From contig JAFSIR010000017.1 in the NCBI GenBank assembly GCA_017439715.1, positions 1-59,999 on the forward strand: a stretch of 59,999 nt of DNA. The letters are read 5' to 3'. Of the stretch, positions 1 through 59,999 are shown in pieces. Position numbers and translations under genes: made by a program. The DNA is from Clostridia bacterium. GTDB lineage: Bacteria > Bacillota > Clostridia > Christensenellales > QAND01. The notes under the pieces were generated by a model. That model saw only the letters and a list, made by a program, of their open reading frames with translations, was not told the DNA's origin and made no database searches. Position 1 is the first letter of the stretch; the number at the start of each line of letters is the position of its first letter.

Positions 1-1554
1 AAGCACTTTCTTTTCAATCAGATAATGCGTATCTGCCATGGCAGCCAACTGGGCCAAATGCGTTACGCACAGCACCTGTCTGCCCCGGGAAATGATTGCC
101 ATCTTTTGGGCAACAACATGCGCCATTCGGCCGCTAATGCCGGTATCGATCTCGTCAAACACCAGACAGCCAATCCCATCAAGGTTTGCTGAGATATTCT
201 TAAGCGCCAACATAATACGCGAAGCCTCGCCGCCGGACGCGATCTTGGAAAGAGGCCTAAGCGGCTGGCCGGGGTTTGCGCTCAATAAAAACTCCACTCT
301 GTCCAACCCATTCTCTGTAAACGAATCGGCTGTGCAGTTTTCGATTTCCGGCACAGGCCAAAAATCAACATCAAACTGCACACGCGCCATGCCAAGATCT
401 TCCAGTTCTTTTTTTACTAAATTGGAAAACTCGGCTCCCGCCTTAGCACGGATTTCATGAAGCTCAAGAGCATTTTCATATAGTTGCCCAATAACCTGTT
501 TCTTTCTGTTTTTCAGCTTTTCAATGCTTTGCTCCGCATTTTCCAGCATCTCGATCTCATTCAATGCATTCTGTGCCGTTTCAAGAACAGATTCGATCGA
601 GCCGCCATATTTGCGTTTGAGCTTGGTCAGCACGTCAATTCTTTCATCAATCTGTGCCATTCTAGCCGGATCAAATTCCAAATATCGGCTTTGATCTCGC
701 ACGGAATCGGCTGTCGCCTCACAAGAATAATACAGCTCGTCCATCGCCGTAGAAACGGCCATAAACCGCTCGTCAAGATGCGAGATGCCGCGCAATTCCC
801 GCGCCGCTACCGACAGCTGCGTTAATGCACCATCCTGCTCCTCGCCAAACAGAAGCGCTTCGGCCCGGGCAAAGGCTTGATAAATCTTTTGGCTGTTGTT
901 AAGCAGCATTCTTTCCTGATAAAGGCTTTCATCCTCGCCGGGCTGCACCGCGCATTCTTCAATTTCGCCCGCCTGAAAGCGCAAAATATCCAGCCGACGC
1001 TCTCTCGATCCGTCCGCAGCACCCAAAGTGTTCAGCTGTTTTTCAATATCCCGCAGTTCCTGCAGGTCAGATGCGATCAAGCCTTTGATCTTCTCTGCAT
1101 TCTGGCCTGCGAATGTATCAAGTATTTCAATATGAGCCCGCGGCTTGAAGAGCGACTGATGCTCATGCTGGCCGTGTATATCGATCAAAAGCTCACTAAC
1201 CGCCTCCATAGCAGCGTTATTGACCACGCTGCCGTTTATCCTGCAGGTGTTGCGCCCGTTTGCATAAATATCCCTTGATAGCAAAACGCTTTCTTCCGGT
1301 TCAATACCAAGCTCGTCCAGTACACGCAGCGTTTTTTCGCCCGGGCAGTCAAACTCAGCTTCGATCGAAGCTTTCGTTGCCCCGGCTGTGATCAGTTCCC
1401 GATCTGCGCGAACGCCCAAAGCCAAATTAAGCGCATCGATCAGGATACTCTTGCCGGCGCCCGTTTCACCGCTAAGCACATTCAGGCCCTGCGTGAACTC
1501 AACTTCCACATGGTCGATCAACGCAATATTTTGAATTTTAATGCGCTTAAGCAT
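1..1554 (-). CDS. recN: DNA repair protein RecN (3' end missing)
   Basis: SMC-like ATPase that works at double-strand breaks with RecA. The 518 visible codons open with MLKRIKIQNIALID and carry a Walker A motif GETGAGKS around residue 30; the ABC signature region (PLSKIASGGEASR) and Walker B (CLVFDEIDTG) lie near the window edge, with a coiled-coil middle between them. Family members run about 550-575 residues, so some 40 C-terminal residues fall outside the window. The ATG at 1554 lies 3 nt after the argR stop, which indicates co-transcription with nadK and argR. In Bacillus spoIVB follows recN, so the gene to the left may be spoIVB; that is inference. Confidence 0.97.
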   Translation of the reverse strand, partial: MLKRIKIQNIALIDHVEVEFTQGLNVLSGETGAGKSILIDALNLALGVRADRELITAGATKASIEAEFDCPGEKTLRVLDELGIEPEESVLLSRDIYANGRNTCRINGSVVNNAAMEAVSELLIDIHGQHEHQSLFKPRAHIEILDTFAGQNAEKIKGLIASDLQELRDIEKQLNTLGAADGSRERRLDILRFQAGEIEECAVQPGEDESLYQERMLLNNSQKIYQAFARAEALLFGEEQDGALTQLSVAARELRGISHLDERFMAVSTAMDELYYSCEATADSVRDQSRYLEFDPARMAQIDERIDVLTKLKRKYGGSIESVLETAQNALNEIEMLENAEQSIEKLKNRKKQVIGQLYENALELHEIRAKAGAEFSNLVKKELEDLGMARVQFDVDFWPVPEIENCTADSFTENGLDRVEFLLSANPGQPLRPLSKIASGGEASRIMLALKNISANLDGIGCLVFDEIDTGISGRMAHVVAQKMAIISRGRQVLCVTHLAQLAAMADTHYLIEKKVL

Positions 1555-1557
1555 CTT

Positions 1558-2007
1558 CTATTTCATCATCCTTTTAAGTCTGCGTACTATTTCCTGTACA
1601 TTGGCATGCTCGGCTACCGCAATAAAAATCGTATTCTCTCCGGCAATGGTCCCGCAAATCTCTGTCCAGTTCAAAGAGTCGATCGCCTCGGCTGCTGCAT
1701 TGGCCATGCCCGCCGACGTTTTAACAACAATGATATGTCCCGTTGCCTGAATATCCTTTACCGTGTCAAAGAAAATACGGATCAGGGCATTCTGGTTCCC
1801 ACCGGTATTCACTTCTGCCTGGCTGTATCGGTACACCCCTTTGTCGGAAAGCGTTTTGATCAGTCTCAGCTCTTTGATATCACGGCTGATGGTCGCCTGC
1901 GTAACCTCAAAGCCACGCTCTTTGAGCGCATATACAAGCTGGTCCTGAATCTCTATATCATTATTTTCAATGATCTCAAGGATCAACTCTTGCCTTTTGT
2001 TTTTCAA
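1558..2007 (-). CDS. argR: Arginine repressor ArgR/AhrC
   Basis: Hexameric arginine-responsive regulator that represses arginine biosynthesis and activates catabolism. The 149-residue protein has an N-terminal winged helix-turn-helix (KNKRQELILEIIE, then the recognition region TQATISRDIKEL) and a C-terminal oligomerisation and arginine-binding domain ending GTIAGENTIFIAV. I choose the TTG at 2007: GGAGGGG sits 8 nt upstream and the TTG shares bases with the nadK stop (TTGA), a typical coupling overlap. The ATG at 2040 would lie inside nadK, has no good SD and would add 11 residues absent from the family. Likely self-regulated through the palindromes before nadK. Confidence 0.96.
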   Translation of the reverse strand: MKNKRQELILEIIENNDIEIQDQLVYALKERGFEVTQATISRDIKELRLIKTLSDKGVYRYSQAEVNTGGNQNALIRIFFDTVKDIQATGHIIVVKTSAGMANAAAEAIDSLNWTEICGTIAGENTIFIAVAEHANVQEIVRRLKRMMK

Positions 2008-2867
2008 GTAATGCTCCCCTCCGCAGAAATGTTGTTCCACTCCATTAGCTTTGCACCCAGCTGGCCGTAAAAATCAGGCGGCCCTAACCGCACAAAACGG
2101 CACAAAGGCGCTGCTTTGCCAATCGTGATCTTTTCGCCGTCCGATAATAACCGATAAACAATATCATCCGCCATCAGGCTGCATCCCGAAGGCGTGTTTA
2201 CCACCTGAATACTCACCTTTGCCTCGCCCGGCACAACGACCGGACGGGCACTGAAAGAATGTGCGCACACCGGTGTAATCACAAGGCAATCCACTCCCGG
2301 ATCAACAATCGGTCCGCCGGCTGAAAGCGAATATCCGGTGGAGCCGGTTGGCGTGGACACCATAATACCGTTGCAGGCGTATACGCCAATAATGCTGTCA
2401 TTGCAATACACGGCCAACCTTACAACGCCATGTTCCTGTTTGCGAAACAAGCCGATCTCATTCAGCGCGATTACCGGCCTGTTCTCGCTTTCTTCAATCA
2501 CATTGAGCATGCTTCTGTTTTCGATGTGAAATTGCCCGGTATGAATCAGCTCAAGCGAGCGGCGGATCTCCTCCCGGTCGATCTCTGCCAGAAAACCGAG
2601 CGTGCCATAATTAACGCCCAACAGAGGGATGCCCAACGGCGAAAACATATGCGCAGCTTTTAACACCGTGCCATCGCCGCCCAGCACAATGGCAAGATCG
2701 GCGTTGTCTGTTTCGCTGTTAAATGCAGGCAATCCCAACTCTGCCGCTATATCAGGCGCCGCTTTGATCTCCATCCCCATTTCACGCACAGATTCAACGA
2801 TCATGCGGCTGGTGGTCAGCCCCCGGTCTTTCCGTTTATTCGTGTATAAGCATACAGAGTGAAGCAA
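2004..2867 (-). CDS. nadK: NAD kinase
   Basis: Phosphorylates NAD to NADP in the cytosol. The 287-residue protein has the diagnostic GGDGT at about residues 63-67, the NE pair at 136-137 and the region STPTGSTGYSLSAGG at about 171-185. It starts at a TTG (2867) with GAGGAGG 5 nt upstream. It is the first gene of the nadK-argR-recN operon, an order conserved in Firmicutes. The 107 bp in front of it hold a promoter and an inverted repeat. Confidence 0.96.
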   Translation of the reverse strand: MLHSVCLYTNKRKDRGLTTSRMIVESVREMGMEIKAAPDIAAELGLPAFNSETDNADLAIVLGGDGTVLKAAHMFSPLGIPLLGVNYGTLGFLAEIDREEIRRSLELIHTGQFHIENRSMLNVIEESENRPVIALNEIGLFRKQEHGVVRLAVYCNDSIIGVYACNGIMVSTPTGSTGYSLSAGGPIVDPGVDCLVITPVCAHSFSARPVVVPGEAKVSIQVVNTPSGCSLMADDIVYRLLSDGEKITIGKAAPLCRFVRLGPPDFYGQLGAKLMEWNNISAEGSIT

Positions 2868-2889
2868 ATCTTCCTCCTCAATTATTATA

Positions 2890-2938
2890 AAAATGTATAT
2901 TCATTAGCATAATACATGATTATTATGCAGCCTGTCCA
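2890..2938 (-). promoter_or_regulatory. Promoter of nadK-argR-recN with inverted repeat and ARG-box-like site
   Basis: A sigma-A-type promoter can be read on the minus strand: -35 TGGACA (2933-2938), 18 bp spacer, -10 TATTAT (2909-2914). The inverted repeat GCATAATA-N6-TATTATGC (2907-2928) covers the spacer and the -10. Downstream, 2890-2903 reads TGAATATACATTTT, which resembles an ARG box half (TGAAT with an A/T centre). Because argR is in the operon, autoregulation is plausible; the match to ARG boxes is partial and this is inference. A second TATAAT lies at 2884-2889 without a good -35. Confidence 0.55.
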
Positions 2939-2974
2939 TCCCCGCACTGCAAAAATATGCCATAAACGCCGTGC

Positions 2975-3766
2975 TTAATGGCCGGAAACAACCTCTTGGG
3001 CACGCTGTGTATATTCCGCTTCATTCATGCCTACGCCGCCTTTATGCAGCCAAATCAGGTATTCTTCATTGCCTTTCGGGCCAAGGATGGGCGACACTTC
3101 CAGCCCATGCACGGAAAACCCGGCCTGAACGGCATAGCCGTACACGCTGCTGCACACTTCAAGCCTTGTTTCCTTTTTGCGCACAACGCCGCCTTTACCA
3201 ACTTTTTCCCGCCCGGCTTCAAACTGCGGCTTGATCAGCGCCACTGTTTGCCCGTTATCCTTCAAACACCCAAACAACGGCTGCAGGATCAGCTTTAAGG
3301 AGATGAAAGAAACATCAATGCTGGCAAAATCTGCCGGTTCAACATCTTCTAATTTTAAATTGCGTGCATTGTATTGTTCCATGCAAACTACCCGCTCATC
3401 GTTGCGCAAAACATAGGCCAATTGCCCATGTCCTACATCGATCGCATATACTTTTTTTGCCCTGTTTTGCAGCATGCAATCAGTAAATCCGCCCGTGGAC
3501 GCACCGATATCAAGGCAAATTTTGTTTTCCAACTGAATCGGAAAAGCACTCATGGCCTTTTCCAGCTTCAGCCCGCCGCGGCTTACATATTTTAGTTTCT
3601 CCATTAGGGTAATAGCATCGGCTTCCGTAACTGTTTGGGATGCTTTCTGCACGGGAACGCCGTTGACTCGCACTTCGCCGGCGATGATAAGCGCCTGCGC
3701 TTCCCTTCTGCTGGTGCAGAAGCCCCACTCGGTCAAGGCAACATCAATCCTGAGCTTTTCAGCCAT
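2975..3766 (-). CDS. tlyA: TlyA family rRNA 2'-O-methyltransferase
   Basis: Probable ribosomal RNA cytidine 2'-O-methyltransferase of the TlyA/YqxC family (once called haemolysin A). The 263-residue protein has an N-terminal S4 RNA-binding domain (residues 1-60), the linker YVSRGGLKLEKA, then an FtsJ-type Rossmann methyltransferase with the SAM motif DIGASTGGFTDC near residue 86. Its ATG overlaps the end of dxs by 8 nt, so it is translated with the isoprenoid genes, as in Bacillus. Family assignment is firm; which rRNA sites it modifies cannot be told from sequence. Confidence 0.92.
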   Translation of the reverse strand: MAEKLRIDVALTEWGFCTSRREAQALIIAGEVRVNGVPVQKASQTVTEADAITLMEKLKYVSRGGLKLEKAMSAFPIQLENKICLDIGASTGGFTDCMLQNRAKKVYAIDVGHGQLAYVLRNDERVVCMEQYNARNLKLEDVEPADFASIDVSFISLKLILQPLFGCLKDNGQTVALIKPQFEAGREKVGKGGVVRKKETRLEVCSSVYGYAVQAGFSVHGLEVSPILGPKGNEEYLIWLHKGGVGMNEAEYTQRAQEVVSGH

Positions 3767-5576
3767 TGTTCATTCCCTCCCGCCATTTATAGATGCGTTC
3801 ATACAAGCCGGTTTCGGTCCATCCAAGCATAACAAACTGTTCTTCCACCTTAGCGTGAGGAACAAACCATTCAGGCACACCCACTGTAAGAACGCGTGTG
3901 TTTCCTTTTTCGCTCATGCGGCGTGAGATGGATGCGCCAAATCCGCTTTCTTCCATGCCTTCTTCCAGCGTTACGACCCATTTGAACTGAGCAAGCTTAT
4001 CCGCCATTCCTTCAGGCAGCGGTTTTATCTGCATTTCGTTTATCAGCGCAACCGATTCTCCATGCGCCTTAAAATAGGCCTGCAGCTTTCTTCCAAGCTG
4101 CGCCATGCGCCCCACCGCTACAACGCAAAGCTCTGCGCCGGTGCTCAACTCAGCAGGTTCAGCTGTTTGGGGCAGTGAACCGCGCGGATAACGGATGGCA
4201 CACGGCATTGATAACTCCCTGGCATATGCGATCAGCTCGGCCAAGTCTTTTTGAGTGGAAGGCGCATACACGCGCATATTCGGCATGGCGCTGAACATGG
4301 CAATATCAAACAATCCATGATGCGTTTCCCCATCTTCTCCCACAAGCCCGGCCCTGTCAACACAAAAGCACATCGGCAAACACGGCAGGCAAACATCCTG
4401 TAGGATCTGGTCATACGCCCGCTGCAAAAAGGTGGCATAAATCGCGGCGTACGGCCGCAATCCACCGGCCGCCATGCCGGCCGCCAGCGTTACTGCATGC
4501 TGCTCAGCGATACCCACATCAAAAAATCTGTCGGGATACAGCCTTGCAAAGTCCTGCAGCCCGGTGCCTGTTTTCATGGCCGCCGTAATCGCAACAACAC
4601 GTGAATCTTCAGCGGCAATATCGATCAGCACATTGCCGACAACCGCAGAATTTGAAACCGCTTTAGTGCCCGAAACAACAGAAACGCTGTGAAACTTTAT
4701 TGGGTCAAGCTCCGCGTTTTGCATACCTTTCCCTTTTTTGGTGATCAAGTGCAAAAACAACGGCCCTTTAAACTTGGCTGCATCGCTAAACACTTCTATC
4801 AGTCCTTCGGTATCATGCCCGTCCATCGGGCCGATATATGTAAACCCAATTTCTTCAAAAAAGCGCCTTGGCAGCACAAAAAACTTTATTTTATCGCGCA
4901 CGGCGGCGGCAAAGCGCATAATTGAGCGGCCGACCATCGGCACATGCTGCAGCGTTTTCTTCACCCTTGTTTTAAAGCGCAGGTAGCCCGGCCTTGTGCG
5001 CATGCGGCTCAGCATGTTATTCACGCCGCCAACATTATCGGAAATAGACATTGCATTATCGTTGAGGATCACAAGTAGGTCGCTTTCGCTTTGGCCGGCA
5101 TCGTTAAGTGCTTCGTATGCCATGCCGCCGGTCAAAGCCCCGTCACCGATCACGGCCACGATGCGGTGTTCCTCTTTTTTTAGGTCGCGCGCCCGCGCAA
5201 GCCCTAGAGCAGCAGATACTGAGTTTGATGCATGCCCTGCAACAAATCCATCCGCCTCGCTTTCCCGTGTTTTGGGGAAACCGGACAAACCGTCTTTCTT
5301 TCGCAGTGTGTTAAACGCGCTCTGCCTGCCGGTAAGCAGCTTATGTGCATATGTTTGATGGCCCACATCCCATATAATGACATCACGTATCGGATCGAAC
5401 ACCGTGTATAATGCCACGGTCAGTTCAACCACGCCGAGATTGGAGGACAAATGCCCGCCGTTTGTTTTAACCACGTTGACGATCGCTTCTCTAATATCTG
5501 CGCATAATGCCACACGCTGATCCGCATGTAGGCCTTTGAGATCATCATGGCCGTTGATTTGGTTCAATATGCTCAA
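3759..5576 (-). CDS. dxs: 1-Deoxy-D-xylulose-5-phosphate synthase
   Basis: Thiamine-diphosphate enzyme joining pyruvate and glyceraldehyde 3-phosphate, the entry step of the MEP isoprenoid pathway. In 605 residues it shows the substrate-site stretch GGHLSSNLG near 40, the ThDP-binding motif GDG at 144-146 with NDN about 28 residues on, and a C-terminal transketolase half (YATFLQRAYDQ, then VDRAGLVGEDGETHHG). It starts at a TTG with GGAG 8 nt upstream; an ATG reading from the same region is not available. It lies between ispA and tlyA, a conserved order. Confidence 0.97.
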   Translation of the reverse strand: MSILNQINGHDDLKGLHADQRVALCADIREAIVNVVKTNGGHLSSNLGVVELTVALYTVFDPIRDVIIWDVGHQTYAHKLLTGRQSAFNTLRKKDGLSGFPKTRESEADGFVAGHASNSVSAALGLARARDLKKEEHRIVAVIGDGALTGGMAYEALNDAGQSESDLLVILNDNAMSISDNVGGVNNMLSRMRTRPGYLRFKTRVKKTLQHVPMVGRSIMRFAAAVRDKIKFFVLPRRFFEEIGFTYIGPMDGHDTEGLIEVFSDAAKFKGPLFLHLITKKGKGMQNAELDPIKFHSVSVVSGTKAVSNSAVVGNVLIDIAAEDSRVVAITAAMKTGTGLQDFARLYPDRFFDVGIAEQHAVTLAAGMAAGGLRPYAAIYATFLQRAYDQILQDVCLPCLPMCFCVDRAGLVGEDGETHHGLFDIAMFSAMPNMRVYAPSTQKDLAELIAYARELSMPCAIRYPRGSLPQTAEPAELSTGAELCVVAVGRMAQLGRKLQAYFKAHGESVALINEMQIKPLPEGMADKLAQFKWVVTLEEGMEESGFGASISRRMSEKGNTRVLTVGVPEWFVPHAKVEEQFVMLGWTETGLYERIYKWREGMNNG

Positions 5577-5593
5577 GCCAGTTACTCCAAACG

Positions 5594-6472
5594 TTAATGT
5601 TCTCTCATTACTGTAAACAGCGCTGTTTTTTGCAAAAAATCAGCTTTTCTTCCAAACGGCCGAAGTGATTCAAACGCCATCTCTGCCGAGCGTTTTGCCC
5701 AAGCATTGGCTTCTTCGAGCCCAAACATTGTTACAAACGTATTCTTTTGCGCCTGCGCATCCTTGCCCGGTGTTTTTCCAAGCACTTCCGCGGTTTGTGT
5801 TGCATCCAGAATATCATCCTGAATCTGGAACGCAGTGCCTAGATGCTTCCCGTAATCATCAAGCATCTGGCGCTGGTTTATATCTGCGCCACCCAAAATA
5901 GCCCCGGCAAGGCAGGCGCCGCTGATCATAGCACCCGTTTTTTCGCCGTGGATCTTTCTCAGCTCATTGATGCCGATCTCATGACCGGTGCTTCTGATAT
6001 CTCTTACCTGCCCCGATACCATGCCGGAAACGCCCGCACCGCGCGCGATGGCAGCCATGGCAAGCGCCGCACGGCGAGGGTCATGGGCAGCCACCGTTTC
6101 GGAAGCCATCAGCTCAAACGCCAGCGACAGCAATCCGTCTCCTGCAAGAACAGCCATATCTTCGCCAAACACCCTGTGGTTCGTCGGCCGACCGCGGCGC
6201 AGATCATCATCATCCATACAGGGCAGGTCATCGTGGATCAGGCTGTAGGCATGGATCATCTCGATCGCGCAGGCAAACGGCAGCGCCTGCATCACATCGC
6301 CGCCAAACAAATCGCAGCTTGCCAACAGCAACACGGGGCGAAACCGCTTCCCGCCATGCAGCAAGCTGTATCCCATCGCTTCTTTTAGCATTGGCTGAAT
6401 GCCCACAAGTGCATTGGCCAGCGCAGTATCTACCAGACTTTTGTAGTTCTCAAAAATCTCTTCATACTTCAA
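5594..6472 (-). CDS. ispA: Farnesyl/geranyl diphosphate synthase
   Basis: Trans-prenyltransferase that condenses isopentenyl and allylic diphosphates. The 292-residue protein holds the first aspartate-rich motif within HDDLPCMDDDDLRRGRP (D81, D82 onward), the second in FQIQDDILD (D219, D220, D223), and the GGKRFRP substrate motif at about 40. The start is a TTG at 6472 with GGGGAGG 9 nt upstream, overlapping xseB by 11 nt. Product chain length cannot be fixed, but size and context (xseAB, dxs) match IspA/YqiD. Confidence 0.95.
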   Translation of the reverse strand: MKYEEIFENYKSLVDTALANALVGIQPMLKEAMGYSLLHGGKRFRPVLLLASCDLFGGDVMQALPFACAIEMIHAYSLIHDDLPCMDDDDLRRGRPTNHRVFGEDMAVLAGDGLLSLAFELMASETVAAHDPRRAALAMAAIARGAGVSGMVSGQVRDIRSTGHEIGINELRKIHGEKTGAMISGACLAGAILGGADINQRQMLDDYGKHLGTAFQIQDDILDATQTAEVLGKTPGKDAQAQKNTFVTMFGLEEANAWAKRSAEMAFESLRPFGRKADFLQKTALFTVMREH

Positions 6473-6677
6473 AGGGTGTTTCCTCCCCGTTTCTCAGCGC
6501 TGTGATCCTGCCTTTATAGCCTTCAATGATTTTTTTGCAGTGCTCCGAAAGCGCCATGCCCCGTTCATATAAAGCAACGCTCTGATCCACAGTGGAGGTT
6601 TCGGATTCCATTGTTTTACTGATTTTTTCAAGCTCGTCCATGGCCTGTTCAAGCGAAAGATTTTGGATGTTTTCCAT
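6462..6677 (-). CDS. xseB: Exodeoxyribonuclease VII small subunit
   Basis: The 71-residue helical protein contains the XseB hallmark LEQAMDELEKI followed by a long amphipathic helix (ALYERGMALSEHCKKII). Several copies bind one XseA to form exonuclease VII, which degrades single-stranded DNA from both ends. It starts 4 nt after the xseA stop and overlaps ispA at its end, so the three are translationally linked. Confidence 0.95.
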   Translation of the reverse strand: MENIQNLSLEQAMDELEKISKTMESETSTVDQSVALYERGMALSEHCKKIIEGYKGRITALRNGEETPFEV

Positions 6678-6681
6678 TGGA

Positions 6682-7905
6682 TCAGTTTCCTTTCATAACC
6701 GATTTGATCACAGCCTGCGCCGTTCCGTCTCTCATAACGAGCATTACACTGCTTTCAGGCTGCAAGCCATCTGTGTTGTATACTGTGTTTCCCTCTTTAT
6801 CCCGTACGATTGCGTATCCACGGGTCAGGATATGCTCCGGATTTAATGCGCTCAGCTCCGCTGTGGCCGCTATTCTGCGCTGTTCAAACATCATTAGTTT
6901 GGCTTCCAGCCCTTGCTTGATCGCCCGCATAGCGGCCTGCTGTTTTAACTGCGCCTGTTCAAGCTTCATGGCCAAAAGCTCTCCGCCCATGCTTTTTTCA
7001 AAATAGGCAATCTTCTGTTCTATGCGGCCGATTCGCTGTGTAAGAGAAAGATACAGCCGGTTTGCCTGCTGGTCAAGATCCTGCAGGATAACATCCACCA
7101 GCGGCACTGCCAATTCTGCCGCAGCACTGGGCGTTGGTGCATACACATCAGCAACAAAATCCGAAATACTGCTGTCCGTTTCATGGCCAACCGCGCTGAT
7201 CACCGGAATGGGGCACTGCGCTATCGCATATGCAAGCTTTTCGTTGTTAAACGCCCACAGATCTTCCAAGCTTCCGCCCCCGCGGCCAATGATCACAAGA
7301 TCGCAATCGTCCCGTGTTTTGAGCATAGAAAACGCTTCCACCATTTCTTCCGCCGCGCCTTCCCCCTGCACACGAACCGGGATCAGCATGATCTCCACCC
7401 CGGGATTGCGGCGATGCGCAACCTGGATAATATCGCGGATCACAGCACCTGCAGAGCTTGTGATTACAGCAATCTTTTTAGGGAAACGCGGCAGTTGGCG
7501 TTTTCTGATTTTGTCAAACAATCCAGCTGCTTCCAGTTTCTTTTTAAGTTTTTCAAACTGTTCATAAAGCACGCCAACGCCTTCTGCACGCATGGTTTGC
7601 GCATACACCTGGAAAGATCCATCCCGCGGATAAACGGCCGCATAACCGCCAAGGGTAACGTGCATGCCATCCGCTACCGCAAATGGAACAGTTCTGTTGG
7701 CTTGCTTAAACATCACGCAGCGAACCGCGCATTTATCATCTTTTAAAGTAAAATACCAGTGCCCTGACGGATACTTTTTAAAATTGGAAACTTCACCGCT
7801 GAGCAAAAACCCCTGCAACACCTCGTTCTTAGCGAGCAAGTTATTGGCATATTCATTCAGCTCCGTTACCGTCATCGTGATCGATGAGATCAGTTCACTC
7901 AGCAC
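6682..7905 (-). CDS. xseA: Exodeoxyribonuclease VII large subunit
   Basis: Catalytic subunit of exonuclease VII. The 407 residues contain an N-terminal OB-fold (LSGEVSNFKKYPSGHWYFTLKD), the nuclease core (PKKIAVITSSAGAVIRDI, RGGGSLEDLWAFNNE, VGHETDSSISDFVAD), and a C-terminal coiled coil that takes up XseB. I choose GTG at 7905, with AAAGGGAG 7 nt upstream and an 11-nt overlap with the preceding gene. The longer reading back to 7977 would run deep into that gene and adds an unrelated N-terminus. An ATG at 7875 is the other possible start. Confidence 0.95.
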   Translation of the reverse strand: MLSELISSITMTVTELNEYANNLLAKNEVLQGFLLSGEVSNFKKYPSGHWYFTLKDDKCAVRCVMFKQANRTVPFAVADGMHVTLGGYAAVYPRDGSFQVYAQTMRAEGVGVLYEQFEKLKKKLEAAGLFDKIRKRQLPRFPKKIAVITSSAGAVIRDIIQVAHRRNPGVEIMLIPVRVQGEGAAEEMVEAFSMLKTRDDCDLVIIGRGGGSLEDLWAFNNEKLAYAIAQCPIPVISAVGHETDSSISDFVADVYAPTPSAAAELAVPLVDVILQDLDQQANRLYLSLTQRIGRIEQKIAYFEKSMGGELLAMKLEQAQLKQQAAMRAIKQGLEAKLMMFEQRRIAATAELSALNPEHILTRGYAIVRDKEGNTVYNTDGLQPESSVMLVMRDGTAQAVIKSVMKGN

Positions 7906-8860
7906 GCTGTTTCTCCCTTTCCATTGCCAGCAACGCCACACCAACGGCATTATCACCGGCAAGCTTTGGCTGTGCAAAATCGATTTTCAGCCGTTTGCAC
8001 CGCTTTTGCGCCAAAAGCAGCATCTCTTTTCTTAAATGGGTTGACGCGCTAACGCCGCCAGCCATGATAACACGGTGACAATCCGTTCTTTCATATGCTT
8101 GCATCAGCAGCTTTATCAGCGCTCTTGCAATGCCGCTAAAGAGTGCGCCGGCGATCTCTTCCGGTGTTTCTCCCCGCTCATACCTGCGTTTTGCCTCCGC
8201 TTCCGCGCCGGATAAGTTCATCTTGATCTCCGACACCGGGATCCCGATCGGCGCCGCCTTGCCGCTTGACCGCATGGCTAACTGTTCCATCCACGGCCCC
8301 GCAGGAAACGGACCGCCCATCAACACTCCGATCCTGTCAAGCAATTGGCCGGCAGAAATATCTTTTGTTCCACCCAACAACTCTGCGGTTGTATTGGTTC
8401 GATCCACAAACAGCACTTCCGAAGTTCCGCCCGACAGGTGCACTGCAAGGTATTCTGCAGGCACGTTCTCGATCCCTTTCTCCGCGGCACGGATGTGCCC
8501 CCACTGGTGCGATGTGAAATGGCACGGAACATTTAACGCGTTTGCCAACGACTGCGCCAGCATTTTCCCTTGCATAAATACCGGCATATAAGAATCGTTC
8601 TCCGTTCTGGGACTTTGACTCACGCCGATCGCCCGCACCTCACCTACGAATTCCCGAACAGATGCAAACGCTTGCTTTGACAGCTCAGGCAAATGCTTCA
8701 TATGCATAAAAAGCGCCTCCTGCTGCCGCAAGCCCAGTCCTCCCGGCTTAACAGGCAGTGGCCTGCGCCCATCAAAAATGATGTTCCCACATTCATCTAT
8801 AACCGCCATGCTCGTTACATAGCAGCTTGTATCTATCCCAATATAGCAGTGTTTATGCAT
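7895..8860 (-). CDS. TsaD/Kae1-like (peptidase M22 fold) paralogue
   Basis: A 321-residue ASKHA-fold protein: IGIDTSCYVTSMAV at the N-terminus is the phosphate-binding loop, HQWGH (H118, H122) keeps the two metal-binding histidines of the TsaD motif HxxxH, and LSGGTSEV (141-148) is the second nucleotide loop. True TsaD makes the t6A tRNA modification with TsaB and TsaE. This gene sits between nusB and xseA, not with tsaB/E, and the motif lacks the acidic residue usual in TsaD (HxExH), so it is probably a paralogue of unknown function. It could be the only TsaD if no other copy exists in the genome. Confidence 0.8.
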   Translation of the reverse strand: MHKHCYIGIDTSCYVTSMAVIDECGNIIFDGRRPLPVKPGGLGLRQQEALFMHMKHLPELSKQAFASVREFVGEVRAIGVSQSPRTENDSYMPVFMQGKMLAQSLANALNVPCHFTSHQWGHIRAAEKGIENVPAEYLAVHLSGGTSEVLFVDRTNTTAELLGGTKDISAGQLLDRIGVLMGGPFPAGPWMEQLAMRSSGKAAPIGIPVSEIKMNLSGAEAEAKRRYERGETPEEIAGALFSGIARALIKLLMQAYERTDCHRVIMAGGVSASTHLRKEMLLLAQKRCKRLKIDFAQPKLAGDNAVGVALLAMEREKQRAE

Positions 8861-9272
8861 TGGTCAGTTTTCTGGCATAGCCACCCAGCACACCGTTAAC
8901 AAAACGGCTGGATTGATCCGTTCCATACTTTTTGGCAAGCTCTACCGCTTCATTGATCGCTACGGAAAGCGGCACTTCGTTCATATGCCCGATTTCACAG
9001 CAGGCCAAACGCAGGATCGCCAGATCCACTTTGCTGATCCTGTTCAAACTCCAATCAGACGAAAGGCCGTTGATTGTTTCATCGATCACCGCTGCATTTT
9101 CTCTAAAAACGGCCATTACGCGGTCGATATACCCGCGGTCAAATTCGTCCATCGCTATTAGGCAGTTTTCTTCATCCGGCATTTCGCCGTCTTTCAACGG
9201 CTCCAGTTTTCCTCCGAGATCTTCTGCATATATCATCCGCATCGCTAGATCCCGCGCATCTCGCCTTGCCAT
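8853..9272 (-). CDS. nusB: Transcription antitermination factor NusB
   Basis: The 139-residue all-helical protein has the NusB core: ARRDARDLAMRMIY at the start and the conserved end EVPLSVAINEAVELAKKYGTD...FVNGVLGG. NusB with NusE (S10) binds boxA RNA to keep rRNA transcription processive. It heads a run of overlapping genes (8-nt overlap with the TsaD-like gene) and follows the asp23/amaP genes, as in Bacillus. Confidence 0.95.
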   Translation of the reverse strand: MARRDARDLAMRMIYAEDLGGKLEPLKDGEMPDEENCLIAMDEFDRGYIDRVMAVFRENAAVIDETINGLSSDWSLNRISKVDLAILRLACCEIGHMNEVPLSVAINEAVELAKKYGTDQSSRFVNGVLGGYARKLTNA

Positions 9273-9274
9273 AC

Positions 9275-9499
9275 TTACCTCTTCCCATTCCCAAACAATT
9301 CGTTTGTAAAATCCTTCACTCGGGTCCAGTTGTCTTTGTCCGAGCCAAAATAAACGCCGATTATAACGGCTGCCACGATAAACAAGCTTTTAAAAAAACC
9401 AAATGTTAACAGCAGTACCGACGCTACCAGGCCGATCACTCCGCCCAGTATCTTCCCACGGTTTTCCAGAATAAACGCTTTTATCTTGTTTTCGTTCAT
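9275..9499 (-). CDS. DUF2273 small membrane protein
   Basis: A 74-residue protein with two closely spaced hydrophobic segments (about residues 16-34 and 36-50: GKILGGVIGLVASVLLLTF and SLFIVAAVIIGVYFG) and a charged tail. It matches the DUF2273 family that accompanies AmaP and Asp23 in Firmicutes. It lies 2 nt after nusB's upstream end and 3 nt from amaP. Function is unknown; association with envelope stress comes from its neighbours. Confidence 0.85.
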   Translation of the reverse strand: MNENKIKAFILENRGKILGGVIGLVASVLLLTFGFFKSLFIVAAVIIGVYFGSDKDNWTRVKDFTNELFGNGKR

Positions 9500-9502
9500 C
9501 CT

Positions 9503-10132
9503 TTATTCCTCCGCGTTATTAGCGCTGTTATCCACCGGTGCGATCATAGGCGGCTGCTGTTCTGCCGCAGGCTTATCCTCGCTGTTTTGGATCTTCGCAT
9601 GTCCGGATATGTGCTCCACCAAAACATTAACGGCCGCATTTTCAACGCCGCAGGTGTCTTTCAGCATCTGAGCAAGGTCGCTTTTAAGCTTGTTGGCCAC
9701 ATAAGGCACCGGATCAGCGCCGCTGCACTGCACTTTCATCGCAATCTGAAGCATGCCATCCACGCGGCTGATCGCGCAGGACGCTTCTTTGATGCCGCTT
9801 TCTTCTTTTGCTACCTGCGTACAAAGCTCACCCAACGCAGCAACCGAGATCGAAACGGCTTTATCCCCGCCAACCGCTACTTCATCCGTTAGCTTGAGCC
9901 CGGCCGTTTTGCGCCGAATCCGAATAATCATCACCCGAATAAAGAGCGCCATCAGCACACAAAGAACCGCTGTTGCCAACACCTTGATCTGCCATTTTGC
10001 CATGATAAAAGCAAACAAATTGGTCAAATAGGACAGCGGAACAAAGCCCCACAAGAACACGATCAGCCAAACGCAAACAGTTAAGCTGATCAGCGAAGCT
10101 AAGATCAACAATATCCGGTCCCATGCTCTCAT
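9503..10132 (-). CDS. amaP: Alkaline shock response membrane anchor AmaP
   Basis: A 209-residue protein with two N-terminal membrane segments (roughly residues 5-30 and 47-70) and a cytoplasmic part that itself resembles Asp23 (SISVAALGELCTQVAKEE...). In Staphylococcus AmaP holds Asp23 at the membrane. I choose ATG 10132, with AAGGAG 11 nt upstream; an in-frame GTG at 10144 overlaps that SD and is less likely. A Q- and A-rich tail ends the protein. It forms one unit with the Asp23-family gene before it and DUF2273 after it. Confidence 0.85.
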   Translation of the reverse strand: MRAWDRILLILASLISLTVCVWLIVFLWGFVPLSYLTNLFAFIMAKWQIKVLATAVLCVLMALFIRVMIIRIRRKTAGLKLTDEVAVGGDKAVSISVAALGELCTQVAKEESGIKEASCAISRVDGMLQIAMKVQCSGADPVPYVANKLKSDLAQMLKDTCGVENAAVNVLVEHISGHAKIQNSEDKPAAEQQPPMIAPVDNSANNAEE

Positions 10133-10177
10133 GCAGATATTCACTCCTTTTTAGGCTTGTCCATTTTCTGATAATGA

Positions 10178-10204
10178 TAAAATGCCCTCCGGCAAGGAGG
10201 GCAT
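10178..10204 (-). terminator. Hairpin between asp23 family gene and amaP
   Basis: ATGCCCTCC (10182-10190) and GGAGGGCAT (10196-10204) form a perfect 9-bp stem with a 5-nt loop, 8 nt after the asp23 stop. On the minus strand only a broken T stretch (TTTATC) follows, so it is probably a partial terminator that lowers amaP, DUF2273 and nusB relative to the abundant Asp23 protein. That role is inferred. Confidence 0.6.
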
Positions 10205-10211
10205 GCCAAAC

Positions 10212-10640
10212 TTAGCGGGCGCTGTCCCCTTCGGGCAAAGTTGCTGCTGCAGATTCTTCCGCGGCTTTCTTTTCAAACACGATGCCCTGCACATTTACGT
10301 TCACTTCAACAACGCGAAGGCCGGTCATCATTTCCACAGACGATTTTACGCTCTGCTGCACTTTTTCGCAAACCTCACGGATGTTAAATCCATACTGTGC
10401 AATGATATTGATCTCCAGCGCACACTCTTCCGTGCCCATCTCGATTTTTACACCTTTGGTAAGGTTTTTACGCCCGAGCAATTCTACTACACCGGAAGTG
10501 AAGCTGCCGCTCATCCCGGCAACACCTTCCACATCAGTGGTCGCCAAAACAGCAATCGTAGATACAACATCGTTATTGAAAGAAATCTTGCCTGACTGTT
10601 CCGCACTGATCGAGAACTCTTTGTTTACATTGTCAGCCAT
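10212..10640 (-). CDS. Asp23/Gls24 family envelope stress protein
   Basis: The 142-residue protein carries the Asp23 fold: ISFNNDVVSTIAVLATTDVEGVAGM, then GVKIEMGTEECALEINIIAQYG and VNVNVQGIVFE. It is soluble, expected to be abundant and to form a layer under the membrane by binding AmaP. It has its own good promoter (10672-10700) and a GGAGGTG SD. An alanine- and glutamate-rich tail follows the domain. In Bacillus the equivalent (yqhY) is next to accBC; here acc genes are missing and spoIIIAH comes directly before. Confidence 0.9.
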   Translation of the reverse strand: MADNVNKEFSISAEQSGKISFNNDVVSTIAVLATTDVEGVAGMSGSFTSGVVELLGRKNLTKGVKIEMGTEECALEINIIAQYGFNIREVCEKVQQSVKSSVEMMTGLRVVEVNVNVQGIVFEKKAAEESAAATLPEGDSAR

Positions 10641-10671
10641 GAAATATGCACCTCCAACCTATTGTTACCAC

Positions 10672-10700
10672 ATTATAACAGATTTTATACGCTTTCACAA
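10672..10700 (-). promoter_or_regulatory. Sigma-A promoter of the asp23-amaP-DUF2273 unit
   Basis: Minus-strand -35 TTGTGA (10695-10700), a 17-bp spacer and a perfect -10 TATAAT (10672-10677) with an upstream TG (extended -10). The predicted start lies about 25 nt before the Asp23-family ATG. It separates this unit from the sporulation genes upstream. Confidence 0.75.
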
Positions 10701-10736
10701 CGCGAGTTTTATTTGGCTGCAGGTGTCATACATCCG

Positions 10737-11246
10737 TTAGTTTTGCAGGATGATTTTTACGTTCTCGCTTTTTTCGCCTGCTTCCGTTCGAACGATCTCA
10801 AATATCTGGGCTGCGTTCGCTTCCGTCAGTTCTTTTTCGTTGTCCAGCACCACGTTCACAGAACCGGGTTTTACCGTAACAACGCACTCTTTATATCCCA
10901 GTGCCTTGACAAGCCCTTCGATATTGGCCTCAGTCTCAATTGCGGAGATCAGCGCCAGCTTTTGCTGCTCTGCATCCTTCTTTGTTGTAGGATCCGTTTT
11001 CTCACCGGTTATGATCGTGTCAAGATAGGCAATTTCTTCCGCCCGTGCAGCCGACCGATCCGTTCTGAACGATTGATAAAACGTTTGCGCCGTTTCGTTT
11101 TCTTGTTCTTCAGCCCCGGAAACGATCGACAACTGCTGCCCGCCGGTTTTTTTGCTCAAATAGTAATTGGCGGTCCCTGTAATGCAAAGCGCCAAAAACA
11201 GGCCCATAAAAATAAAGTGCTTTTTCTGCAGCTTTCCTTTTTTCAT
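10737..11246 (-). CDS. spoIIIAH: Stage III sporulation protein AH
   Basis: Mother-cell membrane protein that forms a ring and pairs with forespore SpoIIQ across the two membranes during engulfment. The 169 residues have one membrane segment (about 10-27, HFIFMGLFLALCITGTAN), a long charged helix with Q/E-rich linker, and a C-terminal YscJ/FliF-like ring domain (EANIEGLVKALGYKECVVTVKPG...). It is shorter than the 218-residue Bacillus protein, mostly in the linker. It is the last gene of the spoIIIA operon. Confidence 0.93.
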   Translation of the reverse strand: MKKGKLQKKHFIFMGLFLALCITGTANYYLSKKTGGQQLSIVSGAEEQENETAQTFYQSFRTDRSAARAEEIAYLDTIITGEKTDPTTKKDAEQQKLALISAIETEANIEGLVKALGYKECVVTVKPGSVNVVLDNEKELTEANAAQIFEIVRTEAGEKSENVKIILQN

Positions 11247-11259
11247 GCTGTTTCCTCCT

Positions 11260-11763
11260 TCATTTCATTTCAAACACTTCGATTTTGGAAGCCGGTATCC
11301 CAAGCGCTGTTTGCACCGCTTGAGAAATAGACAGTCTTACGCTGATCGATGATGCACCCTGCGCAACCACAATCACCCCCAATACCGCCGGCCTGTCTTT
11401 TCTCAACACCACCACTTCACCCTGCATGGCCGCTGGGCTTTGTGATTCGGTTTGGCTGCTTGACTGGCCATTGCCCGATATGCTTACGTTTCTGTCATAA
11501 GCCGGCACTTCTTCGCTTGAAGAAGCATACGTGATCATAACGGACACTTTGCCCACATCTTTGATCGCGCTCAGTGTTGCAACCAGATCTTCATGCTCCT
11601 TTGCCGCATCAAACGTGCCGTTTGCCGGCGCCGATGCCGCCATCAGCTCATTTTTATCCTCACTCGGCCAAAGCGCCAGCAATAACACCAGCAAGATGAT
11701 CCCCATTGCCGCCAGCTCTTTTTTGTGTGCAGTGATAAAGCCTGTGCAGCGAAGAATGTTCAT
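11260..11763 (-). CDS. spoIIIAG: Stage III sporulation protein AG
   Basis: Ring-forming channel component in the mother-cell membrane. The 167-residue protein has one membrane segment (AAMGIILLVLLLALW, about 20-35), a serine/glutamine-rich insertion in the middle, and the conserved ring-domain end RPAVLGVIVVAQGASSISVRLSISQAV followed by IEVFEMK. I choose ATG 11763, preceded by GAGAGGAGA at 6 nt; the upstream ATG (11781) lies where that SD must be. Bacillus SpoIIIAG is 229 residues, so this copy is compact. Confidence 0.92.
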   Translation of the reverse strand: MNILRCTGFITAHKKELAAMGIILLVLLLALWPSEDKNELMAASAPANGTFDAAKEHEDLVATLSAIKDVGKVSVMITYASSSEEVPAYDRNVSISGNGQSSSQTESQSPAAMQGEVVVLRKDRPAVLGVIVVAQGASSISVRLSISQAVQTALGIPASKIEVFEMK

Positions 11764-11798
11764 GGCTGTTCTCCTCTCCATCTTATTGATTTAGCGGA

Positions 11799-11975
11799 TC
11801 AATTATGTTTAAAGATCATAAAAAGCGGTTCGATCATGATCAGCACCAGCACGCAGTTTAAGATCATGCCGGAAATTCGCTTCAGATTGCCCGATGGCTG
11901 TGCCCATTCAAACAAACCTACGATGATTGAACCGGCAATTATTTTCATCACATACACATAAAACGCATTCTGCAT
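11799..11975 (-). CDS. spoIIIAF: SpoIIIAF reduced to its membrane domain
   Basis: A 58-codon gene between spoIIIAE and spoIIIAG, starting ATG 11975 with GAGGTG 6 nt upstream and only 3 nt after the spoIIIAE stop. Two hydrophobic segments (about residues 5-20 and 38-54) flank a polar turn QPSGNLKRISGM, the same layout as the first 60 residues of Bacillus SpoIIIAF (turn PSSSMQKYAKM, end of helix 2 MLTPIFKLFK versus MIEPLFMIFK here). The soluble ring-like C-terminal domain of about 150 residues is absent. There is no room for it before spoIIIAG and no frameshifted remnant. Confidence 0.85.
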   Translation of the reverse strand: MQNAFYVYVMKIIAGSIIVGLFEWAQPSGNLKRISGMILNCVLVLIMIEPLFMIFKHN

Positions 11976-11978
11976 GTT

Positions 11979-13151
11979 TCACCTCATCATTATGGTCATT
12001 GATCCGGCCCGTATCATCAGTGTGATCAAAATAAACATCATAGTCGCTACTGTCAGTACCGCCAGGTACATCAGTGTTAAAACATAGCTCAGCCGCTCCA
12101 TGCATTTGGCCAGATTTTTGTTGCCGAACGGCTCTATAACCATCCCTGCCAACCGCATCAACAGCGAAAGCGCCACGATGCGCAGCACCGGTGTTAACGC
12201 TGCACAGGCGATCAACAAAAGCCCTGCAACGCCCACCCCCTGTTTTACCACCAGTGAACAGGCGATTACTGTGTCTGCTGTGTCCGCCACCATGCCGCCA
12301 ATAATGGGCACCATCTTATCAATGGCATATTTTGTTGTTCTCAACCCGATCCCGTCCGTTACTGCGCTTGTCATTCCCTGCAGGGCTGTAATGCCCAGGA
12401 ATACAGTGAACACAAACGTGGTCATCCACTTTGCCGCCCACAATACCATGTCTGTTACTCGTTTTATCTGGATCTTATCCGATAAATGGTCTGCCAATGT
12501 CAAAACACCGCCCGCCAGAATAGCGGGCATGGTTATGCGTTTGATCATGGTCACGATCGATCCGGCCAAAAACGTCATCGCCGGTTTAAACACTCCGGCC
12601 GTAGCCGAAGCGCCTAACGCGGTCAACGTTGTCAGCATCACCGGGAACATGGATTCCAGAATGCCTGTCATGCTTATGATCGCATCGATACCGATCGAGA
12701 ACGCATTTTTCAGCAGTGAAACGGTCACAGTCATCGCCGCCAAGGCGCCTAAATACCGGCATACTTTTGCCGTGCCTCCACCCAATGTGTCGGCGCCCAA
12801 CAGGCCGAAAATACCGGTAATGGCGCACAAAACCACAATTTTAAAAAGAATGCCTGTATTGGACCGGAGCGATTCCATGATGGCCCGAAGCGCGCTTTGC
12901 GCAATGCTTTGGGCATCAAGCTGTATTTCTCCGTTTATGAAACCGATTATCCATTCCCTGATATTCTTAGCGTCAAACACCGCTCCTGTTATCGGGTCTT
13001 CCTTATCGATCGCAAGGCCACCCAGATCCATGGTATACAGATATTGCCTGATCTCTGCCGCAAGCTCATTATCCTGAACTTGCTCTGCCCGCACGCTGCG
13101 CGGCATTAAAACAACGCACAAACACACTAAAAGTGCCGCCAAATGTTTCAT
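11979..13151 (-). CDS. spoIIIAE: Stage III sporulation protein AE
   Basis: Polytopic membrane component of the SpoIIIA-SpoIIQ channel. The 390-residue protein begins with a signal-like segment (MKHLAALLVCLCVVLMPRSVRA), then about 100 polar residues, then seven or more membrane helices (from ILFKIVVLCAITGIFGLLG to YLAVLTVATMMFILITLMI). ATG 13151 overlaps the spoIIIAD stop as ATGA and has AGGTG at a good distance; a longer reading into spoIIIAD is unlikely. It is the largest membrane part of the complex and conserved in all spore formers. Confidence 0.94.
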   Translation of the reverse strand: MKHLAALLVCLCVVLMPRSVRAEQVQDNELAAEIRQYLYTMDLGGLAIDKEDPITGAVFDAKNIREWIIGFINGEIQLDAQSIAQSALRAIMESLRSNTGILFKIVVLCAITGIFGLLGADTLGGGTAKVCRYLGALAAMTVTVSLLKNAFSIGIDAIISMTGILESMFPVMLTTLTALGASATAGVFKPAMTFLAGSIVTMIKRITMPAILAGGVLTLADHLSDKIQIKRVTDMVLWAAKWMTTFVFTVFLGITALQGMTSAVTDGIGLRTTKYAIDKMVPIIGGMVADTADTVIACSLVVKQGVGVAGLLLIACAALTPVLRIVALSLLMRLAGMVIEPFGNKNLAKCMERLSYVLTLMYLAVLTVATMMFILITLMIRAGSMTIMMR

Positions 13152-13528
13152 ATCAACACCTGGCCAAGCTCTGTCAACAGCTTGATCGCCAGCGGCACAC
13201 ACAGCGACAGCAGGCAGATCTTTACTGCGGCTTCTATTTTCGCGGCAATGGCATTTTCCCCCGCATCCTTGCAGGTTTGTATCGTAAACTCTCCCAGATA
13301 CGCCAGCCCCGTAACTTTTATAGCAACGGTGATCATTCCATCATTGATGCTGTATCGGGCGGCGAGGGCCTCCATCGCAGCAAGCGCTTCCTTGAGAACA
13401 GGAACGGCCAGTACAAGCACCAGCGCACCGGTAGCAACCGCACACAGCAGGCCAAGCTCTGGCCTGTGCGTGCGCACAGTTAGCGAAAGTATAGCTCCGA
13501 TCACGGCAATCGCCAGTATCTTAATCAT
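13148..13528 (-). CDS. spoIIIAD: Stage III sporulation protein AD
   Basis: The 126-residue protein has several hydrophobic helices (KILAIAVIGAILSLTV, GLLCAVATGALVLVLAV, and a C-terminal KICLLSLCVPLAIKLL) typical of SpoIIIAD, a small membrane partner of SpoIIIAC. The ATG at 13528 directly follows the spoIIIAC stop; a TTG at 13534 that overlaps that stop (TTGA) is an equally possible start adding two residues. Confidence 0.93.
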   Translation of the reverse strand: MIKILAIAVIGAILSLTVRTHRPELGLLCAVATGALVLVLAVPVLKEALAAMEALAARYSINDGMITVAIKVTGLAYLGEFTIQTCKDAGENAIAAKIEAAVKICLLSLCVPLAIKLLTELGQVLI

Positions 13529-13530
13529 GA

Positions 13531-13728
13531 TCAATACAGGTTGAATACCTGTTTGATATTCTCAAACAGATTGCTTACAAGCTCGATCACCATAAACAGC
13601 ACGATCACCAGCCCAGCGATTGTTACCATCGTGGCCATATCCTCCCTGCCGGACCTGGATAAAAGCTGCGCCAGTACCGCAACCACGATCCCGATCGCCG
13701 CAATTCTGAACACAAGATCAACGCTCAT
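13531..13728 (-). CDS. spoIIIAC: Stage III sporulation protein AC
   Basis: A 65-residue protein with two membrane helices (LVFRIAAIGIVVAVLAQLL and MVTIAGLVIVLFMVIELV) separated by a charged turn SRSGREDMA, the standard SpoIIIAC pattern. It follows spoIIIAB by 12 nt and runs into spoIIIAD. Confidence 0.94.
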   Translation of the reverse strand: MSVDLVFRIAAIGIVVAVLAQLLSRSGREDMATMVTIAGLVIVLFMVIELVSNLFENIKQVFNLY

Positions 13729-13740
13729 ATTTTTCCGCCT

Positions 13741-14232
13741 CTATATGAAAAGTGTAACGATCAACACACCGCACAATAGGCTGATCGAACGGTATAACCG
13801 GGCGGACCGCATAAACTCTTTCTGCGACAACGCCGCTTCTTCCCCAGCATATTGATCAAAGCGCCTGAGTGCCTCTGTCATCGTTTTTCTGTCTTTTGAG
13901 AGTGATTGCCCGGTATAAGCAGCCAAAGCGATATCCCCGTGTTTCAGCGCTTCCCAAGTGCTGTTTAACCGCGCCTCCCAATCCGGCGAACCTGTTTTCA
14001 TGTCTGCCGCTAAGTTTGTAAACAAGTCTCTACCCCGTTTGGGCATTTCTTCCGCTAATTCTTTGAGGATCACCGGTATTTCAAGGCCTGTTGTCCTCGT
14101 TTTCTGTTCTATCTGCCGAAAAGCCTCTTGCAATTCTCGCAATGCCTTAGCTCGCTTCTGAGGATAAACGGCTTTTTCGTTTCCATAAACGAAGGAGAGC
14201 AGTATAATCATCAGGCTCAGCACTGCTTTCAT
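13741..14232 (-). CDS. spoIIIAB: Stage III sporulation protein AB
   Basis: The 163-residue protein has membrane helices at both ends (VLSLMIILLSFVYG, ISLLCGVLIVTLFI) and a helical cytoplasmic middle like type II secretion/GspF-type proteins (LQEAFRQIEQKTRTTG, PVILKELAEEMPKRG). With the ATPase SpoIIIAA it is thought to drive the channel. Its ATG overlaps the spoIIIAA stop as ATGA. Confidence 0.93.
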   Translation of the reverse strand: MKAVLSLMIILLSFVYGNEKAVYPQKRAKALRELQEAFRQIEQKTRTTGLEIPVILKELAEEMPKRGRDLFTNLAADMKTGSPDWEARLNSTWEALKHGDIALAAYTGQSLSKDRKTMTEALRRFDQYAGEEAALSQKEFMRSARLYRSISLLCGVLIVTLFI

Positions 14233-15182
14233 TTCAAATCACGCTGCCATATAATTCTGCCGTTTTTATCGATAATGCTTTGCACGTTTCCCGGCGTTCC
14301 GCCAAGCTGCACAAAGCGTTCAAACGTTTGATTCTCCGCTATTTGCTTGAATGATGGCCTTTGCATCAGCTGCTCAGCGCTGGCGGCGTGCGCAGTTGCC
14401 AGCAGCGCAACGCCCATGTTGGCTGCTTCCATTGCCGTTTTCACGTCTCTTTCATCCCCCAACTCATCCAGGGCGATCACCTGCGGCCCCAGCGCGCGCA
14501 AAGCACGCAGCATACCCTCCCTTTTGGGCCATCCATCCAAAACATCCGTTCGAAGGCCAATATCCATTTGCGGTTCGCCGGCGTAACAAGCCGCGATCTC
14601 ACTCCGCTCGTCTATAAGGCACACCCGCATCCCTTCCGTTCCGCTTTCTCCGTTGGAAACAGCGCGCACTATATCGCGCAGCATCGTTGTTTTGCCCATC
14701 ATAGGCGGGGACACGATCATTGTGCTGCAAAGCCTGTTTTTCTCCATCAGCCACGGAAGTATGTGCTGTGCGCAGCCTTTTATCTGCCTTGCAATGCGGA
14801 TGCACAGCCCTGAGCAACGGCCGATATTCAACCGCCCGTCCTGTTCCATCACTGCCGGGCCGCTCAGGCCAACGCGATGGCCGCCCTGTAATGTGATAAA
14901 CCCGTTCCCAATCTGCGCTTCATAGGCATAAACGGAATGCCGGCATAGTGCTGAAAACGTTTCTTCAACCATTTTTGCGTCCATGATAAATGCTGCAATG
15001 GGTGACCGGCTCCATTCGCCGTTAACATCTATAAACCAATCGTGCTTTCCCCGAACCGCCATCATCGGCTTTCCTGCGCGGATCCTGATCTCATCCGCGC
15101 GCTCCAGGCTGTTTTGCCGTTCCAGCAAACAGCAAAGCTCTTTGGGCAGCAATTCTCTGATCCCCTGTAAGGCCCTTTGCAT
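14229..15182 (-). CDS. spoIIIAA: Stage III sporulation protein AA (ATPase)
   Basis: Secretion-type ATPase of the sporulation channel. The 317-residue protein has the P-loop SPPMMGKTTMLRD, the segment CLIDERSEIAACYAG, and the Walker B VIALDELGDERDV. The start ATG 15182 has GAGGGGA 7 nt upstream; the open frame extends to 15380 but that part crosses the efp terminator and reads unrelated sequence. It is the first gene of the eight-gene operon, and a sigma-E-like promoter lies 25-53 bp before the start codon. Confidence 0.94.
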   Translation of the reverse strand: MQRALQGIRELLPKELCCLLERQNSLERADEIRIRAGKPMMAVRGKHDWFIDVNGEWSRSPIAAFIMDAKMVEETFSALCRHSVYAYEAQIGNGFITLQGGHRVGLSGPAVMEQDGRLNIGRCSGLCIRIARQIKGCAQHILPWLMEKNRLCSTMIVSPPMMGKTTMLRDIVRAVSNGESGTEGMRVCLIDERSEIAACYAGEPQMDIGLRTDVLDGWPKREGMLRALRALGPQVIALDELGDERDVKTAMEAANMGVALLATAHAASAEQLMQRPSFKQIAENQTFERFVQLGGTPGNVQSIIDKNGRIIWQRDLK

Positions 15183-15206
15183 ACGCTCGTCCCCTCTTTC
15201 CCTTCG

Positions 15207-15235
15207 AATATATGTTTTGTCCGTGCACTTTATCA
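15207..15235 (-). promoter_or_regulatory. Candidate sigma-E promoter of the spoIIIA operon
   Basis: On the minus strand TGATAAA (15229-15235) and CATATATT (15207-15214) are 14 bp apart. The sigma-E -10 consensus is CATACAnT and the spacing fits; the -35 match is partial (ATA core). spoIIIA is a sigma-E operon in Bacillus, so position and family knowledge agree. Confidence 0.6.
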
Positions 15236-15247
15236 CCGTTGGAGAAA

Positions 15248-15279
15248 ATAAAAAAAAGCCGTTTTTCAAACGGCTTTTT
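15248..15279 (-). terminator. Rho-independent terminator of efp
   Basis: AAAAAGCCGTTT (15253-15264) pairs with AAACGGCTTTTT (15268-15279) around a 3-nt loop; on the minus strand the stem is followed by a run of eight T. It ends the efp transcript just before the spoIIIA promoter. Confidence 0.93.
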
Positions 15280-15291
15280 CTCAGTTGGTTA

Positions 15292-15849
15292 TTAGACGCG
15301 GGACATATATTCACCGGTTCTGGTGTCAATGCGCAGCACATCGCCTTCGTTAACAAACAGCGGCACGGCAACCACTGCACCCGTTTCCAACGTGGCAGGC
15401 TTGGTCGCGCCCGTGGCAGTATCGCCTTTCACGCCGGGGTCGGTCTGCGCAACCGCCAGTTCCACAAAGTTCGGCGCTTCCACGGAGAAGGCCTGTCCTT
15501 TAAAGAACTTCACTTCCACATCCGTGTTCTCTTTCACGTACGGCATTGCATCGGCAACAAGATCTTCATTGAGCGGAAGCTGTTCGTAAGTTTCCTTATC
15601 CATGAAGTAGTACAGACCACCGTCATTATAAAGATACTCCATAGTCTTGGTCTCAACATGAGCACGCGGATAACGCTCGGTCGGGTTGAACGTGCGTTCC
15701 AAAACGTTCCCCTGCACCACGTTTTTGATCTTGGTGCGCACAAACGCAGCACCCTTGCCCGGTTTTACATGCTGGAAATCCACGATCACCCAAACCTGAC
15801 CGTCAATCTCGATCGTTTGGCCTTTTCTAAATTCGCCTGCAGACAGCAT
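15292..15849 (-). CDS. efp: Elongation factor P
   Basis: Translation factor that relieves ribosome stalling at polyproline. The 185 residues show three beta-barrel domains; the loop KPGKG (29-33) carries Lys32, the usual modification site. The conserved segments [13 protein letters not shown] at the start and [20 protein letters not shown] at the end match the family length. It follows the M24 peptidase gene by 15 nt, an order (yqhT-efp) also seen in Bacillus. Confidence 0.97.
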
Positions 15850-15864
15850 ATTGTTTCCCTCCGA

Positions 15865-16935
15865 TTAAAGTATAATCAGTTCCTTTTCGGAACCGGTGAA
15901 ATTGATGAACCCTTCCGGCGTAATACAGACCGTATCTTCGATGCGAACACCGAAACGATTTGGCAGATAAATCCCGGGCTCAACAGAAATACAGATGCCC
16001 GGCACAATCACGTCTTCATAGCCAATGGAGAATCTGGGTGTTTCATGAACCAGCAAGCCAAATCCATGGCCCAATCCATGCCCAAAGTAATCCCCATAGC
16101 CCATTTCCGCAATATACCCACGCGCGGCAAAATCCACCTCTTTGCATACCACGCCGGGCGCTATTTTGTCAAGTGCGCGATTTTGCGCTTCCAGCACGAT
16201 CGCGTAGATCTTCTTCATTTCATCCGTCGGTTCACCGATAGCAACCGTTCTCGTCATGTCCGAACAGTACCCGTTCAGCTTGCAACCAAAATCCATCGTA
16301 ACAAAGTCGCCCGCCTGCAGTTTGCGCTCAGAAGGCTCTGCATGCGGCATAGAAGAATTGGGGCCGCTTGCCACGATCGTGTCAAACGCCACTTTCCCGC
16401 CGCGTTTGGCCATAAAATAATCCAGCTCGCTGCGGATCTCGATCTCGGAAATGCCAGGCTTAAGCACGCTCAGAATGTGTGTGAACGCAGCATCGGTAAC
16501 CGCCTGCGCTGCTTTGATCTGCTCGATCTCGCCCGCATCTTTAACGTTGCGGAGCGAATCGATCTTCCCTTCCACAGGGATCCACTCAAAGTCAGGCAGC
16601 TTGCTCTTCATCTCGTTGAGCCACGCAACCGTAACCTTATCCGCCTCAAATGCCACTTTGTGTGTGCCGGTTTTGGCAGCTACCTCTGCAATGCAGGAAA
16701 AGAGCGTCTTATTAAGATCGTATTGGATTACAGTAAAATCAACAGCCTGCTTGCCTGCCTGCTCCGTATACCGGGAATCAGTGTACAGCTCCTGCTCCTG
16801 TTCATGGATAAACAGCGTGGCATTGCTGCCGGAAAAACCGCTCAAATACCTTCTGTTTTCATAGCTGGTGATGATCGCAGCGTCCGCCCCAACTAGTTTA
16901 AGCAGCGCACACATCCGTTCACAACGACTGTTCAT
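15865..16935 (-). CDS. M24 family Xaa-Pro aminopeptidase
   Basis: A 356-residue pita-bread metallopeptidase acting on Xaa-Pro peptides in the cytosol. The N-terminal creatinase-like domain (residues 1-125) is followed by the catalytic domain with the metal ligands in MDFGCKLNGYCSDMTRT, GHGLGHGFGL, SVEPGIY and RIEDTV. It corresponds to YqhT of Bacillus. The ATG overlaps the endonuclease-like gene's stop (ATGA). PepQ-type prolidase activity is the alternative; sequence alone does not separate them. Confidence 0.92.
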   Translation of the reverse strand: MNSRCERMCALLKLVGADAAIITSYENRRYLSGFSGSNATLFIHEQEQELYTDSRYTEQAGKQAVDFTVIQYDLNKTLFSCIAEVAAKTGTHKVAFEADKVTVAWLNEMKSKLPDFEWIPVEGKIDSLRNVKDAGEIEQIKAAQAVTDAAFTHILSVLKPGISEIEIRSELDYFMAKRGGKVAFDTIVASGPNSSMPHAEPSERKLQAGDFVTMDFGCKLNGYCSDMTRTVAIGEPTDEMKKIYAIVLEAQNRALDKIAPGVVCKEVDFAARGYIAEMGYGDYFGHGLGHGFGLLVHETPRFSIGYEDVIVPGICISVEPGIYLPNRFGVRIEDTVCITPEGFINFTGSEKELIIL

Positions 16936-17792
16936 TTCATTGCCTCCTCATATATTCTTTTGAAAATCATAGCATCTTCCGCCATGTGCCCTTGTGACTC
17001 ACAGATCACCGTGGCTTCATACCGCCGCTCAGCCAGCTCTGCCGCCAACGGATCAAAGGCAGGCCCAAACTGGACATCTTCATAATTCCAATGCTTCTTT
17101 TCGCCTGCTTTTGTATACTCAATGCGAGAAAAGTGGATATGCACCTGTTTTGCACGCTCAACGCCCAGTACATTTTCCAGGGCATCCAGCGCCCGTGCAA
17201 AATCCTCGCGGGAACCAAACCGGCCCAAAGACCGCGCATGCAAATGCCCAAAATCAATGCACGGCAGCAGGCACTCGTCGATCATGCAAAACGCGATCGT
17301 CTGTTCAAGGTCGCCCACCTGCGCTGATTTTCCCATCGTTTCCGGACATAGCCAGCACGTCAGCAGCCCTTCGCGCTTGAGCGCCGCCACCGCGCTTTCA
17401 ATGCCCTTGCGCGTGTTCTCAATCGCTTCCTTTTCGCTCAGCTTACCCCGTGCACCCGGATGGAACACAACCCTCTTTGCCCGCATGGCAGAAGCAACAA
17501 CGGCTGTTTTTCGCAAATGCTCAATGCTTGCTTCGATCCGCTCCGCTTCATTTGAAGCAAGGTTGATATAATATGGCGCGTGGGCGCTCATGCTGATGCC
17601 CGCTTCATCTGCCGCATCGCCCAATTCCTGCGCCCGCAGCACGGACATCTGAACGCCGCGACCAAACGAATATTCATAAGCCGTCAGCCCATTTTCCTTT
17701 AACCAGGCCGGATACCCTACCGCACCAAGCTTTTTCTTGCCGGGATAAGCAGCCGACATGCCGGATGGGCCAAACCGTGTCATTTTATCCAT
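16932..17792 (-). CDS. Endonuclease IV-like TIM barrel protein
   Basis: A 286-residue TIM barrel protein with the endonuclease IV/sugar-isomerase pattern: SMSAHAPYYINLAS, RVVFHPGARG, CPETMGK, PCIDFGHLHARS and VHIHFSRIEY supply histidine, glutamate and aspartate metal ligands. Endonuclease IV cuts DNA at abasic sites. The order and spacing of ligands favour a nuclease of the AP2 family; a sugar-phosphate isomerase is the other reading. No SD precedes ATG 17792, and the predicted transcription start coincides with it (see the promoter entry). ATG 17783 is the alternative start. Confidence 0.8.
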   Translation of the reverse strand: MDKMTRFGPSGMSAAYPGKKKLGAVGYPAWLKENGLTAYEYSFGRGVQMSVLRAQELGDAADEAGISMSAHAPYYINLASNEAERIEASIEHLRKTAVVASAMRAKRVVFHPGARGKLSEKEAIENTRKGIESAVAALKREGLLTCWLCPETMGKSAQVGDLEQTIAFCMIDECLLPCIDFGHLHARSLGRFGSREDFARALDALENVLGVERAKQVHIHFSRIEYTKAGEKKHWNYEDVQFGPAFDPLAAELAERRYEATVICESQGHMAEDAMIFKRIYEEAMK

Positions 17793-17798
17793 AAAATC

Positions 17799-17827
17799 AT
17801 GATACTTGATTCAGCCCCGCCTTTCAA
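17799..17827 (-). promoter_or_regulatory. Sigma-A promoter inside the sigK end, predicted leaderless
   Basis: Minus-strand TTGAAA (17822-17827), a 17-bp spacer and TATCAT (17799-17804). Seven bases past the -10 is the A of ATG 17792, so the mRNA for the endonuclease-like gene, the M24 peptidase and efp could begin exactly at its first codon. No SD is visible. The -35 lies inside sigK codons. Confidence 0.55.
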
Positions 17828-18524
17828 TACCATCCGTGTAAATCTGCATCGCTTTGTTGAGTTTTATAAGCGCTTTTGTTTCGATTCGCGACACATAAGA
17901 GCGTGAAATGCCCAGTTTTTTGGCGATCAGCCGCTGCGTTTGGCAAGGGCCGCCGGCAAGCCCGTATCTGAGTTCTATAATCATTTTCTCGCGCGGGGCA
18001 AGTGATGTTTCGATCGCTTCATACAACCGCTTCACCGACATTTTGGTTTGTACCTGTTCATCCACATCCGCATCAAGCGATGGCAGGATGTCTGCCAGCT
18101 GCATTTTGTTTCCGTTTTTATCCGTGTTCACAACTTCACTCATTGCCACTTCGCTTCGCATCTTTTTCTCTGCCCGAACAGACATGAGAATCTCATTTTC
18201 TATGCAGCGGGCCGCATATGAGACCAGCGATTTTCCCTTCTCTGCATCAAAGGTTTGAACCGCTTTGATCAGCCCAATGGTGCCAATCGAGATCAGATCA
18301 TCCACATCTCTGCCATTTACCGCATATTTTTTGCAGATGTGCGCCACCAAACGAAGGTTGTGCTCAATTAACGTATTTCGCGCTTGTTCATCCTGCTTTT
18401 TCAGCCTTTCAAGCGCATCTTTTTCTTCTTCCTTTGTCAGCGGCCTTGGAAACGATTGCCCGCCCAGCACGCTGCCGGAAAGCAAGACCCATTGGCTCAG
18501 CCACATCAACGCAGACAAAATCAT
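17811..18524 (-). CDS. sigK: RNA polymerase sporulation sigma factor SigK (pro-sigma-K)
   Basis: Late mother-cell sigma factor for spore coat and cortex genes. The 237-residue protein opens with a hydrophobic pro-sequence of about 20 residues (MILSALMWLSQWVLLSG), then SFPRPLTKEEEK as in Bacillus, region 2 (LIEHNLRLVAHICKKY, DDLISIGTIGLIKAVQTFD) and region 4 helix-turn-helix (RLIAKKLGISRSYVSRIETKAL). The reading frame is unbroken, so no skin element divides it. ATG 18524 has GGGGGG 7 nt upstream; the longer frame to 18578 crosses toward the mltG terminator. No clear sigma-E or sigma-K promoter was found in the short leader. Confidence 0.95.
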   Translation of the reverse strand: MILSALMWLSQWVLLSGSVLGGQSFPRPLTKEEEKDALERLKKQDEQARNTLIEHNLRLVAHICKKYAVNGRDVDDLISIGTIGLIKAVQTFDAEKGKSLVSYAARCIENEILMSVRAEKKMRSEVAMSEVVNTDKNGNKMQLADILPSLDADVDEQVQTKMSVKRLYEAIETSLAPREKMIIELRYGLAGGPCQTQRLIAKKLGISRSYVSRIETKALIKLNKAMQIYTDGIERRG

Positions 18525-18576
18525 TCTATATCCCCCCACGCAAAGAGGATACTCTGCACCGATCGGATCCATGAAC

Positions 18577-18605
18577 AAAAATTCCCGGCCGAAGCCGGGA
18601 ATTTT
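18577..18605 (-). terminator. Rho-independent terminator after mltG
   Basis: AAAATTCCCGGC (18578-18589) pairs over 12 bp with GCCGGGAATTTT (18594-18605); the loop reads TTCG on the minus strand, a very stable tetraloop, and five T follow. It closes the long comM-to-mltG chain and insulates sigK. Confidence 0.93.
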
Positions 18606-18608
18606 ATC

Positions 18609-19730
18609 TTAATGTTTTTTGTCGTACTCGATCCAAAGCGGCCTGTATTTGTCCACATTTCTTTGATGCTCTTCCAGCGTTTTTGCAAAAACAAGCACGC
18701 CGGTTTCCGGATCCGTTAAGCAGAAATACAGCACGTTATCTTCAATATACTGCTCGTCCGGCCAAAGCACCGCTTCGATCGCTTCTTTGCCCGGGTTGCA
18801 GATCGGCCCCGGCGGCAATCCTTTGTAACGATATGTGTTGTAAGGCGAATCAACCGCAATATCCTCGTTCGTCAGGTTCATTTTATTATTGTTCAAAACA
18901 TATTGAACGGTGACATCGCTGCCCAACGTCATTTTTTCTTTCAGCCTGTTATGGAACACGGCTGCCACTTTTTTAAAATCGTCCGTTTTGGCTTCCTTTT
19001 GAACAATGGAAGCCATCGTGATCACTTGATCCAAAGACAGGCCGAGTTTGGCCGCCCGCTTTGCATAATCATCCGAGTAGATCTGGTTGAAGCGCACCAA
19101 AAACTTGGAAACTATCTGCTCAATGCTCGCGTTTTTATACACCAGATACGTGTCAGGGAACAAATATCCTTCCATCGCAACGATCCTGTTATCCTTGGTT
19201 TTCACCGCTTCTTCCAAAAATGCATATGCCTGATACGGTGTTGGATCCTTCATTGCATCAATAAAGGTTTGTTCTTTATCGATCAGCCCAAGATTAACCA
19301 GGGATTTTGCCAACGTTTCAACTGAGCCACCCTCCGGCAAAAACACTTTTACAACGTTGGAAGTGTTGGAACCGGAGCAAACAACATCAAGCACTTCGTT
19401 CATGGTCATCGAAGCCATAAACTCATACGTTCCGGCTTTAAGCTGGCTGCGTCTGTCATAAATGTCCACAAACAGTTTGAAAACCGTAGCGCTTCTAATT
19501 ACGCCGTTCTCTTCAAGCTTGTTTGCAATCGCAGACGCGCTGGACCCCAGCTCGATCTCCAGCGTGATCGGCTCCGTGCTTTTTTTGTCTACCGGGGAAA
19601 AGAGCGCATGCTTAACAACGGTCACCACCGTGCATACGATCATGATCGCGGCAAGCATACTCACGGCAAACACTTTGGTGCCGCGTGATATTCGGCTCAG
19701 AAAGCGAGTGAACTTCCTGTTTTTTGCCAT
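18609..19730 (-). CDS. mltG: Endolytic transglycosylase MltG
   Basis: Membrane-anchored lytic transglycosylase that cuts nascent peptidoglycan and sets glycan length. The 373 residues contain one N-terminal membrane helix (about 18-40), a LysM-like segment (LELGSSASAIANKLEENGVI) and the YceG catalytic domain with MEGYLFPDTY, ASIVQKEAK and HNRL, then SPYNTYRYKGLPPGPICNPG. The family usually has E in place of the Q of IVQKEA, a small deviation next to the conserved glutamate. It is the last gene of its operon. Confidence 0.93.
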   Translation of the reverse strand: MAKNRKFTRFLSRISRGTKVFAVSMLAAIMIVCTVVTVVKHALFSPVDKKSTEPITLEIELGSSASAIANKLEENGVIRSATVFKLFVDIYDRRSQLKAGTYEFMASMTMNEVLDVVCSGSNTSNVVKVFLPEGGSVETLAKSLVNLGLIDKEQTFIDAMKDPTPYQAYAFLEEAVKTKDNRIVAMEGYLFPDTYLVYKNASIEQIVSKFLVRFNQIYSDDYAKRAAKLGLSLDQVITMASIVQKEAKTDDFKKVAAVFHNRLKEKMTLGSDVTVQYVLNNNKMNLTNEDIAVDSPYNTYRYKGLPPGPICNPGKEAIEAVLWPDEQYIEDNVLYFCLTDPETGVLVFAKTLEEHQRNVDKYRPLWIEYDKKH

Positions 19731-19742
19731 GTGTTTATTGCC

Positions 19743-20090
19743 TCAGTCTTTCAAAAAATCAAGATTGATCTCAACCGCATCACCGATAATCTTAAATACA
19801 TCGCCGATCATTTGGTTAAGTTTGTGTTCTGCCAGCAGAAACGCCATCATATCCCCATTGAGCGACAGAACGCCTACCAGCTGGTTAAACTCAGCCTGCA
19901 GCTTTTCATCAACCTGCTGCCCGCTCATCTGCAAGGCCGTGACCGTTCTGGAGATCTCCACATATTTTTTATAGATCTCCTTGTTCATTTGGTTCTCAAA
20001 CGCCGCATCGCGCGCTTTTAAATAGGCCTGATATGTTTCGCTGCTGCGCATCTGCCTTGCCAGCTCATATGCCTTATCATAATTCTGCAT
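19743..20090 (-). CDS. YlbF/YmcA family protein
   Basis: A 115-residue helical protein typical of the YlbF/YmcA (DUF964) family: AYELARQMRSSETYQAYLKARDAAF at the start and a C-terminal helix. In Bacillus YlbF, YmcA and YaaT form the Y-complex that steers RNase Y and influences sporulation, competence and biofilm. Here it directly follows rnj (14-nt overlap), which fits a role in RNA decay. YlbF and YmcA cannot be told apart from this sequence alone. Confidence 0.85.
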   Translation of the reverse strand: MQNYDKAYELARQMRSSETYQAYLKARDAAFENQMNKEIYKKYVEISRTVTALQMSGQQVDEKLQAEFNQLVGVLSLNGDMMAFLLAEHKLNQMIGDVFKIIGDAVEINLDFLKD

Positions 20091-21864
20091 TTTCTTCCTC
20101 CTGCACCCGTTGGTCCACTTCCATCACGATGGGCAAGATCATCGGGCTTCTTTTCGTTTTTTGATACAGGAACTTGCGAAGCTCCGATCTGATCTCGTTC
20201 TTGAGCGCGCCCCAATCCGCATAATTGTTGCGGCTGCAAACGGCTTCCACTATCTCGATCACCTTTGTTTTCGCTTCTTCGATCATTTCTTCGCTTTCGC
20301 GCACATACACAAATCCTCTGGAAATGATCTCCGGCCCGCCGATCAAACGGCCCGTTTCCTGTTCCACAACCACTGCCACAGTGAACAGGCCTTCTTCGCT
20401 GAGCGTGCGCCTGTCTCTCAAAACAACGTTGCCGACATCGCCAACGCCGCTGCCGTCCACAAACACGGCCCCGGCCTGTATTGTTTCGGCGGCACCTATC
20501 CCATCCTGGCCAATCTCAATCACAGTGCCAATCTTCGGCAACACGATGTTTTCTTCCGGCACCCCTTGCTGCAGCGCTATGCCCGCATGCATGCGCAAAT
20601 GGCGCTGTTCTCCATGCACCGGCATAAAATACCGCGGGCGCGTAAGCGCAATCATCAGCTTTTCTTCTTCCTGGCACGCATGGCCGGAAACGTGCACCGC
20701 ATGGTTTGCCGAATAGATCACCTTGCAGCCGCGGGAATACAGCTTATCGATGATGTCCGTGATCGCTTTTTCATTGCCCGGGATGGGCGAACTGGAGAAG
20801 ATGATCGTGTCTTCCGGCTGGATGGCGATTACCCTGTGTTCATCATTGGCCATGCGCACAAGGCCGCTCATCGGCTCGCCCTGCGAACCGGTTGTGATGA
20901 TCAGAACCTGCTCAGGGTTTAAATAATCCATCTGCCGGCCGTCGATCAACATGCCTTTTTTCATCTGCAAATAGCCGATCTCCGTTGCAATGTTTGCAAT
21001 CTTTTCAATGCTTCTGCCCGCAAAGAACACAAGCCTGCCTTTTTCTTCGGCAATGTTGATGATCTGCTGGATACGGCTTATATTGCTCGCAAATGTCGCA
21101 AGAATGATGCGACCCCGCGCATTTTCAAAGCATTCTCTGAGCGAATCCTTAACCGTTTGCTCGCTGTATGTATACCCGGGGTGATCGGCGTTTGTGCTGT
21201 CGCTCATCAAAAGCAGCACACCATCCTGCCCCAGCTGTGCAAAGCGCGGCAAATCAATCCTCTGCCGAGGATCAAGCGGCGTATGATCAATTTTAAAATC
21301 GCCCGTGTGCACGATCCGCCCCACCGGGGTATCAATGATCAGCGCAAATGCATCTGCGATTGAATGCGTCACCATTGCAAACGTAATGGTAAAACACCCC
21401 AGTTTGATCTGAGACCCGTTTTTGACCACTTCGTAATACAGATCATTGATCCCATGCTCTTCCATCTTGTATTCGATCAGAGCCAGGGTCAGCTTACCGC
21501 CGTATAAAGGCGTTTTTCTAAAATCCGGCAGGATGAACGGCGTGGCACCGATATGATCTTCATGACCATGCGTAAAGATAAAGCCTTTGAGCTTTTCTTT
21601 GTTTGCGTGCAGATACTGCGCATCCGGGATAACATAATCTATACCCAGCATCTCACTTTCCGGAAAACTCACACCGCAATCGATCACGATCATATCATCG
21701 CCGTACTCGACCACGGTCATATTCTTGCCGATCTCGCCAATGCCTCCGAGCGGAATAATCCGCAGCTTCCGCTCTGGTTTAGGTTGACGAACCTGCTTTT
21801 TCTTTTTCCCTTTTGCCGAATCGTATCCTTTCTTTTCCGTTGTTTTGCTGTTTTCTTTCACCAT
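20077..21864 (-). CDS. rnj: Ribonuclease J
   Basis: Metallo-beta-lactamase/beta-CASP ribonuclease with 5' exo- and endonuclease activity in RNA decay and maturation. The 595-residue protein carries IPLGGIGEIGKNM, the zinc motif HGHEDH near residue 99, VHTGDFKID, the beta-CASP motifs MSDSTNADHPG and SGHACQEE, and GPEIISRGFVYV toward the C-terminus. About 30 basic residues precede the domain (KGKKKKQVRQPKPERK). I choose ATG 21864 with ACGAGG 4 nt upstream; a TTG at 21879 is the alternative. It follows hslU by 23 nt. Confidence 0.96.
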   Translation of the reverse strand: MVKENSKTTEKKGYDSAKGKKKKQVRQPKPERKLRIIPLGGIGEIGKNMTVVEYGDDMIVIDCGVSFPESEMLGIDYVIPDAQYLHANKEKLKGFIFTHGHEDHIGATPFILPDFRKTPLYGGKLTLALIEYKMEEHGINDLYYEVVKNGSQIKLGCFTITFAMVTHSIADAFALIIDTPVGRIVHTGDFKIDHTPLDPRQRIDLPRFAQLGQDGVLLLMSDSTNADHPGYTYSEQTVKDSLRECFENARGRIILATFASNISRIQQIINIAEEKGRLVFFAGRSIEKIANIATEIGYLQMKKGMLIDGRQMDYLNPEQVLIITTGSQGEPMSGLVRMANDEHRVIAIQPEDTIIFSSSPIPGNEKAITDIIDKLYSRGCKVIYSANHAVHVSGHACQEEEKLMIALTRPRYFMPVHGEQRHLRMHAGIALQQGVPEENIVLPKIGTVIEIGQDGIGAAETIQAGAVFVDGSGVGDVGNVVLRDRRTLSEEGLFTVAVVVEQETGRLIGGPEIISRGFVYVRESEEMIEEAKTKVIEIVEAVCSRNNYADWGALKNEIRSELRKFLYQKTKRSPMILPIVMEVDQRVQEEENAEL

Positions 21865-21887
21865 ATAGCCTCGTTTCAATGAACAGC

Positions 21888-23279
21888 CTATAGCACAAAC
21901 CGCTTCAGCGCAGCAACATCGAACTGGTGCAGCAGCCTTTGCTCAACAAATTGGCCGTCTATTTTTAATTCGCCTACATATTTTTCGGCATCGAAAGAAA
22001 CATCTTCAAACAGTTCTTCCATAATGCCATGCAAACGTCGGGCACCAAGGTTCTCGCTGTTTTCATTTGCTTCAAAGGCAAAATCAGCGATTGCTTTGAT
22101 CCCATCATCCGTGTATACCACGCGAACGCCTTCCGTTGCCAAAAGCGCCGCATATTGTTTAGTTTGCGCGTTTTCCGTGTCTTTGAGGATCTTCTGGAAA
22201 TCTTCGGCCGTTAAGCTGTCCAGCTCAACACGAATGGGAAAACGGCCCTGCAGCTCAGGGATCAGGTCTTCCACTTTCGCAATGTGGAATGCACCGGCTG
22301 CGATGAACAGCATATGGTCGGTTTTCACCGGGCCGTATTTTGTGTTCACCGTGCTGCCTTCCACGATCGGCAAAATATCCCGCTGAACGCCTTCACGGGA
22401 AACATCCGGGTTGCCGCCGCTCTGGCGGCCCGCAATCTTATCGATCTCGTCGATAAAAACGATGCCGTCGCGCTCCGCTCTCTTAAGCGCTTCGCCGTTA
22501 ACATCGTCTCGGTCGATCAGCTTGTCTGCCTCTTCCTGTTCGAGAATGCGGCGCGCTTCGCTAACCGTCACTTTGCGGATCTTCATTTTCTTGGGCAGAA
22601 TGCCGCCCAACATATCATTCATGTTCAAGTCAATGCCCATGGCGCTCATATCAGCACCGGCATTGGGCTTGTCTTCCACTTCGATCTCAACCATCTGGTC
22701 TTCGAGTAACCCGTTTTTAAGCTGCATGCGAATCGCACCACGCGTAGATTCCCGCATGGATGCTTCTTCGGCAGTCTCTGTTTTTTCCGGCGCAGAACCG
22801 CTGTTCTGCGGCGCAAACAACGCAAACGGGAACGAGGCCGGCGTTTTTTCTTTCTGCTTTTGATCTTTGGGCATTAAAAGCTCAACCAGCCGCTCTTCCG
22901 CCGCCTGTTTGGCTGTGTTGGACACGCCCGCCATGCGCTCTTCTTTTACCATATGGATAGACGCTTCCACCAGGTCCCGCACGATCGATTCAACATCGCG
23001 GCCCACATAGCCCACTTCCGTGAACTTCGTGGCTTCCACTTTGATGAACGGCGCTTTGACCAGTTTGGCAAGGCGCCGGGCGATTTCCGTTTTGCCCACG
23101 CCGGTCGGCCCCATCATGAGGATGTTTTTGGGCACAATCTCTTCTCTTATATCTTCAGGCAGCAGGTTGCGCCGATAGCGGTTGCGCAGCGCGATCGCCA
23201 CCATCCGCTTGGCTTTATACTGCCCAATAATATATTTATCCAGTTCAGCAACGATTTCTTTGGGCGTTAATTCGAGCAT
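21888..23279 (-). CDS. hslU: HslU ATPase of the HslUV protease
   Basis: AAA+ unfoldase that feeds HslV. The 463 residues include [20 protein letters not shown], Walker A GPTGVGKT (57-64), the pore motif segment [14 protein letters not shown], an inserted I-domain (about 110-240) and Walker [12 protein letters not shown]. The C-terminal residues LKRFVL correspond to the tail that opens HslV. It overlaps hslV by 13 nt. Bacillus has codY after this gene; here rnj follows. Confidence 0.96.
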
Positions 23280-23815
23280 GCCTGTACCTCCTCAAGCGTG
23301 ATGCTGTGGTTGGTGAAAATGCAAATGTCTCCGGCGATCTCGATTGCTTTACGCGCAATCTCGCCGGCGGAAAGATCCGTGTTCAAAACCAACGCACGGG
23401 CTGCGGCCAAAGCATAGTTGCCGCCGCTACCGATCGCCGTAACGCCATCGTCCGGATCAATCACTTCGCCATTGCCGCTCAGAACATACAAATCCGTTCC
23501 ATCTGTAACGATCAGCATCGCTTCAAGATTTCTCAGTGCTTTATCGCCGCGCCAGTCACGCGCCAATTCAACAGACGCCCGCAACAAACTGCCACTGTAC
23601 TGCTCAAGCTTAGCTTCAAATTTTTCCGTAAGCGAAAAGGCGTCAGCCACCGAACCGGCAAATCCAATTACGATCTTGTCTTTATATATCCTTCTAACTT
23701 TCTTTGCCGTGCCTTTCATAACGACCTGCTGGCCCATAGTGACCTGTCCGTCACCGGCCACAGCGCATACACCGTTCCGTTTAACAGCGACGATCGTCGT
23801 CCCTCTTAATTCCAA
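23267..23815 (-). CDS. hslV: HslV peptidase subunit
   Basis: Proteasome-like threonine peptidase. In 182 residues it shows [11 protein letters not shown] at the start, [32 protein letters not shown] and [16 protein letters not shown]. The catalytic threonine would be T6 after removal of MELRG. The start is a TTG (23815) with AGGAGG 9 nt upstream and a 10-nt overlap with trmFO. It lies directly after trmFO; the xerC-type recombinase gene found there in Bacillus is missing. Confidence 0.95.
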
Positions 23816-25134
23816 AGCAATTGACCTCCTTCAAGGCGCAGTCCACTCTCTTTCAGCGCCTGTTCAAATTTCTGTTTTGCCCGTTCTGCCATCATCTGAT
23901 GTCGCAGGCTCTTGTTTCTCGGCGGTTCCTCAAGAGGCGGAAGTAAACCAAAATTCATGTTCATCGGTTGAAAATCCTTGCCTTCATAACTGCCAACATA
24001 GTGCAAAAGCGCACCCATGGCTGTATCCGGCGTTAACGCCGGCAACGGCTTGTGCAGTATCTCTGCTGCTGTAAACAGGCCGGCACACAGGCCCATTGCC
24101 GCAGATTCCATATATCCTTCCACGCCCGTGATCTGCCCTGCAAAACGCACAGACGGCATCTGTCTTACAGCCAAAGTGTCATCCAGCGTGCCTGCAGGCA
24201 GGTATGAGTTCCGATGCATAACACCATACCGCAAATATTCGGCATTTTTCAAGGCCGGTATTAACCCAAAAACCCGTTTTTGTTCCCCAAACTTCAGGTT
24301 GGTTTGAAAGCCGACAAGGTTCCACATCGTGGCTTCCTTGTTTTCACGCCTTAGCTGCACAACCGCAAACGGCCTTCTGCCGGTCTTCGGATCTGTAATT
24401 CCTTTCGGGCTCATCGGGCCAAACAACGGCGTTTTAAAGCCGCGGGCGGCAATCGCTTCGATCGGCATGCACGATTCAAAAAACCGCGCATCAAAATCAT
24501 GCTGCGGTGCCCGCTCTGCCACGGTGATCGCCTCAAAAAACTGCTGATATTCTTCTTTGGAAAGCGGGCAGTTTAGATAATCGTCGTCCTGTCCATATCG
24601 GCCCTGCAGAAAAGCATGCTCATAATCAATGCTTTCCGTTGACACGATCGGAGACGCCGCATCAAAGAACGACAGCGACCGGCCGGCGATCTTTTCAATA
24701 TGCAAAGCAAGTGCCCCGTCGGTCAACGGGCCAGTTGCCACGATCACATGTTCACTCGCCGGAATTTCCGTTGCTTCCGCGTGCTCAATGTGTATATTCT
24801 TTTGTGCTTTGATCAGCTCCGTCAGCTTTTCGGAAAACTTTGTGCGGTCAACCGCCAGCGCATTCCCGGCCGGCAACTTTGTTTGATCCGCGCTCTCCAT
24901 CACTGCAGAGCCCAAAAGGCGCATCTCACGTTTTAGTATACCCGCAGCTGTGCCTTCATCATCAGATTTGAGCGAATTGCTGCACACAAGTTCACCAAAC
25001 GTGTCCGCTTTATGGGCCGGGCTTCGCCTGTCCGGCTTCATTTCTATCAGTATAACACGGATTCCGAGTTTTGACAGCACCATTGCCGCTTCACACCCGG
25101 CCAACCCGGCCCCTATCACAATTGCTTCAGCCAT
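23806..25134 (-). CDS. trmFO: tRNA (uracil-54-C5)-methyltransferase TrmFO
   Basis: FAD- and methylenetetrahydrofolate-dependent enzyme that makes m5U54 in the T loop of tRNA. The 442-residue protein has the dinucleotide motif [11 protein letters not shown] at 7-17, [31 protein letters not shown], and the GidA-like end [13 protein letters not shown]...NMNFGLLPP. It overlaps topA by 8 nt and hslV by 10 nt, the order known from Firmicutes. Confidence 0.96.
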
Positions 25135-27478
25135 TTGTTTTCTCCGCCGAATTGTCTGTTTTCCTGCGTTTTAAATAGAATTTATGCTCAGTATTATTTA
25201 GGCACTGGTGATACGCCGCTTTGTTCCGTGCGTATTTAAGCACCATGTCGCCCCCGCATTCTGCGCATTTTTCCAAAACGGGCTGGTCCCAAGAAACATA
25301 ATCACAAACCGGATATTTTTCGCACCCGAAAAACACTTTCCCGCGTTTGCTTTTGCGCTTGATCACTTTTGCCCCGCATTTTGGGCACGGAACGCCAACT
25401 TCTTCCACGATCGGCTTCGTTGTTTTGCAGGCAGGATAGTTGGGACAGGCCAAAAATTTTCCGAACCGCCCGGATTTGATCACCATCAGTGTGCCGCAGT
25501 TTTCGCACGGGATATCCGTAGGAACATCCGGCACTTTCACGCGCTCTGATTTTGCCGCTGTTTCCAACGTCTGCGAAAACGGATCATAAAAATTCTTCAG
25601 CAGTTTTTGCCAATCGCCGCCTTCTTCAACATCATCAAGCTGCGATTCCATCTGCGCGGTAAACGTTTCATCCACGATATCGGCAAAATTCTCCGTCATC
25701 CAGTCCGTTACTGTGTATCCCAGATCCGTGGCCAATATCTGTCTGTTTGTACGCACAACATACTGCCGCTCAATGATCGTTGAGATAATGGAAGCATAGG
25801 TGCTGGGGCGGCCGATCCCCCGCTCTTCCAACGCTTTTACCAGTGTTCCGTCATTATAATGGGCCGGTGGCTGTGTAAAATGCTGCGACGGAATAAACGA
25901 TTCGGCAGAACAAGCCTGCCCCTGGATCAGTTCCGGCAGTCTTGCCTGCGACGGATCTTCTTCCCGTGCATCGGCATAAGCCGCCCGATACCCTTCAAAG
26001 CGAACGATGGACCCGGTAGCCCTGAACAGATAAGGTCCGCCCACGATATCGGCAGAGAGCGTATCGGAAACTTCCGGCGCCATCTGGCTGGCCACAAAGC
26101 GCTGATAGATCATTTCATACAACCGATATTGGTTTAAAGACAGCATGTTTTTGGCCACAGCCGGCGTAACCGCCAACATGGTGGGGCGGATCGCCTCATG
26201 CGCATCCTGTGATCTTGAACGGTTGGAGAAATGGTTGGCCCTGGCCGGCAGATATTCTTTGCCGTATTTCCCGGCAATATATTCCCGCACCTGCGCGATC
26301 GCCTGCGCGGAAACGCGGACGCTGTCCGTACGCATATATGTGATCAAGCCGCTGCGCTCTCCATTGCCAAGATCCACGCCTTCATACAGCGACTGCGCTG
26401 TGCGCATCGTTACAGTCGGCGACCAGGATAACCGGCGGGACGCTTCCTGCTGGAGAGTGGACGTTGTAAACGGCGCCGGAGCCTTGTTGTTCCGCTTGCC
26501 TTTTTTTACAGCCTGAACAACATACGCTTGATTGCGTGCATCGGCACAAACGGCGTTTGCCTGTTCTTCGTTTTCCAGTTTTTTCTTTTTGCCGTCAATC
26601 TTTTCAAGGCTGGCCGAAAAACACTGATCATTCTCTTCCTGCTTGAATTTTCCTTCAATAGACCAATACTCGACCGGCACAAATCTTTCAATTTCGCGGT
26701 CGCGATCGCACACCATGCGCAGCGCAACGCTTTGCACGCGGCCGGCGCTGAGCCCGGTGCGCACTTTGCGCCAAAGCAACGGGCTGATCTTATAACCTAC
26801 TAATCGATCCAGAATACGGCGCGACTGTTGCGCATTCACAAGATTAAGGTCAATCGGCCGCGGATTCTGCAGCGCGGCTTTAACCGCTTCCGATGTGATC
26901 TCATTAAACTCGATCCTGCAGTTTTCATTTGGGTCAATTCCCAGCATCTGCGCAATGTGCCAGCTGATCGCTTCGCCTTCGCGGTCAGGGTCCGTTGCCA
27001 GCAGCACTCGGTCAGCGCCGCTGGCCATAATGCTGATATTTTCGCAAAGCCCTTCTTTGCCCGGCATCGTAATGTATTTGGGCATAAATCCATTGTCAAT
27101 GTCCACGCCGATCTCTTTGGACGGCAGGTCTGCAATATGCCCCTGGCTGGCCGTTAAATGATATTCTTTAGAAAGAAACTGCTCGATCGTATGCACCTTT
27201 GTGGGCGATTCCACAATAATCAAAGTGCCGCCGTTTACAGGCTTGGCCTTTTTCACGGAAGTTTTCTTTTTCTCCGCTCCGGTTTCGCTTTTCGCGGCGG
27301 TTTTTTTGCGCGCCACCGTTTTGGCCGTGCTTTTAGAAGCCGCAGCGGTTTCTTTTTTTGTTTTAGCTGCCGCTGTTTTTTTCGCAGCCGGCTTTTTGGC
27401 GGCTGCTGCAGTGCGCTTCTTTTTCTCGGGTTGTTCGGCTGCCGGAGGCTGAACTGCCGCCGTATCAATATGTTCCAT
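25127..27478 (-). CDS. topA: DNA topoisomerase I with lysine/alanine-rich N-terminal tail
   Basis: Type IA topoisomerase that relaxes negative supercoils. The core begins at about residue 85 with the TOPRIM segment LIIVESPTKVHTIEQFL; the active-site tyrosine is in ITYMRTDS; the C-terminus has three zinc-ribbon modules (CENCG...CPNYPAC, CPKCG...CEKYPVC, CAECG...CLNNTEH). Before the core, residues 18-80 hold 21 lysines and 18 alanines in 63 positions, like histone H1. Most family members start with TOPRIM within the first few residues. ATG 27478 has GAGG 6 nt upstream; the GTG at 27490 overlaps this SD. Confidence 0.96.
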   Translation of the reverse strand: MEHIDTAAVQPPAAEQPEKKKRTAAAAKKPAAKKTAAAKTKKETAAASKSTAKTVARKKTAAKSETGAEKKKTSVKKAKPVNGGTLIIVESPTKVHTIEQFLSKEYHLTASQGHIADLPSKEIGVDIDNGFMPKYITMPGKEGLCENISIMASGADRVLLATDPDREGEAISWHIAQMLGIDPNENCRIEFNEITSEAVKAALQNPRPIDLNLVNAQQSRRILDRLVGYKISPLLWRKVRTGLSAGRVQSVALRMVCDRDREIERFVPVEYWSIEGKFKQEENDQCFSASLEKIDGKKKKLENEEQANAVCADARNQAYVVQAVKKGKRNNKAPAPFTTSTLQQEASRRLSWSPTVTMRTAQSLYEGVDLGNGERSGLITYMRTDSVRVSAQAIAQVREYIAGKYGKEYLPARANHFSNRSRSQDAHEAIRPTMLAVTPAVAKNMLSLNQYRLYEMIYQRFVASQMAPEVSDTLSADIVGGPYLFRATGSIVRFEGYRAAYADAREEDPSQARLPELIQGQACSAESFIPSQHFTQPPAHYNDGTLVKALEERGIGRPSTYASIISTIIERQYVVRTNRQILATDLGYTVTDWMTENFADIVDETFTAQMESQLDDVEEGGDWQKLLKNFYDPFSQTLETAAKSERVKVPDVPTDIPCENCGTLMVIKSGRFGKFLACPNYPACKTTKPIVEEVGVPCPKCGAKVIKRKSKRGKVFFGCEKYPVCDYVSWDQPVLEKCAECGGDMVLKYARNKAAYHQCLNNTEHKFYLKRRKTDNSAEKTNG

Positions 27479-27497
27479 TGAATTCCTCACTATCGGT

Positions 27498-28601
27498 TTA
27501 TAAAAGGTTCCTGGCCAGCGTATACATGCGGCCCGGTAACTGTTTAATTATTCCGTTAATTTCCATCATTGTCAAGCAAGCGGTCAGTTCGCCGCCGGAA
27601 AACCCGGTCATCCGCACCAGCTCATCAAAATGGAGTTCGTCTGTTAAAAGCAGCTGATACACGGTGTTTTCCATATTGTCAAGCTCCGTGTTTTTGCTTT
27701 GGATCACTTTATTGTTTCGCGGGTCTTCCCAGCGCATGACTTCTAAGATATTTGACGGCGCCAAAGCCATATTTGCGCCGTTAAATATCAGCTCATTGGT
27801 TCCCTTTGCGGTATACGCATCGATATTACCAGGAATCGCAAACACCTCAAGCCCCAGATCCAGCGCATAATTGGCTGTTATCAGAGCGCCTCCCTTATCC
27901 GGAGATTCCACGATTAGCACACCTTCGCTCAGCGCCGCCATGATCCTGTTCCTTTGCGGAAAGTTGTTCGGATAGGCAGGCGTTCCGGGATAATATTCCG
28001 AAAGAATCACACCGTTTTTCCTGATCTGATGGTACAGATCCGCATGCTCGGGAGGATAGATAATATCCAGCCCGCAGCCAAGAACGGCGACCGTTTGGCC
28101 GCCGGCTTTGAGCGCGCCTCTTTGCGCCGCTCCATCAATGCCGCGCGCCATGCCGGACACAACAGTGACACCGCTGAGCGCCAGCTGTTCACCAAAATGT
28201 TCTGCCACCTTCAGGCCATAACGGCTGCAACGCCTGGTTCCCACGATCGTAAACGGCTTTTCTGCTGCCGGCAAACCCGGCCCTACCGCGTATAAGATCA
28301 TCGGCGGTTGATCCAGCGCCAATAACCGCTCAGGATATTCTTCATCGTTTTGGATATACACCGAAAAACCAAGATCTTCCACGATCCCGGTCACTTCATC
28401 AAAATACCGCTGTTTCTTTTTGGAAACGATCTCGCTGGCCAGCGTAAATGAAAAACCATCCAGCTTTGTGATCTCATGCCTGGTTGCTTCCTCAAACACC
28501 GCTTCCGCGCTTCCAAAACGGTCACACAGCGTGCGCATCCGTTTAGCATCCAGCCCTTCGATACTGGAAAGCCAAACCATATATCGGTTTTCGCGATTCA
28601 A
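27498..28601 (-). CDS. dprA: DNA processing protein DprA
   Basis: Single-stranded DNA-binding protein that loads RecA during natural transformation. The 367 residues have an N-terminal helix-hairpin-helix/SAM-like part, the Rossmann core (FTIVGTRRCSRYG, VVSGMARGIDGAAQRGAL, VAVLGCGLDIIYPPEH, PGNIDAYTAKGTNELI) and a C-terminal winged helix. The start TTG 28601 has GGAGG 10 nt upstream and lies 4 nt after the comM stop; the longer frame would cover the comM end. The pair with comM suggests a competence function. Confidence 0.95.
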   Translation of the reverse strand: MNRENRYMVWLSSIEGLDAKRMRTLCDRFGSAEAVFEEATRHEITKLDGFSFTLASEIVSKKKQRYFDEVTGIVEDLGFSVYIQNDEEYPERLLALDQPPMILYAVGPGLPAAEKPFTIVGTRRCSRYGLKVAEHFGEQLALSGVTVVSGMARGIDGAAQRGALKAGGQTVAVLGCGLDIIYPPEHADLYHQIRKNGVILSEYYPGTPAYPNNFPQRNRIMAALSEGVLIVESPDKGGALITANYALDLGLEVFAIPGNIDAYTAKGTNELIFNGANMALAPSNILEVMRWEDPRNNKVIQSKNTELDNMENTVYQLLLTDELHFDELVRMTGFSGGELTACLTMMEINGIIKQLPGRMYTLARNLL

Positions 28602-28605
28602 TAAC

Positions 28606-30135
28606 CTACCTCCAGTATTTTCTATCCAAGCTTCTGTACTGCACGGCTTCAGCAATATGTTGGGCCTTGATCGATTCACTGCCGTCAAGATCAGCAATGC
28701 TGCGTGCCACTTTTAGTATCCGGCTGTTTCCGCGGGCGCTCAGCCCCATCGCATTATACGCCTGCCGGAGGATCATATCGCCCCGGCTGTCTGTTTTGCA
28801 GTGTTTTCTTAACAGGCGCGTGTCCATCTCTGCGTTGCAATGGATCGGCTCATTTTTAAACCGCTCTTTTTGAATGGCACGTGCTGCGTTCACGCGCGCA
28901 CGGATCGAGTTTGAATCCTCCGCACTGCTTTCGTCCGTCAACTGATCGTATGTGATGGGCCCAATCTCCACCTGCATATCCATCCTGTCCAGAAAAGGCC
29001 CGCTGATCCGCCCCAAATACCGCGAGATCTGCGGCGGTGTGCAGTGGCATTCCCCTGTTCCGTAATGCCCGCACGGGCAAGGGTTCATGGCCGCGATCAA
29101 CATAAAGTTTGCCGGATAAGTTACCGTTGCATTTGCACGGCTGATTGTAACGATCCCATCTTCCAGCGGCTGCCGCAGCGCTTCCAATGAATCCTGCCTG
29201 AATTCCGGCAGCTCGTCCAAAAACAGAACGCCGTTATGCGCCAGGCTGATCTCGCCCGGGTTGGCCCTGGTCCCGCCGCCGGCCAGCGCTGCTGTGGAAG
29301 CACTCAGGTGCGGCGCACGGAAAGGCCTGTTTCTTACGATCCCCCGTTCAATCTCACGTGTGTTACCCGCTACGGAATGGATCTTGGTGATCTCCAATGC
29401 TTCTTCAAATGTTAAGTCCGGCAGTATGCCGTTGGTCGCTCGGGCCAGCATGGTTTTGCCTGTGCCCGGCGGCCCGATCAACAGAATGTTATGCCCGCCT
29501 GCTGCGGCGATCTCAAGCGCGCGTTTGGCGCCTTCCTGCCCTTTTATCAGCGAAAAATCTACCGCGCCTGCTTCTGCATTGGCCGAAAACGCCCACGTCA
29601 GGCGTTCCATTGGCTTGATTTCAGTATAGTGGGACAGAAATTGATGCACTTCAAATAATGTTTTGGCCGGATATACTTCCAGCCCGTCCAGATACGCCGC
29701 TTCTTCTGCGTTCTCTGCCGGAAGTAATATCCGGGTAAAACCCTGCTTTTTCGCTTCCATCACCATCGGCAGTGTGCCGCTTACGGGGCGAATACCTCCG
29801 TTTAACGAAAGCTCGCCAAAAATCACAAACGAACTTGCAAATTCAGGGTCTATCTGCCCGGTTGCTGCCAGCAAACCCACCGCAATGGAAAGGTCATAAA
29901 GCGTGCCTTCCTTTCGCACGTCGCCTGGGGCAAGGTTAATGGTTGTTCGCTGGTTAAAGAAACGCAGCCCGCTGTTTCTCAGCGCACTTCGTACACGCTC
30001 TCTGGATTCCTTGACGGCTGCATCAGGAAGCCCAACGATCTCAAAAACAGGCATCCCGTTGGAGATGTCAACCTCAACGTCTACCTTGAACGCAGATATC
30101 CCTATCAAACCATAGCTTATTATTCTGGCAAGCAT
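28606..30135 (-). CDS. comM: ComM/YifB family Mg-chelatase-like ATPase
   Basis: AAA+ protein of 509 residues: an N-terminal Lon-substrate-like domain (VDVEVDISNGMPVFEIVGLPDAAVKESRERVRSA cut here to its start, VDVEVDISNGMP), the P-loop LLIGPPGTGKTML, RPFRAPHLSAS, Walker B GVLFLDELPEF and a zinc-type cluster CPCGHYGTGECHC. ComM is a helicase that promotes branch migration in natural transformation in Gram-negatives. It lies 10 nt after the large glycosyltransferase gene and 4 nt before dprA. Confidence 0.93.
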   Translation of the reverse strand: MLARIISYGLIGISAFKVDVEVDISNGMPVFEIVGLPDAAVKESRERVRSALRNSGLRFFNQRTTINLAPGDVRKEGTLYDLSIAVGLLAATGQIDPEFASSFVIFGELSLNGGIRPVSGTLPMVMEAKKQGFTRILLPAENAEEAAYLDGLEVYPAKTLFEVHQFLSHYTEIKPMERLTWAFSANAEAGAVDFSLIKGQEGAKRALEIAAAGGHNILLIGPPGTGKTMLARATNGILPDLTFEEALEITKIHSVAGNTREIERGIVRNRPFRAPHLSASTAALAGGGTRANPGEISLAHNGVLFLDELPEFRQDSLEALRQPLEDGIVTISRANATVTYPANFMLIAAMNPCPCGHYGTGECHCTPPQISRYLGRISGPFLDRMDMQVEIGPITYDQLTDESSAEDSNSIRARVNAARAIQKERFKNEPIHCNAEMDTRLLRKHCKTDSRGDMILRQAYNAMGLSARGNSRILKVARSIADLDGSESIKAQHIAEAVQYRSLDRKYWR

Positions 30136-30145
30136 ATCAACACTC

Positions 30146-33100
30146 CTATGAGAAGAACCACCAGGATGGCATCCATTGAAGCCACTTCAGCGCTAAACTG
30201 CGATTGATCACACAACCGGACCACACCGGGTAAAACCAAATAAACAGCACTACTGCGCCGGCGATCATCCCTATCATCACCCATTTTTTGCGCTTCGTCA
30301 ATACGCCGCCGAACAGGTACGCTGTTAACAAGATAATGTAAGGTACGCTGGCAAAATAATGATAAATGAATGTTGCCCGGCTGATAAACACCCACGGCAG
30401 ATACGCTGCGCCCAAGCCGATCAGCAGGAACACAATTGTTTTCTTATCGTCAGTAGCGTACAACTGCTTTCGCATCAGCATTGTGATCACAACGATCGTG
30501 CCGATCAGGCAGCCCCACCATACAGCCGGGTTCCCAAACGCTGCGATCGCCTGCATTTGATCTTCTGGCAGCCCTGTTCCCATGAAATAATAGATCGGGC
30601 GGATAATCAGCGGCCACTGATACCACGGGCTCTCAAAAGGATGCGTTGCCGTTAAAAGGCTATGATAGTTGAACATGCTTACCTGCAGATCCAGCACATC
30701 GCCAATTGTATATGGCTTTTCCACGCACAACAGATAAGGCAGATTGCTTGCCATATAAATCAGACAAGGAATGATCACAAAAAACAGCACGCAGAACGCG
30801 CACGAAAGGAGCGCATTTCTCCAGAAAGAATCGGCCACTTTTTGGCACAGGGCTTTTTCTTCCTCGTCCTGCGTAACAAGCAGCCTGGCCATCGCCCTTT
30901 TTCTTTCAATGAACCGCACCCCAAGCGATGCAAAATAAACGATCGCAAGGCCTGCCCCGGCATAGAACCCGATCCATTTGCATGCCGCACCCAGCCCGAA
31001 CATAACGCCGCATAAGCCCAGCGGCACAAAAGTTTTCTTCAGCGGATCCTGATAAAAATTCATCTGCCAATATCTGTACATGAAATACACCATGCAGATA
31101 ATGAAAAACACGCCGTAAACATCGATCGTTGCGATCCTTGTTTGCACAAAATGCATGCCGTCAGCTGCAAAAAGGAAGCATGCCAGCGCTGCTACCCTTG
31201 TTTTTTTGAAAAGGCGCTTGGCAAAAAGATACAGCATCGGCAGCATGGCAACGCCAAACAGCGTGCCCACGATGCGCCAGCCAAACGGGTTCATCCCAAA
31301 AATCGCTATGCCCAGCATGATAAACACCTTGCCCAGCGGCGGGTGTGTGTTTTCATACGGCGCAAAGCCTTTCAAATGCTCAAACGCTGTGCGGGCATGA
31401 TATATCTCATCAAAATACATTTCCGTTTTATAGTCCGGGCTCAGTTCCACCATGCTTTGCTCATCGCACAATGCAGCGGCATGCCCGGAATCCGTTTGCC
31501 CAGCCGCTGTGCAGGCTGCAGTTGGAACAATCTGCCCACTGCTGTCCAAAAACGCCATTTCGTTGATCATTACCTTCGCGTCAAGCGCGGTGATGCGCAG
31601 ATACCGCGTTTGAGTTTCCAGCGTAACGTTCTGCCACTTATACATATTAACAGTCTGCAGGTTGTGCCGACCGGCAAAGGCAAAGTTTTCCCCATCTTCC
31701 GATGTGTAAAACTCGATTGATCCGTTGCTGATGCCACCGTAATAATAAGCGCGGCTGATTGCCTGATTGGACCCAAAATCCACCAAAACGCTTTCGTCAG
31801 CCAGTTCCGGCCGCCAATAATTCTCCGGCACGGAACGCGAGCCAAGATTTGTCAGTGCAATCAACGCATACACCAAGGTGATGCCGGCCATGATCAAATA
31901 ATCCAGCCGCACCATCTTTTCGCCGCTGCGATCGGCTGCTTTTATTTCAAACTTATGATCTATAGCCGGTTTTTCCTCGGCTTGTTTATGCCGGTATTCC
32001 AAATACGGCCGTTCCTCGTTTTTGAAGCGGAACCAAACATAAAGCAAATATGCAAAGCCCAGCAAATTCAAAACAGCGGTTATGATAACCGGCATGCTGA
32101 ACCCGATCAACAGTCCATTCTCATTAAACATAACAAGCATGGAATTGACCAGCGTTACCCCGGTCGCCCAAGCGGCGCACACCAAATACCGCCATTGCTT
32201 CATAACAATATAGGCGCACATCAACAGCGCAATCGCCATGAACAGATACCGTTCATGCATGTTATGGCTGAACAGGAAAATCGACCACATCTGGACCGCG
32301 CTTAGCGGAACGATCGATTCTCTTCGTTTGTCACAGCAAAAAGATACGCCCGTAAAAACGCAGGTTGCTCCGATCATTAAAAGGCCGAACTGTTTTGAGG
32401 ATATCCCAAACAGAACACTGCTGCTGTCAGGCGCCCAGTTCAGGCCAAACAGGGCATGAAAATTAAATCCGTTTACCGTGGCATACGGATACAGCACCGC
32501 CGCAGAGGCATATTTATCATACAGCCATGTGTATGCCTGCCCGGAAGAAAACGGGATCACCGTGATCAGCACAACAGCAACGGCAGCCAACAGGCTGAGT
32601 CCAAAATCCTTGAGCCCTTTTTTGGAATCTTTCACAATATCGTACAGGTACGCAACCAAAAACAGCGGCCCGAAAATCAACATCTGCGGCTTTACCAGTA
32701 CGCCAAAAATAAGCAGCGCACAGCATAGCGGCTTTCTGTCTTTCAAATATGCCTGTATTCCCAAGAATAACAACAGGGTAAGCACGCTGTCCATCTGCCC
32801 CCAGATCGCGCTGTCAAACAAGACCATGGGGTTAAAGGCCATCAAAGCGCACAGGCACAGCGCCACACGCTCAGAAAAGTGCTTTTTGCTTTCTCTGTAA
32901 ATCAACCAGGATGTCAGCGCATCCGCGATCAGCGCCGGAAGTTTGACGAGCAGGTTAAAAATCGGCGAAGCAAACGCCAGGCCAAACCATTTCCCTGCCA
33001 TACCTACAAGGTAAAGAATGTATAAATATCCCGGCGGATAATCGGCCCACATACCTGATGTGTAAAAATTACCGATCCCAACCTTTGACAGCTGCTGTGC

Positions 33101-33883
33101 CCATGCAGAGAAATTGGTCATGTCTGTTGGATGCCCAAATACAAACAGCGCAGCAACGCACGATAAGGCAAACGCACCTCCGATGATCCACCAATGCAGT
33201 TTTTTGCCGAACGCTGTTTCTTTCTTCCCAACGCGGAAAATAACCCACACAACAGCAGCGGCATACGCAGCCCAAATAAGAAGCGCCGGACTGAACCCTT
33301 GCAGCCCGCTCTCCGTTTGGCCCTGTTGTTCCTGCTCGGCTACCCATGCAGTTCTGTCATAAAACCACACATAGGTTGTATCGGAAGGGATATCGTTTGT
33401 TTGGAACATTTCAGCGCGGGCAATTTCAACCTCGCTCGGCTCAGACGCCGTGATAACAAACGCGATCGGCAGGCCGTCGATATCCGGCTCTGTCATTCCG
33501 TAAAGAGAAACGGTTTCCCAATCCTGCGCGCATACCGCTTCACCCGCCGCAGAAGGATAATACGGCAGCGTGATGTGCACCTTTGCATCGCCCTGCAGGG
33601 TGCGTGCTTTGCAGCGGATCCCATAGTTGGTATCCCCGGTTACAAAAACGGGCTGAGCTATGTTATATGTGCCGGCTTCCGGCACAAAAATGCACCATAC
33701 AACGCCTTTTTCCGGGTCGTTTCTTACTTCAACGGAAAGCTTTTCATCGATCTCCCAGTTGTCGTAATAACCCAGTTCATCCATATAGAATTCCGTATTA
33801 TAGAACAGGTTTTCCATACCTGCTCCCATCATAAGTATGGCTGCTAATATCAGCAGCATACAGATCAAAATACGGTGTTTCAT
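30146..33883 (-). CDS. Double GT-C glycosyltransferase fusion (PMT-type C-terminal half)
   Basis: A 1245-residue membrane protein with several parts. Residues 4-24 are a signal or membrane segment; 25-170 look like an extracytoplasmic beta domain; about 199-620 form a first multi-spanning module with WGQMDS (361-366) and HNMHERYLF (540-548), motifs of lipid-linked GT-C transferases; 690-785 resemble a discoidin/F5-8C fold (WRPELADESVLVDFGSNQ, IEFYTSEDGENF, RYLRITAL); from 815 on is a protein mannosyltransferase (PMT) module with YFDEIYHARTAFE and NTHPPLGK. PMT enzymes move sugar from polyprenyl phosphate to proteins or wall glycans outside the membrane. Substrates are unknown. It is about twice the length of ordinary members. 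Confidence 0.85.
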   Translation of the reverse strand: MKHRILICMLLILAAILMMGAGMENLFYNTEFYMDELGYYDNWEIDEKLSVEVRNDPEKGVVWCIFVPEAGTYNIAQPVFVTGDTNYGIRCKARTLQGDAKVHITLPYYPSAAGEAVCAQDWETVSLYGMTEPDIDGLPIAFVITASEPSEVEIARAEMFQTNDIPSDTTYVWFYDRTAWVAEQEQQGQTESGLQGFSPALLIWAAYAAAVVWVIFRVGKKETAFGKKLHWWIIGGAFALSCVAALFVFGHPTDMTNFSAWAQQLSKVGIGNFYTSGMWADYPPGYLYILYLVGMAGKWFGLAFASPIFNLLVKLPALIADALTSWLIYRESKKHFSERVALCLCALMAFNPMVLFDSAIWGQMDSVLTLLLFLGIQAYLKDRKPLCCALLIFGVLVKPQMLIFGPLFLVAYLYDIVKDSKKGLKDFGLSLLAAVAVVLITVIPFSSGQAYTWLYDKYASAAVLYPYATVNGFNFHALFGLNWAPDSSSVLFGISSKQFGLLMIGATCVFTGVSFCCDKRRESIVPLSAVQMWSIFLFSHNMHERYLFMAIALLMCAYIVMKQWRYLVCAAWATGVTLVNSMLVMFNENGLLIGFSMPVIITAVLNLLGFAYLLYVWFRFKNEERPYLEYRHKQAEEKPAIDHKFEIKAADRSGEKMVRLDYLIMAGITLVYALIALTNLGSRSVPENYWRPELADESVLVDFGSNQAISRAYYYGGISNGSIEFYTSEDGENFAFAGRHNLQTVNMYKWQNVTLETQTRYLRITALDAKVMINEMAFLDSSGQIVPTAACTAAGQTDSGHAAALCDEQSMVELSPDYKTEMYFDEIYHARTAFEHLKGFAPYENTHPPLGKVFIMLGIAIFGMNPFGWRIVGTLFGVAMLPMLYLFAKRLFKKTRVAALACFLFAADGMHFVQTRIATIDVYGVFFIICMVYFMYRYWQMNFYQDPLKKTFVPLGLCGVMFGLGAACKWIGFYAGAGLAIVYFASLGVRFIERKRAMARLLVTQDEEEKALCQKVADSFWRNALLSCAFCVLFFVIIPCLIYMASNLPYLLCVEKPYTIGDVLDLQVSMFNYHSLLTATHPFESPWYQWPLIIRPIYYFMGTGLPEDQMQAIAAFGNPAVWWGCLIGTIVVITMLMRKQLYATDDKKTIVFLLIGLGAAYLPWVFISRATFIYHYFASVPYIILLTAYLFGGVLTKRKKWVMIGMIAGAVVLFIWFYPVWSGCVINRSLALKWLQWMPSWWFFS

Positions 33884-33922
33884 GTGTATGGTATCCTCTT
33901 TTCCGGCTTCCGGCCGCGCTTG

Positions 33923-34288
33923 TTAATCAAACCGGGTGTAAAAAGCATCTTTGATGTGATTCACCCACAGTTTTTCAGTATAAACCTCAACTACATCAAA
34001 CCGAACACACCGATCTTCCCAGCCATTGAGCATCAAATACTGCATGGCCACCCGGCTGATCGTTGCCTGCTTCTTTCTTGTTACTGCTTCGGCCGGCGTC
34101 CCGAACCGATCGTTCTTGCGTGTTTTTACTTCCACAAACACGATCGCGTCTTTATCCTGCATGATCAAATCAATCTCACCGGCCCTTGTCCGATATCGGG
34201 CCGCCAGTTTTTTCATGCCATGGCGTTGCAGATATTCACAAGCAAGGTTTTCCCCGGCCTGCCCAACCGTTCGGTTATGGTCTGCCAT
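33923..34288 (-). CDS. yraN: YraN (UPF0102) family nuclease-like protein
   Basis: A 121-residue protein with the endonuclease-like core [29 protein letters not shown] and IVFVEVKTRKNDRFG; the spacing E/D...EVK matches the PD-(D/E)xK fold. Its function is not established; it commonly sits after rnhB. ATG 34288 has GGAGG 8 nt upstream and overlaps rnhB by 14 nt; the longer frame to 34390 is entirely within rnhB and unlikely. Confidence 0.9.
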   Translation of the reverse strand: MADHNRTVGQAGENLACEYLQRHGMKKLAARYRTRAGEIDLIMQDKDAIVFVEVKTRKNDRFGTPAEAVTRKKQATISRVAMQYLMLNGWEDRCVRFDVVEVYTEKLWVNHIKDAFYTRFD

Positions 34289-34901
34289 GGAGAATGCCTC
34301 CAATAAAGGATGGCCTGTGCGCCGGGCAAGGCCCCACATCTTTGAGTGCCCTGCAATGCGCCGCCGTGCCATATCCTTTGTTGTTTTCAAACTGGTAGGC
34401 AGGCCATTGTTTTGCCATTTCGCACATCAATCCGTCTCTGTAAACCTTGGCAACGATGGAGGCCGCCGCAACGGCATAGCTTTGCGCATCTGCTTTAACA
34501 ACGCCGCAACCGCGCGCCGGCAAAAACGCAGGGTCGATCGCATCTATCAGCACAAACGGATCGGCGCCCTGCCAATGCATAAAGGCACGCTGCATGGCTA
34601 GCTTTGTGGCGGCTACAATATTCAGTGCTTCAATCTCTTCCACTGATGCGGAACCAACCGCCCAGAAAACCGCTTTTTCACGAATCTCGGCAGCGATTTT
34701 TTCTCTTTGCTTTTCGCTCAGTTTTTTTGAATCTTTAACGCCTTCGATCAGCACCCCGTCAGGCATGCATACGCAGCCTGCCACAACCGGGCCGGCAAGG
34801 CAGCCGCGGCCCACCTCATCAATGCCCAGCAAAGGTGCCTGGCCAAATTCACGATCAAACGATATCAGCGCCTGTAACCGATTTATTTCCTTCTCCGTCA
34901 T
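34275..34901 (-). CDS. rnhB: Ribonuclease HII
   Basis: Removes ribonucleotides and RNA-DNA hybrids in DNA. The 208 residues carry GIDEVGRGCLAGPVV (catalytic D28, E29), VKDSKKLSEKQRE, FVLIDAI and the basic end of the site in VKADAQSYAVAAASIVAKVYRD. ATG 34901 has GGAGG 6 nt upstream and starts 1 nt after the rbgA stop. The ylqF-rnhB-yraN order is conserved. Confidence 0.95.
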   Translation of the reverse strand: MTEKEINRLQALISFDREFGQAPLLGIDEVGRGCLAGPVVAGCVCMPDGVLIEGVKDSKKLSEKQREKIAAEIREKAVFWAVGSASVEEIEALNIVAATKLAMQRAFMHWQGADPFVLIDAIDPAFLPARGCGVVKADAQSYAVAAASIVAKVYRDGLMCEMAKQWPAYQFENNKGYGTAAHCRALKDVGPCPAHRPSFIGGILHGRP

Positions 34902-34902
34902 C

Positions 34903-35745
34903 TCATGCCTCCGGCGACTGCAGCGACATGCGCCCCAGTTTACCCGAACGGAATTCATCGATCAAAAGGGAGGCCGCCCGTTCAAGGTCGTACACGCCAC
35001 CGCGCAGCAAAAAGCCGCGGCGCTTTGCAATGGCTTCAATGCATCCTTCGGGGCTAAGGCCAGAAAAAGGCACTTCAAACCGTTTTTCTAAAGCTTTTGG
35101 CGAACAGCGGTTGATCCTCTGGGCCAAATCAATGGACAAAGCCCATTCATCAAGTACTTCGTCTCTGATTGCATTGATCGCCGCCAAACACATGGCCGCA
35201 TCCTGATCCTCCAGTTTGGGCCACAAGATGCCCGGTGTGTCCAACAGTTCCAGTCTGGAACCGATGCGTATCCATTGTTTACCGCGTGTTACGCCCGGCG
35301 TTGCGCCCACTTTGGCGCGCGCATTACCGGCCAAGCAGTTGATCACGCTGCTTTTGCCCACATTGGGGATCCCGGCAATCATCACGCGGATGGGCTTGTT
35401 TACGCCCTTGGCCGCCCATTTTTCCACCACGGGTGCAGCCGCCCGCTCTATCCCACGGATCAATGAGGCCGCGCTGTTGCTGCGCAGTGCGCAGAACGGC
35501 ACTGCCTGTGCGCCTTTTTCCGTATACCAAGCAAGCCACCGTTTGGTAACGGCAGCATCTGCCCGATCTTCTTTGTTCAGCACAACAACGCGCGGTTTGT
35601 TGCCCAACAACTTGTTTAAGTCCGGGTTCTCTGTGGCCAAAGGTGCACGCGCGTCCAGCACCTCAACTGCAACATCGGTAAGCCGCAGTGTTTCCGTGAT
35701 TTCGCGGCGCGCTTTGGCCATATGGCCCGGATACCATTGGATCAA
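34903..35745 (-). CDS. rbgA: Ribosome biogenesis GTPase RbgA/YlqF
   Basis: GTPase needed for late 50S assembly. The 280-residue protein has circularly permuted G motifs: NKED (57-60) comes before the P-loop GIPNVGKSS (125-133) and DTPG (169-172), with a C-terminal RNA-binding part. The start is a TTG (35745) giving (M)IQWYPGHMAKARRE, the exact family N-terminus; the open frame to 35784 runs into the rplS terminator. It lies downstream of rplS past a strong terminator, so it may need read-through or its own promoter. Confidence 0.95.
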   Translation of the reverse strand: MIQWYPGHMAKARREITETLRLTDVAVEVLDARAPLATENPDLNKLLGNKPRVVVLNKEDRADAAVTKRWLAWYTEKGAQAVPFCALRSNSAASLIRGIERAAAPVVEKWAAKGVNKPIRVMIAGIPNVGKSSVINCLAGNARAKVGATPGVTRGKQWIRIGSRLELLDTPGILWPKLEDQDAAMCLAAINAIRDEVLDEWALSIDLAQRINRCSPKALEKRFEVPFSGLSPEGCIEAIAKRRGFLLRGGVYDLERAASLLIDEFRSGKLGRMSLQSPEA

Positions 35746-35771
35746 TGTTTTTCTTCCTTCCCCTGAATATG

Positions 35772-35795
35772 AAAAAAGGCGCAAGCGCCTTTTTT
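35772..35795 (-). terminator. Terminator after rplS
   Basis: AAAAAAGGCGC (35772-35782) and GCGCCTTTTTT (35785-35795) form an 11-bp palindromic stem flanked by A and T runs, so it can stop transcription in either direction. It begins 7 nt after the rplS stop. Confidence 0.9.
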
Positions 35796-35802
35796 CGTGT
35801 CT

Positions 35803-36144
35803 TTATCTCTCTTTGAGTTTTGCCGCTTTACCGACGCGGTCGCGCAGGAAGTAGAGCTTCGCACGGCGCACTTTACCGTGACGCACGATCTCAACATGGT
35901 CAACGCGCGGCCCATGCAGCGGAAAAGTACGTTCCACGCCGATGCCATAGCTGACACGACGAACGGTGAAAGTCTCACGGAGGCCGCCATGCTGACGGGC
36001 GATCACGATGCCTTCAAACGCCTGCAAGCGCTCGCGGGTGCCTTCAACGACACGGACGAACACGCGAACCGTATCCCCGATACGAATTTCGGGCAGATCG
36101 GTGCGCATCTGCTGTTTTTCAATATCACGAATGATTTCGTTCAT
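35803..36144 (-). CDS. rplS: 50S ribosomal protein L19
   Basis: The 113-residue protein matches L19 throughout: [56 protein letters not shown] and the basic end [20 protein letters not shown]19 sits at the 30S-50S interface. GGAGG lies 9 nt before the ATG. A strong promoter of its own follows trmD. Confidence 0.98.
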
Positions 36145-36191
36145 TTTTAAATTCCTCCAATTGCGCCTTGCCTGCGTGCATAACTGTTCGC

Positions 36192-36220
36192 ATTATAGCA
36201 TGCACCCCCGGCAATGGCAA
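36192..36220 (-). promoter_or_regulatory. Sigma-A promoter of rplS
   Basis: Minus-strand TTGCCA (36215-36220), 17-bp spacer, TATAAT (36192-36197) with an extended TGC before it. It lies just after the trmD stop, leaving a leader of about 40 nt before rplS. No regulatory structure is obvious in the leader. Confidence 0.8.
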
Positions 36221-36221
36221 G

Positions 36222-36941
36222 TTATGATAGTCGTTTTTCAAATTTCTCATTGGCTTTATCGGCCTGTTCCAACAGGTCGGGCCGGCGTTTTCTTGTCCGC
36301 TCAACGGATTGTTCATGCCGCCATTTGTTTATCTCTGCGTGATTGCCGCTCAATAGAACTGCGGGCACTTCCATCCCCTCGTACACAGACGGTCTTGTAT
36401 ACTGCGGATATTCAAGCAATCCATCGGAAAAGCTTTCTTCCGTTACACTGTTTTCGCTTCCCAGCACGCCCGGGATAAACCTGGCAACCGCATCGATCAC
36501 GGCCATTGCGGCGATCTCGCCGCCGGTCAGCACGTAATCCCCCAAAGAGATCTCCCGATCTATCCATCGCTCGATCACCCGCTGATCAATGCCTTCATAG
36601 TGGCCGCATAAAAGGATTAGCTCATCCAGCTTTGCCAATTCCTTGGCAGTTTTTGCAGTAAACGGTTCGCCCGCTGGCGAAAAATTAATCGATACGGCGT
36701 TTTCTCCGCAGTCGCTGTACACTTGCTTAAAACAGCTGAACAGCGGTTGAGGCATCATGAGCATCCCTGCCCCGCCTCCAAACGGATAATCATCCACCTG
36801 ATGGTGTTTGTTCTCCGCATAATCCCGGATGTTATAAAACCGGATCTCGAGCAGTCCTTTGTCGATCGCTCGCTTTAGAATACTTTCGCCAAACACACCA
36901 TCGAACATGGCTGGAAAAAGCGTTAGTATTCTAATCTTCAT
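36222..36941 (-). CDS. trmD: tRNA (guanine-37-N1)-methyltransferase
   Basis: SpoU-TrmD knot enzyme that makes m1G37 and prevents frameshifting. In 239 residues it shows IRILTLFPAMFDG, DDYPFGGGAGMLMMPQP, LLCGHYEGIDQRVIE, SLGDYVLTGGEIAAMAVIDA and the trefoil-knot segment VLGSENSVTEESF. It overlaps rimM by 11 nt. Confidence 0.97.
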   Translation of the reverse strand: MKIRILTLFPAMFDGVFGESILKRAIDKGLLEIRFYNIRDYAENKHHQVDDYPFGGGAGMLMMPQPLFSCFKQVYSDCGENAVSINFSPAGEPFTAKTAKELAKLDELILLCGHYEGIDQRVIERWIDREISLGDYVLTGGEIAAMAVIDAVARFIPGVLGSENSVTEESFSDGLLEYPQYTRPSVYEGMEVPAVLLSGNHAEINKWRHEQSVERTRKRRPDLLEQADKANEKFEKRLS

Positions 36942-37455
36942 CTACGCGCACCTCTTCAAGAACCGTGCTGTCCAATTCCATAACGGATTCGTCCAGATCG
37001 ATGCGGGTAAGCAACCGTTTAAGGGCCGGGAACAGCAGGCTGCCGCCTTCTGTTTTTTCCACGCGGTATACATCTACCGCGCCCGTCGGGATCACTTCAG
37101 CCATCCTGCCGATCGTTTTACCGTCCGATACAACATTCAGGCCGAGCAGGTCTGCCACAAACCATGTGTTTTCCGGCAGCGGAACTGCTTCTTCGCGCCG
37201 TACGCACAAATACACATTTCTCAGGTTTTCTGCCGCATTCCTGGTGTAGTATCCCTGCAGGTATGCATAAACCGCATCTTGCTCGATCCGTTCAACGGAA
37301 ATCCCCGTTTCGCGGTGTTCACCGTCGATCTCCAGCAAAACGGTTTTCAGTTTTTTAAACCGTGCCGGATCATCTGTCAGCGGCTGGATCTTCACTTCAC
37401 CGCGGATTCCCTGCGGTCTCAGCACAATACCAATTCGCAGGATCGGCGTTTTCAT
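36931..37455 (-). CDS. rimM: 16S rRNA processing protein RimM
   Basis: 30S maturation factor that binds S19. The 174 residues have the N-terminal beta barrel (RIGIVLRPQGIRGEVKIQPLT), the linker, and the PRC-barrel half (TWFVADLLGLNVVSDG...LLFPALKRLLTRIDL). It overlaps khpA by 4 nt and trmD by 11 nt. Confidence 0.95.
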   Translation of the reverse strand: MKTPILRIGIVLRPQGIRGEVKIQPLTDDPARFKKLKTVLLEIDGEHRETGISVERIEQDAVYAYLQGYYTRNAAENLRNVYLCVRREEAVPLPENTWFVADLLGLNVVSDGKTIGRMAEVIPTGAVDVYRVEKTEGGSLLFPALKRLLTRIDLDESVMELDSTVLEEVRVDED

Positions 37456-37688
37456 TCCACAATATCCACGTTATAACGGATCTGCTTATTTTCTTTCACC
37501 GCTGCGGCTTTAACAACCGTACGGATGCTTTTAGCGATCCGGCCTTGTTTCCCAATCACTTTGCCCATGTCTTCTCTGTTCACACGCAGTTCAATGTTGC
37601 TGTCGTTCCCATCATCAACACGGGTCACTTTCACATCTTCGGGATGATCCACAAGCGCTTGGGCAATGTAAGCCACGAGATTCTCCAT
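37452..37688 (-). CDS. khpA: KH-domain RNA-binding protein KhpA
   Basis: A 78-residue single type II KH domain; the GxxG loop is GKQG in GKVIGKQGRIAKSIRTV. KhpA pairs with KhpB (Jag) in many Firmicutes and affects cell division genes and sRNAs. It stands between rpsP and rimM as ylqC does in Bacillus; the ylqD gene is missing here. Confidence 0.93.
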   Translation of the reverse strand: MENLVAYIAQALVDHPEDVKVTRVDDGNDSNIELRVNREDMGKVIGKQGRIAKSIRTVVKAAAVKENKQIRYNVDIVE

Positions 37689-37702
37689 GGATGTGACTCC
37701 TA

Positions 37703-37948
37703 TTATTCGGTCACGCCGCTCTTTTTGAGCAGTGCACGAACGGTATCCGTCGGCTGCGCGCCGTTACCGATCCAATATTTGGCGCGGTCGGCATCGATTT
37801 TGATCTCAGCGGGATCGAGCAGCGGATTGTAGAAACCGATCTCTTCAATAAAACGGCCGTCGCGAGGCGTGCGCGAATCAGCAACCACTACACGGTAAAA
37901 AGGTGCTTTTTTTGCGCCCATTCTTTTCAAACGAATTTTTACTGCCAT
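37703..37948 (-). CDS. rpsP: 30S ribosomal protein S16
   Basis: The 81 residues match S16: [24 protein letters not shown] at the start, then [14 protein letters not shown] and the end [21 protein letters not shown]. It stabilises the 30S body. A TATAAT at 37984-37989 lies upstream without a good -35, so it may depend on ffh read-through. Confidence 0.98.
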
Positions 37949-38001
37949 TCTTGTTCTCCTTCCTGTCTGTTCAGGATGTTTTGATTATATATTCAAAGCC
38001 C

Positions 38002-39318
38002 TTAAAAAGGCATTTTGAATCTTCTTTTGTTGGACCCGAATGTCCTGGTTATTTGCTTGATCGTTTTTTTCATGGTATTGAAATCATTGATCAGCCGGTT
38101 AACATCGCTTACCTGTGTGCCGCTGCCCCTGGCGATCCTGCGCCGCCGGGAAGAGTTTATAATCTCCGGCCTGTGGCGTTCCTGCGGTGTCATGCTTCGG
38201 ATGATGGCTTCGGTGCGTTTGATCACGCTGTCGTCCGCATCCATCTTGACGCCTTTGAGCTGAGGAAGTATCCCGGCAATCTCGCCAAATCCACCCATTT
38301 CCTTGATTTGATCCATTTGCTCAAGATAATCATCGAGCGTAAACTCCGCTTTGCGGAGCTTTGCTTCCATCTCCTGCGCTTTTTCCTGGTCAAACTGCTG
38401 CTGGGCTTTTTCGATCAGCGTCATGATATCGCCCATGCCAAGGATCCGCTGCGCCATCCGATCGGGATGAAACACTTCGATCTGGTCCAGCTTTTCGCCC
38501 ACGCTTACGAACTTGATCGGTTTTTGGGTAACCGCTTTCATACTCAGCGCTGCGCCGCCGCGTGTATCACCATCCATCTTGGTGAGCACAACACCGGTCA
38601 GCGGTGCGGCTTTGGAAAACGCATCCGCGATATTCACCGCGTCCTGACCCGTCATCGCATCGGCAACCAACAGTACTTCTGTTGGCGAAACCGCCGTACA
38701 AATATCCGTAATCTCGCCCATGAGCATCTCGTCTACATGAAGACGGCCGGCCGTGTCAACAATCAGCGTATCAAAATGCTTGTTTTCCGCTTCTGTGCGG
38801 GCCGCTTTGGCAACGGAAACCGGATCTCCGGTTCCGGTGAAAACAGGCACATCTACCTGCCCGCCAACCACCTTGAGCTGTTCAACAGCCGCCGGCCTTG
38901 CAAGGTCACACGCAGCCAGCAGCGGGTTGCGCCCGCCTTTTTTCAGCATCCGTGCCAGTTTGCCGGCAAACGTTGTTTTGCCCGCGCCCTGAAGGCCACA
39001 TAATACGATCACCGTGGGCGGCTTAGACGCTGTTTCCAGCCTTGCGTTGGTAGATCCCATCAGCGCGGTCAACTCTTCGTTTACGATCTTTATGACCTGC
39101 TGGCCCGGCGTCAGGCTCTTCATTACTTCCGCGCCAACACACCGCTCGCTCACTTTGGCCACAAACTCTTTTGCCACTTTAAAGTTAACGTCCGCTTCCA
39201 GCAAAGCCATGCGGACCTGGCGCATCGCATCCTTGACATCGGACTCGGAAAGAAGCCCGCGCCCCGTCAGTTTATTGAAAACGCTTTTAAGTTTTTCACC
39301 AAGCGATTCAAACGCCAT
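38002..39318 (-). CDS. ffh: Signal recognition particle protein Ffh
   Basis: SRP54 GTPase that targets nascent membrane proteins. The 438-residue protein has an N domain, the G domain (P-loop GLQGAGKTT 108-116, DTAGRL, TKMDGDTRGGAAL) and the methionine-rich M domain with RRRRIARGSGTQVSDVNRL. ATG 39318 has GGAGGG 8 nt upstream and lies 4 nt after ylxM; the frame back to 39366 reads unrelated residues inside ylxM. Confidence 0.97.
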   Translation of the reverse strand: MAFESLGEKLKSVFNKLTGRGLLSESDVKDAMRQVRMALLEADVNFKVAKEFVAKVSERCVGAEVMKSLTPGQQVIKIVNEELTALMGSTNARLETASKPPTVIVLCGLQGAGKTTFAGKLARMLKKGGRNPLLAACDLARPAAVEQLKVVGGQVDVPVFTGTGDPVSVAKAARTEAENKHFDTLIVDTAGRLHVDEMLMGEITDICTAVSPTEVLLVADAMTGQDAVNIADAFSKAAPLTGVVLTKMDGDTRGGAALSMKAVTQKPIKFVSVGEKLDQIEVFHPDRMAQRILGMGDIMTLIEKAQQQFDQEKAQEMEAKLRKAEFTLDDYLEQMDQIKEMGGFGEIAGILPQLKGVKMDADDSVIKRTEAIIRSMTPQERHRPEIINSSRRRRIARGSGTQVSDVNRLINDFNTMKKTIKQITRTFGSNKRRFKMPF

Positions 39319-39322
39319 TCGG

Positions 39323-39652
39323 TCAGCCCTCCCAGTCGTTAAGCAAGGATCGGATCCGCTGTGCACTTTCAGCGTTGCCGTTTTGGAGAAGGTTTTCGCT
39401 CAGCTCCAAAAGCCCCATCTTAAGCTTTTGGTAGCGCGTGGCAAGCTGAAGCTGTTCTTCCATCTGCGTCAAAGTTTTTTCCGCTCTTTGCAGAGCATCT
39501 CTAACGCCTTGCCTGCTGATGCCTTCCTGTTCCGCAATCTCTGCCAGAGAAAGGTCTTCCCCGCAATAGAGCGATACCGCCGCTCTTTGGCGCTCGGTAA
39601 GCATCTGTCCATAGAAGTCCATCAGCAATTCAAGCCAAGCTTTCTTTTCCAT
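39323..39652 (-). CDS. ylxM: YlxM/p13 helix-turn-helix protein (UPF0122)
   Basis: A 109-residue protein with a sigma-70 region 4-like helix-turn-helix: LLMDFYGQMLTERQRAAVSLY then LSLAEIAEQEGISRQGVRDALQRAE. It is linked with ffh in most Firmicutes and thought to act with the SRP; its exact role is unsettled. ATG 39652 has GGAGG 5 nt upstream, which is better than the ATG at 39676. A 9-bp hairpin directly abuts this SD. Confidence 0.92.
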   Translation of the reverse strand: MEKKAWLELLMDFYGQMLTERQRAAVSLYCGEDLSLAEIAEQEGISRQGVRDALQRAEKTLTQMEEQLQLATRYQKLKMGLLELSENLLQNGNAESAQRIRSLLNDWEG

Positions 39653-39662
39653 CTGCTCCTCC

Positions 39663-39688
39663 GGTGTAAAGGCCATTCGCTTTACACC
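39663..39688 (-). repeat. Inverted repeat abutting the ylxM ribosome binding site
   Basis: GGTGTAAAG (39680-39688 on the minus strand) and CTTTACACC (39663-39671) are perfect 9-bp arms with an 8-nt spacer. The 3' arm ends exactly where the SD GGAGGAG begins. As RNA it forms a hairpin next to the ribosome site of ylxM-ffh; as DNA it could be an operator just downstream of the candidate promoter. The function is inferred. Confidence 0.6.
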
Positions 39689-39692
39689 CCGT

Positions 39693-39722
39693 TATATAAA
39701 CATAATACCCGGGAAAAGTCAA
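39693..39722 (-). promoter_or_regulatory. Candidate promoter of ylxM-ffh
   Basis: Minus-strand TTGACT (39717-39722), 18-bp spacer, TATATA (39693-39698). The -35 is a good match and the -10 modest. It lies within the hairpin element after ftsY and before the ylxM inverted repeat. Confidence 0.5.
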
Positions 39723-39745
39723 TAGCTGACTTGAAATTTCCCGGG
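39708..39745 (-). terminator. Nested hairpin after ftsY
   Basis: CCCGGGAAA (39708-39716) pairs with TTTCCCGGG (39737-39745); inside, AGTCA (39717-39721) pairs with TGACT (39727-39731), leaving a 5-nt loop and a TGAAA bulge. Only a broken T stretch follows on the minus strand (TATTATGTTTATA), so termination is probably partial. It starts 16 nt after the ftsY stop and includes the -35 of the ylxM promoter. Confidence 0.55.
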
Positions 39746-39761
39746 CATATTTGGTGTTTTT

Positions 39762-40631
39762 TTATTTGAACAACGTATGTGCATAAGCATTTGCATCAAA
39801 GGGCTGCAGGTCATCCTCTTTTTCGCCAACGCCGCAGAACCAAACCGGGATTCCCAGCTGATCACTCACAGCGAGCACAACGCCGCCTTTGGCTGTTCCA
39901 TCCAATTTTGTTAAGGTAATCCCGTCAATTTTGATGGCTTCATCAAACACGCGCGCTTGTTCCAGCCCGTTCAAACCCATGGTGGCATCCAACACGAGCA
40001 TGGTCAATACCTTGCCTATAAACCCTTTGGCTGCAACGGAGTGGATCTTCTTCAGTTCTTCCATCAGGTTTTTTCTGCTGTGCAGGCGGCCGGCCGTATC
40101 ACACAAAACAATATCGCACTGACGTGCTCTGGCAGCATTGATCCCGTCAAATATCACAGCCGCCGGATCGCTTCCCTCGCTGCCGCGCACAAACTGCGCT
40201 TCCGTTCTTTGAGCCCACTGGCCCAGCTGTTCGCTTGCCGCGGCACGGAACGTATCCCCGGCCACCATCATGACCTTTCGGCCCTGCATTTTGAAGCGTT
40301 GTGACAGGCGGGCAATGGTTGTTGTTTTGCCCGCGCCATTGACCCCCACTACCAGTATTAGGCACGGGCCTGAAAAATCAGGCTGGACGGACCCGAGTTT
40401 TTCTTCAGCGATTTCGGCCAGCGCTTCTCTTGCCAATTCGGGTGAAGTGATCTTTTTCTGTTTTGTGACGGCCCGAAGCTCTTCCACCATCTCCAGCGCC
40501 GTGTTAACGCCCACATCGGCCAGGATCAGGCTTTCTTCCAGTGCCTCAAAAAAATCCTCATCCAGTGATCTTGTGAACAGGCCTGCCATTCTGCTCCACA
40601 GGCTGTTTCTTGTTTTTTCAATCCCCTTCAA
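39762..40631 (-). CDS. ftsY: Signal recognition particle receptor FtsY
   Basis: GTPase receptor that docks the SRP at the membrane. The 289 residues consist of a short N domain and the NG core: GVNGAGKTT (96-104), GDTFRAAASEQLGQW, DTAGRLHSRKNLMEEL and TKLDGTAKGG. The acidic A domain of proteobacteria is missing, as usual in Firmicutes. It starts at a TTG with GGAGG 7 nt upstream, 12 nt after smc. Confidence 0.96.
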   Translation of the reverse strand: MKGIEKTRNSLWSRMAGLFTRSLDEDFFEALEESLILADVGVNTALEMVEELRAVTKQKKITSPELAREALAEIAEEKLGSVQPDFSGPCLILVVGVNGAGKTTTIARLSQRFKMQGRKVMMVAGDTFRAAASEQLGQWAQRTEAQFVRGSEGSDPAAVIFDGINAARARQCDIVLCDTAGRLHSRKNLMEELKKIHSVAAKGFIGKVLTMLVLDATMGLNGLEQARVFDEAIKIDGITLTKLDGTAKGGVVLAVSDQLGIPVWFCGVGEKEDDLQPFDANAYAHTLFK

Positions 40632-40643
40632 CTTTTGCCCTCC

Positions 40644-43600
40644 TTAAGAGAACTTAACGCCTACGATTTTGGATACGCCTTTTTCTTCCATCGAAACGCC
40701 GTACATCCGTTCGGCGGCTTCCATTGTCGGCCGGCGATGCGTGATGACAACAAACTGTGTATTGTCTGTGTACTCGCGCAGGAATTGAGCAAACCGATAT
40801 TGGTTTTCCTCGTCCAGCGCAGTCTCGATCTCGTCCAAAATGCAGAACGGAGTCGCCCGTACTTCCAACAGCGCAAACATGATGGCAATCGCCGTCAGCG
40901 CTTTTTCGCCGCCGGAAAGCAGAGAGATCAAACGCAGGTTTTTACCCGGGGGCTGTGCTACGATATCGATCGTACATTCAAGCGGGTTTTCTTTATCCTG
41001 CAGCTGCAAGCGCGCTGTGCCGCCGCCAAACAGCTGGGCAAATACCCGGCTGAAATGTGCGTTCACCAGATCAAACTGCTCCATAAACTGCTTCTGCATC
41101 TGTTCAGTCAGTTCATCGATTGCCTGTGTGATCTCTGCTTGCGCAGTCAACAGATCCTCTTTTTGGCCGGCCAGATAATCATACCGGTCACGCACCCGGC
41201 GGTATTCCGCAATCGCGCCCGGATTGATCGCATTCATGCGGCGCATCGCGGCACGAATCCTGTCAGTTTCCGCATTCGCTTCTTCCGGTACAATCTCCGT
41301 TCGATATGCCTGCGCCGTTTTAATGGTCATCTCATAGTGCTCCCATATGCGGGTTTGCATGTGCTCAAAATCGGCTTCCAAACGCTCTATTTGCGCCTGT
41401 GAACGATATTTTTTGTCTACCAGTGTCAAGGCGTCCTGGCGGCTTTTTTCCATTTGTGCATGCGCTGTGCGCTTCTCTTCTTCCAGCTGCTTCAAGCGCT
41501 GATCGAGCACTTCCAGCATAGCGTTCAGGTTGGATCCTGTCTGTCCAAGCGCAGCAACGCGTTCCGAAGTGCTTAACAAAGATTCCTGTGCCGTTTCAAG
41601 TTTGCCGCTCAGTTCAAGTGAGGCTTCCGATAGCTGCGCAATGCTTTTACTCAGCTGAGCTTCCTCTGCTGTTAACCGGCTTTGCTCACGCATCCAGGCG
41701 CTTCTCTCCGTTTTGCCCGCTGCATAGGAAGCCGAAAGCTCCTGCAGCTTTTTCGAGCGCGCATCTTGCTCATTGCGAAGCGCAAAAAGCTCATCCTGCT
41801 TTTCTTTTATTTCCGCGCGCAGCAGCTGCTCATCTTCCGGAGCAGCAGAAAATTCTTCCGTTTGCTCGGAGATGATATCGGTTCGCATCTGCTCCAAGCG
41901 CTCCAGTTCCAACAAGAACTGAACCAGCCTTTCTTCCTCGCGCTGACCGGCTGCACGCGTGCTTTCCAACCGCTCCGATATAACGGCAAAGCGGGCTTTT
42001 GCATCGTTTTCCGCCTGGCGCACCGCTTCCGTTTCTTTTTTCGCCTGTTCCAGCGCTTCAATCGTTTTTACAAACGCCTGTTCCAGCATTTGTTTCTTTT
42101 CCGTGAATTGCTGCACTTGCGCTTTTGTTTCCTGCACGATCCTTTCGCGGGAAACAAGGTTCTGCTGGCGAACCGTGCCGCCCGTGATCACGCCGCTGCT
42201 TTGCAGAATATCCCCCTGCAGCGTTACGCACCGGAAATTGAACCGGCAAGCCCTGGTAAGCGCGATCCCGGCGTCCATATCTTGTACGATCACCGTTCTG
42301 CCCAGCAAAAAGCCCATGGCAGGGGCCACCGTTTTATCAAAACCGATCAGCGCCTCAGCAACGCCGATCATGCCGCTTTGCGCCAATTCCTTCAGTTCCC
42401 GTTCGTTGAACCTGCGAATCTGCAAAGCATCCTGCGGCAAAAACGTTGCGCGGCCGTATTCCTGCTTTCTTAAATATGCGATCAGGCGTTTGGCTGTTTG
42501 TTGATTATCCACAACCAAGTTCTGCAGCGCACCGCCCAAAACCTGTTCAATCGCCGTTTCATATGACGGTGGCACTACCATCAGCTCAGCAACGGTGCCC
42601 AACACGCCGGCACCATCGCAGTGGCCTCTGTGAACATCCCGCATCAACAGCCGAACGCCGTTTGCGTATCCTTCATAATCCTTGAGAAGCTGATTCTGCA
42701 GCTCCAGTTTTTGGGCTGCGTTTCTCAGCTGTTCCCGAACGCGGTCTGCCTCTTCCCGCGCGCGGGCGCTTTCCTGTTCGGCTGCCGTTTCTTTTGCGCG
42801 AGCCTGCCCGATCTTTGTTTGTGCGGATTTGCATTCTTCCTCGATCGCCGCAAGCTCCCGTTCAACGCCCATAACCTCGTCGGCGATTTGCTGTTTTTCC
42901 ACCTCTGTCTGATCGTACAGCCGGGTGATCTCCGCATATCGATCTTCTATTTGGGCCAGGAGCGCTTCAAAATGCGCCAGGCGTGCGCGGCGATCGCCTT
43001 CCTTTTCAAGCGAACTCATCAAAAGTTGCCTGCGCTCATCCAACGTTTCTTCCAGCCCGGAAATCTTAAGCGCTTCCGATTCAAGCACCTTGCTCATTTG
43101 CTCGATCTCAAGGGCTAAACGGTCAAGTTCATCTTCTTCAGCTGGAGCATCGGCCAAAAGAAGCGCTTTGGTTTGTGCCAGTCGCTGCGTGTTGTCCTGC
43201 AGTTCCGCCTGCAAGCGAGTCTCTTCCTCTTTTAAATGCTGCACTTCCTGCTCAAGCAGGCGGCAATTGTTTTGCGCATCCAGCAGGCCCATGGAATGCG
43301 CCATGTTTTCTTCCCTTGCCAGTTCCGCTTCGCGTTCTTTTTCCGCCAGCTCTTTTTCCACAAATTCGATCCGTTCCTGATACTCCGCCTGCCTGAGCGC
43401 CAGCTCTGTTTCGTCTTTTGAAAGCTGGCTCAGCGTTGCCTGCAAGCTTTTGTGTTTTGCCCTGTTCTGTTCATACTGCACCAGGAAAAGATTGATCTCA
43501 AGTGTTTTAAGCCTGTCCTGCAGCTGAATAAACCGCTCCGCTTCTTCGCTTTGCTTCTTGAGCGGTTCAAGTGAAACTTCCAGCTCGTTAAGAATGTCAC

Positions 43601-44174
43601 CGGCACGCACAATATCCATGCCCACTTTGTCCAGCTTGCGTCTTGCATCCTCACGGCGAACCTTATATTTCATGATCCCGGCCGCTTCTTCAATGGCAAC
43701 ACGCCGCTCATCGCCGCGGTTAGACAAAATATCTTCAATCCGCCCCTGGCCAATAATGCTGTAACCCTCGCGGCCTACGCCTGTATCATAAAAAAGCGCC
43801 TGTATGTCGCGCATACGGCAGGTTGTGTTATTGATCAGATATCCGCTCTCACCGCTTCTGTAAATACGCCTTGTTACAGACACTTCCGGTGTATTGATCT
43901 GAAGGGCGTTATCTTCGTTATCAAAAATAAGCGTTACTTCCGCCAAAGAAGTGGCGCGGCGTTTTTCTGTGCCGTTAAAAATGATATCGCCCATTTTTTC
44001 TCCGCGCAAAGCACGCGCGTTCTGTTCACCCAGAACCCAACGCACTGCATCGGCGATATTGCTTTTGCCGCTCCCGTTCGACCCGACGACAGCCGTGATC
44101 CCATCCGAGAATTCCATGGTCACCTTATCGGCAAAAGATTTGAATCCAGCGATTTCGATCTGTTTCAGCTTCAA
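40644..44174 (-). CDS. smc: Chromosome segregation protein SMC
   Basis: Condensin ATPase of 1176 residues. Walker A GSNGSGKSNIADAVRWVLG is at the N-terminus, two long coiled coils flank a hinge (about 500-650; GVLGTVAELMVVPPSYETAIE, then LLGRTVIVQD), and the C-terminal head has the signature LLSGGEKALTAIA and Walker B FCILDEIETALDE. Length and layout are typical. scpA and scpB are not in this window. It starts at a TTG with GGGG 9-10 nt upstream and follows rnc. Confidence 0.97.
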   Translation of the reverse strand: MKLKQIEIAGFKSFADKVTMEFSDGITAVVGSNGSGKSNIADAVRWVLGEQNARALRGEKMGDIIFNGTEKRRATSLAEVTLIFDNEDNALQINTPEVSVTRRIYRSGESGYLINNTTCRMRDIQALFYDTGVGREGYSIIGQGRIEDILSNRGDERRVAIEEAAGIMKYKVRREDARRKLDKVGMDIVRAGDILNELEVSLEPLKKQSEEAERFIQLQDRLKTLEINLFLVQYEQNRAKHKSLQATLSQLSKDETELALRQAEYQERIEFVEKELAEKEREAELAREENMAHSMGLLDAQNNCRLLEQEVQHLKEEETRLQAELQDNTQRLAQTKALLLADAPAEEDELDRLALEIEQMSKVLESEALKISGLEETLDERRQLLMSSLEKEGDRRARLAHFEALLAQIEDRYAEITRLYDQTEVEKQQIADEVMGVERELAAIEEECKSAQTKIGQARAKETAAEQESARAREEADRVREQLRNAAQKLELQNQLLKDYEGYANGVRLLMRDVHRGHCDGAGVLGTVAELMVVPPSYETAIEQVLGGALQNLVVDNQQTAKRLIAYLRKQEYGRATFLPQDALQIRRFNERELKELAQSGMIGVAEALIGFDKTVAPAMGFLLGRTVIVQDMDAGIALTRACRFNFRCVTLQGDILQSSGVITGGTVRQQNLVSRERIVQETKAQVQQFTEKKQMLEQAFVKTIEALEQAKKETEAVRQAENDAKARFAVISERLESTRAAGQREEERLVQFLLELERLEQMRTDIISEQTEEFSAAPEDEQLLRAEIKEKQDELFALRNEQDARSKKLQELSASYAAGKTERSAWMREQSRLTAEEAQLSKSIAQLSEASLELSGKLETAQESLLSTSERVAALGQTGSNLNAMLEVLDQRLKQLEEEKRTAHAQMEKSRQDALTLVDKKYRSQAQIERLEADFEHMQTRIWEHYEMTIKTAQAYRTEIVPEEANAETDRIRAAMRRMNAINPGAIAEYRRVRDRYDYLAGQKEDLLTAQAEITQAIDELTEQMQKQFMEQFDLVNAHFSRVFAQLFGGGTARLQLQDKENPLECTIDIVAQPPGKNLRLISLLSGGEKALTAIAIMFALLEVRATPFCILDEIETALDEENQYRFAQFLREYTDNTQFVVITHRRPTMEAAERMYGVSMEEKGVSKIVGVKFS

Positions 44175-44207
44175 AAAAATACCCCACTTGTTCTGTGTGT
44201 CCGAAAA

Positions 44208-44891
44208 TCATTCACACAGCTGTTTAAGCGCTTCCTGCGCCGCTCTTTGTTCCGCTTCCTTCTTGCTCTTCCCTTTGGCTACCGCTACCTCATTGCCGTC
44301 AATCAGCAGCGAAACCGTGAACACCGGCGCATGCGGCGGCCCCTGCGTTTCCACCAACACATAATTGATCTGCTTCTTATTGTTCTGCGCACAGAACTGC
44401 TGCAGGCGCGTTTTGGCGTCAGCCGTACCACCCACCTCTATTGCTGTTTTGATGGAATGCTGAATAAGGCCCATGATGCACCCTCGCGCAGCATCCAGGC
44501 CTCCGTCCAAATAAATCGCGCCCCAAAGCGCTTCCAGCGCATCTGAAAGAATAGACGGCTTGTCCCGGCCGCCTGTTACTTCTTCGCCTTTGCCCAGAAA
44601 CAGATATTTGCCCAGGTTGATCCTGCGGGCCACTTGAGCCAAGCTTTCTTCGCAAACCGTTTCTGCGCGCATACGTGTTAAATGCCCTTCATCCACTTCG
44701 CTGTCCTGATACAGCCATTCGCTGACGACCAGCTCTAAAACGGCATCGCCCAGATATTCTAGGCGCTGGTTGTTCGCCCCATCCGTTCCGTTTAAACTGC
44801 AGTGCGTTAACGCTAAACAGAGCAGCGAATCGTCTCGGAAAGTGTATCCAATCACGCGGCAAAGTTCACTACTCCGTTCAAGTTCTTTCAT
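44208..44891 (-). CDS. rnc: Ribonuclease III
   Basis: Double-strand RNA endonuclease for rRNA and mRNA processing. In 227 residues: RNase III signature NQRLEYLGDAVLELVVSEWL with metal ligands, DALEALWGAIYLDGG, and a C-terminal dsRNA-binding domain (AKTRLQQFCAQ...AVAKGKSKKEAEQRAAQEALK). ATG 44891 lies 1 nt after the acpP stop; a TTG at 44909 inside the acpP end is the alternative. Neither has an ideal SD, so translational coupling to acpP is likely. Confidence 0.95.
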   Translation of the reverse strand: MKELERSSELCRVIGYTFRDDSLLCLALTHCSLNGTDGANNQRLEYLGDAVLELVVSEWLYQDSEVDEGHLTRMRAETVCEESLAQVARRINLGKYLFLGKGEEVTGGRDKPSILSDALEALWGAIYLDGGLDAARGCIMGLIQHSIKTAIEVGGTADAKTRLQQFCAQNNKKQINYVLVETQGPPHAPVFTVSLLIDGNEVAVAKGKSKKEAEQRAAQEALKQLCE

Positions 44892-44892
44892 C

Positions 44893-45120
44893 TCACCGAC
44901 AGCTTTCAATATAGTTTACCACGTCCTGAACCGTGGACATGCCGACCATGGCATCATCGGGCACTTCGATGTCATACTGCTGCTCGATCTCCATAATGAG
45001 TTCAACGATATCCAGCGAATCCGCTTTCAGATCGTCGATCAAACGGCTTTCGGGTTTGATGGACTGCGGGTCAATTCTCAGCTGAGCTGCAATCATCTGT
45101 TGTGCTTGTTCAAATAACAT
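44893..45120 (-). CDS. acpP: Acyl carrier protein
   Basis: A 75-residue acidic four-helix protein. Ser35 in the DSL motif (LKADSLDIVELIM) carries phosphopantetheine. It shuttles acyl chains in fatty acid synthesis and to PlsX. It lies between plsX and rnc; fabD and fabG, which stand between them in Bacillus, are missing. Confidence 0.96.
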   Translation of the reverse strand: MLFEQAQQMIAAQLRIDPQSIKPESRLIDDLKADSLDIVELIMEIEQQYDIEVPDDAMVGMSTVQDVVNYIESCR

Positions 45121-45151
45121 AAGTATACTCCTCCAAAATGATAATCATATT

Positions 45152-46147
45152 TTATAGCGCATGCTGGATCTCCCGCTCGATCATTTGCGGGACTTCGGCA
45201 TCCGCCATTTCCTTACACTGTATAATCGCATTATAATATGCTTTTTTCTGGCTGCTTCCGTGCGCTTTTATGATTGCTTTTGTGATACCCAATAGCAGCG
45301 CACCACCTTTTTCGGAATAATCCAACTTGCTTTTGAAGCGGTTAAGCGCCGGTTTTACGATCGCAGCGCCAATTTTTGTTATCAAAGAACTGGTAAGCTC
45401 GCGTTTGAGCATTTTGCTCATCACAAGCGCTGTTCCTTCAACCGATTTCAACGCCACATTGCCCACAAAGCCATCGCAAACAATCACGTCTACATCGCCC
45501 GAAAGCGTCTCGCGAGCTTCGAGATTGCCAACAAAATTCACCGGCGTTTTTTTGAGCAGCTCATACGCTTCCTGGGCCAGCGCATCTCCCTTATGCTCTT
45601 CCACGCCGTTGTTCAGCAGCGCCACACGCGGCTGATGCACGCCCATCACTTTTGACATGTATACGGAACCCATCACGGCAAACTGAGCCAGCCATTCGGG
45701 TTTACAGTCAACATTTGCACCACAGTCTATTAAAAGCACCTGGGAATCCGTTAGCGTCGGCAGCAAGGGCGCCAAAGCAGGTCTCTGCACACCGGGCATG
45801 CGTTTGGCCAGCAGAGTGGCGGCAGAAAGCACAGCGCCGGTACTGCCAGCGCCAACAAAGCCATCGCCCTTTCCTTCTGCCAGATCGCGCATCGCCACAA
45901 CAACACTGGCATCTTTCTTGCGGCGGATCGCCAGCACAGGCGCTTCATTGTTTTCTATCACTTGCGGCGCATGAACAACGGACAACCGATCTGTTTTTTT
46001 GCCGGACAAAAGCTTGTACAGGATCGCTTCGTCTCCGTACAGCACCAGCTCCAGATCCTTATATGCCGCTACTGCATCAACAGCCGCATCCACCACGATC
46101 TGCGGTGCATGATCACCGCCCATCGCATCAATCAACAGTTTTGTCAA
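45152..46147 (-). CDS. plsX: Phosphate acyltransferase PlsX
   Basis: Converts acyl-ACP to acyl phosphate for phospholipid synthesis. The 331-residue protein opens KLLIDAMGGDHAP and shows ASVVVAMRDLAEGKGDGFVGAGSTGAV (shortened: GFVGAGSTGAV), LLIDCGANVDCKPEWLAQFA and VDVIVCDGFVGNVALK. TTG 46147 has GGGGAGG 7 nt upstream; the longer frame to 46204 crosses the promoter. A good promoter lies ahead. No fapR gene precedes it. Confidence 0.95.
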   Translation of the reverse strand: MTKLLIDAMGGDHAPQIVVDAAVDAVAAYKDLELVLYGDEAILYKLLSGKKTDRLSVVHAPQVIENNEAPVLAIRRKKDASVVVAMRDLAEGKGDGFVGAGSTGAVLSAATLLAKRMPGVQRPALAPLLPTLTDSQVLLIDCGANVDCKPEWLAQFAVMGSVYMSKVMGVHQPRVALLNNGVEEHKGDALAQEAYELLKKTPVNFVGNLEARETLSGDVDVIVCDGFVGNVALKSVEGTALVMSKMLKRELTSSLITKIGAAIVKPALNRFKSKLDYSEKGGALLLGITKAIIKAHGSSQKKAYYNAIIQCKEMADAEVPQMIEREIQHAL

Positions 46148-46165
46148 CAGGGCACCTCCCCTTGA

Positions 46166-46204
46166 GTATAAAAATATTATACAAAAAACTGTCCTCGGTA
46201 ACAA
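46166..46204 (-). promoter_or_regulatory. Promoter of plsX-acpP-rnc with palindrome over the -10
   Basis: Minus-strand TTGTTA (46199-46204), 17-bp spacer, perfect TATAAT (46176-46181). A perfect inverted repeat GTATAA-N5-TTATAC (46166-46182) covers the -10 and the start site, where a repressor could bind. It does not match the FapR box that I know. Confidence 0.7.
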
Positions 46205-46209
46205 GAGCG

Positions 46210-46249
46210 GAAAAGAATAAAGAACAGGGGCGCTAAACGCCCCTGTTCT
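46210..46249 (-). terminator. Rho-independent terminator after rpmF
   Basis: GAACAGGGGCG (46222-46232) pairs with CGCCCCTGTTC (46238-46248), extended by one A-T pair, around a 5-nt loop. TTTATTCTTTT follows on the minus strand. It separates DUF177-rpmF from plsX. Confidence 0.9.
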
Positions 46250-46271
46250 CGTTTAATTAAAGAAATTGCAC

Positions 46272-46466
46272 TTACGCTTCGTTCGCTTCTTCGCGCGTGG
46301 TCATAACCTTGTTGCCGTTATAATAGCCACAGCTTTTGCAAACCGTGTGCGGAAGCACAGGCTTATGACATTGCGGGCAAGTAGCCACAGTCACGGCCGG
46401 AGCACCGTCATGCGTTCTGCGTTTGTCACGGCGTGTACTGGAAACACGTCTCTTGGGAACTGCCAT
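46272..46466 (-). CDS. rpmF: 50S ribosomal protein L32
   Basis: A 64-residue protein with the L32 start AVPKRRVSSTRRDKRRTH and a zinc ribbon with all four cysteines (CPQCHKPVLPHTVCKSCGYY). This is the zinc-binding C+ form. It lies 3 nt after the DUF177 gene, the widespread yceD-rpmF pair. Confidence 0.98.
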   Translation of the reverse strand: MAVPKRRVSSTRRDKRRTHDGAPAVTVATCPQCHKPVLPHTVCKSCGYYNGNKVMTTREEANEA

Positions 46467-46469
46467 TTC

Positions 46470-46964
46470 TCACACCTCCTGAGGAAATTCGATCTGTTGC
46501 AGGATGGAAAACGGGTTGTCGCTTTGCGTCGGGCACCCGCAGGGGCCTTCATTGAGATCAGCCCCGCACTGGGGGCAAAGCCCGGCACAATCCTCGCTGC
46601 ACAACACGCGCATCGGCAACGCTATCAACGCAGCCTCCTGCAACGCTTGCATCAGATCCAGCTCGTCTCCTTCATAAGTATACAACTCTTCTTCTTCCTT
46701 CTCAACACCCACAGGAACAAAACGTTCACAAATGTTGGTTTCTATTTCAGAAACAACGGGCTTGAGGCAACGGGCACAGGGCGCCGCCACATGAAAGCGC
46801 AGAGTTCCGGATACTTGGATAATGCCTTCCCCGAGCGAAATCGCTTCGCCGGTGAACGCCACATTATCCGTCGATTCGAACTCATGAACAGGGACGATCG
46901 GCACAGAACCGGAAATCGGAATCGGTTTATCCTGTGACGATATCTGCCGAACTTGCAAAATCAT
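46470..46964 (-). CDS. YceD/YlbN family protein (DUF177)
   Basis: A 164-residue protein with the DUF177 core VSGTLRFHVAAPCARCLKPV followed by a cysteine-rich end (CSEDCAGLCPQCGADLNEGPCGC) likely to bind zinc. The family is linked to 23S rRNA or 50S maturation in plants and bacteria; the molecular function is unresolved. It is driven by a promoter with both hexamers at consensus. Confidence 0.9.
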   Translation of the reverse strand: MILQVRQISSQDKPIPISGSVPIVPVHEFESTDNVAFTGEAISLGEGIIQVSGTLRFHVAAPCARCLKPVVSEIETNICERFVPVGVEKEEEELYTYEGDELDLMQALQEAALIALPMRVLCSEDCAGLCPQCGADLNEGPCGCPTQSDNPFSILQQIEFPQEV

Positions 46965-46992
46965 CTAATCGTTCCTTCCACAACACCAATGG

Positions 46993-47021
46993 ATTATACT
47001 TTGCCAATTACCGATTGTCAA
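46993..47021 (-). promoter_or_regulatory. Consensus sigma-A promoter of DUF177-rpmF
   Basis: Minus-strand TTGACA (47016-47021), 17-bp spacer, TATAAT (46993-46998): both hexamers are perfect. It lies between the ackA stop and the DUF177 start. No terminator is visible for ackA in the same 66 bp. Confidence 0.9.
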
Positions 47022-47030
47022 GCAAAAACC

Positions 47031-48209
47031 TTAGCAAAGTGCCTTAGTATCACGGGCAATCGTCATTTCTTCATCCGTCGGGATCACGAGCACGCGCACC
47101 TTGCTGCCCGGGCGGCTGATTTCGATTTCGCCGCGGCCTTTGTTTGCCTCTTCGTCAAAATCGATCCCGATCCATTCCATGCCTTTGAGGATGCGGGCAC
47201 GGGTCGCGCTGTCGTTCTCACCAATGCCGGCCGTGAACACGATGCAGTCAACACCGCCCATGGCCGCTGCATAGGAACCAATGTATTTCTGGATCCGGTA
47301 CGCAAACACTTCAAGCGCAAGCTCTGCACGTTCGTTTCCTTCTTCAGCTGCTGCCGCCAGATCGCGGAAGTCGCTGGAAACGCCGGAAATGCTGAGCACG
47401 CCGCTCTTTTTGTTGATATAGGTATCCATCTCTTCGATGGTCATGCCGGTCTTGTCCATCAGGAACTTGATCGCCGCCGGGTCCATATCGCCGCAGCGGG
47501 TGCCCATCACAAGGCCTTCCAGCGGGGTCAGGCCCATGGAAGTATCCACGCATTTCCCGTCTTTAATCGCGGCAATGCTGCTGCCGTTGCCCAGATGGCA
47601 GGTGATCAGCTTAAGGCCTTCTTCATAGCCCATGATCTCACTCGCACGCTGAGACACATAACGATGGGAAGTGCCGTGGAAGCCGTAACGGCGCACTTTA
47701 AACTGCTCGTATGCTTCATACGGCAGACCATACAGATACGCTTTGGGCGGCATTGTCTGATGGAACGCAGTATCAAACACAGCAACCTGCGGCACGCCGG
47801 GCATCGCATTCATGCAAGCACGAATGCCCATCAGGTTCGCCGGGTTGTGCAGCGGGCCAAGGTCGCAGTTGTCTTCGATCGCTTTGATAACTTCGTCATT
47901 GATCAGCGAAGACTGGAAGAACTGGCTTCCGCCGTGCAGCACACGGTGGCCGACCGCGTTGATCTCATCCATGCTTTTCACAACGCCGTGATCCGCATCG
48001 GTCAGCGCAGCGATAACGAGCGCAATCGCATCATTGTGGTCTTTCATATCCTGCTGGACAACCGCTTGTTTGGGCCCTTTGTGCGTAAGCACACTGCCGG
48101 CGATGCCGATGCGTTCGCACAGGCCTTTGCAAAGAACCGTTTCGGTGTCCATGTCGATCAGCTGATATTTCAAGCTGGAGCTGCCGGCATTGATAACAAG
48201 AATTTTCAC
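47031..48209 (-). CDS. ackA: Acetate kinase
   Basis: Forms acetate and ATP from acetyl phosphate, the energy-yielding end of fermentation. The 392-residue protein has KILVINAGSSSLKYQLID, the nucleotide site GFHGTSHRYVSQRA, HLGNGSSIAAIKDG and the end FTAGIGENDSATR. GTG 48209 has GGAGG 8 nt upstream; the frame extends into pta's leader but lacks homology there. It is 13 nt downstream of pta. Confidence 0.97.
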   Translation of the reverse strand: MKILVINAGSSSLKYQLIDMDTETVLCKGLCERIGIAGSVLTHKGPKQAVVQQDMKDHNDAIALVIAALTDADHGVVKSMDEINAVGHRVLHGGSQFFQSSLINDEVIKAIEDNCDLGPLHNPANLMGIRACMNAMPGVPQVAVFDTAFHQTMPPKAYLYGLPYEAYEQFKVRRYGFHGTSHRYVSQRASEIMGYEEGLKLITCHLGNGSSIAAIKDGKCVDTSMGLTPLEGLVMGTRCGDMDPAAIKFLMDKTGMTIEEMDTYINKKSGVLSISGVSSDFRDLAAAAEEGNERAELALEVFAYRIQKYIGSYAAAMGGVDCIVFTAGIGENDSATRARILKGMEWIGIDFDEEANKGRGEIEISRPGSKVRVLVIPTDEEMTIARDTKALC

Positions 48210-48222
48210 GATCGTTTCCTCC

Positions 48223-49218
48223 TTATTGGATCGCCTGCGCCTGCACAACAGTGATGGCGATTACTTTCATAACATCGTCCGCAGAGCAACCGCGGGACAG
48301 ATCGTTAACGGGTTTGGCAAGGCCCTGCACCACCGGGCCGAGCGCTTCGGCTTTGGCCAAACGCTGCACGAGCTTGTAGCCAATGTTGCCTGCGCCAAGG
48401 TCCGGGAAGATCAGCACGTTCGCTTTGCCTTCCACCGGGCTGCCGGGGGCTTTGCTGGCGCAAACGGACGGCACGAGGGCCGCATCCAGCTGCATTTCAC
48501 CATCAAGGCGAAGCTCGGGCGCCGCTTCTTTAGCAATGCGGGTCGCTTCGATCACTTTATCGGCATCCGGATGAGACGCGCTGCCCTTGGTGGAGAACGA
48601 AAGCATGGCCACAATCGGCTCCATCTCGCACAGGAAACGGGCGGTATCGGCACTGGTCAACGCAATCGCGGCCAGTTCTTCAGCGTTCGGATCAATCACC
48701 ATGCCGCTGTCGGCAAACACGAACGTGCCGTTGTGGCCCATGGTAGGATCGGGCACCGTCATGATAAACGCCGCAGAAACGGTGGAGATGCCTTTGCGGG
48801 CTTTGATGATCTGCAGCGCGGGGCGCAGAACGTTGCTCGTGGAGTTCGCAGCACCGGCAACCATGCCTTCCGCATCGCCCTGTTTGATCATCATTACGCC
48901 ATAATAAAGCGGATCTTTGACGGTCGCCATGGCTTTTTCGATCGTCATGCCTTTGTTTTTGCGCAGTTCATACAGCGCATTGGCATACTCTTCCAGTTTC
49001 TCGGAAGACTCGATGTCAATCATCGTCACATTGGACAAATCCATGCCGTCGGCGAGCTTTTCGGCTTCTTCGCGCTTGGCGAGCAGGATCACATCCGCAA
49101 TCCCGGCTTTGCTGGCCATGGCCGCGCCCTGCACAATGCGGGCATCATTGCCTTCCGGCAATACGATCGTGCGTTTGGAAGACTGCGCGCGTTCAATAAT
49201 CCGATCAGAAAAACTCAT
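48223..49218 (-). CDS. pta: Phosphate acetyltransferase
   Basis: Converts acetyl-CoA and phosphate to acetyl phosphate. The 331 residues are the single catalytic domain (PTA_PTB family): IVLPEGNDARIVQGAAMA, GMVAGAANSTSNVLRPALQIIK, VFADSGMVIDPNAEELAAIA and NVLIFPDLGAGNIGYKLVQRL. It forms the pta-ackA operon and is transcribed away from tmcAL. Confidence 0.97.
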   Translation of the reverse strand: MSFSDRIIERAQSSKRTIVLPEGNDARIVQGAAMASKAGIADVILLAKREEAEKLADGMDLSNVTMIDIESSEKLEEYANALYELRKNKGMTIEKAMATVKDPLYYGVMMIKQGDAEGMVAGAANSTSNVLRPALQIIKARKGISTVSAAFIMTVPDPTMGHNGTFVFADSGMVIDPNAEELAAIALTSADTARFLCEMEPIVAMLSFSTKGSASHPDADKVIEATRIAKEAAPELRLDGEMQLDAALVPSVCASKAPGSPVEGKANVLIFPDLGAGNIGYKLVQRLAKAEALGPVVQGLAKPVNDLSRGCSADDVMKVIAITVVQAQAIQ

Positions 49219-49259
49219 TATGTTAGACTCCTTTCAAAATTACAGAAAATCACCGTATT

Positions 49260-49288
49260 ATTTTAACCCATTAGGGCATGAGTTTCAA
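49260..49288 (-). promoter_or_regulatory. Sigma-A promoter of pta-ackA
   Basis: Minus-strand TTGAAA (49283-49288), 17-bp spacer, TAAAAT (49260-49265). The predicted start lies about 35 nt before the pta ATG. GAAAGGAG is the pta ribosome site. Confidence 0.75.
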
Positions 49289-49304
49289 GAAATTTGCGCA
49301 CGAA

Positions 49305-49335
49305 AAGACAATCTCCGTCCATTATTTGCTATAAT
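49305..49335 (+). promoter_or_regulatory. Extended -10 promoter of tmcAL
   Basis: TATAAT at 49330-49335 preceded by TGC (extended -10); the best -35 candidate AAGACA (49305-49310) is weak and 19 bp away. It is divergent to the pta promoter within a 138-bp gap. Confidence 0.6.
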
Positions 49336-49356
49336 ATTGGGCAAGGGGGTGCTATC

Positions 49357-50484
49357 ATGCGGTTATCCGGGATCGTTTGCGAATACAATCCGCTTCACGG
49401 CGGCCATTTTAAGCAGCTGAGCTTTGTTAAAAAGCAATCTGATTTTGTGATATGCGTTATGTCCGGCTCGTTTGTTCAGCGCGGTGAACCGGCTATGTTT
49501 GATAAATTTATTCGCACGGAATGGGCCATCTGTGCTGGTGCGGATGCCGTGTTTGAAATCCCGGCTGCCGCCGTTGAGCAAAGCGCTCAAGGGTATGCCG
49601 ATGCCTCCATTCGCCTTCTTGCTTCACTGGGCGTTGATGATGTTTGGTTCGGCAGCGAAACGGAATCGATCGATGCGCTTATCCCTCTCGCTACCCTTTA
49701 CCGCTCAGAGCCTGAACAGTTTACACAGGCATTCCAAAGCGCGCTCAAGCGCGGCTTGTCTTATCCGGCAGCAAGGCAGGCTGCCGCAGAGCACTGCCTT
49801 GGGTCTTTGCCAAAAACCGTTTTTTCGCCCAATGCAACTTTGGGCATCCATTATATCAACGCAAATCACAGGCTTGGTTCTCCTCTAACGCTGCATGCGC
49901 TGCCGCGCACGCTCGGAGTGTCCGGTGCCGGCATTCGCCGCTCGATCATGGCCAACGAACCGATAAAGGACGTGCCAGCCTTTGTGAGCCAGACAATCAG
50001 CGGCCTGCAGCCTGTTGATATCAACAGCCTTTCCCAAGCCATTCTTTATCGGCTGCGCTGCATGAGCATTCAGCAGATCGGCCGGCTGCCGGATATCAGC
50101 GAAGGATTTGAAAACAGGCTTTCTTCCGCTGCCGGGCAGGCCACCGGCGTTTCTTCCCTGCTGTCTTTGGCCGCCACGCGCCGATATCCCGTTTCCCGCA
50201 TCAAGCGTATCCTGATGCAGGCGCTGCTTTGCATTGACAGCAGCATCGTGCAGTCTCTGCGGGAGAACGGCCCCGGATACGCCCGGCTTTTAGGGCTGCG
50301 CGTGGGCGCCGAAAAGCTTTTGGGCGAGCTGCAGCAGCGCGCAACAATCCCGATCGTTTCCCGCCCGGCCAAACATAAGGACAACGACTGCTTTGCCGTT
50401 GATATTCGCGCCACAGACTTGCATGCGCTGGCCGCCGGTTTACCGGCCGGGCTGGATTTCACCCGTGCCATTGTGCGTGTGTGA
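49357..50484 (+). CDS. tmcAL: tRNA(Met) cytidine acetate ligase TmcAL
   Basis: Makes N4-acetylcytidine at the wobble base of elongator tRNA-Met from acetate and ATP. The 375-residue protein has the nucleotidyltransferase start GIVCEYNPLHGGH (HGGH at 14-17), ICVMSGSFVQRGEPAMFDKF, and SGAGIRRSIM. ATG 49357 has AAGGGGGTG 5 nt upstream; the longer frame crosses the promoter. It lies divergent from pta-ackA, whose product acetate is its substrate; that link may be chance. Its last 45 bp overlap the patatin-like gene tail to tail. Confidence 0.93.
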   Translation: MRLSGIVCEYNPLHGGHFKQLSFVKKQSDFVICVMSGSFVQRGEPAMFDKFIRTEWAICAGADAVFEIPAAAVEQSAQGYADASIRLLASLGVDDVWFGSETESIDALIPLATLYRSEPEQFTQAFQSALKRGLSYPAARQAAAEHCLGSLPKTVFSPNATLGIHYINANHRLGSPLTLHALPRTLGVSGAGIRRSIMANEPIKDVPAFVSQTISGLQPVDINSLSQAILYRLRCMSIQQIGRLPDISEGFENRLSSAAGQATGVSSLLSLAATRRYPVSRIKRILMQALLCIDSSIVQSLRENGPGYARLLGLRVGAEKLLGELQQRATIPIVSRPAKHKDNDCFAVDIRATDLHALAAGLPAGLDFTRAIVRV

Positions 50485-51279
50485 CCATTTTTCGATCTCG
50501 TTTTTTATATCGGCCATTCTGGCTATGGTTTCCTGATACCCAAGTTCTATACAGTGCTCAATATCTTCCGTTGAGTACTGCGCAATATCCGAAAGCGGCG
50601 GTTCTATCAACAGATCCGCCTTTTCATTTTCTTCTTTTGTTACAACAGCCGCCATAACATCCAATGAACGCAAAAACACATGCCAAATTGAATCATCAAT
50701 ATTGGCCGGCTCTCCTTTGTGCGCTCCCACATCCACCCCGATCACGAAATCGGCGCCCATACTTCTTGTTGCTGTAATGGGAACAGGGCAAAGTGTTCCG
50801 CCATCTACATATAGCACGCCGTTGATCCACTTCGGCTCAAATATCCCGGGGATGCTGATGCTGGCGCGCACAGCGGTTGCCACACCACCCTGATCAAAAA
50901 CCACGGTTTCTCCTTTTGCCAAATCGCAGGCAATGCATGCAAAAGGCGGTTCCATTTGGTCAAACGTTTTTTCTTTCGTCATCATATGGAGCAAGGATTC
51001 GAACCTTTCCCCTTTGATCAGGCCGCGCCGCGGCACCGTGATATCCAAAAACTCTTTCGTTTTCATCTGCGCGCATACCCGCCCAAACATTTCAAGATCG
51101 TTCCCGGAACAATATAGCGCCCCGATGATCGCACCCATCGAACAGCCGCAAACACGGCTGATCGGAATGCTGTTTTCTTGTAAAGCGCGGATCACACCGA
51201 TATGCGCCATACCGCGAGCCGATCCGCTTCCCAGCGCCAGCCCGATTTTGGGCGCTTTTTTGTTTGTTATATCTTTCAT
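50440..51279 (-). CDS. Patatin-like phospholipase (YlbK/RssA family)
   Basis: A 279-residue serine lipase-like protein with the oxyanion loop GSGSARGMAHIGV (17-29), the nucleophile motif GCSMG with Ser47, and the catalytic dyad aspartate in VDGG (D159). No signal peptide is visible, so it is expected to be cytosolic or peripheral. It corresponds to YlbK of the Bacillus ylb cluster. ATG 51279 has GGAGAG 5 nt upstream; the hydrophobic extension up to 51486 is the complement of ylbJ and rejected. Substrate unknown. Confidence 0.9.
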   Translation of the reverse strand: MKDITNKKAPKIGLALGSGSARGMAHIGVIRALQENSIPISRVCGCSMGAIIGALYCSGNDLEMFGRVCAQMKTKEFLDITVPRRGLIKGERFESLLHMMTKEKTFDQMEPPFACIACDLAKGETVVFDQGGVATAVRASISIPGIFEPKWINGVLYVDGGTLCPVPITATRSMGADFVIGVDVGAHKGEPANIDDSIWHVFLRSLDVMAAVVTKEENEKADLLIEPPLSDIAQYSTEDIEHCIELGYQETIARMADIKNEIEKWSHTHNGTGEIQPGR

Positions 51280-51304
51280 GTTTTCTCTCCTTTTTGCATA
51301 CGTG
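51276..51304 (+). promoter_or_regulatory. Possible sigma-E promoter of ylbJ
   Basis: TCATGTT (51276-51282) and CATACGTG (51297-51304) are 14 bp apart and resemble sigma-E hexamers (ATATT-like and CATACAnT). The predicted start would leave only about 15 nt before the ylbJ ATG, at the SD itself, which weakens the call. Confidence 0.35.
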
Positions 51305-51325
51305 AAAACGAAGGAGGCAAAGGCT

Positions 51326-52447
51326 ATGAATACGCACGCAAAGCATATTTCCGTGATTATATTGATCATCATGGTTTTTCTGCTGCGCTTTTCGTCATCC
51401 GCTACGGCAGGCGCCGCTTCAGGCGTGGCTTTATTTTTAAACAGCGTGCTGCCCGCCCTGCTCCCATTTTTTGTTTGTTCATGCATCCTGATCCGTTTAG
51501 GGACGATTCAGGCCGTTTCAAAGGCGCTGTCGGCCTTTATGCGGCCGTTTTTCTCGCTGGGCGGAGAAAGTATGCCCGCGTTCGTCATCGGCGCTGTGAG
51601 CGGATATCCCAACGGAGCAAGGGTAACAGCTGAGCTGTATTCACAAAATCATCTGCCGGCGCACGATGCCGGGCGCACATATTTGTTGTCTTCACTGGCC
51701 AGCCCGTCGTTTATCTTGTCTGCCGTAGCCGCTTCCATGCTTAAAAAACCGGGATGCGGATGGGTCCTGATGCTTTCGCACCTTTTATCTGCCGTTACGG
51801 TATACCGCTTCTGGCCTCAGGATCGAAGCTGTATAGATGCCCGTGTCAAAACGCAGGCTCCGCAAGCTCAAACACAAAGACCGCTCCGGATCTGCCTTGA
51901 CAGTATCCGCGATGCGGCCGTTTCTCTTTGGAGCGTTGGATCTTTTATTATTCTGTTTAGTGCGTTGGTCTCCGTTATGCAGCATACAGGCATACTGGAT
52001 GCTGCCTCACACATCCTTGCCGGTGTCTTCCGGTTCCTGTCTTTGCCCGCCTCGTTCTGGGCCGCTTTGCTGACCGGGGTTTTTGAGTTGTCAACAGGAT
52101 GTGCCAGCCTCGCCGCACTCCCCTTTTCTCCGGCCGTGCAGCTGACAGCGATCAGTTTTTTGCTTGGTTTTGGCGGCTTATGTATTTTTGCTCAATGCGC
52201 TGAATATGCGCAGCAGTTGCGGCTGCCACTGGCAAGGCTGTTTATATTCAAGCTCCTGCAAGGCATTGTCGCCGCTCTGTATTGCGCCGTTCTGCTGCGG
52301 CTGTTCCCGTTATCGGTATCCGCCTTTGCCGCACCAGCCGCCCATACCTATGCATACAGGCCTGTTCCCGTGTACGGCATCGTGTTTGTTACTTTAACAG
52401 CCCTTGTCGCCGCCTTATTGGCCGACAGATCCGCGCGCCGGAGCTGA
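51326..52447 (+). CDS. ylbJ: Sporulation integral membrane protein YlbJ
   Basis: A polytopic membrane protein of 373 residues with nucleoside-recognition (Gate) type repeats: VALFLNSVLPALLPFFVCS, MPAFVIGAVSGYPNGARVTAEL and GVFELSTGCASLAAL. YlbJ is a mother-cell sporulation protein needed for heat-resistant spores in Bacillus. ATG 51326 has AAGGAGG 8 nt upstream. It is divergent from the patatin-like gene by 46 bp and overlaps the next gene by 33 bp tail to tail. Codon 51326 rather than upstream frames is chosen because those run antisense to the patatin-like gene. Confidence 0.93.
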   Translation: MNTHAKHISVIILIIMVFLLRFSSSATAGAASGVALFLNSVLPALLPFFVCSCILIRLGTIQAVSKALSAFMRPFFSLGGESMPAFVIGAVSGYPNGARVTAELYSQNHLPAHDAGRTYLLSSLASPSFILSAVAASMLKKPGCGWVLMLSHLLSAVTVYRFWPQDRSCIDARVKTQAPQAQTQRPLRICLDSIRDAAVSLWSVGSFIILFSALVSVMQHTGILDAASHILAGVFRFLSLPASFWAALLTGVFELSTGCASLAALPFSPAVQLTAISFLLGFGGLCIFAQCAEYAQQLRLPLARLFIFKLLQGIVAALYCAVLLRLFPLSVSAFAAPAAHTYAYRPVPVYGIVFVTLTALVAALLADRSARRS

Positions 52448-52921
52448 TTTTTCCTGCCCTTCCGCGTCTCTGTTGCGTTCTTTGTTTGTCAGCGACTGCC
52501 GGTTTTTGCGGATGGTTTCAATGCAATCAGCTAAATGTTCTTCCAACTCATCCAGCACGTCCTGCGCATATCCCATGGCGCCGGCCCGCATTTCCTGCTT
52601 GGCACGGGTGGCCGAGTTCATAACGGCTTCCGCCCGTTCTGTTGCGGCACGCACGATCTCGTGCTCCTGACACAGTTGTTCCGCCCTTAAGCGTGCCTGG
52701 GCAATGATATGATCAGCCTGTGCACGGGCGTCTTCCAGAATACGCTGTTCATCCGCTTTGATACGGCGGGCATTTTCGATCTCGGCAGGTAAAGATTCCC
52801 TGATCTCGTCGATAAATCCCAGCATCCTGTCCTGATCCATCATGTGCATGCTGGACATCAATGCTTTTTTCGCGCCTTCAATTTCTTCTTCCATAAGATC
52901 AATAATTTCTGTCAGGGTCAT
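52415..52921 (-). CDS. Coiled-coil protein, ATP synthase subunit B/H-like
   Basis: A 168-residue charged protein dominated by one long helix (about residues 45-145: IENARRIKADEQRILEDARA and LRAEQLCQEHEIVRAATERA), with no membrane segment or catalytic motif. It resembles V-type ATPase subunit H or DivIVA-like helical proteins found beside coaD in Clostridia. GAGGAG lies 6 nt before its ATG, inside the coaD end (23-nt overlap), so it is expressed with coaD. Its function is unknown; a division or envelope scaffold is a guess. Confidence 0.75.
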   Translation of the reverse strand: MTLTEIIDLMEEEIEGAKKALMSSMHMMDQDRMLGFIDEIRESLPAEIENARRIKADEQRILEDARAQADHIIAQARLRAEQLCQEHEIVRAATERAEAVMNSATRAKQEMRAGAMGYAQDVLDELEEHLADCIETIRKNRQSLTNKERNRDAEGQEKSAPARGSVGQ

Positions 52922-53411
52922 TCTTTACTCCTCTTTTTCTCACAGCCGATTTTTGGACCTGTTCGGTTATACATTGGGGTACCAGTTTGCTTATATCTCC
53001 GCCAAAAAGGGCAACTTCCCGAACCATGCTGCTGGATAAAAAGCGCCACTCTTTATCCGTCATTAAAAACACAGTTTCAATTTCCGGCGCCAACAGCCCG
53101 TTCATCTCCGCCATGGCGATCTCCGATTCAAAATCAGCCACAGTTCTAAGCCCGCGCACCAACACAGCCGCGTTTTGGCCGCGCGCATACTCCACCAACA
53201 ATCCATCAAAAGAATCTGCCCGCACGTTTTTCAGATGGGCAGTGCTTCGCTCAATCATTTTTACCCGTTCTTCCACCGAAAACATAGGAGATTTCGCTGT
53301 ATTGTTCAGCACCGCCACGATCAGCTCGTCATATAGCACAGCGGCCCTTTCAATCATGTTCAAATGGCCGTTTGTGATCGGATCAAAACTGCCGGGATAG
53401 ATCGCGATCAT
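52899..53411 (-). CDS. coaD: Phosphopantetheine adenylyltransferase
   Basis: Fourth step of coenzyme A synthesis. The 170 residues show AIYPGSFDPITNGHLNMIERA (TNGH at 13-16), RGLRTVADFESEIAMAEMN and the end of the active site FLSSSMVREVA. It overlaps rsmD by 4 nt (ATGA), the common rsmD-coaD pair. Confidence 0.97.
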   Translation of the reverse strand: MIAIYPGSFDPITNGHLNMIERAAVLYDELIVAVLNNTAKSPMFSVEERVKMIERSTAHLKNVRADSFDGLLVEYARGQNAAVLVRGLRTVADFESEIAMAEMNGLLAPEIETVFLMTDKEWRFLSSSMVREVALFGGDISKLVPQCITEQVQKSAVRKRGVKNDPDRNY

Positions 53412-53965
53412 TGCTCGCTCTCCTTTCGGTATACCGAGATCGCACGCTTTCCGTATTGTTTCCGTTTATACAGCACACAGCCGGAAAACCGTTCCGGTAA
53501 AGGATTGGCGCTGTCATGCTCGAGTACTGCCAGGGAGCTTTCCGACATCAACGGAACACACAGCATCAGCGCCCGTTCATAATATCCCAGCGCATAAGGC
53601 GGATCCATAAAAACAACATCAAACGTGCGCTCTGCTTTAGCCAAAAGCTGCAAAGCCCGCGCATAATCGTTTTGATATATCTCCGTTTTATCCTCCAAGG
53701 ACAGCATTTTTACATTATTTCTTGCCACCGTTACGGCCGGCGCCGCAAAATCAATCATCACGCCGTGCCGGGCGCCGCGGCTCATCGCTTCAATCGTCAT
53801 CGCACCGCTGCCGCAAAACACATCAAGCACATTCGCGCCCGGTATTTCCCTTTGCAGCATGGAAAAAACAGCCTCACGAACCATGCCGCTCGTTGGCCTT
53901 GTTTTATCCCCTTCCGGTGTTTGAATGATTCGGCCTCTAAACTGGCCGCCTGCAATTCGAAGCAT
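53408..53965 (-). CDS. rsmD: 16S rRNA (guanine-966-N2)-methyltransferase RsmD
   Basis: The 185-residue SAM enzyme has LRIAGGQFRGR at the start, RPTSGMVREAVFSML, the SAM motif VLDVFCGSGAMTIEAMSRGA and the catalytic DPPYA. ATG 53965 has AAGGG 8 nt upstream; a GTG one codon earlier is possible. It precedes coaD. Confidence 0.95.
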   Translation of the reverse strand: MLRIAGGQFRGRIIQTPEGDKTRPTSGMVREAVFSMLQREIPGANVLDVFCGSGAMTIEAMSRGARHGVMIDFAAPAVTVARNNVKMLSLEDKTEIYQNDYARALQLLAKAERTFDVVFMDPPYALGYYERALMLCVPLMSESSLAVLEHDSANPLPERFSGCVLYKRKQYGKRAISVYRKESEQ

Positions 53966-53981
53966 CACCCACGCCCTTGTA

Positions 53982-54536
53982 TCAATAGCACAAAATCAGT
54001 CTTTTATTCGTTGCTATAGCGTCCATGCGAACATCATGTTCTTCCGGCTCGATCTGTTCCACTATCTGCTTGTCAAAGCACATGCCAACTTTGACACACG
54101 GGATCCTGGCCAGGAACTTATCATAATATCCGCCGCCTGTTCCAACGCGGTTTCCTTTTTCATCAAACGCAAGACCCGGCACAAACGCAACCTCTATCGT
54201 GGACGGATCCACTTCATACTGCGGATCCGGTTCCAACACGCCGTAACGGTTGGAAGTCAAAATATCGTCCGGGTAATACTCGGCCGCGATCATCTCATCA
54301 CCTTTAATCATCGGCAGCAGTACCGTTTTATTTGAGCGCAGCAGCCAATCGATCAAAGGCCAGGTATCTACTTCATCGCCTTTGGAAGCATAAACAAAAA
54401 TCACTTTGGAATTTTTGAGCTGCGGCAGCATATACGCATGCTGGCGCACCATGCTGGACTCAACCTGGTGCTCCTGTTCAGGGATGCTTGCCCGGATCTT
54501 GCGCGCTTGTTCACGGATCGTTTCTTTGTTTGTCAT
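53982..54536 (-). CDS. 5-Formyltetrahydrofolate cyclo-ligase
   Basis: ATP-dependent enzyme that returns 5-formyl-THF to 5,10-methenyl-THF. The 184 residues have KETIREQARKIRASIPEQE, FVYASKGDEVDTWPLIDWLL and the signature FVPGLAFDEKGNRVGTGGGYYDKFL. Its ATG directly abuts the alr stop codon. The match is to the YgfA/MTHFS family. Confidence 0.95.
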   Translation of the reverse strand: MTNKETIREQARKIRASIPEQEHQVESSMVRQHAYMLPQLKNSKVIFVYASKGDEVDTWPLIDWLLRSNKTVLLPMIKGDEMIAAEYYPDDILTSNRYGVLEPDPQYEVDPSTIEVAFVPGLAFDEKGNRVGTGGGYYDKFLARIPCVKVGMCFDKQIVEQIEPEEHDVRMDAIATNKRLILCY

Positions 54537-55640
54537 TTACACATACTCCCTTGGAACGCGTTCTGCAATGTTTACCAATACTTCGTAACCTACACTGCCG
54601 CGAAGTTCTCCCAATTCATCTGCGGTGATCATCTCATTCCCCTGTGCTCCGATCAACACAACATCGTCCCCTACGGACACTTCGGGCAAAGCCGTAACAT
54701 CCACCATTAGATGATCCATGCACACACGGCCAACAATAGGGCAGCGCTGTCCGCCGATAAGCACATCCGCTTTTTGGGACAGCAGCCTTGAATATCCATC
54801 AGCGTATCCGACAGGGATCGTGGCAATGCGCCGCAGGTCAGGGGCTATAAACTCCCTTCCGTAACCGACCGACTCCCCTCTGCCGATCGTTCTGAGCGCC
54901 TGCACTTTGCTGCACAGCGTCAGTGCAGGGCGCAGCGCCTCCGGCATGCCCGTTTCAAAAGACGGAAGGCAACCATACAGTATAATACCACAGCGAACCA
55001 TATCTTTGCGGAGATTTTTTCGGCGCAAGGTAGCGGCGCTGTTGGAGATATGGCACAGCGGCGTAAACCCGGCCTCATGAACAAGTGCCTCTACTTCGTT
55101 AAACACTGCCACTTGCTCATCCACAAAGGAATCGTCCGCCATATCAGCCGAAGCAAAATGCGTGAACAGCCCCTCCATCGTTACATGCGGTGCCTTTCTA
55201 AACGCATCGATCAAAGCCGGTGCCTCTTCCTTCATCATGCCGATCCGATGGAACCCGGAATCTACTTTTAAATGAGCTTTGGCTTGTTTGTTTTCCCGCA
55301 CGGCCGCCTGTTCCATAGCTTCTACCTGTTCCGGCATATACACGCAGGCTGCAATATCAAGACCAACGCACTGCGCACATTCTTCCGCTGACAGTGCGCC
55401 TATGATTAACACCGGCGCATCGATCCCGGCTGCCCGAAGTTCTTCCGCTTCGCCAAAAGTTGCAACGCCCAGCGCATATGCGCCGCACTCAAGCATCTTT
55501 TTGGCAACGGGCACAGCGCCGTGGCCGTATGCATTTGCTTTTATGATCGCCAACATTTTGGTGTCGCCTATGCTGTTGCAGATATAGCGGGTATTATGCC
55601 CGATCGCCTCCAGCGAGATCAACGCTCTTGTTACACGCAT
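54537..55640 (-). CDS. alr: Alanine racemase
   Basis: PLP enzyme that supplies D-alanine for peptidoglycan. The 367-residue protein has the PLP lysine K34 in AIIKANAYGHG, HLKVDSGFHRIGM, the catalytic tyrosine region IPVGYADGYSR and the end CMDHLMVDVT. It could also act in spores, where alanine racemase limits germination; nothing here separates the roles. Confidence 0.96.
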   Translation of the reverse strand: MRVTRALISLEAIGHNTRYICNSIGDTKMLAIIKANAYGHGAVPVAKKMLECGAYALGVATFGEAEELRAAGIDAPVLIIGALSAEECAQCVGLDIAACVYMPEQVEAMEQAAVRENKQAKAHLKVDSGFHRIGMMKEEAPALIDAFRKAPHVTMEGLFTHFASADMADDSFVDEQVAVFNEVEALVHEAGFTPLCHISNSAATLRRKNLRKDMVRCGIILYGCLPSFETGMPEALRPALTLCSKVQALRTIGRGESVGYGREFIAPDLRRIATIPVGYADGYSRLLSQKADVLIGGQRCPIVGRVCMDHLMVDVTALPEVSVGDDVVLIGAQGNEMITADELGELRGSVGYEVLVNIAERVPREYV

Positions 55641-55652
55641 GTTAATTCCCTC

Positions 55653-56090
55653 TTATTCCGATAACGAATAAATTTCTTCCCCGGAGAAAAAAGTGATCCC
55701 ATTGTCCTGAAGCACGTTCATGCACTTCTCATTGTCGTGAACACGGAACAGGATCAACGCGCTGTCGTTGGGCGTGCGCACGAACGAATACAGATATTCA
55801 ACATTGATCTGTGATTCGTTCAGCAAGTTCAGCACCTTAGATAATCCGCCCGGCGTATCGGGCACCTGCACGGCCAGCACATCCGTTGTGCTTACGGCAA
55901 ACCCGTTTTCACTAAGCAGCTTCACCGCTTTATCAGGTTTGTTGACAATGCACCGCATGATCCCAAAATCCGTGGTATCTGCAATTGACAGCGCAATCAG
56001 ATCGATCCCGTTATTGCCCAGGATGTTGGTTGCGGCTGCCAGTGTACCTTTTTTGTTTTCAAGAAAAACCGAAATCTGTTTAAGCATCAT
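55653..56090 (-). CDS. Tandem ACT-domain protein
   Basis: A 145-residue protein made of two ACT domains (about 1-68 and 70-145): LKQISVFLENKKGTLAAATNIL and VQVPDTPGGLSKVLNLLNE mark the ligand loops. Such stand-alone proteins often accompany paaK and ior genes and probably sense an amino acid. It has no catalytic part. It follows iorB after a strong hairpin. The ligand is not known; an aromatic amino acid would fit the context. Confidence 0.88.
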   Translation of the reverse strand: MMLKQISVFLENKKGTLAAATNILGNNGIDLIALSIADTTDFGIMRCIVNKPDKAVKLLSENGFAVSTTDVLAVQVPDTPGGLSKVLNLLNESQINVEYLYSFVRTPNDSALILFRVHDNEKCMNVLQDNGITFFSGEEIYSLSE

Positions 56091-56120
56091 TGTTATATCC
56101 GCCTTCTTATCAGTTTTGTT

Positions 56121-56142
56121 GCCGGCCGATCAATCGGCCGGC
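56121..56142. repeat. Perfect GC-rich hairpin between iorB and the ACT gene
   Basis: GCCGGCCGAT (56121-56130) and ATCGGCCGGC (56133-56142) form a perfect palindrome with a 2-base centre. No T run follows on the minus strand (AACAAAACTG), so it does not look like a normal terminator. It could be an RNA processing or stability element, or a weak terminator that lowers the ACT-alr genes. Confidence 0.6.
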
Positions 56143-56149
56143 GGAACAT

Positions 56150-56713
56150 TTATGCATTTACTGCGCCGTATCCCAGGGTAAACGCGCTGTCGTTCATCTC
56201 TCTGAACACGGGGCGCACACTCTGCACAATCGCCTGGCGCATCTGTTCCTGATCAAGCCCTGCCGCAGCCGTAAACACGCCGAGCAGCACGATGTTGGCC
56301 GCCCGCACGCTGCCGGCCTTCTTGGCCAGTTCCACCGCGTCCACCCAGATGGTGTTTTCCGGCAGATTCGCAGCCACGTTTTCGGGATATTTAGCCTGCC
56401 CATTGGTTACAGACGGCGGAACGATCCTGTCTTTTGCCGCGATCACCAGGCCGCCCATTTTCAGCCGCGGCAGCCAGCGCATAGCTTCCATCGCTTCAAA
56501 AGCCAAAATCACATCGGCCGTTCCTTCTTCGATCAGCGGCGAAAGCACGGTTTTTTCCATCCGGACATGCGTAACCACACAGCCGCCCCGCTGGGCCATA
56601 CCGTGCACTTCACTTACTTTTACATCAAGCCCCATACGCTGCGCGTATTCGCCCAGCACACGTGCTGTCAAAATAGTTCCCTGTCCGCCTACACCTACGA
56701 TCAAAATATTCAT
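56150..56713 (-). CDS. iorB: Indolepyruvate:ferredoxin oxidoreductase subunit beta
   Basis: The 187-residue gamma-type subunit starts ILIVGVGGQGTILTARVLGEYA, then VKVSEVHGMAQRGGCVVTHVR. With IorA it oxidises aryl pyruvates to aryl-acetyl-CoA with ferredoxin. ATG 56713 overlaps the iorA stop (ATGA) with GGAGG 9 nt upstream; the extension to 56863 lies inside iorA and is rejected. Confidence 0.95.
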   Translation of the reverse strand: MNILIVGVGGQGTILTARVLGEYAQRMGLDVKVSEVHGMAQRGGCVVTHVRMEKTVLSPLIEEGTADVILAFEAMEAMRWLPRLKMGGLVIAAKDRIVPPSVTNGQAKYPENVAANLPENTIWVDAVELAKKAGSVRAANIVLLGVFTAAAGLDQEQMRQAIVQSVRPVFREMNDSAFTLGYGAVNA

Positions 56714-58443
56714 TGATTCTTTCCTCCGATGCTGTTGACAGGGCACACACGCGCACACAAACCGCAACCGATGCACGCATCGCTGTTGATCATGGCTTTT
56801 CTGTTGTTTTCGCGCAGCAGCGCCGGGCAGCCCAGCCCAATGCATCGCCCGCAAGCGATGCATTTATCAGGATCCACCTTAAACGCAGGTTCGCGTTTTT
56901 TCACGATCATCACACACGGGCGGCGGGAGATCACAACACTCACGCCGTCTTCTTCCCACGATTGGCGGATCGCCGTTTCCATTTCATCAATATTGAGCGG
57001 GTCCACCACGCGCACGGAACGGGCACCCAATGCGGCGCAAACTTCTTCGATCTTGATAGGGGTTACTTCTTCCCCGCCCAGCGTTTTGCCGGTAGCCGGG
57101 TTATCCTGATGCCCGGTCATACCCGTTGTGCCGTTATCCACAATCACAACCGTTGTGTTCGCCTGGTTGTATACCGCACTTGCAAGGCCGGACAGCCCGC
57201 TGTGGAAAAACGTGCTGTCGCCAATCACCGCAACACTCTTTCTTGCGAAATCCCGGCCCATGCCCAGTTCTGCGCCATGCGCCATGCCAATGCTGGCGCC
57301 CATGCAAAGCGTTGTATCCATGGCGGAAAGCGGCGGCATAGAACCGAGTGTATAACACCCGATATCGCCAAACACAGTGGCTTTAAGTTTGCTGAGCACA
57401 TAAAACACCGCCCGATGCGGGCAGCCGGCACAAAGCATCGGCGGCCGCGGGGCCAGATCCGTAAACGCAGGAAGCGCCTGCGGCACGGAAAGGCCAAGCG
57501 CCTGGCGGATCTTGCGCACGCTCAGTTCACCAATATAGGATGTATCGATCGGTTCACAAACGATCCCGAACGAACGCACAGCGTTTAACAAATGAGGCTC
57601 CAATTCTTCGGCCACATATAAGGTTTCAACGCTCTGCGCAAACGCAAGGATCTCTTTTTCATTCAGGGGATTTACAAGGCCAAGCTGCAGCACATCCGCT
57701 TCGGGCACCGCTTCTTTCACATAAGTGGATACGATACCGGCACAGATAATGCCGATCTTGCCGCTGCCTTTGTGCACGGTGTTAAGACCATGCTCGGCCG
57801 CAAACTCGGCCGCTGCCATCAGGCGGTCCTGCAGCGTTGTTTTTCTGAATGCTGCGTTTGCAGGCGCCATCACATATTTGCGAACGTTCTTTTCATACGC
57901 GCGTTTTTCCTGCGGCCACGCTTCCCCGCGCATAACAACGCTGCGTGCATGCGACGTTCTTGTTGTCATCCGCACAATCGTGGGCATATCACACGCTTCG
58001 CTCATCAGCACGGCTAAACGCATAAAATCATACGCCTGCTGGCTGTCCGCCGGCTCAAGCACCGGCACATGCGCCGCTGCCGCAATAAGCCGCGTATCCT
58101 GCTCATTTTGGCTGCTGTGCATCCCAGGGTCATCCGCCACAACAAACACCATTGCGCCGTTCACGCCTGTATAAGCGCCCGTAAACAGCACTTCCGAGGC
58201 CACATTAAGGCCCACGTGCTTCATGCAGCAAACTGCACGGGCGCCTGACACGCTTGCACCCATGGCCACTTCAGCTGCCACGATTTCATTGGCCGCCCAT
58301 TGTGTTTGCATGGTTTCAAACCCGGCCGCCGTTTCTGCAATCTCCGTGCTCGGTGTGCCGGGATATGCCGCCAAAACACTTACGCCTGCGTCCAAGGCAC
58401 CATAAGCGATCGCTTGGTTACCCAAAAGCATCGTTTTTATCAC
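56710..58443 (-). CDS. iorA: Indolepyruvate:ferredoxin oxidoreductase subunit alpha
   Basis: A 577-residue thiamine-diphosphate enzyme subunit. The N-terminal pyrimidine domain has VLAAYPGTPSTEIAE and AVCCMKHVGLN; the ThDP domain has CAGCPHRAVFYVL, FGDIGCYTLG and GDSTFFHSGLSGL; the end holds two [4Fe-4S] clusters (CIACGRCIGLGCP and CIGCGLCARVCPVN). It acts on indole-, phenyl- or hydroxyphenylpyruvate. It starts at a GTG that overlaps the paaK stop (GTGA). Confidence 0.96.
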   Translation of the reverse strand: MIKTMLLGNQAIAYGALDAGVSVLAAYPGTPSTEIAETAAGFETMQTQWAANEIVAAEVAMGASVSGARAVCCMKHVGLNVASEVLFTGAYTGVNGAMVFVVADDPGMHSSQNEQDTRLIAAAAHVPVLEPADSQQAYDFMRLAVLMSEACDMPTIVRMTTRTSHARSVVMRGEAWPQEKRAYEKNVRKYVMAPANAAFRKTTLQDRLMAAAEFAAEHGLNTVHKGSGKIGIICAGIVSTYVKEAVPEADVLQLGLVNPLNEKEILAFAQSVETLYVAEELEPHLLNAVRSFGIVCEPIDTSYIGELSVRKIRQALGLSVPQALPAFTDLAPRPPMLCAGCPHRAVFYVLSKLKATVFGDIGCYTLGSMPPLSAMDTTLCMGASIGMAHGAELGMGRDFARKSVAVIGDSTFFHSGLSGLASAVYNQANTTVVIVDNGTTGMTGHQDNPATGKTLGGEEVTPIKIEEVCAALGARSVRVVDPLNIDEMETAIRQSWEEDGVSVVISRRPCVMIVKKREPAFKVDPDKCIACGRCIGLGCPALLRENNRKAMINSDACIGCGLCARVCPVNSIGGKNQ

Positions 58444-59744
58444 TCTGTTTCACCTCTCAAGTCACGCACACGGCGGGCTTTCCCTTCGTAGCGCCTGAGC
58501 GACATGGGGTTGGCCAATGTCACTTTCACTTTGATCAGCAGTTCCTGCTGCATTTTCTCCTGGATGCGGCGGCTGAGCGCTTCCAGCTCGCCATAGCTTT
58601 CCAGCAGTGACATATCATCAATCTCCACAACAACTTCCACCTGATCGGTAAAGTTCTTGCGCGTGAGGATTACTTCATAGCTCGGGCCAACACCCTTAGT
58701 GTTGAGCAGCACGCGCTCGATCTGGCTGGGGAACACATTGACGCCGCGGATCTTGAGCATATCGTCGCTGCGGCCTTTTATCTTGCTCATGCGCATGCTC
58801 GTGCGGCCACAGCGGCACGGCTCGGTTGTTACGCTGGAAATATCGCGGGTGCGATACCTGAGCAGCGGCTGTGCAAACTTGTTGATCGTTGTGATCACGA
58901 CCTCGCCTTCCGAACCTTCGGGGAGCACTTGCCCCGTTTCGGGATCAATGATCTCAACAATAAACGCATCTTCATTGATGTGCATGCCCTCTTTAAACAG
59001 GCATTCGCCGGACACGCCGGGGCCCATCACTTCGCTCAAACCATAGTTTTCCGTGGCGATCACGCCCCAGCGGCGCTCGATCTCCGCGTTCATTTCTTCC
59101 GTATGGCCTTCCGAGCCCAGCAGCGCAATGCGCACCGGCAGTTCGGCAAGGTCAATGCCCATTTGTGCCGCCACATCACTGATATACAGCGCATAAGAAG
59201 GCGTGCTGACAAGGATCGTGGATCCAAAATCTTTCAGAAACTGCACCTGTCGCTGTGTGTTGCCGCTGGAAATTGGGATCACAGCCGCGCCGATCTTCTC
59301 CATCCCGTAATGCAGGCCCAAAGCGCCGGTGAAAAGCCCATATCCAAACGCGATCTGAGCAATATCATCCTTGCTGCCGCCGGACATTACGATCAGGCGG
59401 GCCATACATTCAGACCAGATCTCCAAATCTTCTTTTGTATATGCAACCACTGTTGCCGATCCCGTTGTGCCGCTGGACGCATGGATGCGCACCACCTCGC
59501 TCATCGGAACAGCCAACAACCCATAAGGATAATGGTCGCGCATGTCCTGTTTTACCGTAAACGGAATCTTTTTCAAATCATCCAATGATTTGATATCGTC
59601 CGGTGTAATACCTGCTTTGTCCAGCGTTTGGCGATAAAAGGGCACATTCTCATACGCGCGTTTTACCGTGTCCTGCAAGCGGGACAACTGGAGTTCCTGG
59701 ATCGTTTTGCGATCCGCCTGTTCAATTTCCGGGTTCCATATCAT
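58440..59744 (-). CDS. paaK: Phenylacetate-CoA ligase
   Basis: AMP-forming CoA ligase that activates arylacetates. The 434-residue protein shows HASSGTTGSATVVAYT (about 88-103), IAFGYGLFTGALGLHYG, NYGLSEVMGPGVSGEC and GRSDDMLKIRGVNVFPSQIE. The ATG at 59744 has GGGAG 8 nt upstream and gives MIWNPEIE, the usual family start; two other in-frame ATGs lie upstream. Together with iorAB it links aryl pyruvates, arylacetates and their CoA esters. Confidence 0.95.
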   Translation of the reverse strand: MIWNPEIEQADRKTIQELQLSRLQDTVKRAYENVPFYRQTLDKAGITPDDIKSLDDLKKIPFTVKQDMRDHYPYGLLAVPMSEVVRIHASSGTTGSATVVAYTKEDLEIWSECMARLIVMSGGSKDDIAQIAFGYGLFTGALGLHYGMEKIGAAVIPISSGNTQRQVQFLKDFGSTILVSTPSYALYISDVAAQMGIDLAELPVRIALLGSEGHTEEMNAEIERRWGVIATENYGLSEVMGPGVSGECLFKEGMHINEDAFIVEIIDPETGQVLPEGSEGEVVITTINKFAQPLLRYRTRDISSVTTEPCRCGRTSMRMSKIKGRSDDMLKIRGVNVFPSQIERVLLNTKGVGPSYEVILTRKNFTDQVEVVVEIDDMSLLESYGELEALSRRIQEKMQQELLIKVKVTLANPMSLRRYEGKARRVRDLRGETE

Positions 59745-59818
59745 TTTCATCACTCCCTGGGGATCGGGAAAAGTCAACCATAGTTCCGTGCTGCCGTATC
59801 CCCTAATTGTTAAATTTT

Positions 59819-59846
59819 ATTATACTGCACTGCAGTAAAAAATCAA
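59819..59846 (-). promoter_or_regulatory. Promoter of the paaK-iorA-iorB unit with a palindrome in the spacer
   Basis: Minus-strand TTGATT (59841-59846), 16-bp spacer, perfect TATAAT (59819-59824). The palindrome ACTGCA-C-TGCAGT (59824-59836) fills most of the spacer and is a likely operator. The leader of about 65 nt shows no strong structure. The bases 59847-59999 hold no gene I can support, only an AT-rich run near 59940-59957. Confidence 0.7.
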
Positions 59847-59999
59847 TGCTTGATTTGCCTGCACAGCCTGTTTTGCCGCGCCGAGCAGGCGTTTCGTTTC
59901 CGGTGAACCGCGCTCTTGGAAGCTTGTCCACACCGGTATTATATATACATATATACTTCTCAGCCTCTTATTGGTTTATGGTGTTTGCAGCCTCACAGT

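Follow-up and report, generated by a model that had tools for sequence, protein, structure and literature searches.

A hairpin-only variant of SpoIIIAF recurs in the Christensenella group

Depictions of the SpoIIIA-SpoIIQ channel, which feeds the developing spore, commonly show SpoIIIAF as an additional ring in the stack. In its accepted topology, the turn of its membrane hairpin lies in the cytoplasm and both termini lie outside. In SpoIIIAG, the cup of the 30-mer ring is built by a long insertion in the ring motif. A comparative survey listed spoIIIAF among the genes of all spore-formers and reported it absent in several non-spore-forming Clostridia (PMC3533761). In Planococcaceae, spoIIIAF was reported missing along with spoIIIAA, spoIIIAB, and partly spoIIIAD (PMC7924749). 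The spoIIIAF analyzed here belongs to neither category: it is present in an otherwise complete operon and encodes 58 residues, which make it a hairpin-only member of the SpoIIIAF lineage rather than a canonical SpoIIIAF. We found no description of such a form in the open-access literature searched.

The spoIIIA operon and its short spoIIIAF

The window, meaning the whole stretch of DNA analyzed, is an entire 60-kb contig of a 1.22-Mb MAG from a gut-type bacterium; the MAG is 81% complete. Family profiles place a complete spoIIIAA-AH operon in its usual order on the minus strand (Table 1). SpoIIIAG is intact and matches the SpoIIIAG ring of 5WC3 (E 5e-5). An intact SigK-type gene lies ~2.4 kb upstream of spoIIIAA, and sigma-factor matches are similarly placed near spoIIIA in genomes G001, G002, and G003.

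Table 1. Features of the spoIIIA region in the window
Feature	Position	Strand	Basis and remarks
spoIIIAH (RBM protein)	10737..11246	(-)	Pfam SpoIIIAH E 3e-27
spoIIIAG, single membrane anchor and RBM with its insertion	11260..11763	(-)	TIGR02830 E 2e-19; alternative start 11781
spoIIIAF, 58 aa, two-helix (hairpin-only) form	11799..11975	(-)	ORF reading, family profiles, and AlphaFold2 model
Approximate spoIIIAF ribosome-binding region	11979..11988	(-)	AGGTGA-like SD ATGATGAGGTGAAACATG / ATGAGGTGA, overlaps spoIIIAE stop codon
spoIIIAE	11979..13151	(-)	Pfam Spore_III_AE E 2e-69; start probably 13151, longest ORF from 13202
spoIIIAD	13148..13534	(-)	TIGR02849 E 2.5e-17
spoIIIAC	13531..13728	(-)	TIGR02848 E 2.5e-26
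spoIIIAB	13741..14232	(-)	Pfam Spore_III_AB E 8e-19
spoIIIAA ATPase (ORF; true start inside)	14229..15380	(-)	TIGR02858 E 1e-89
sigK-type sporulation sigma factor	17811..18578	(-)	NF004471 SigK 296.6 bits, cut-off 252

The spoIIIAF frame sits between spoIIIAE and spoIIIAG. It opens with an ATG at 11975, 3 nt after the spoIIIAE stop (11979), and its stop is at 11799. From there, 35 nt lead to spoIIIAG if that gene starts at the ATG at 11763, and 17 nt if it starts at 11781; the former, behind the better SD GGAGAGGAG, is the likelier of the two candidate starts.

SpoIIIAF was the top family match for the 58-residue product in both profile libraries, with approximately the first 50 profile positions covered. 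In Pfam Spore_III_AF (PF09581), residues 17 to 58 aligned to positions 5 to 46 of 185 (E 2e-4, 21.8 bits), and residues 7 to 58 were matched by TIGR02896 (E 4e-5, 24 bits). The curated cut-offs of the two families (28.3 and 61.3, respectively) were not reached, as is expected for a fragment of a profile. Because the operon order is conventional and spoIIIAA, -AB, -AC, -AD, -AE, -AG, and -AH are intact, the identity of the gene is beyond doubt. The product has a two-helix membrane hairpin with the conserved turn at its N terminus, and an AlphaFold2 model, built from a 25-sequence alignment of short forms, places the helices at residues 4 to 25 and 30 to 57 (mean pLDDT, 90). Across short forms, the mean charge is +1.4 in the turn versus -0.25 after helix 2; by the positive-inside rule, the turn would be cytoplasmic and both ends outside. 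These results agree with the preliminary description, which had placed a 58-residue gene in this slot, behind an SD at correct spacing, and had aligned it to the two-helix start of SpoIIIAF.

Absent from the product are the ring-building (RBM) domain of SpoIIIAF and its linker. A profile of full-length SpoIIIAF from Clostridia gave as its best match 6DCS, the SpoIIIAF soluble domain, over positions 97 to 202 at a marginal E of 0.028; a single full-length sequence gave no match in the PDB, so that a profile was required. In the full-length alignment, the 58-residue product stops before column 60, upstream of the 6DCS-matching part. No frame of the window gave a credible match to profiles of the RBM part, nor did the assembly as a whole, and a search for a second or full-length spoIIIAF elsewhere in the assembly returned none. 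The earlier claim that the soluble ring domain is missing therefore extends from the gene to all frames of the window and to the assembly.

Distribution and repeated loss of the ring-building domain

We read SpoIIIAF at the spoIIIA locus of ~265 non-redundant genomes, drawn from the window's order, from its class, and from named records. In each, the sequence following spoIIIAE was taken and the residues past helix 2 were counted. Loci were reached through a SpoIIIAE search, and the next gene was then read stop to stop. Gene calling gated on start codons and SpoIIIAG misses eight SpoIIIAF genes, seven of them short or intermediate and one full-length by frame reading, and the 58-residue product as a query against genome contigs found no relative, being too short and too diverged. 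Loci truncated at a contig end were excluded from the counts, as were L211 and L300, whose genes are frameshifted. The order of the window source was taken as the Christensenella group, neighboring records bearing the name Christensenella; the nearest named record, Candidatus Allochristensenella caecavium (L113), belongs to the window's family.

Among the 100 non-redundant loci of the Christensenella group, 20 encode at most 25 residues past helix 2, 12 encode 26 to 60, and 68 are full-length. SpoIIIAF is thus reduced to a hairpin or a hairpin plus stub at 32 of 100 sampled loci, in 13 of 25 sampled families; sampling was nonrandom, with regions taken from the stronger SpoIIIAE matches, and such percentages describe the sample only. 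This comparison of SpoIIIAF lengths across Clostridia had been proposed in the preliminary description, and outside the order it gave 96 full-length and 2 reduced forms at 98 loci of the same class. Both exceptions (L290, with 3 residues past helix 2, and L293, with 28) are directly followed by spoIIIAG. Within the window's family, two other sampled genera also have short forms of 55 aa (L003) and 57 aa (L004), and family f4 alone contains short, stub, and full forms. Tails of 0 to 55 residues bridge the short and full proteins. Short SpoIIIAF is a recurrent pattern and not an oddity of one genome.

Assuming loss without regain, the SpoIIIAE tree requires at least 12 separate losses of the domain. 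Placing all reduced forms in one clade was rejected (AU test, p = 0.0003), as was forcing full-length rows out of the reduced clade (p 1.6e-7); the tested groups were named after the tree was seen, which makes these p-values somewhat flattering. In a 49-row tree, the full-length genus g88 (Candidatus Limiplasma) is nested in the reduced clade with strong support. Two cases of loss are independent of deep branching, namely, L080 in family f6 and L016 and L017 in a well-supported full-length group. The SpoIIIAF tail of Candidatus Limiplasma (L165) is predicted to form an alpha-beta-beta-alpha-beta fold, for which 6DCS is the best structural match (probability 0.99, E 0.025), with the ring motifs of EscJ and FliF close behind (matches overall, E 0.025 to 0.07, probability 0.9 to 0.99). 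Because this tail is predicted to fold as an RBM with 6DCS as its top match, regain by an unrelated domain is unlikely.

A further lineage on the SpoIIIAE tree, the isolated L140, has a full-length tail of 126 residues and stands beside hairpin-only relatives.

Constraint on the hairpin and alternative explanations

The closest pairs of short spoIIIAF genes have dN/dS values of 0.13 (L072/L105), 0.10 (L131/L137), 0.20 (L118/L120), and 0.32 (L134/L147); these are relatives' genes, the window gene being without a close enough relative in the sample. Values for distant pairs range from 0.3 to 1.2, with synonymous changes poorly estimated in such GC-rich genes. Tail length is constant per clade: the groups concerned have 3 to 8 members and tails of 4, 5, 18, or 22 residues. 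The turn motif L-P-x-G-x-x-[KR]-[KR] is retained in short forms (its P in 87% of short versus 93% of full forms, its G in 80% versus 64%), and a proline after helix 2 is common to both. The 58-residue frame is a real short gene and not a decayed one; the preliminary description had leaned that way, and the recurrence of the short form at this operon position in dozens of independent assemblies, the clade-stable lengths, and dN/dS values of 0.10 to 0.32 bear it out. We consider it probable that this is a genuine, functional spoIIIAF that lost its RBM domain by 3' shortening and kept its hairpin as a part of the membrane platform, with the RBM domain a droppable accessory.

The domain could instead have been replaced rather than dispensed with, its ring function being supplied in trans by a nonhomologous or too diverged protein. 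RBM domains diverge fast, and SpoIIIAG and SpoIIIAH, themselves RBM proteins, could fill the SpoIIIAF position. A profile of the SpoIIIAF tail found 8 of 9 full-length control genomes, at their spoIIIAF locus, and missed the ninth. The same profile, however, gave no match at E < 0.008 to a detached SpoIIIAF-type RBM in 19 reduced genomes, and the slot between spoIIIAE and spoIIIAG holds no other gene, making replacement unlikely.

We regard it as improbable that the window organism has lost sporulation and that its spoIIIAF is the decaying remains of a gene in a relict operon. The genome is small (1.22 Mb), and its MAG (G000) gave no match to SigF, SigG, SpoIVA, or SpoVAD; at 81% completeness, the chance that three separate loci are missing by random gaps is near 1%. 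The same MAG has eight intact spoIIIA ORFs together with SigK, Spo0A, and SpoIID, and its incompleteness counts against reading absences as losses. Moreover, the short form is shared with the two genera of the window's family mentioned above. Both carry SigG, SpoIVA, and SpoVAD, and the shortening is therefore older than any local loss of sporulation. More broadly, SpoIVA, SpoVAD, and SigG-like genes were found in 18 of 18 genomes with short or intermediate SpoIIIAF that are at least 90% complete, including G036 (3 contigs, 4.2 Mb). The window organism may possibly have lost sporulation, or its MAG may merely be incomplete. The proposal in the preliminary description that the periplasmic domain is dispensable accordingly stands in part: it is supported for the lineage group, by comparison rather than experiment, in that short-form relatives keep late sporulation genes, and for the window organism itself sporulation is unproven.

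Scores under the curated family cut-offs would also be expected if an unrelated small membrane protein had taken the place of spoIIIAF in the operon. This is very improbable, as SpoIIIAF is the best match in both libraries, aligned from the N terminus, full-length proteins have the same turn motif and proline after helix 2, and the graded series of tails joins the short and full forms. An assembly or sequencing frameshift truncating a full-length gene, of which real cases exist in the sample (in L300 the next frame still encodes the remainder of the domain, in contrast to the clean short forms, and L211 carries a frameshift), is hardly credible here, since the 17 to 35 nt before spoIIIAG are too few for a frameshifted remainder and, as first noted, contain no remnant in any frame, and since an indel in a single assembly cannot explain identical lengths in independent assemblies of related genera.

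Proposed role and comparison with described systems

If the gene is a functional spoIIIAF shortened at its 3' end, the shortening would have removed the extracytoplasmic RBM and left the N-terminal hairpin with its cytoplasmic turn. The hairpin would pack beside SpoIIIAE, a contact we infer, and beside SpoIIIAB, SpoIIIAC, and SpoIIIAD in the mother-cell membrane platform, helping to hold the platform together. The periplasmic conduit of the SpoIIIA-SpoIIQ channel would be formed by the SpoIIIAG and SpoIIIAH rings, with the SpoIIIAF RBM as an accessory that the Christensenella group has discarded repeatedly. The hairpin alone would then be sufficient for channel function. In B. subtilis, SpoIIIAF copurifies with SpoIIIAE, SpoIIIAG, and SpoIIIAD from sporulating membranes, in agreement with a role in the membrane platform, and low levels of SpoIIIAF suffice (PMC2703783). 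Mean-field coevolution of SpoIIIAF was computed with SpoIIIAE and SpoIIIAG. The signal with SpoIIIAE was above that of shuffled pairings, a result that shared ancestry alone gives, and the top pairs fell at alignment edges; we give it no weight as evidence of contact.

A wider reading, which we hold only tentatively, is that the conserved job of SpoIIIAF lies in the membrane, where the hairpin alone may be a working subunit, with its ring outside the conserved conduit. The channel of the Christensenella group would then be a pared-down one, with the SpoIIIAF ring lost at least 12 times and some SpoIIIAG proteins without most of the cup insertion.

In many lineages (e.g., L290, L088, L080, L013, and L137), the insertion in the SpoIIIAG RBM is down to ~10 to 30 residues. 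A shortened insertion was found at 32 of 50 loci with reduced SpoIIIAF versus 8 of 60 with full-length SpoIIIAF, a difference that is not significant on 6 independent pairs.

That the RBM has been lost in nature time and again, while the hairpin persists, shows on which half of SpoIIIAF general selection acts: selection would maintain the membrane part, and the outer ring domain would be dispensable. It also bears on annotation. Curated models score hairpin-only SpoIIIAF under their cut-offs, so annotation and presence/absence surveys record spoIIIAF as missing, and profile-based sporulation surveys would mis-score it in many probable gut spore-formers.

Hairpin-only SpoIIIAF is like the B. 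subtilis protein (PF09581, TIGR02896; 6DCS) in its position between spoIIIAE and spoIIIAG, its two-helix hairpin, its turn, and its prolines, and unlike it in having neither the linker nor the soluble RBM (profile positions 97 to 202, the part in 6DCS). The full-length SpoIIIAF of the Christensenella group, as in Candidatus Limiplasma pullicola (L165), shares the operon and the hairpin and is nested among short forms, but it retains a 105-residue tail with a predicted RBM fold, for which the window protein has no counterpart. Family searches would miss the window gene, and spoIIIAF likewise went unfound in the published absences (PMC7924749, PMC3533761); in those cases the gene is reported as missing, whereas here the operon is complete but for the reduction of spoIIIAF to its hairpin.
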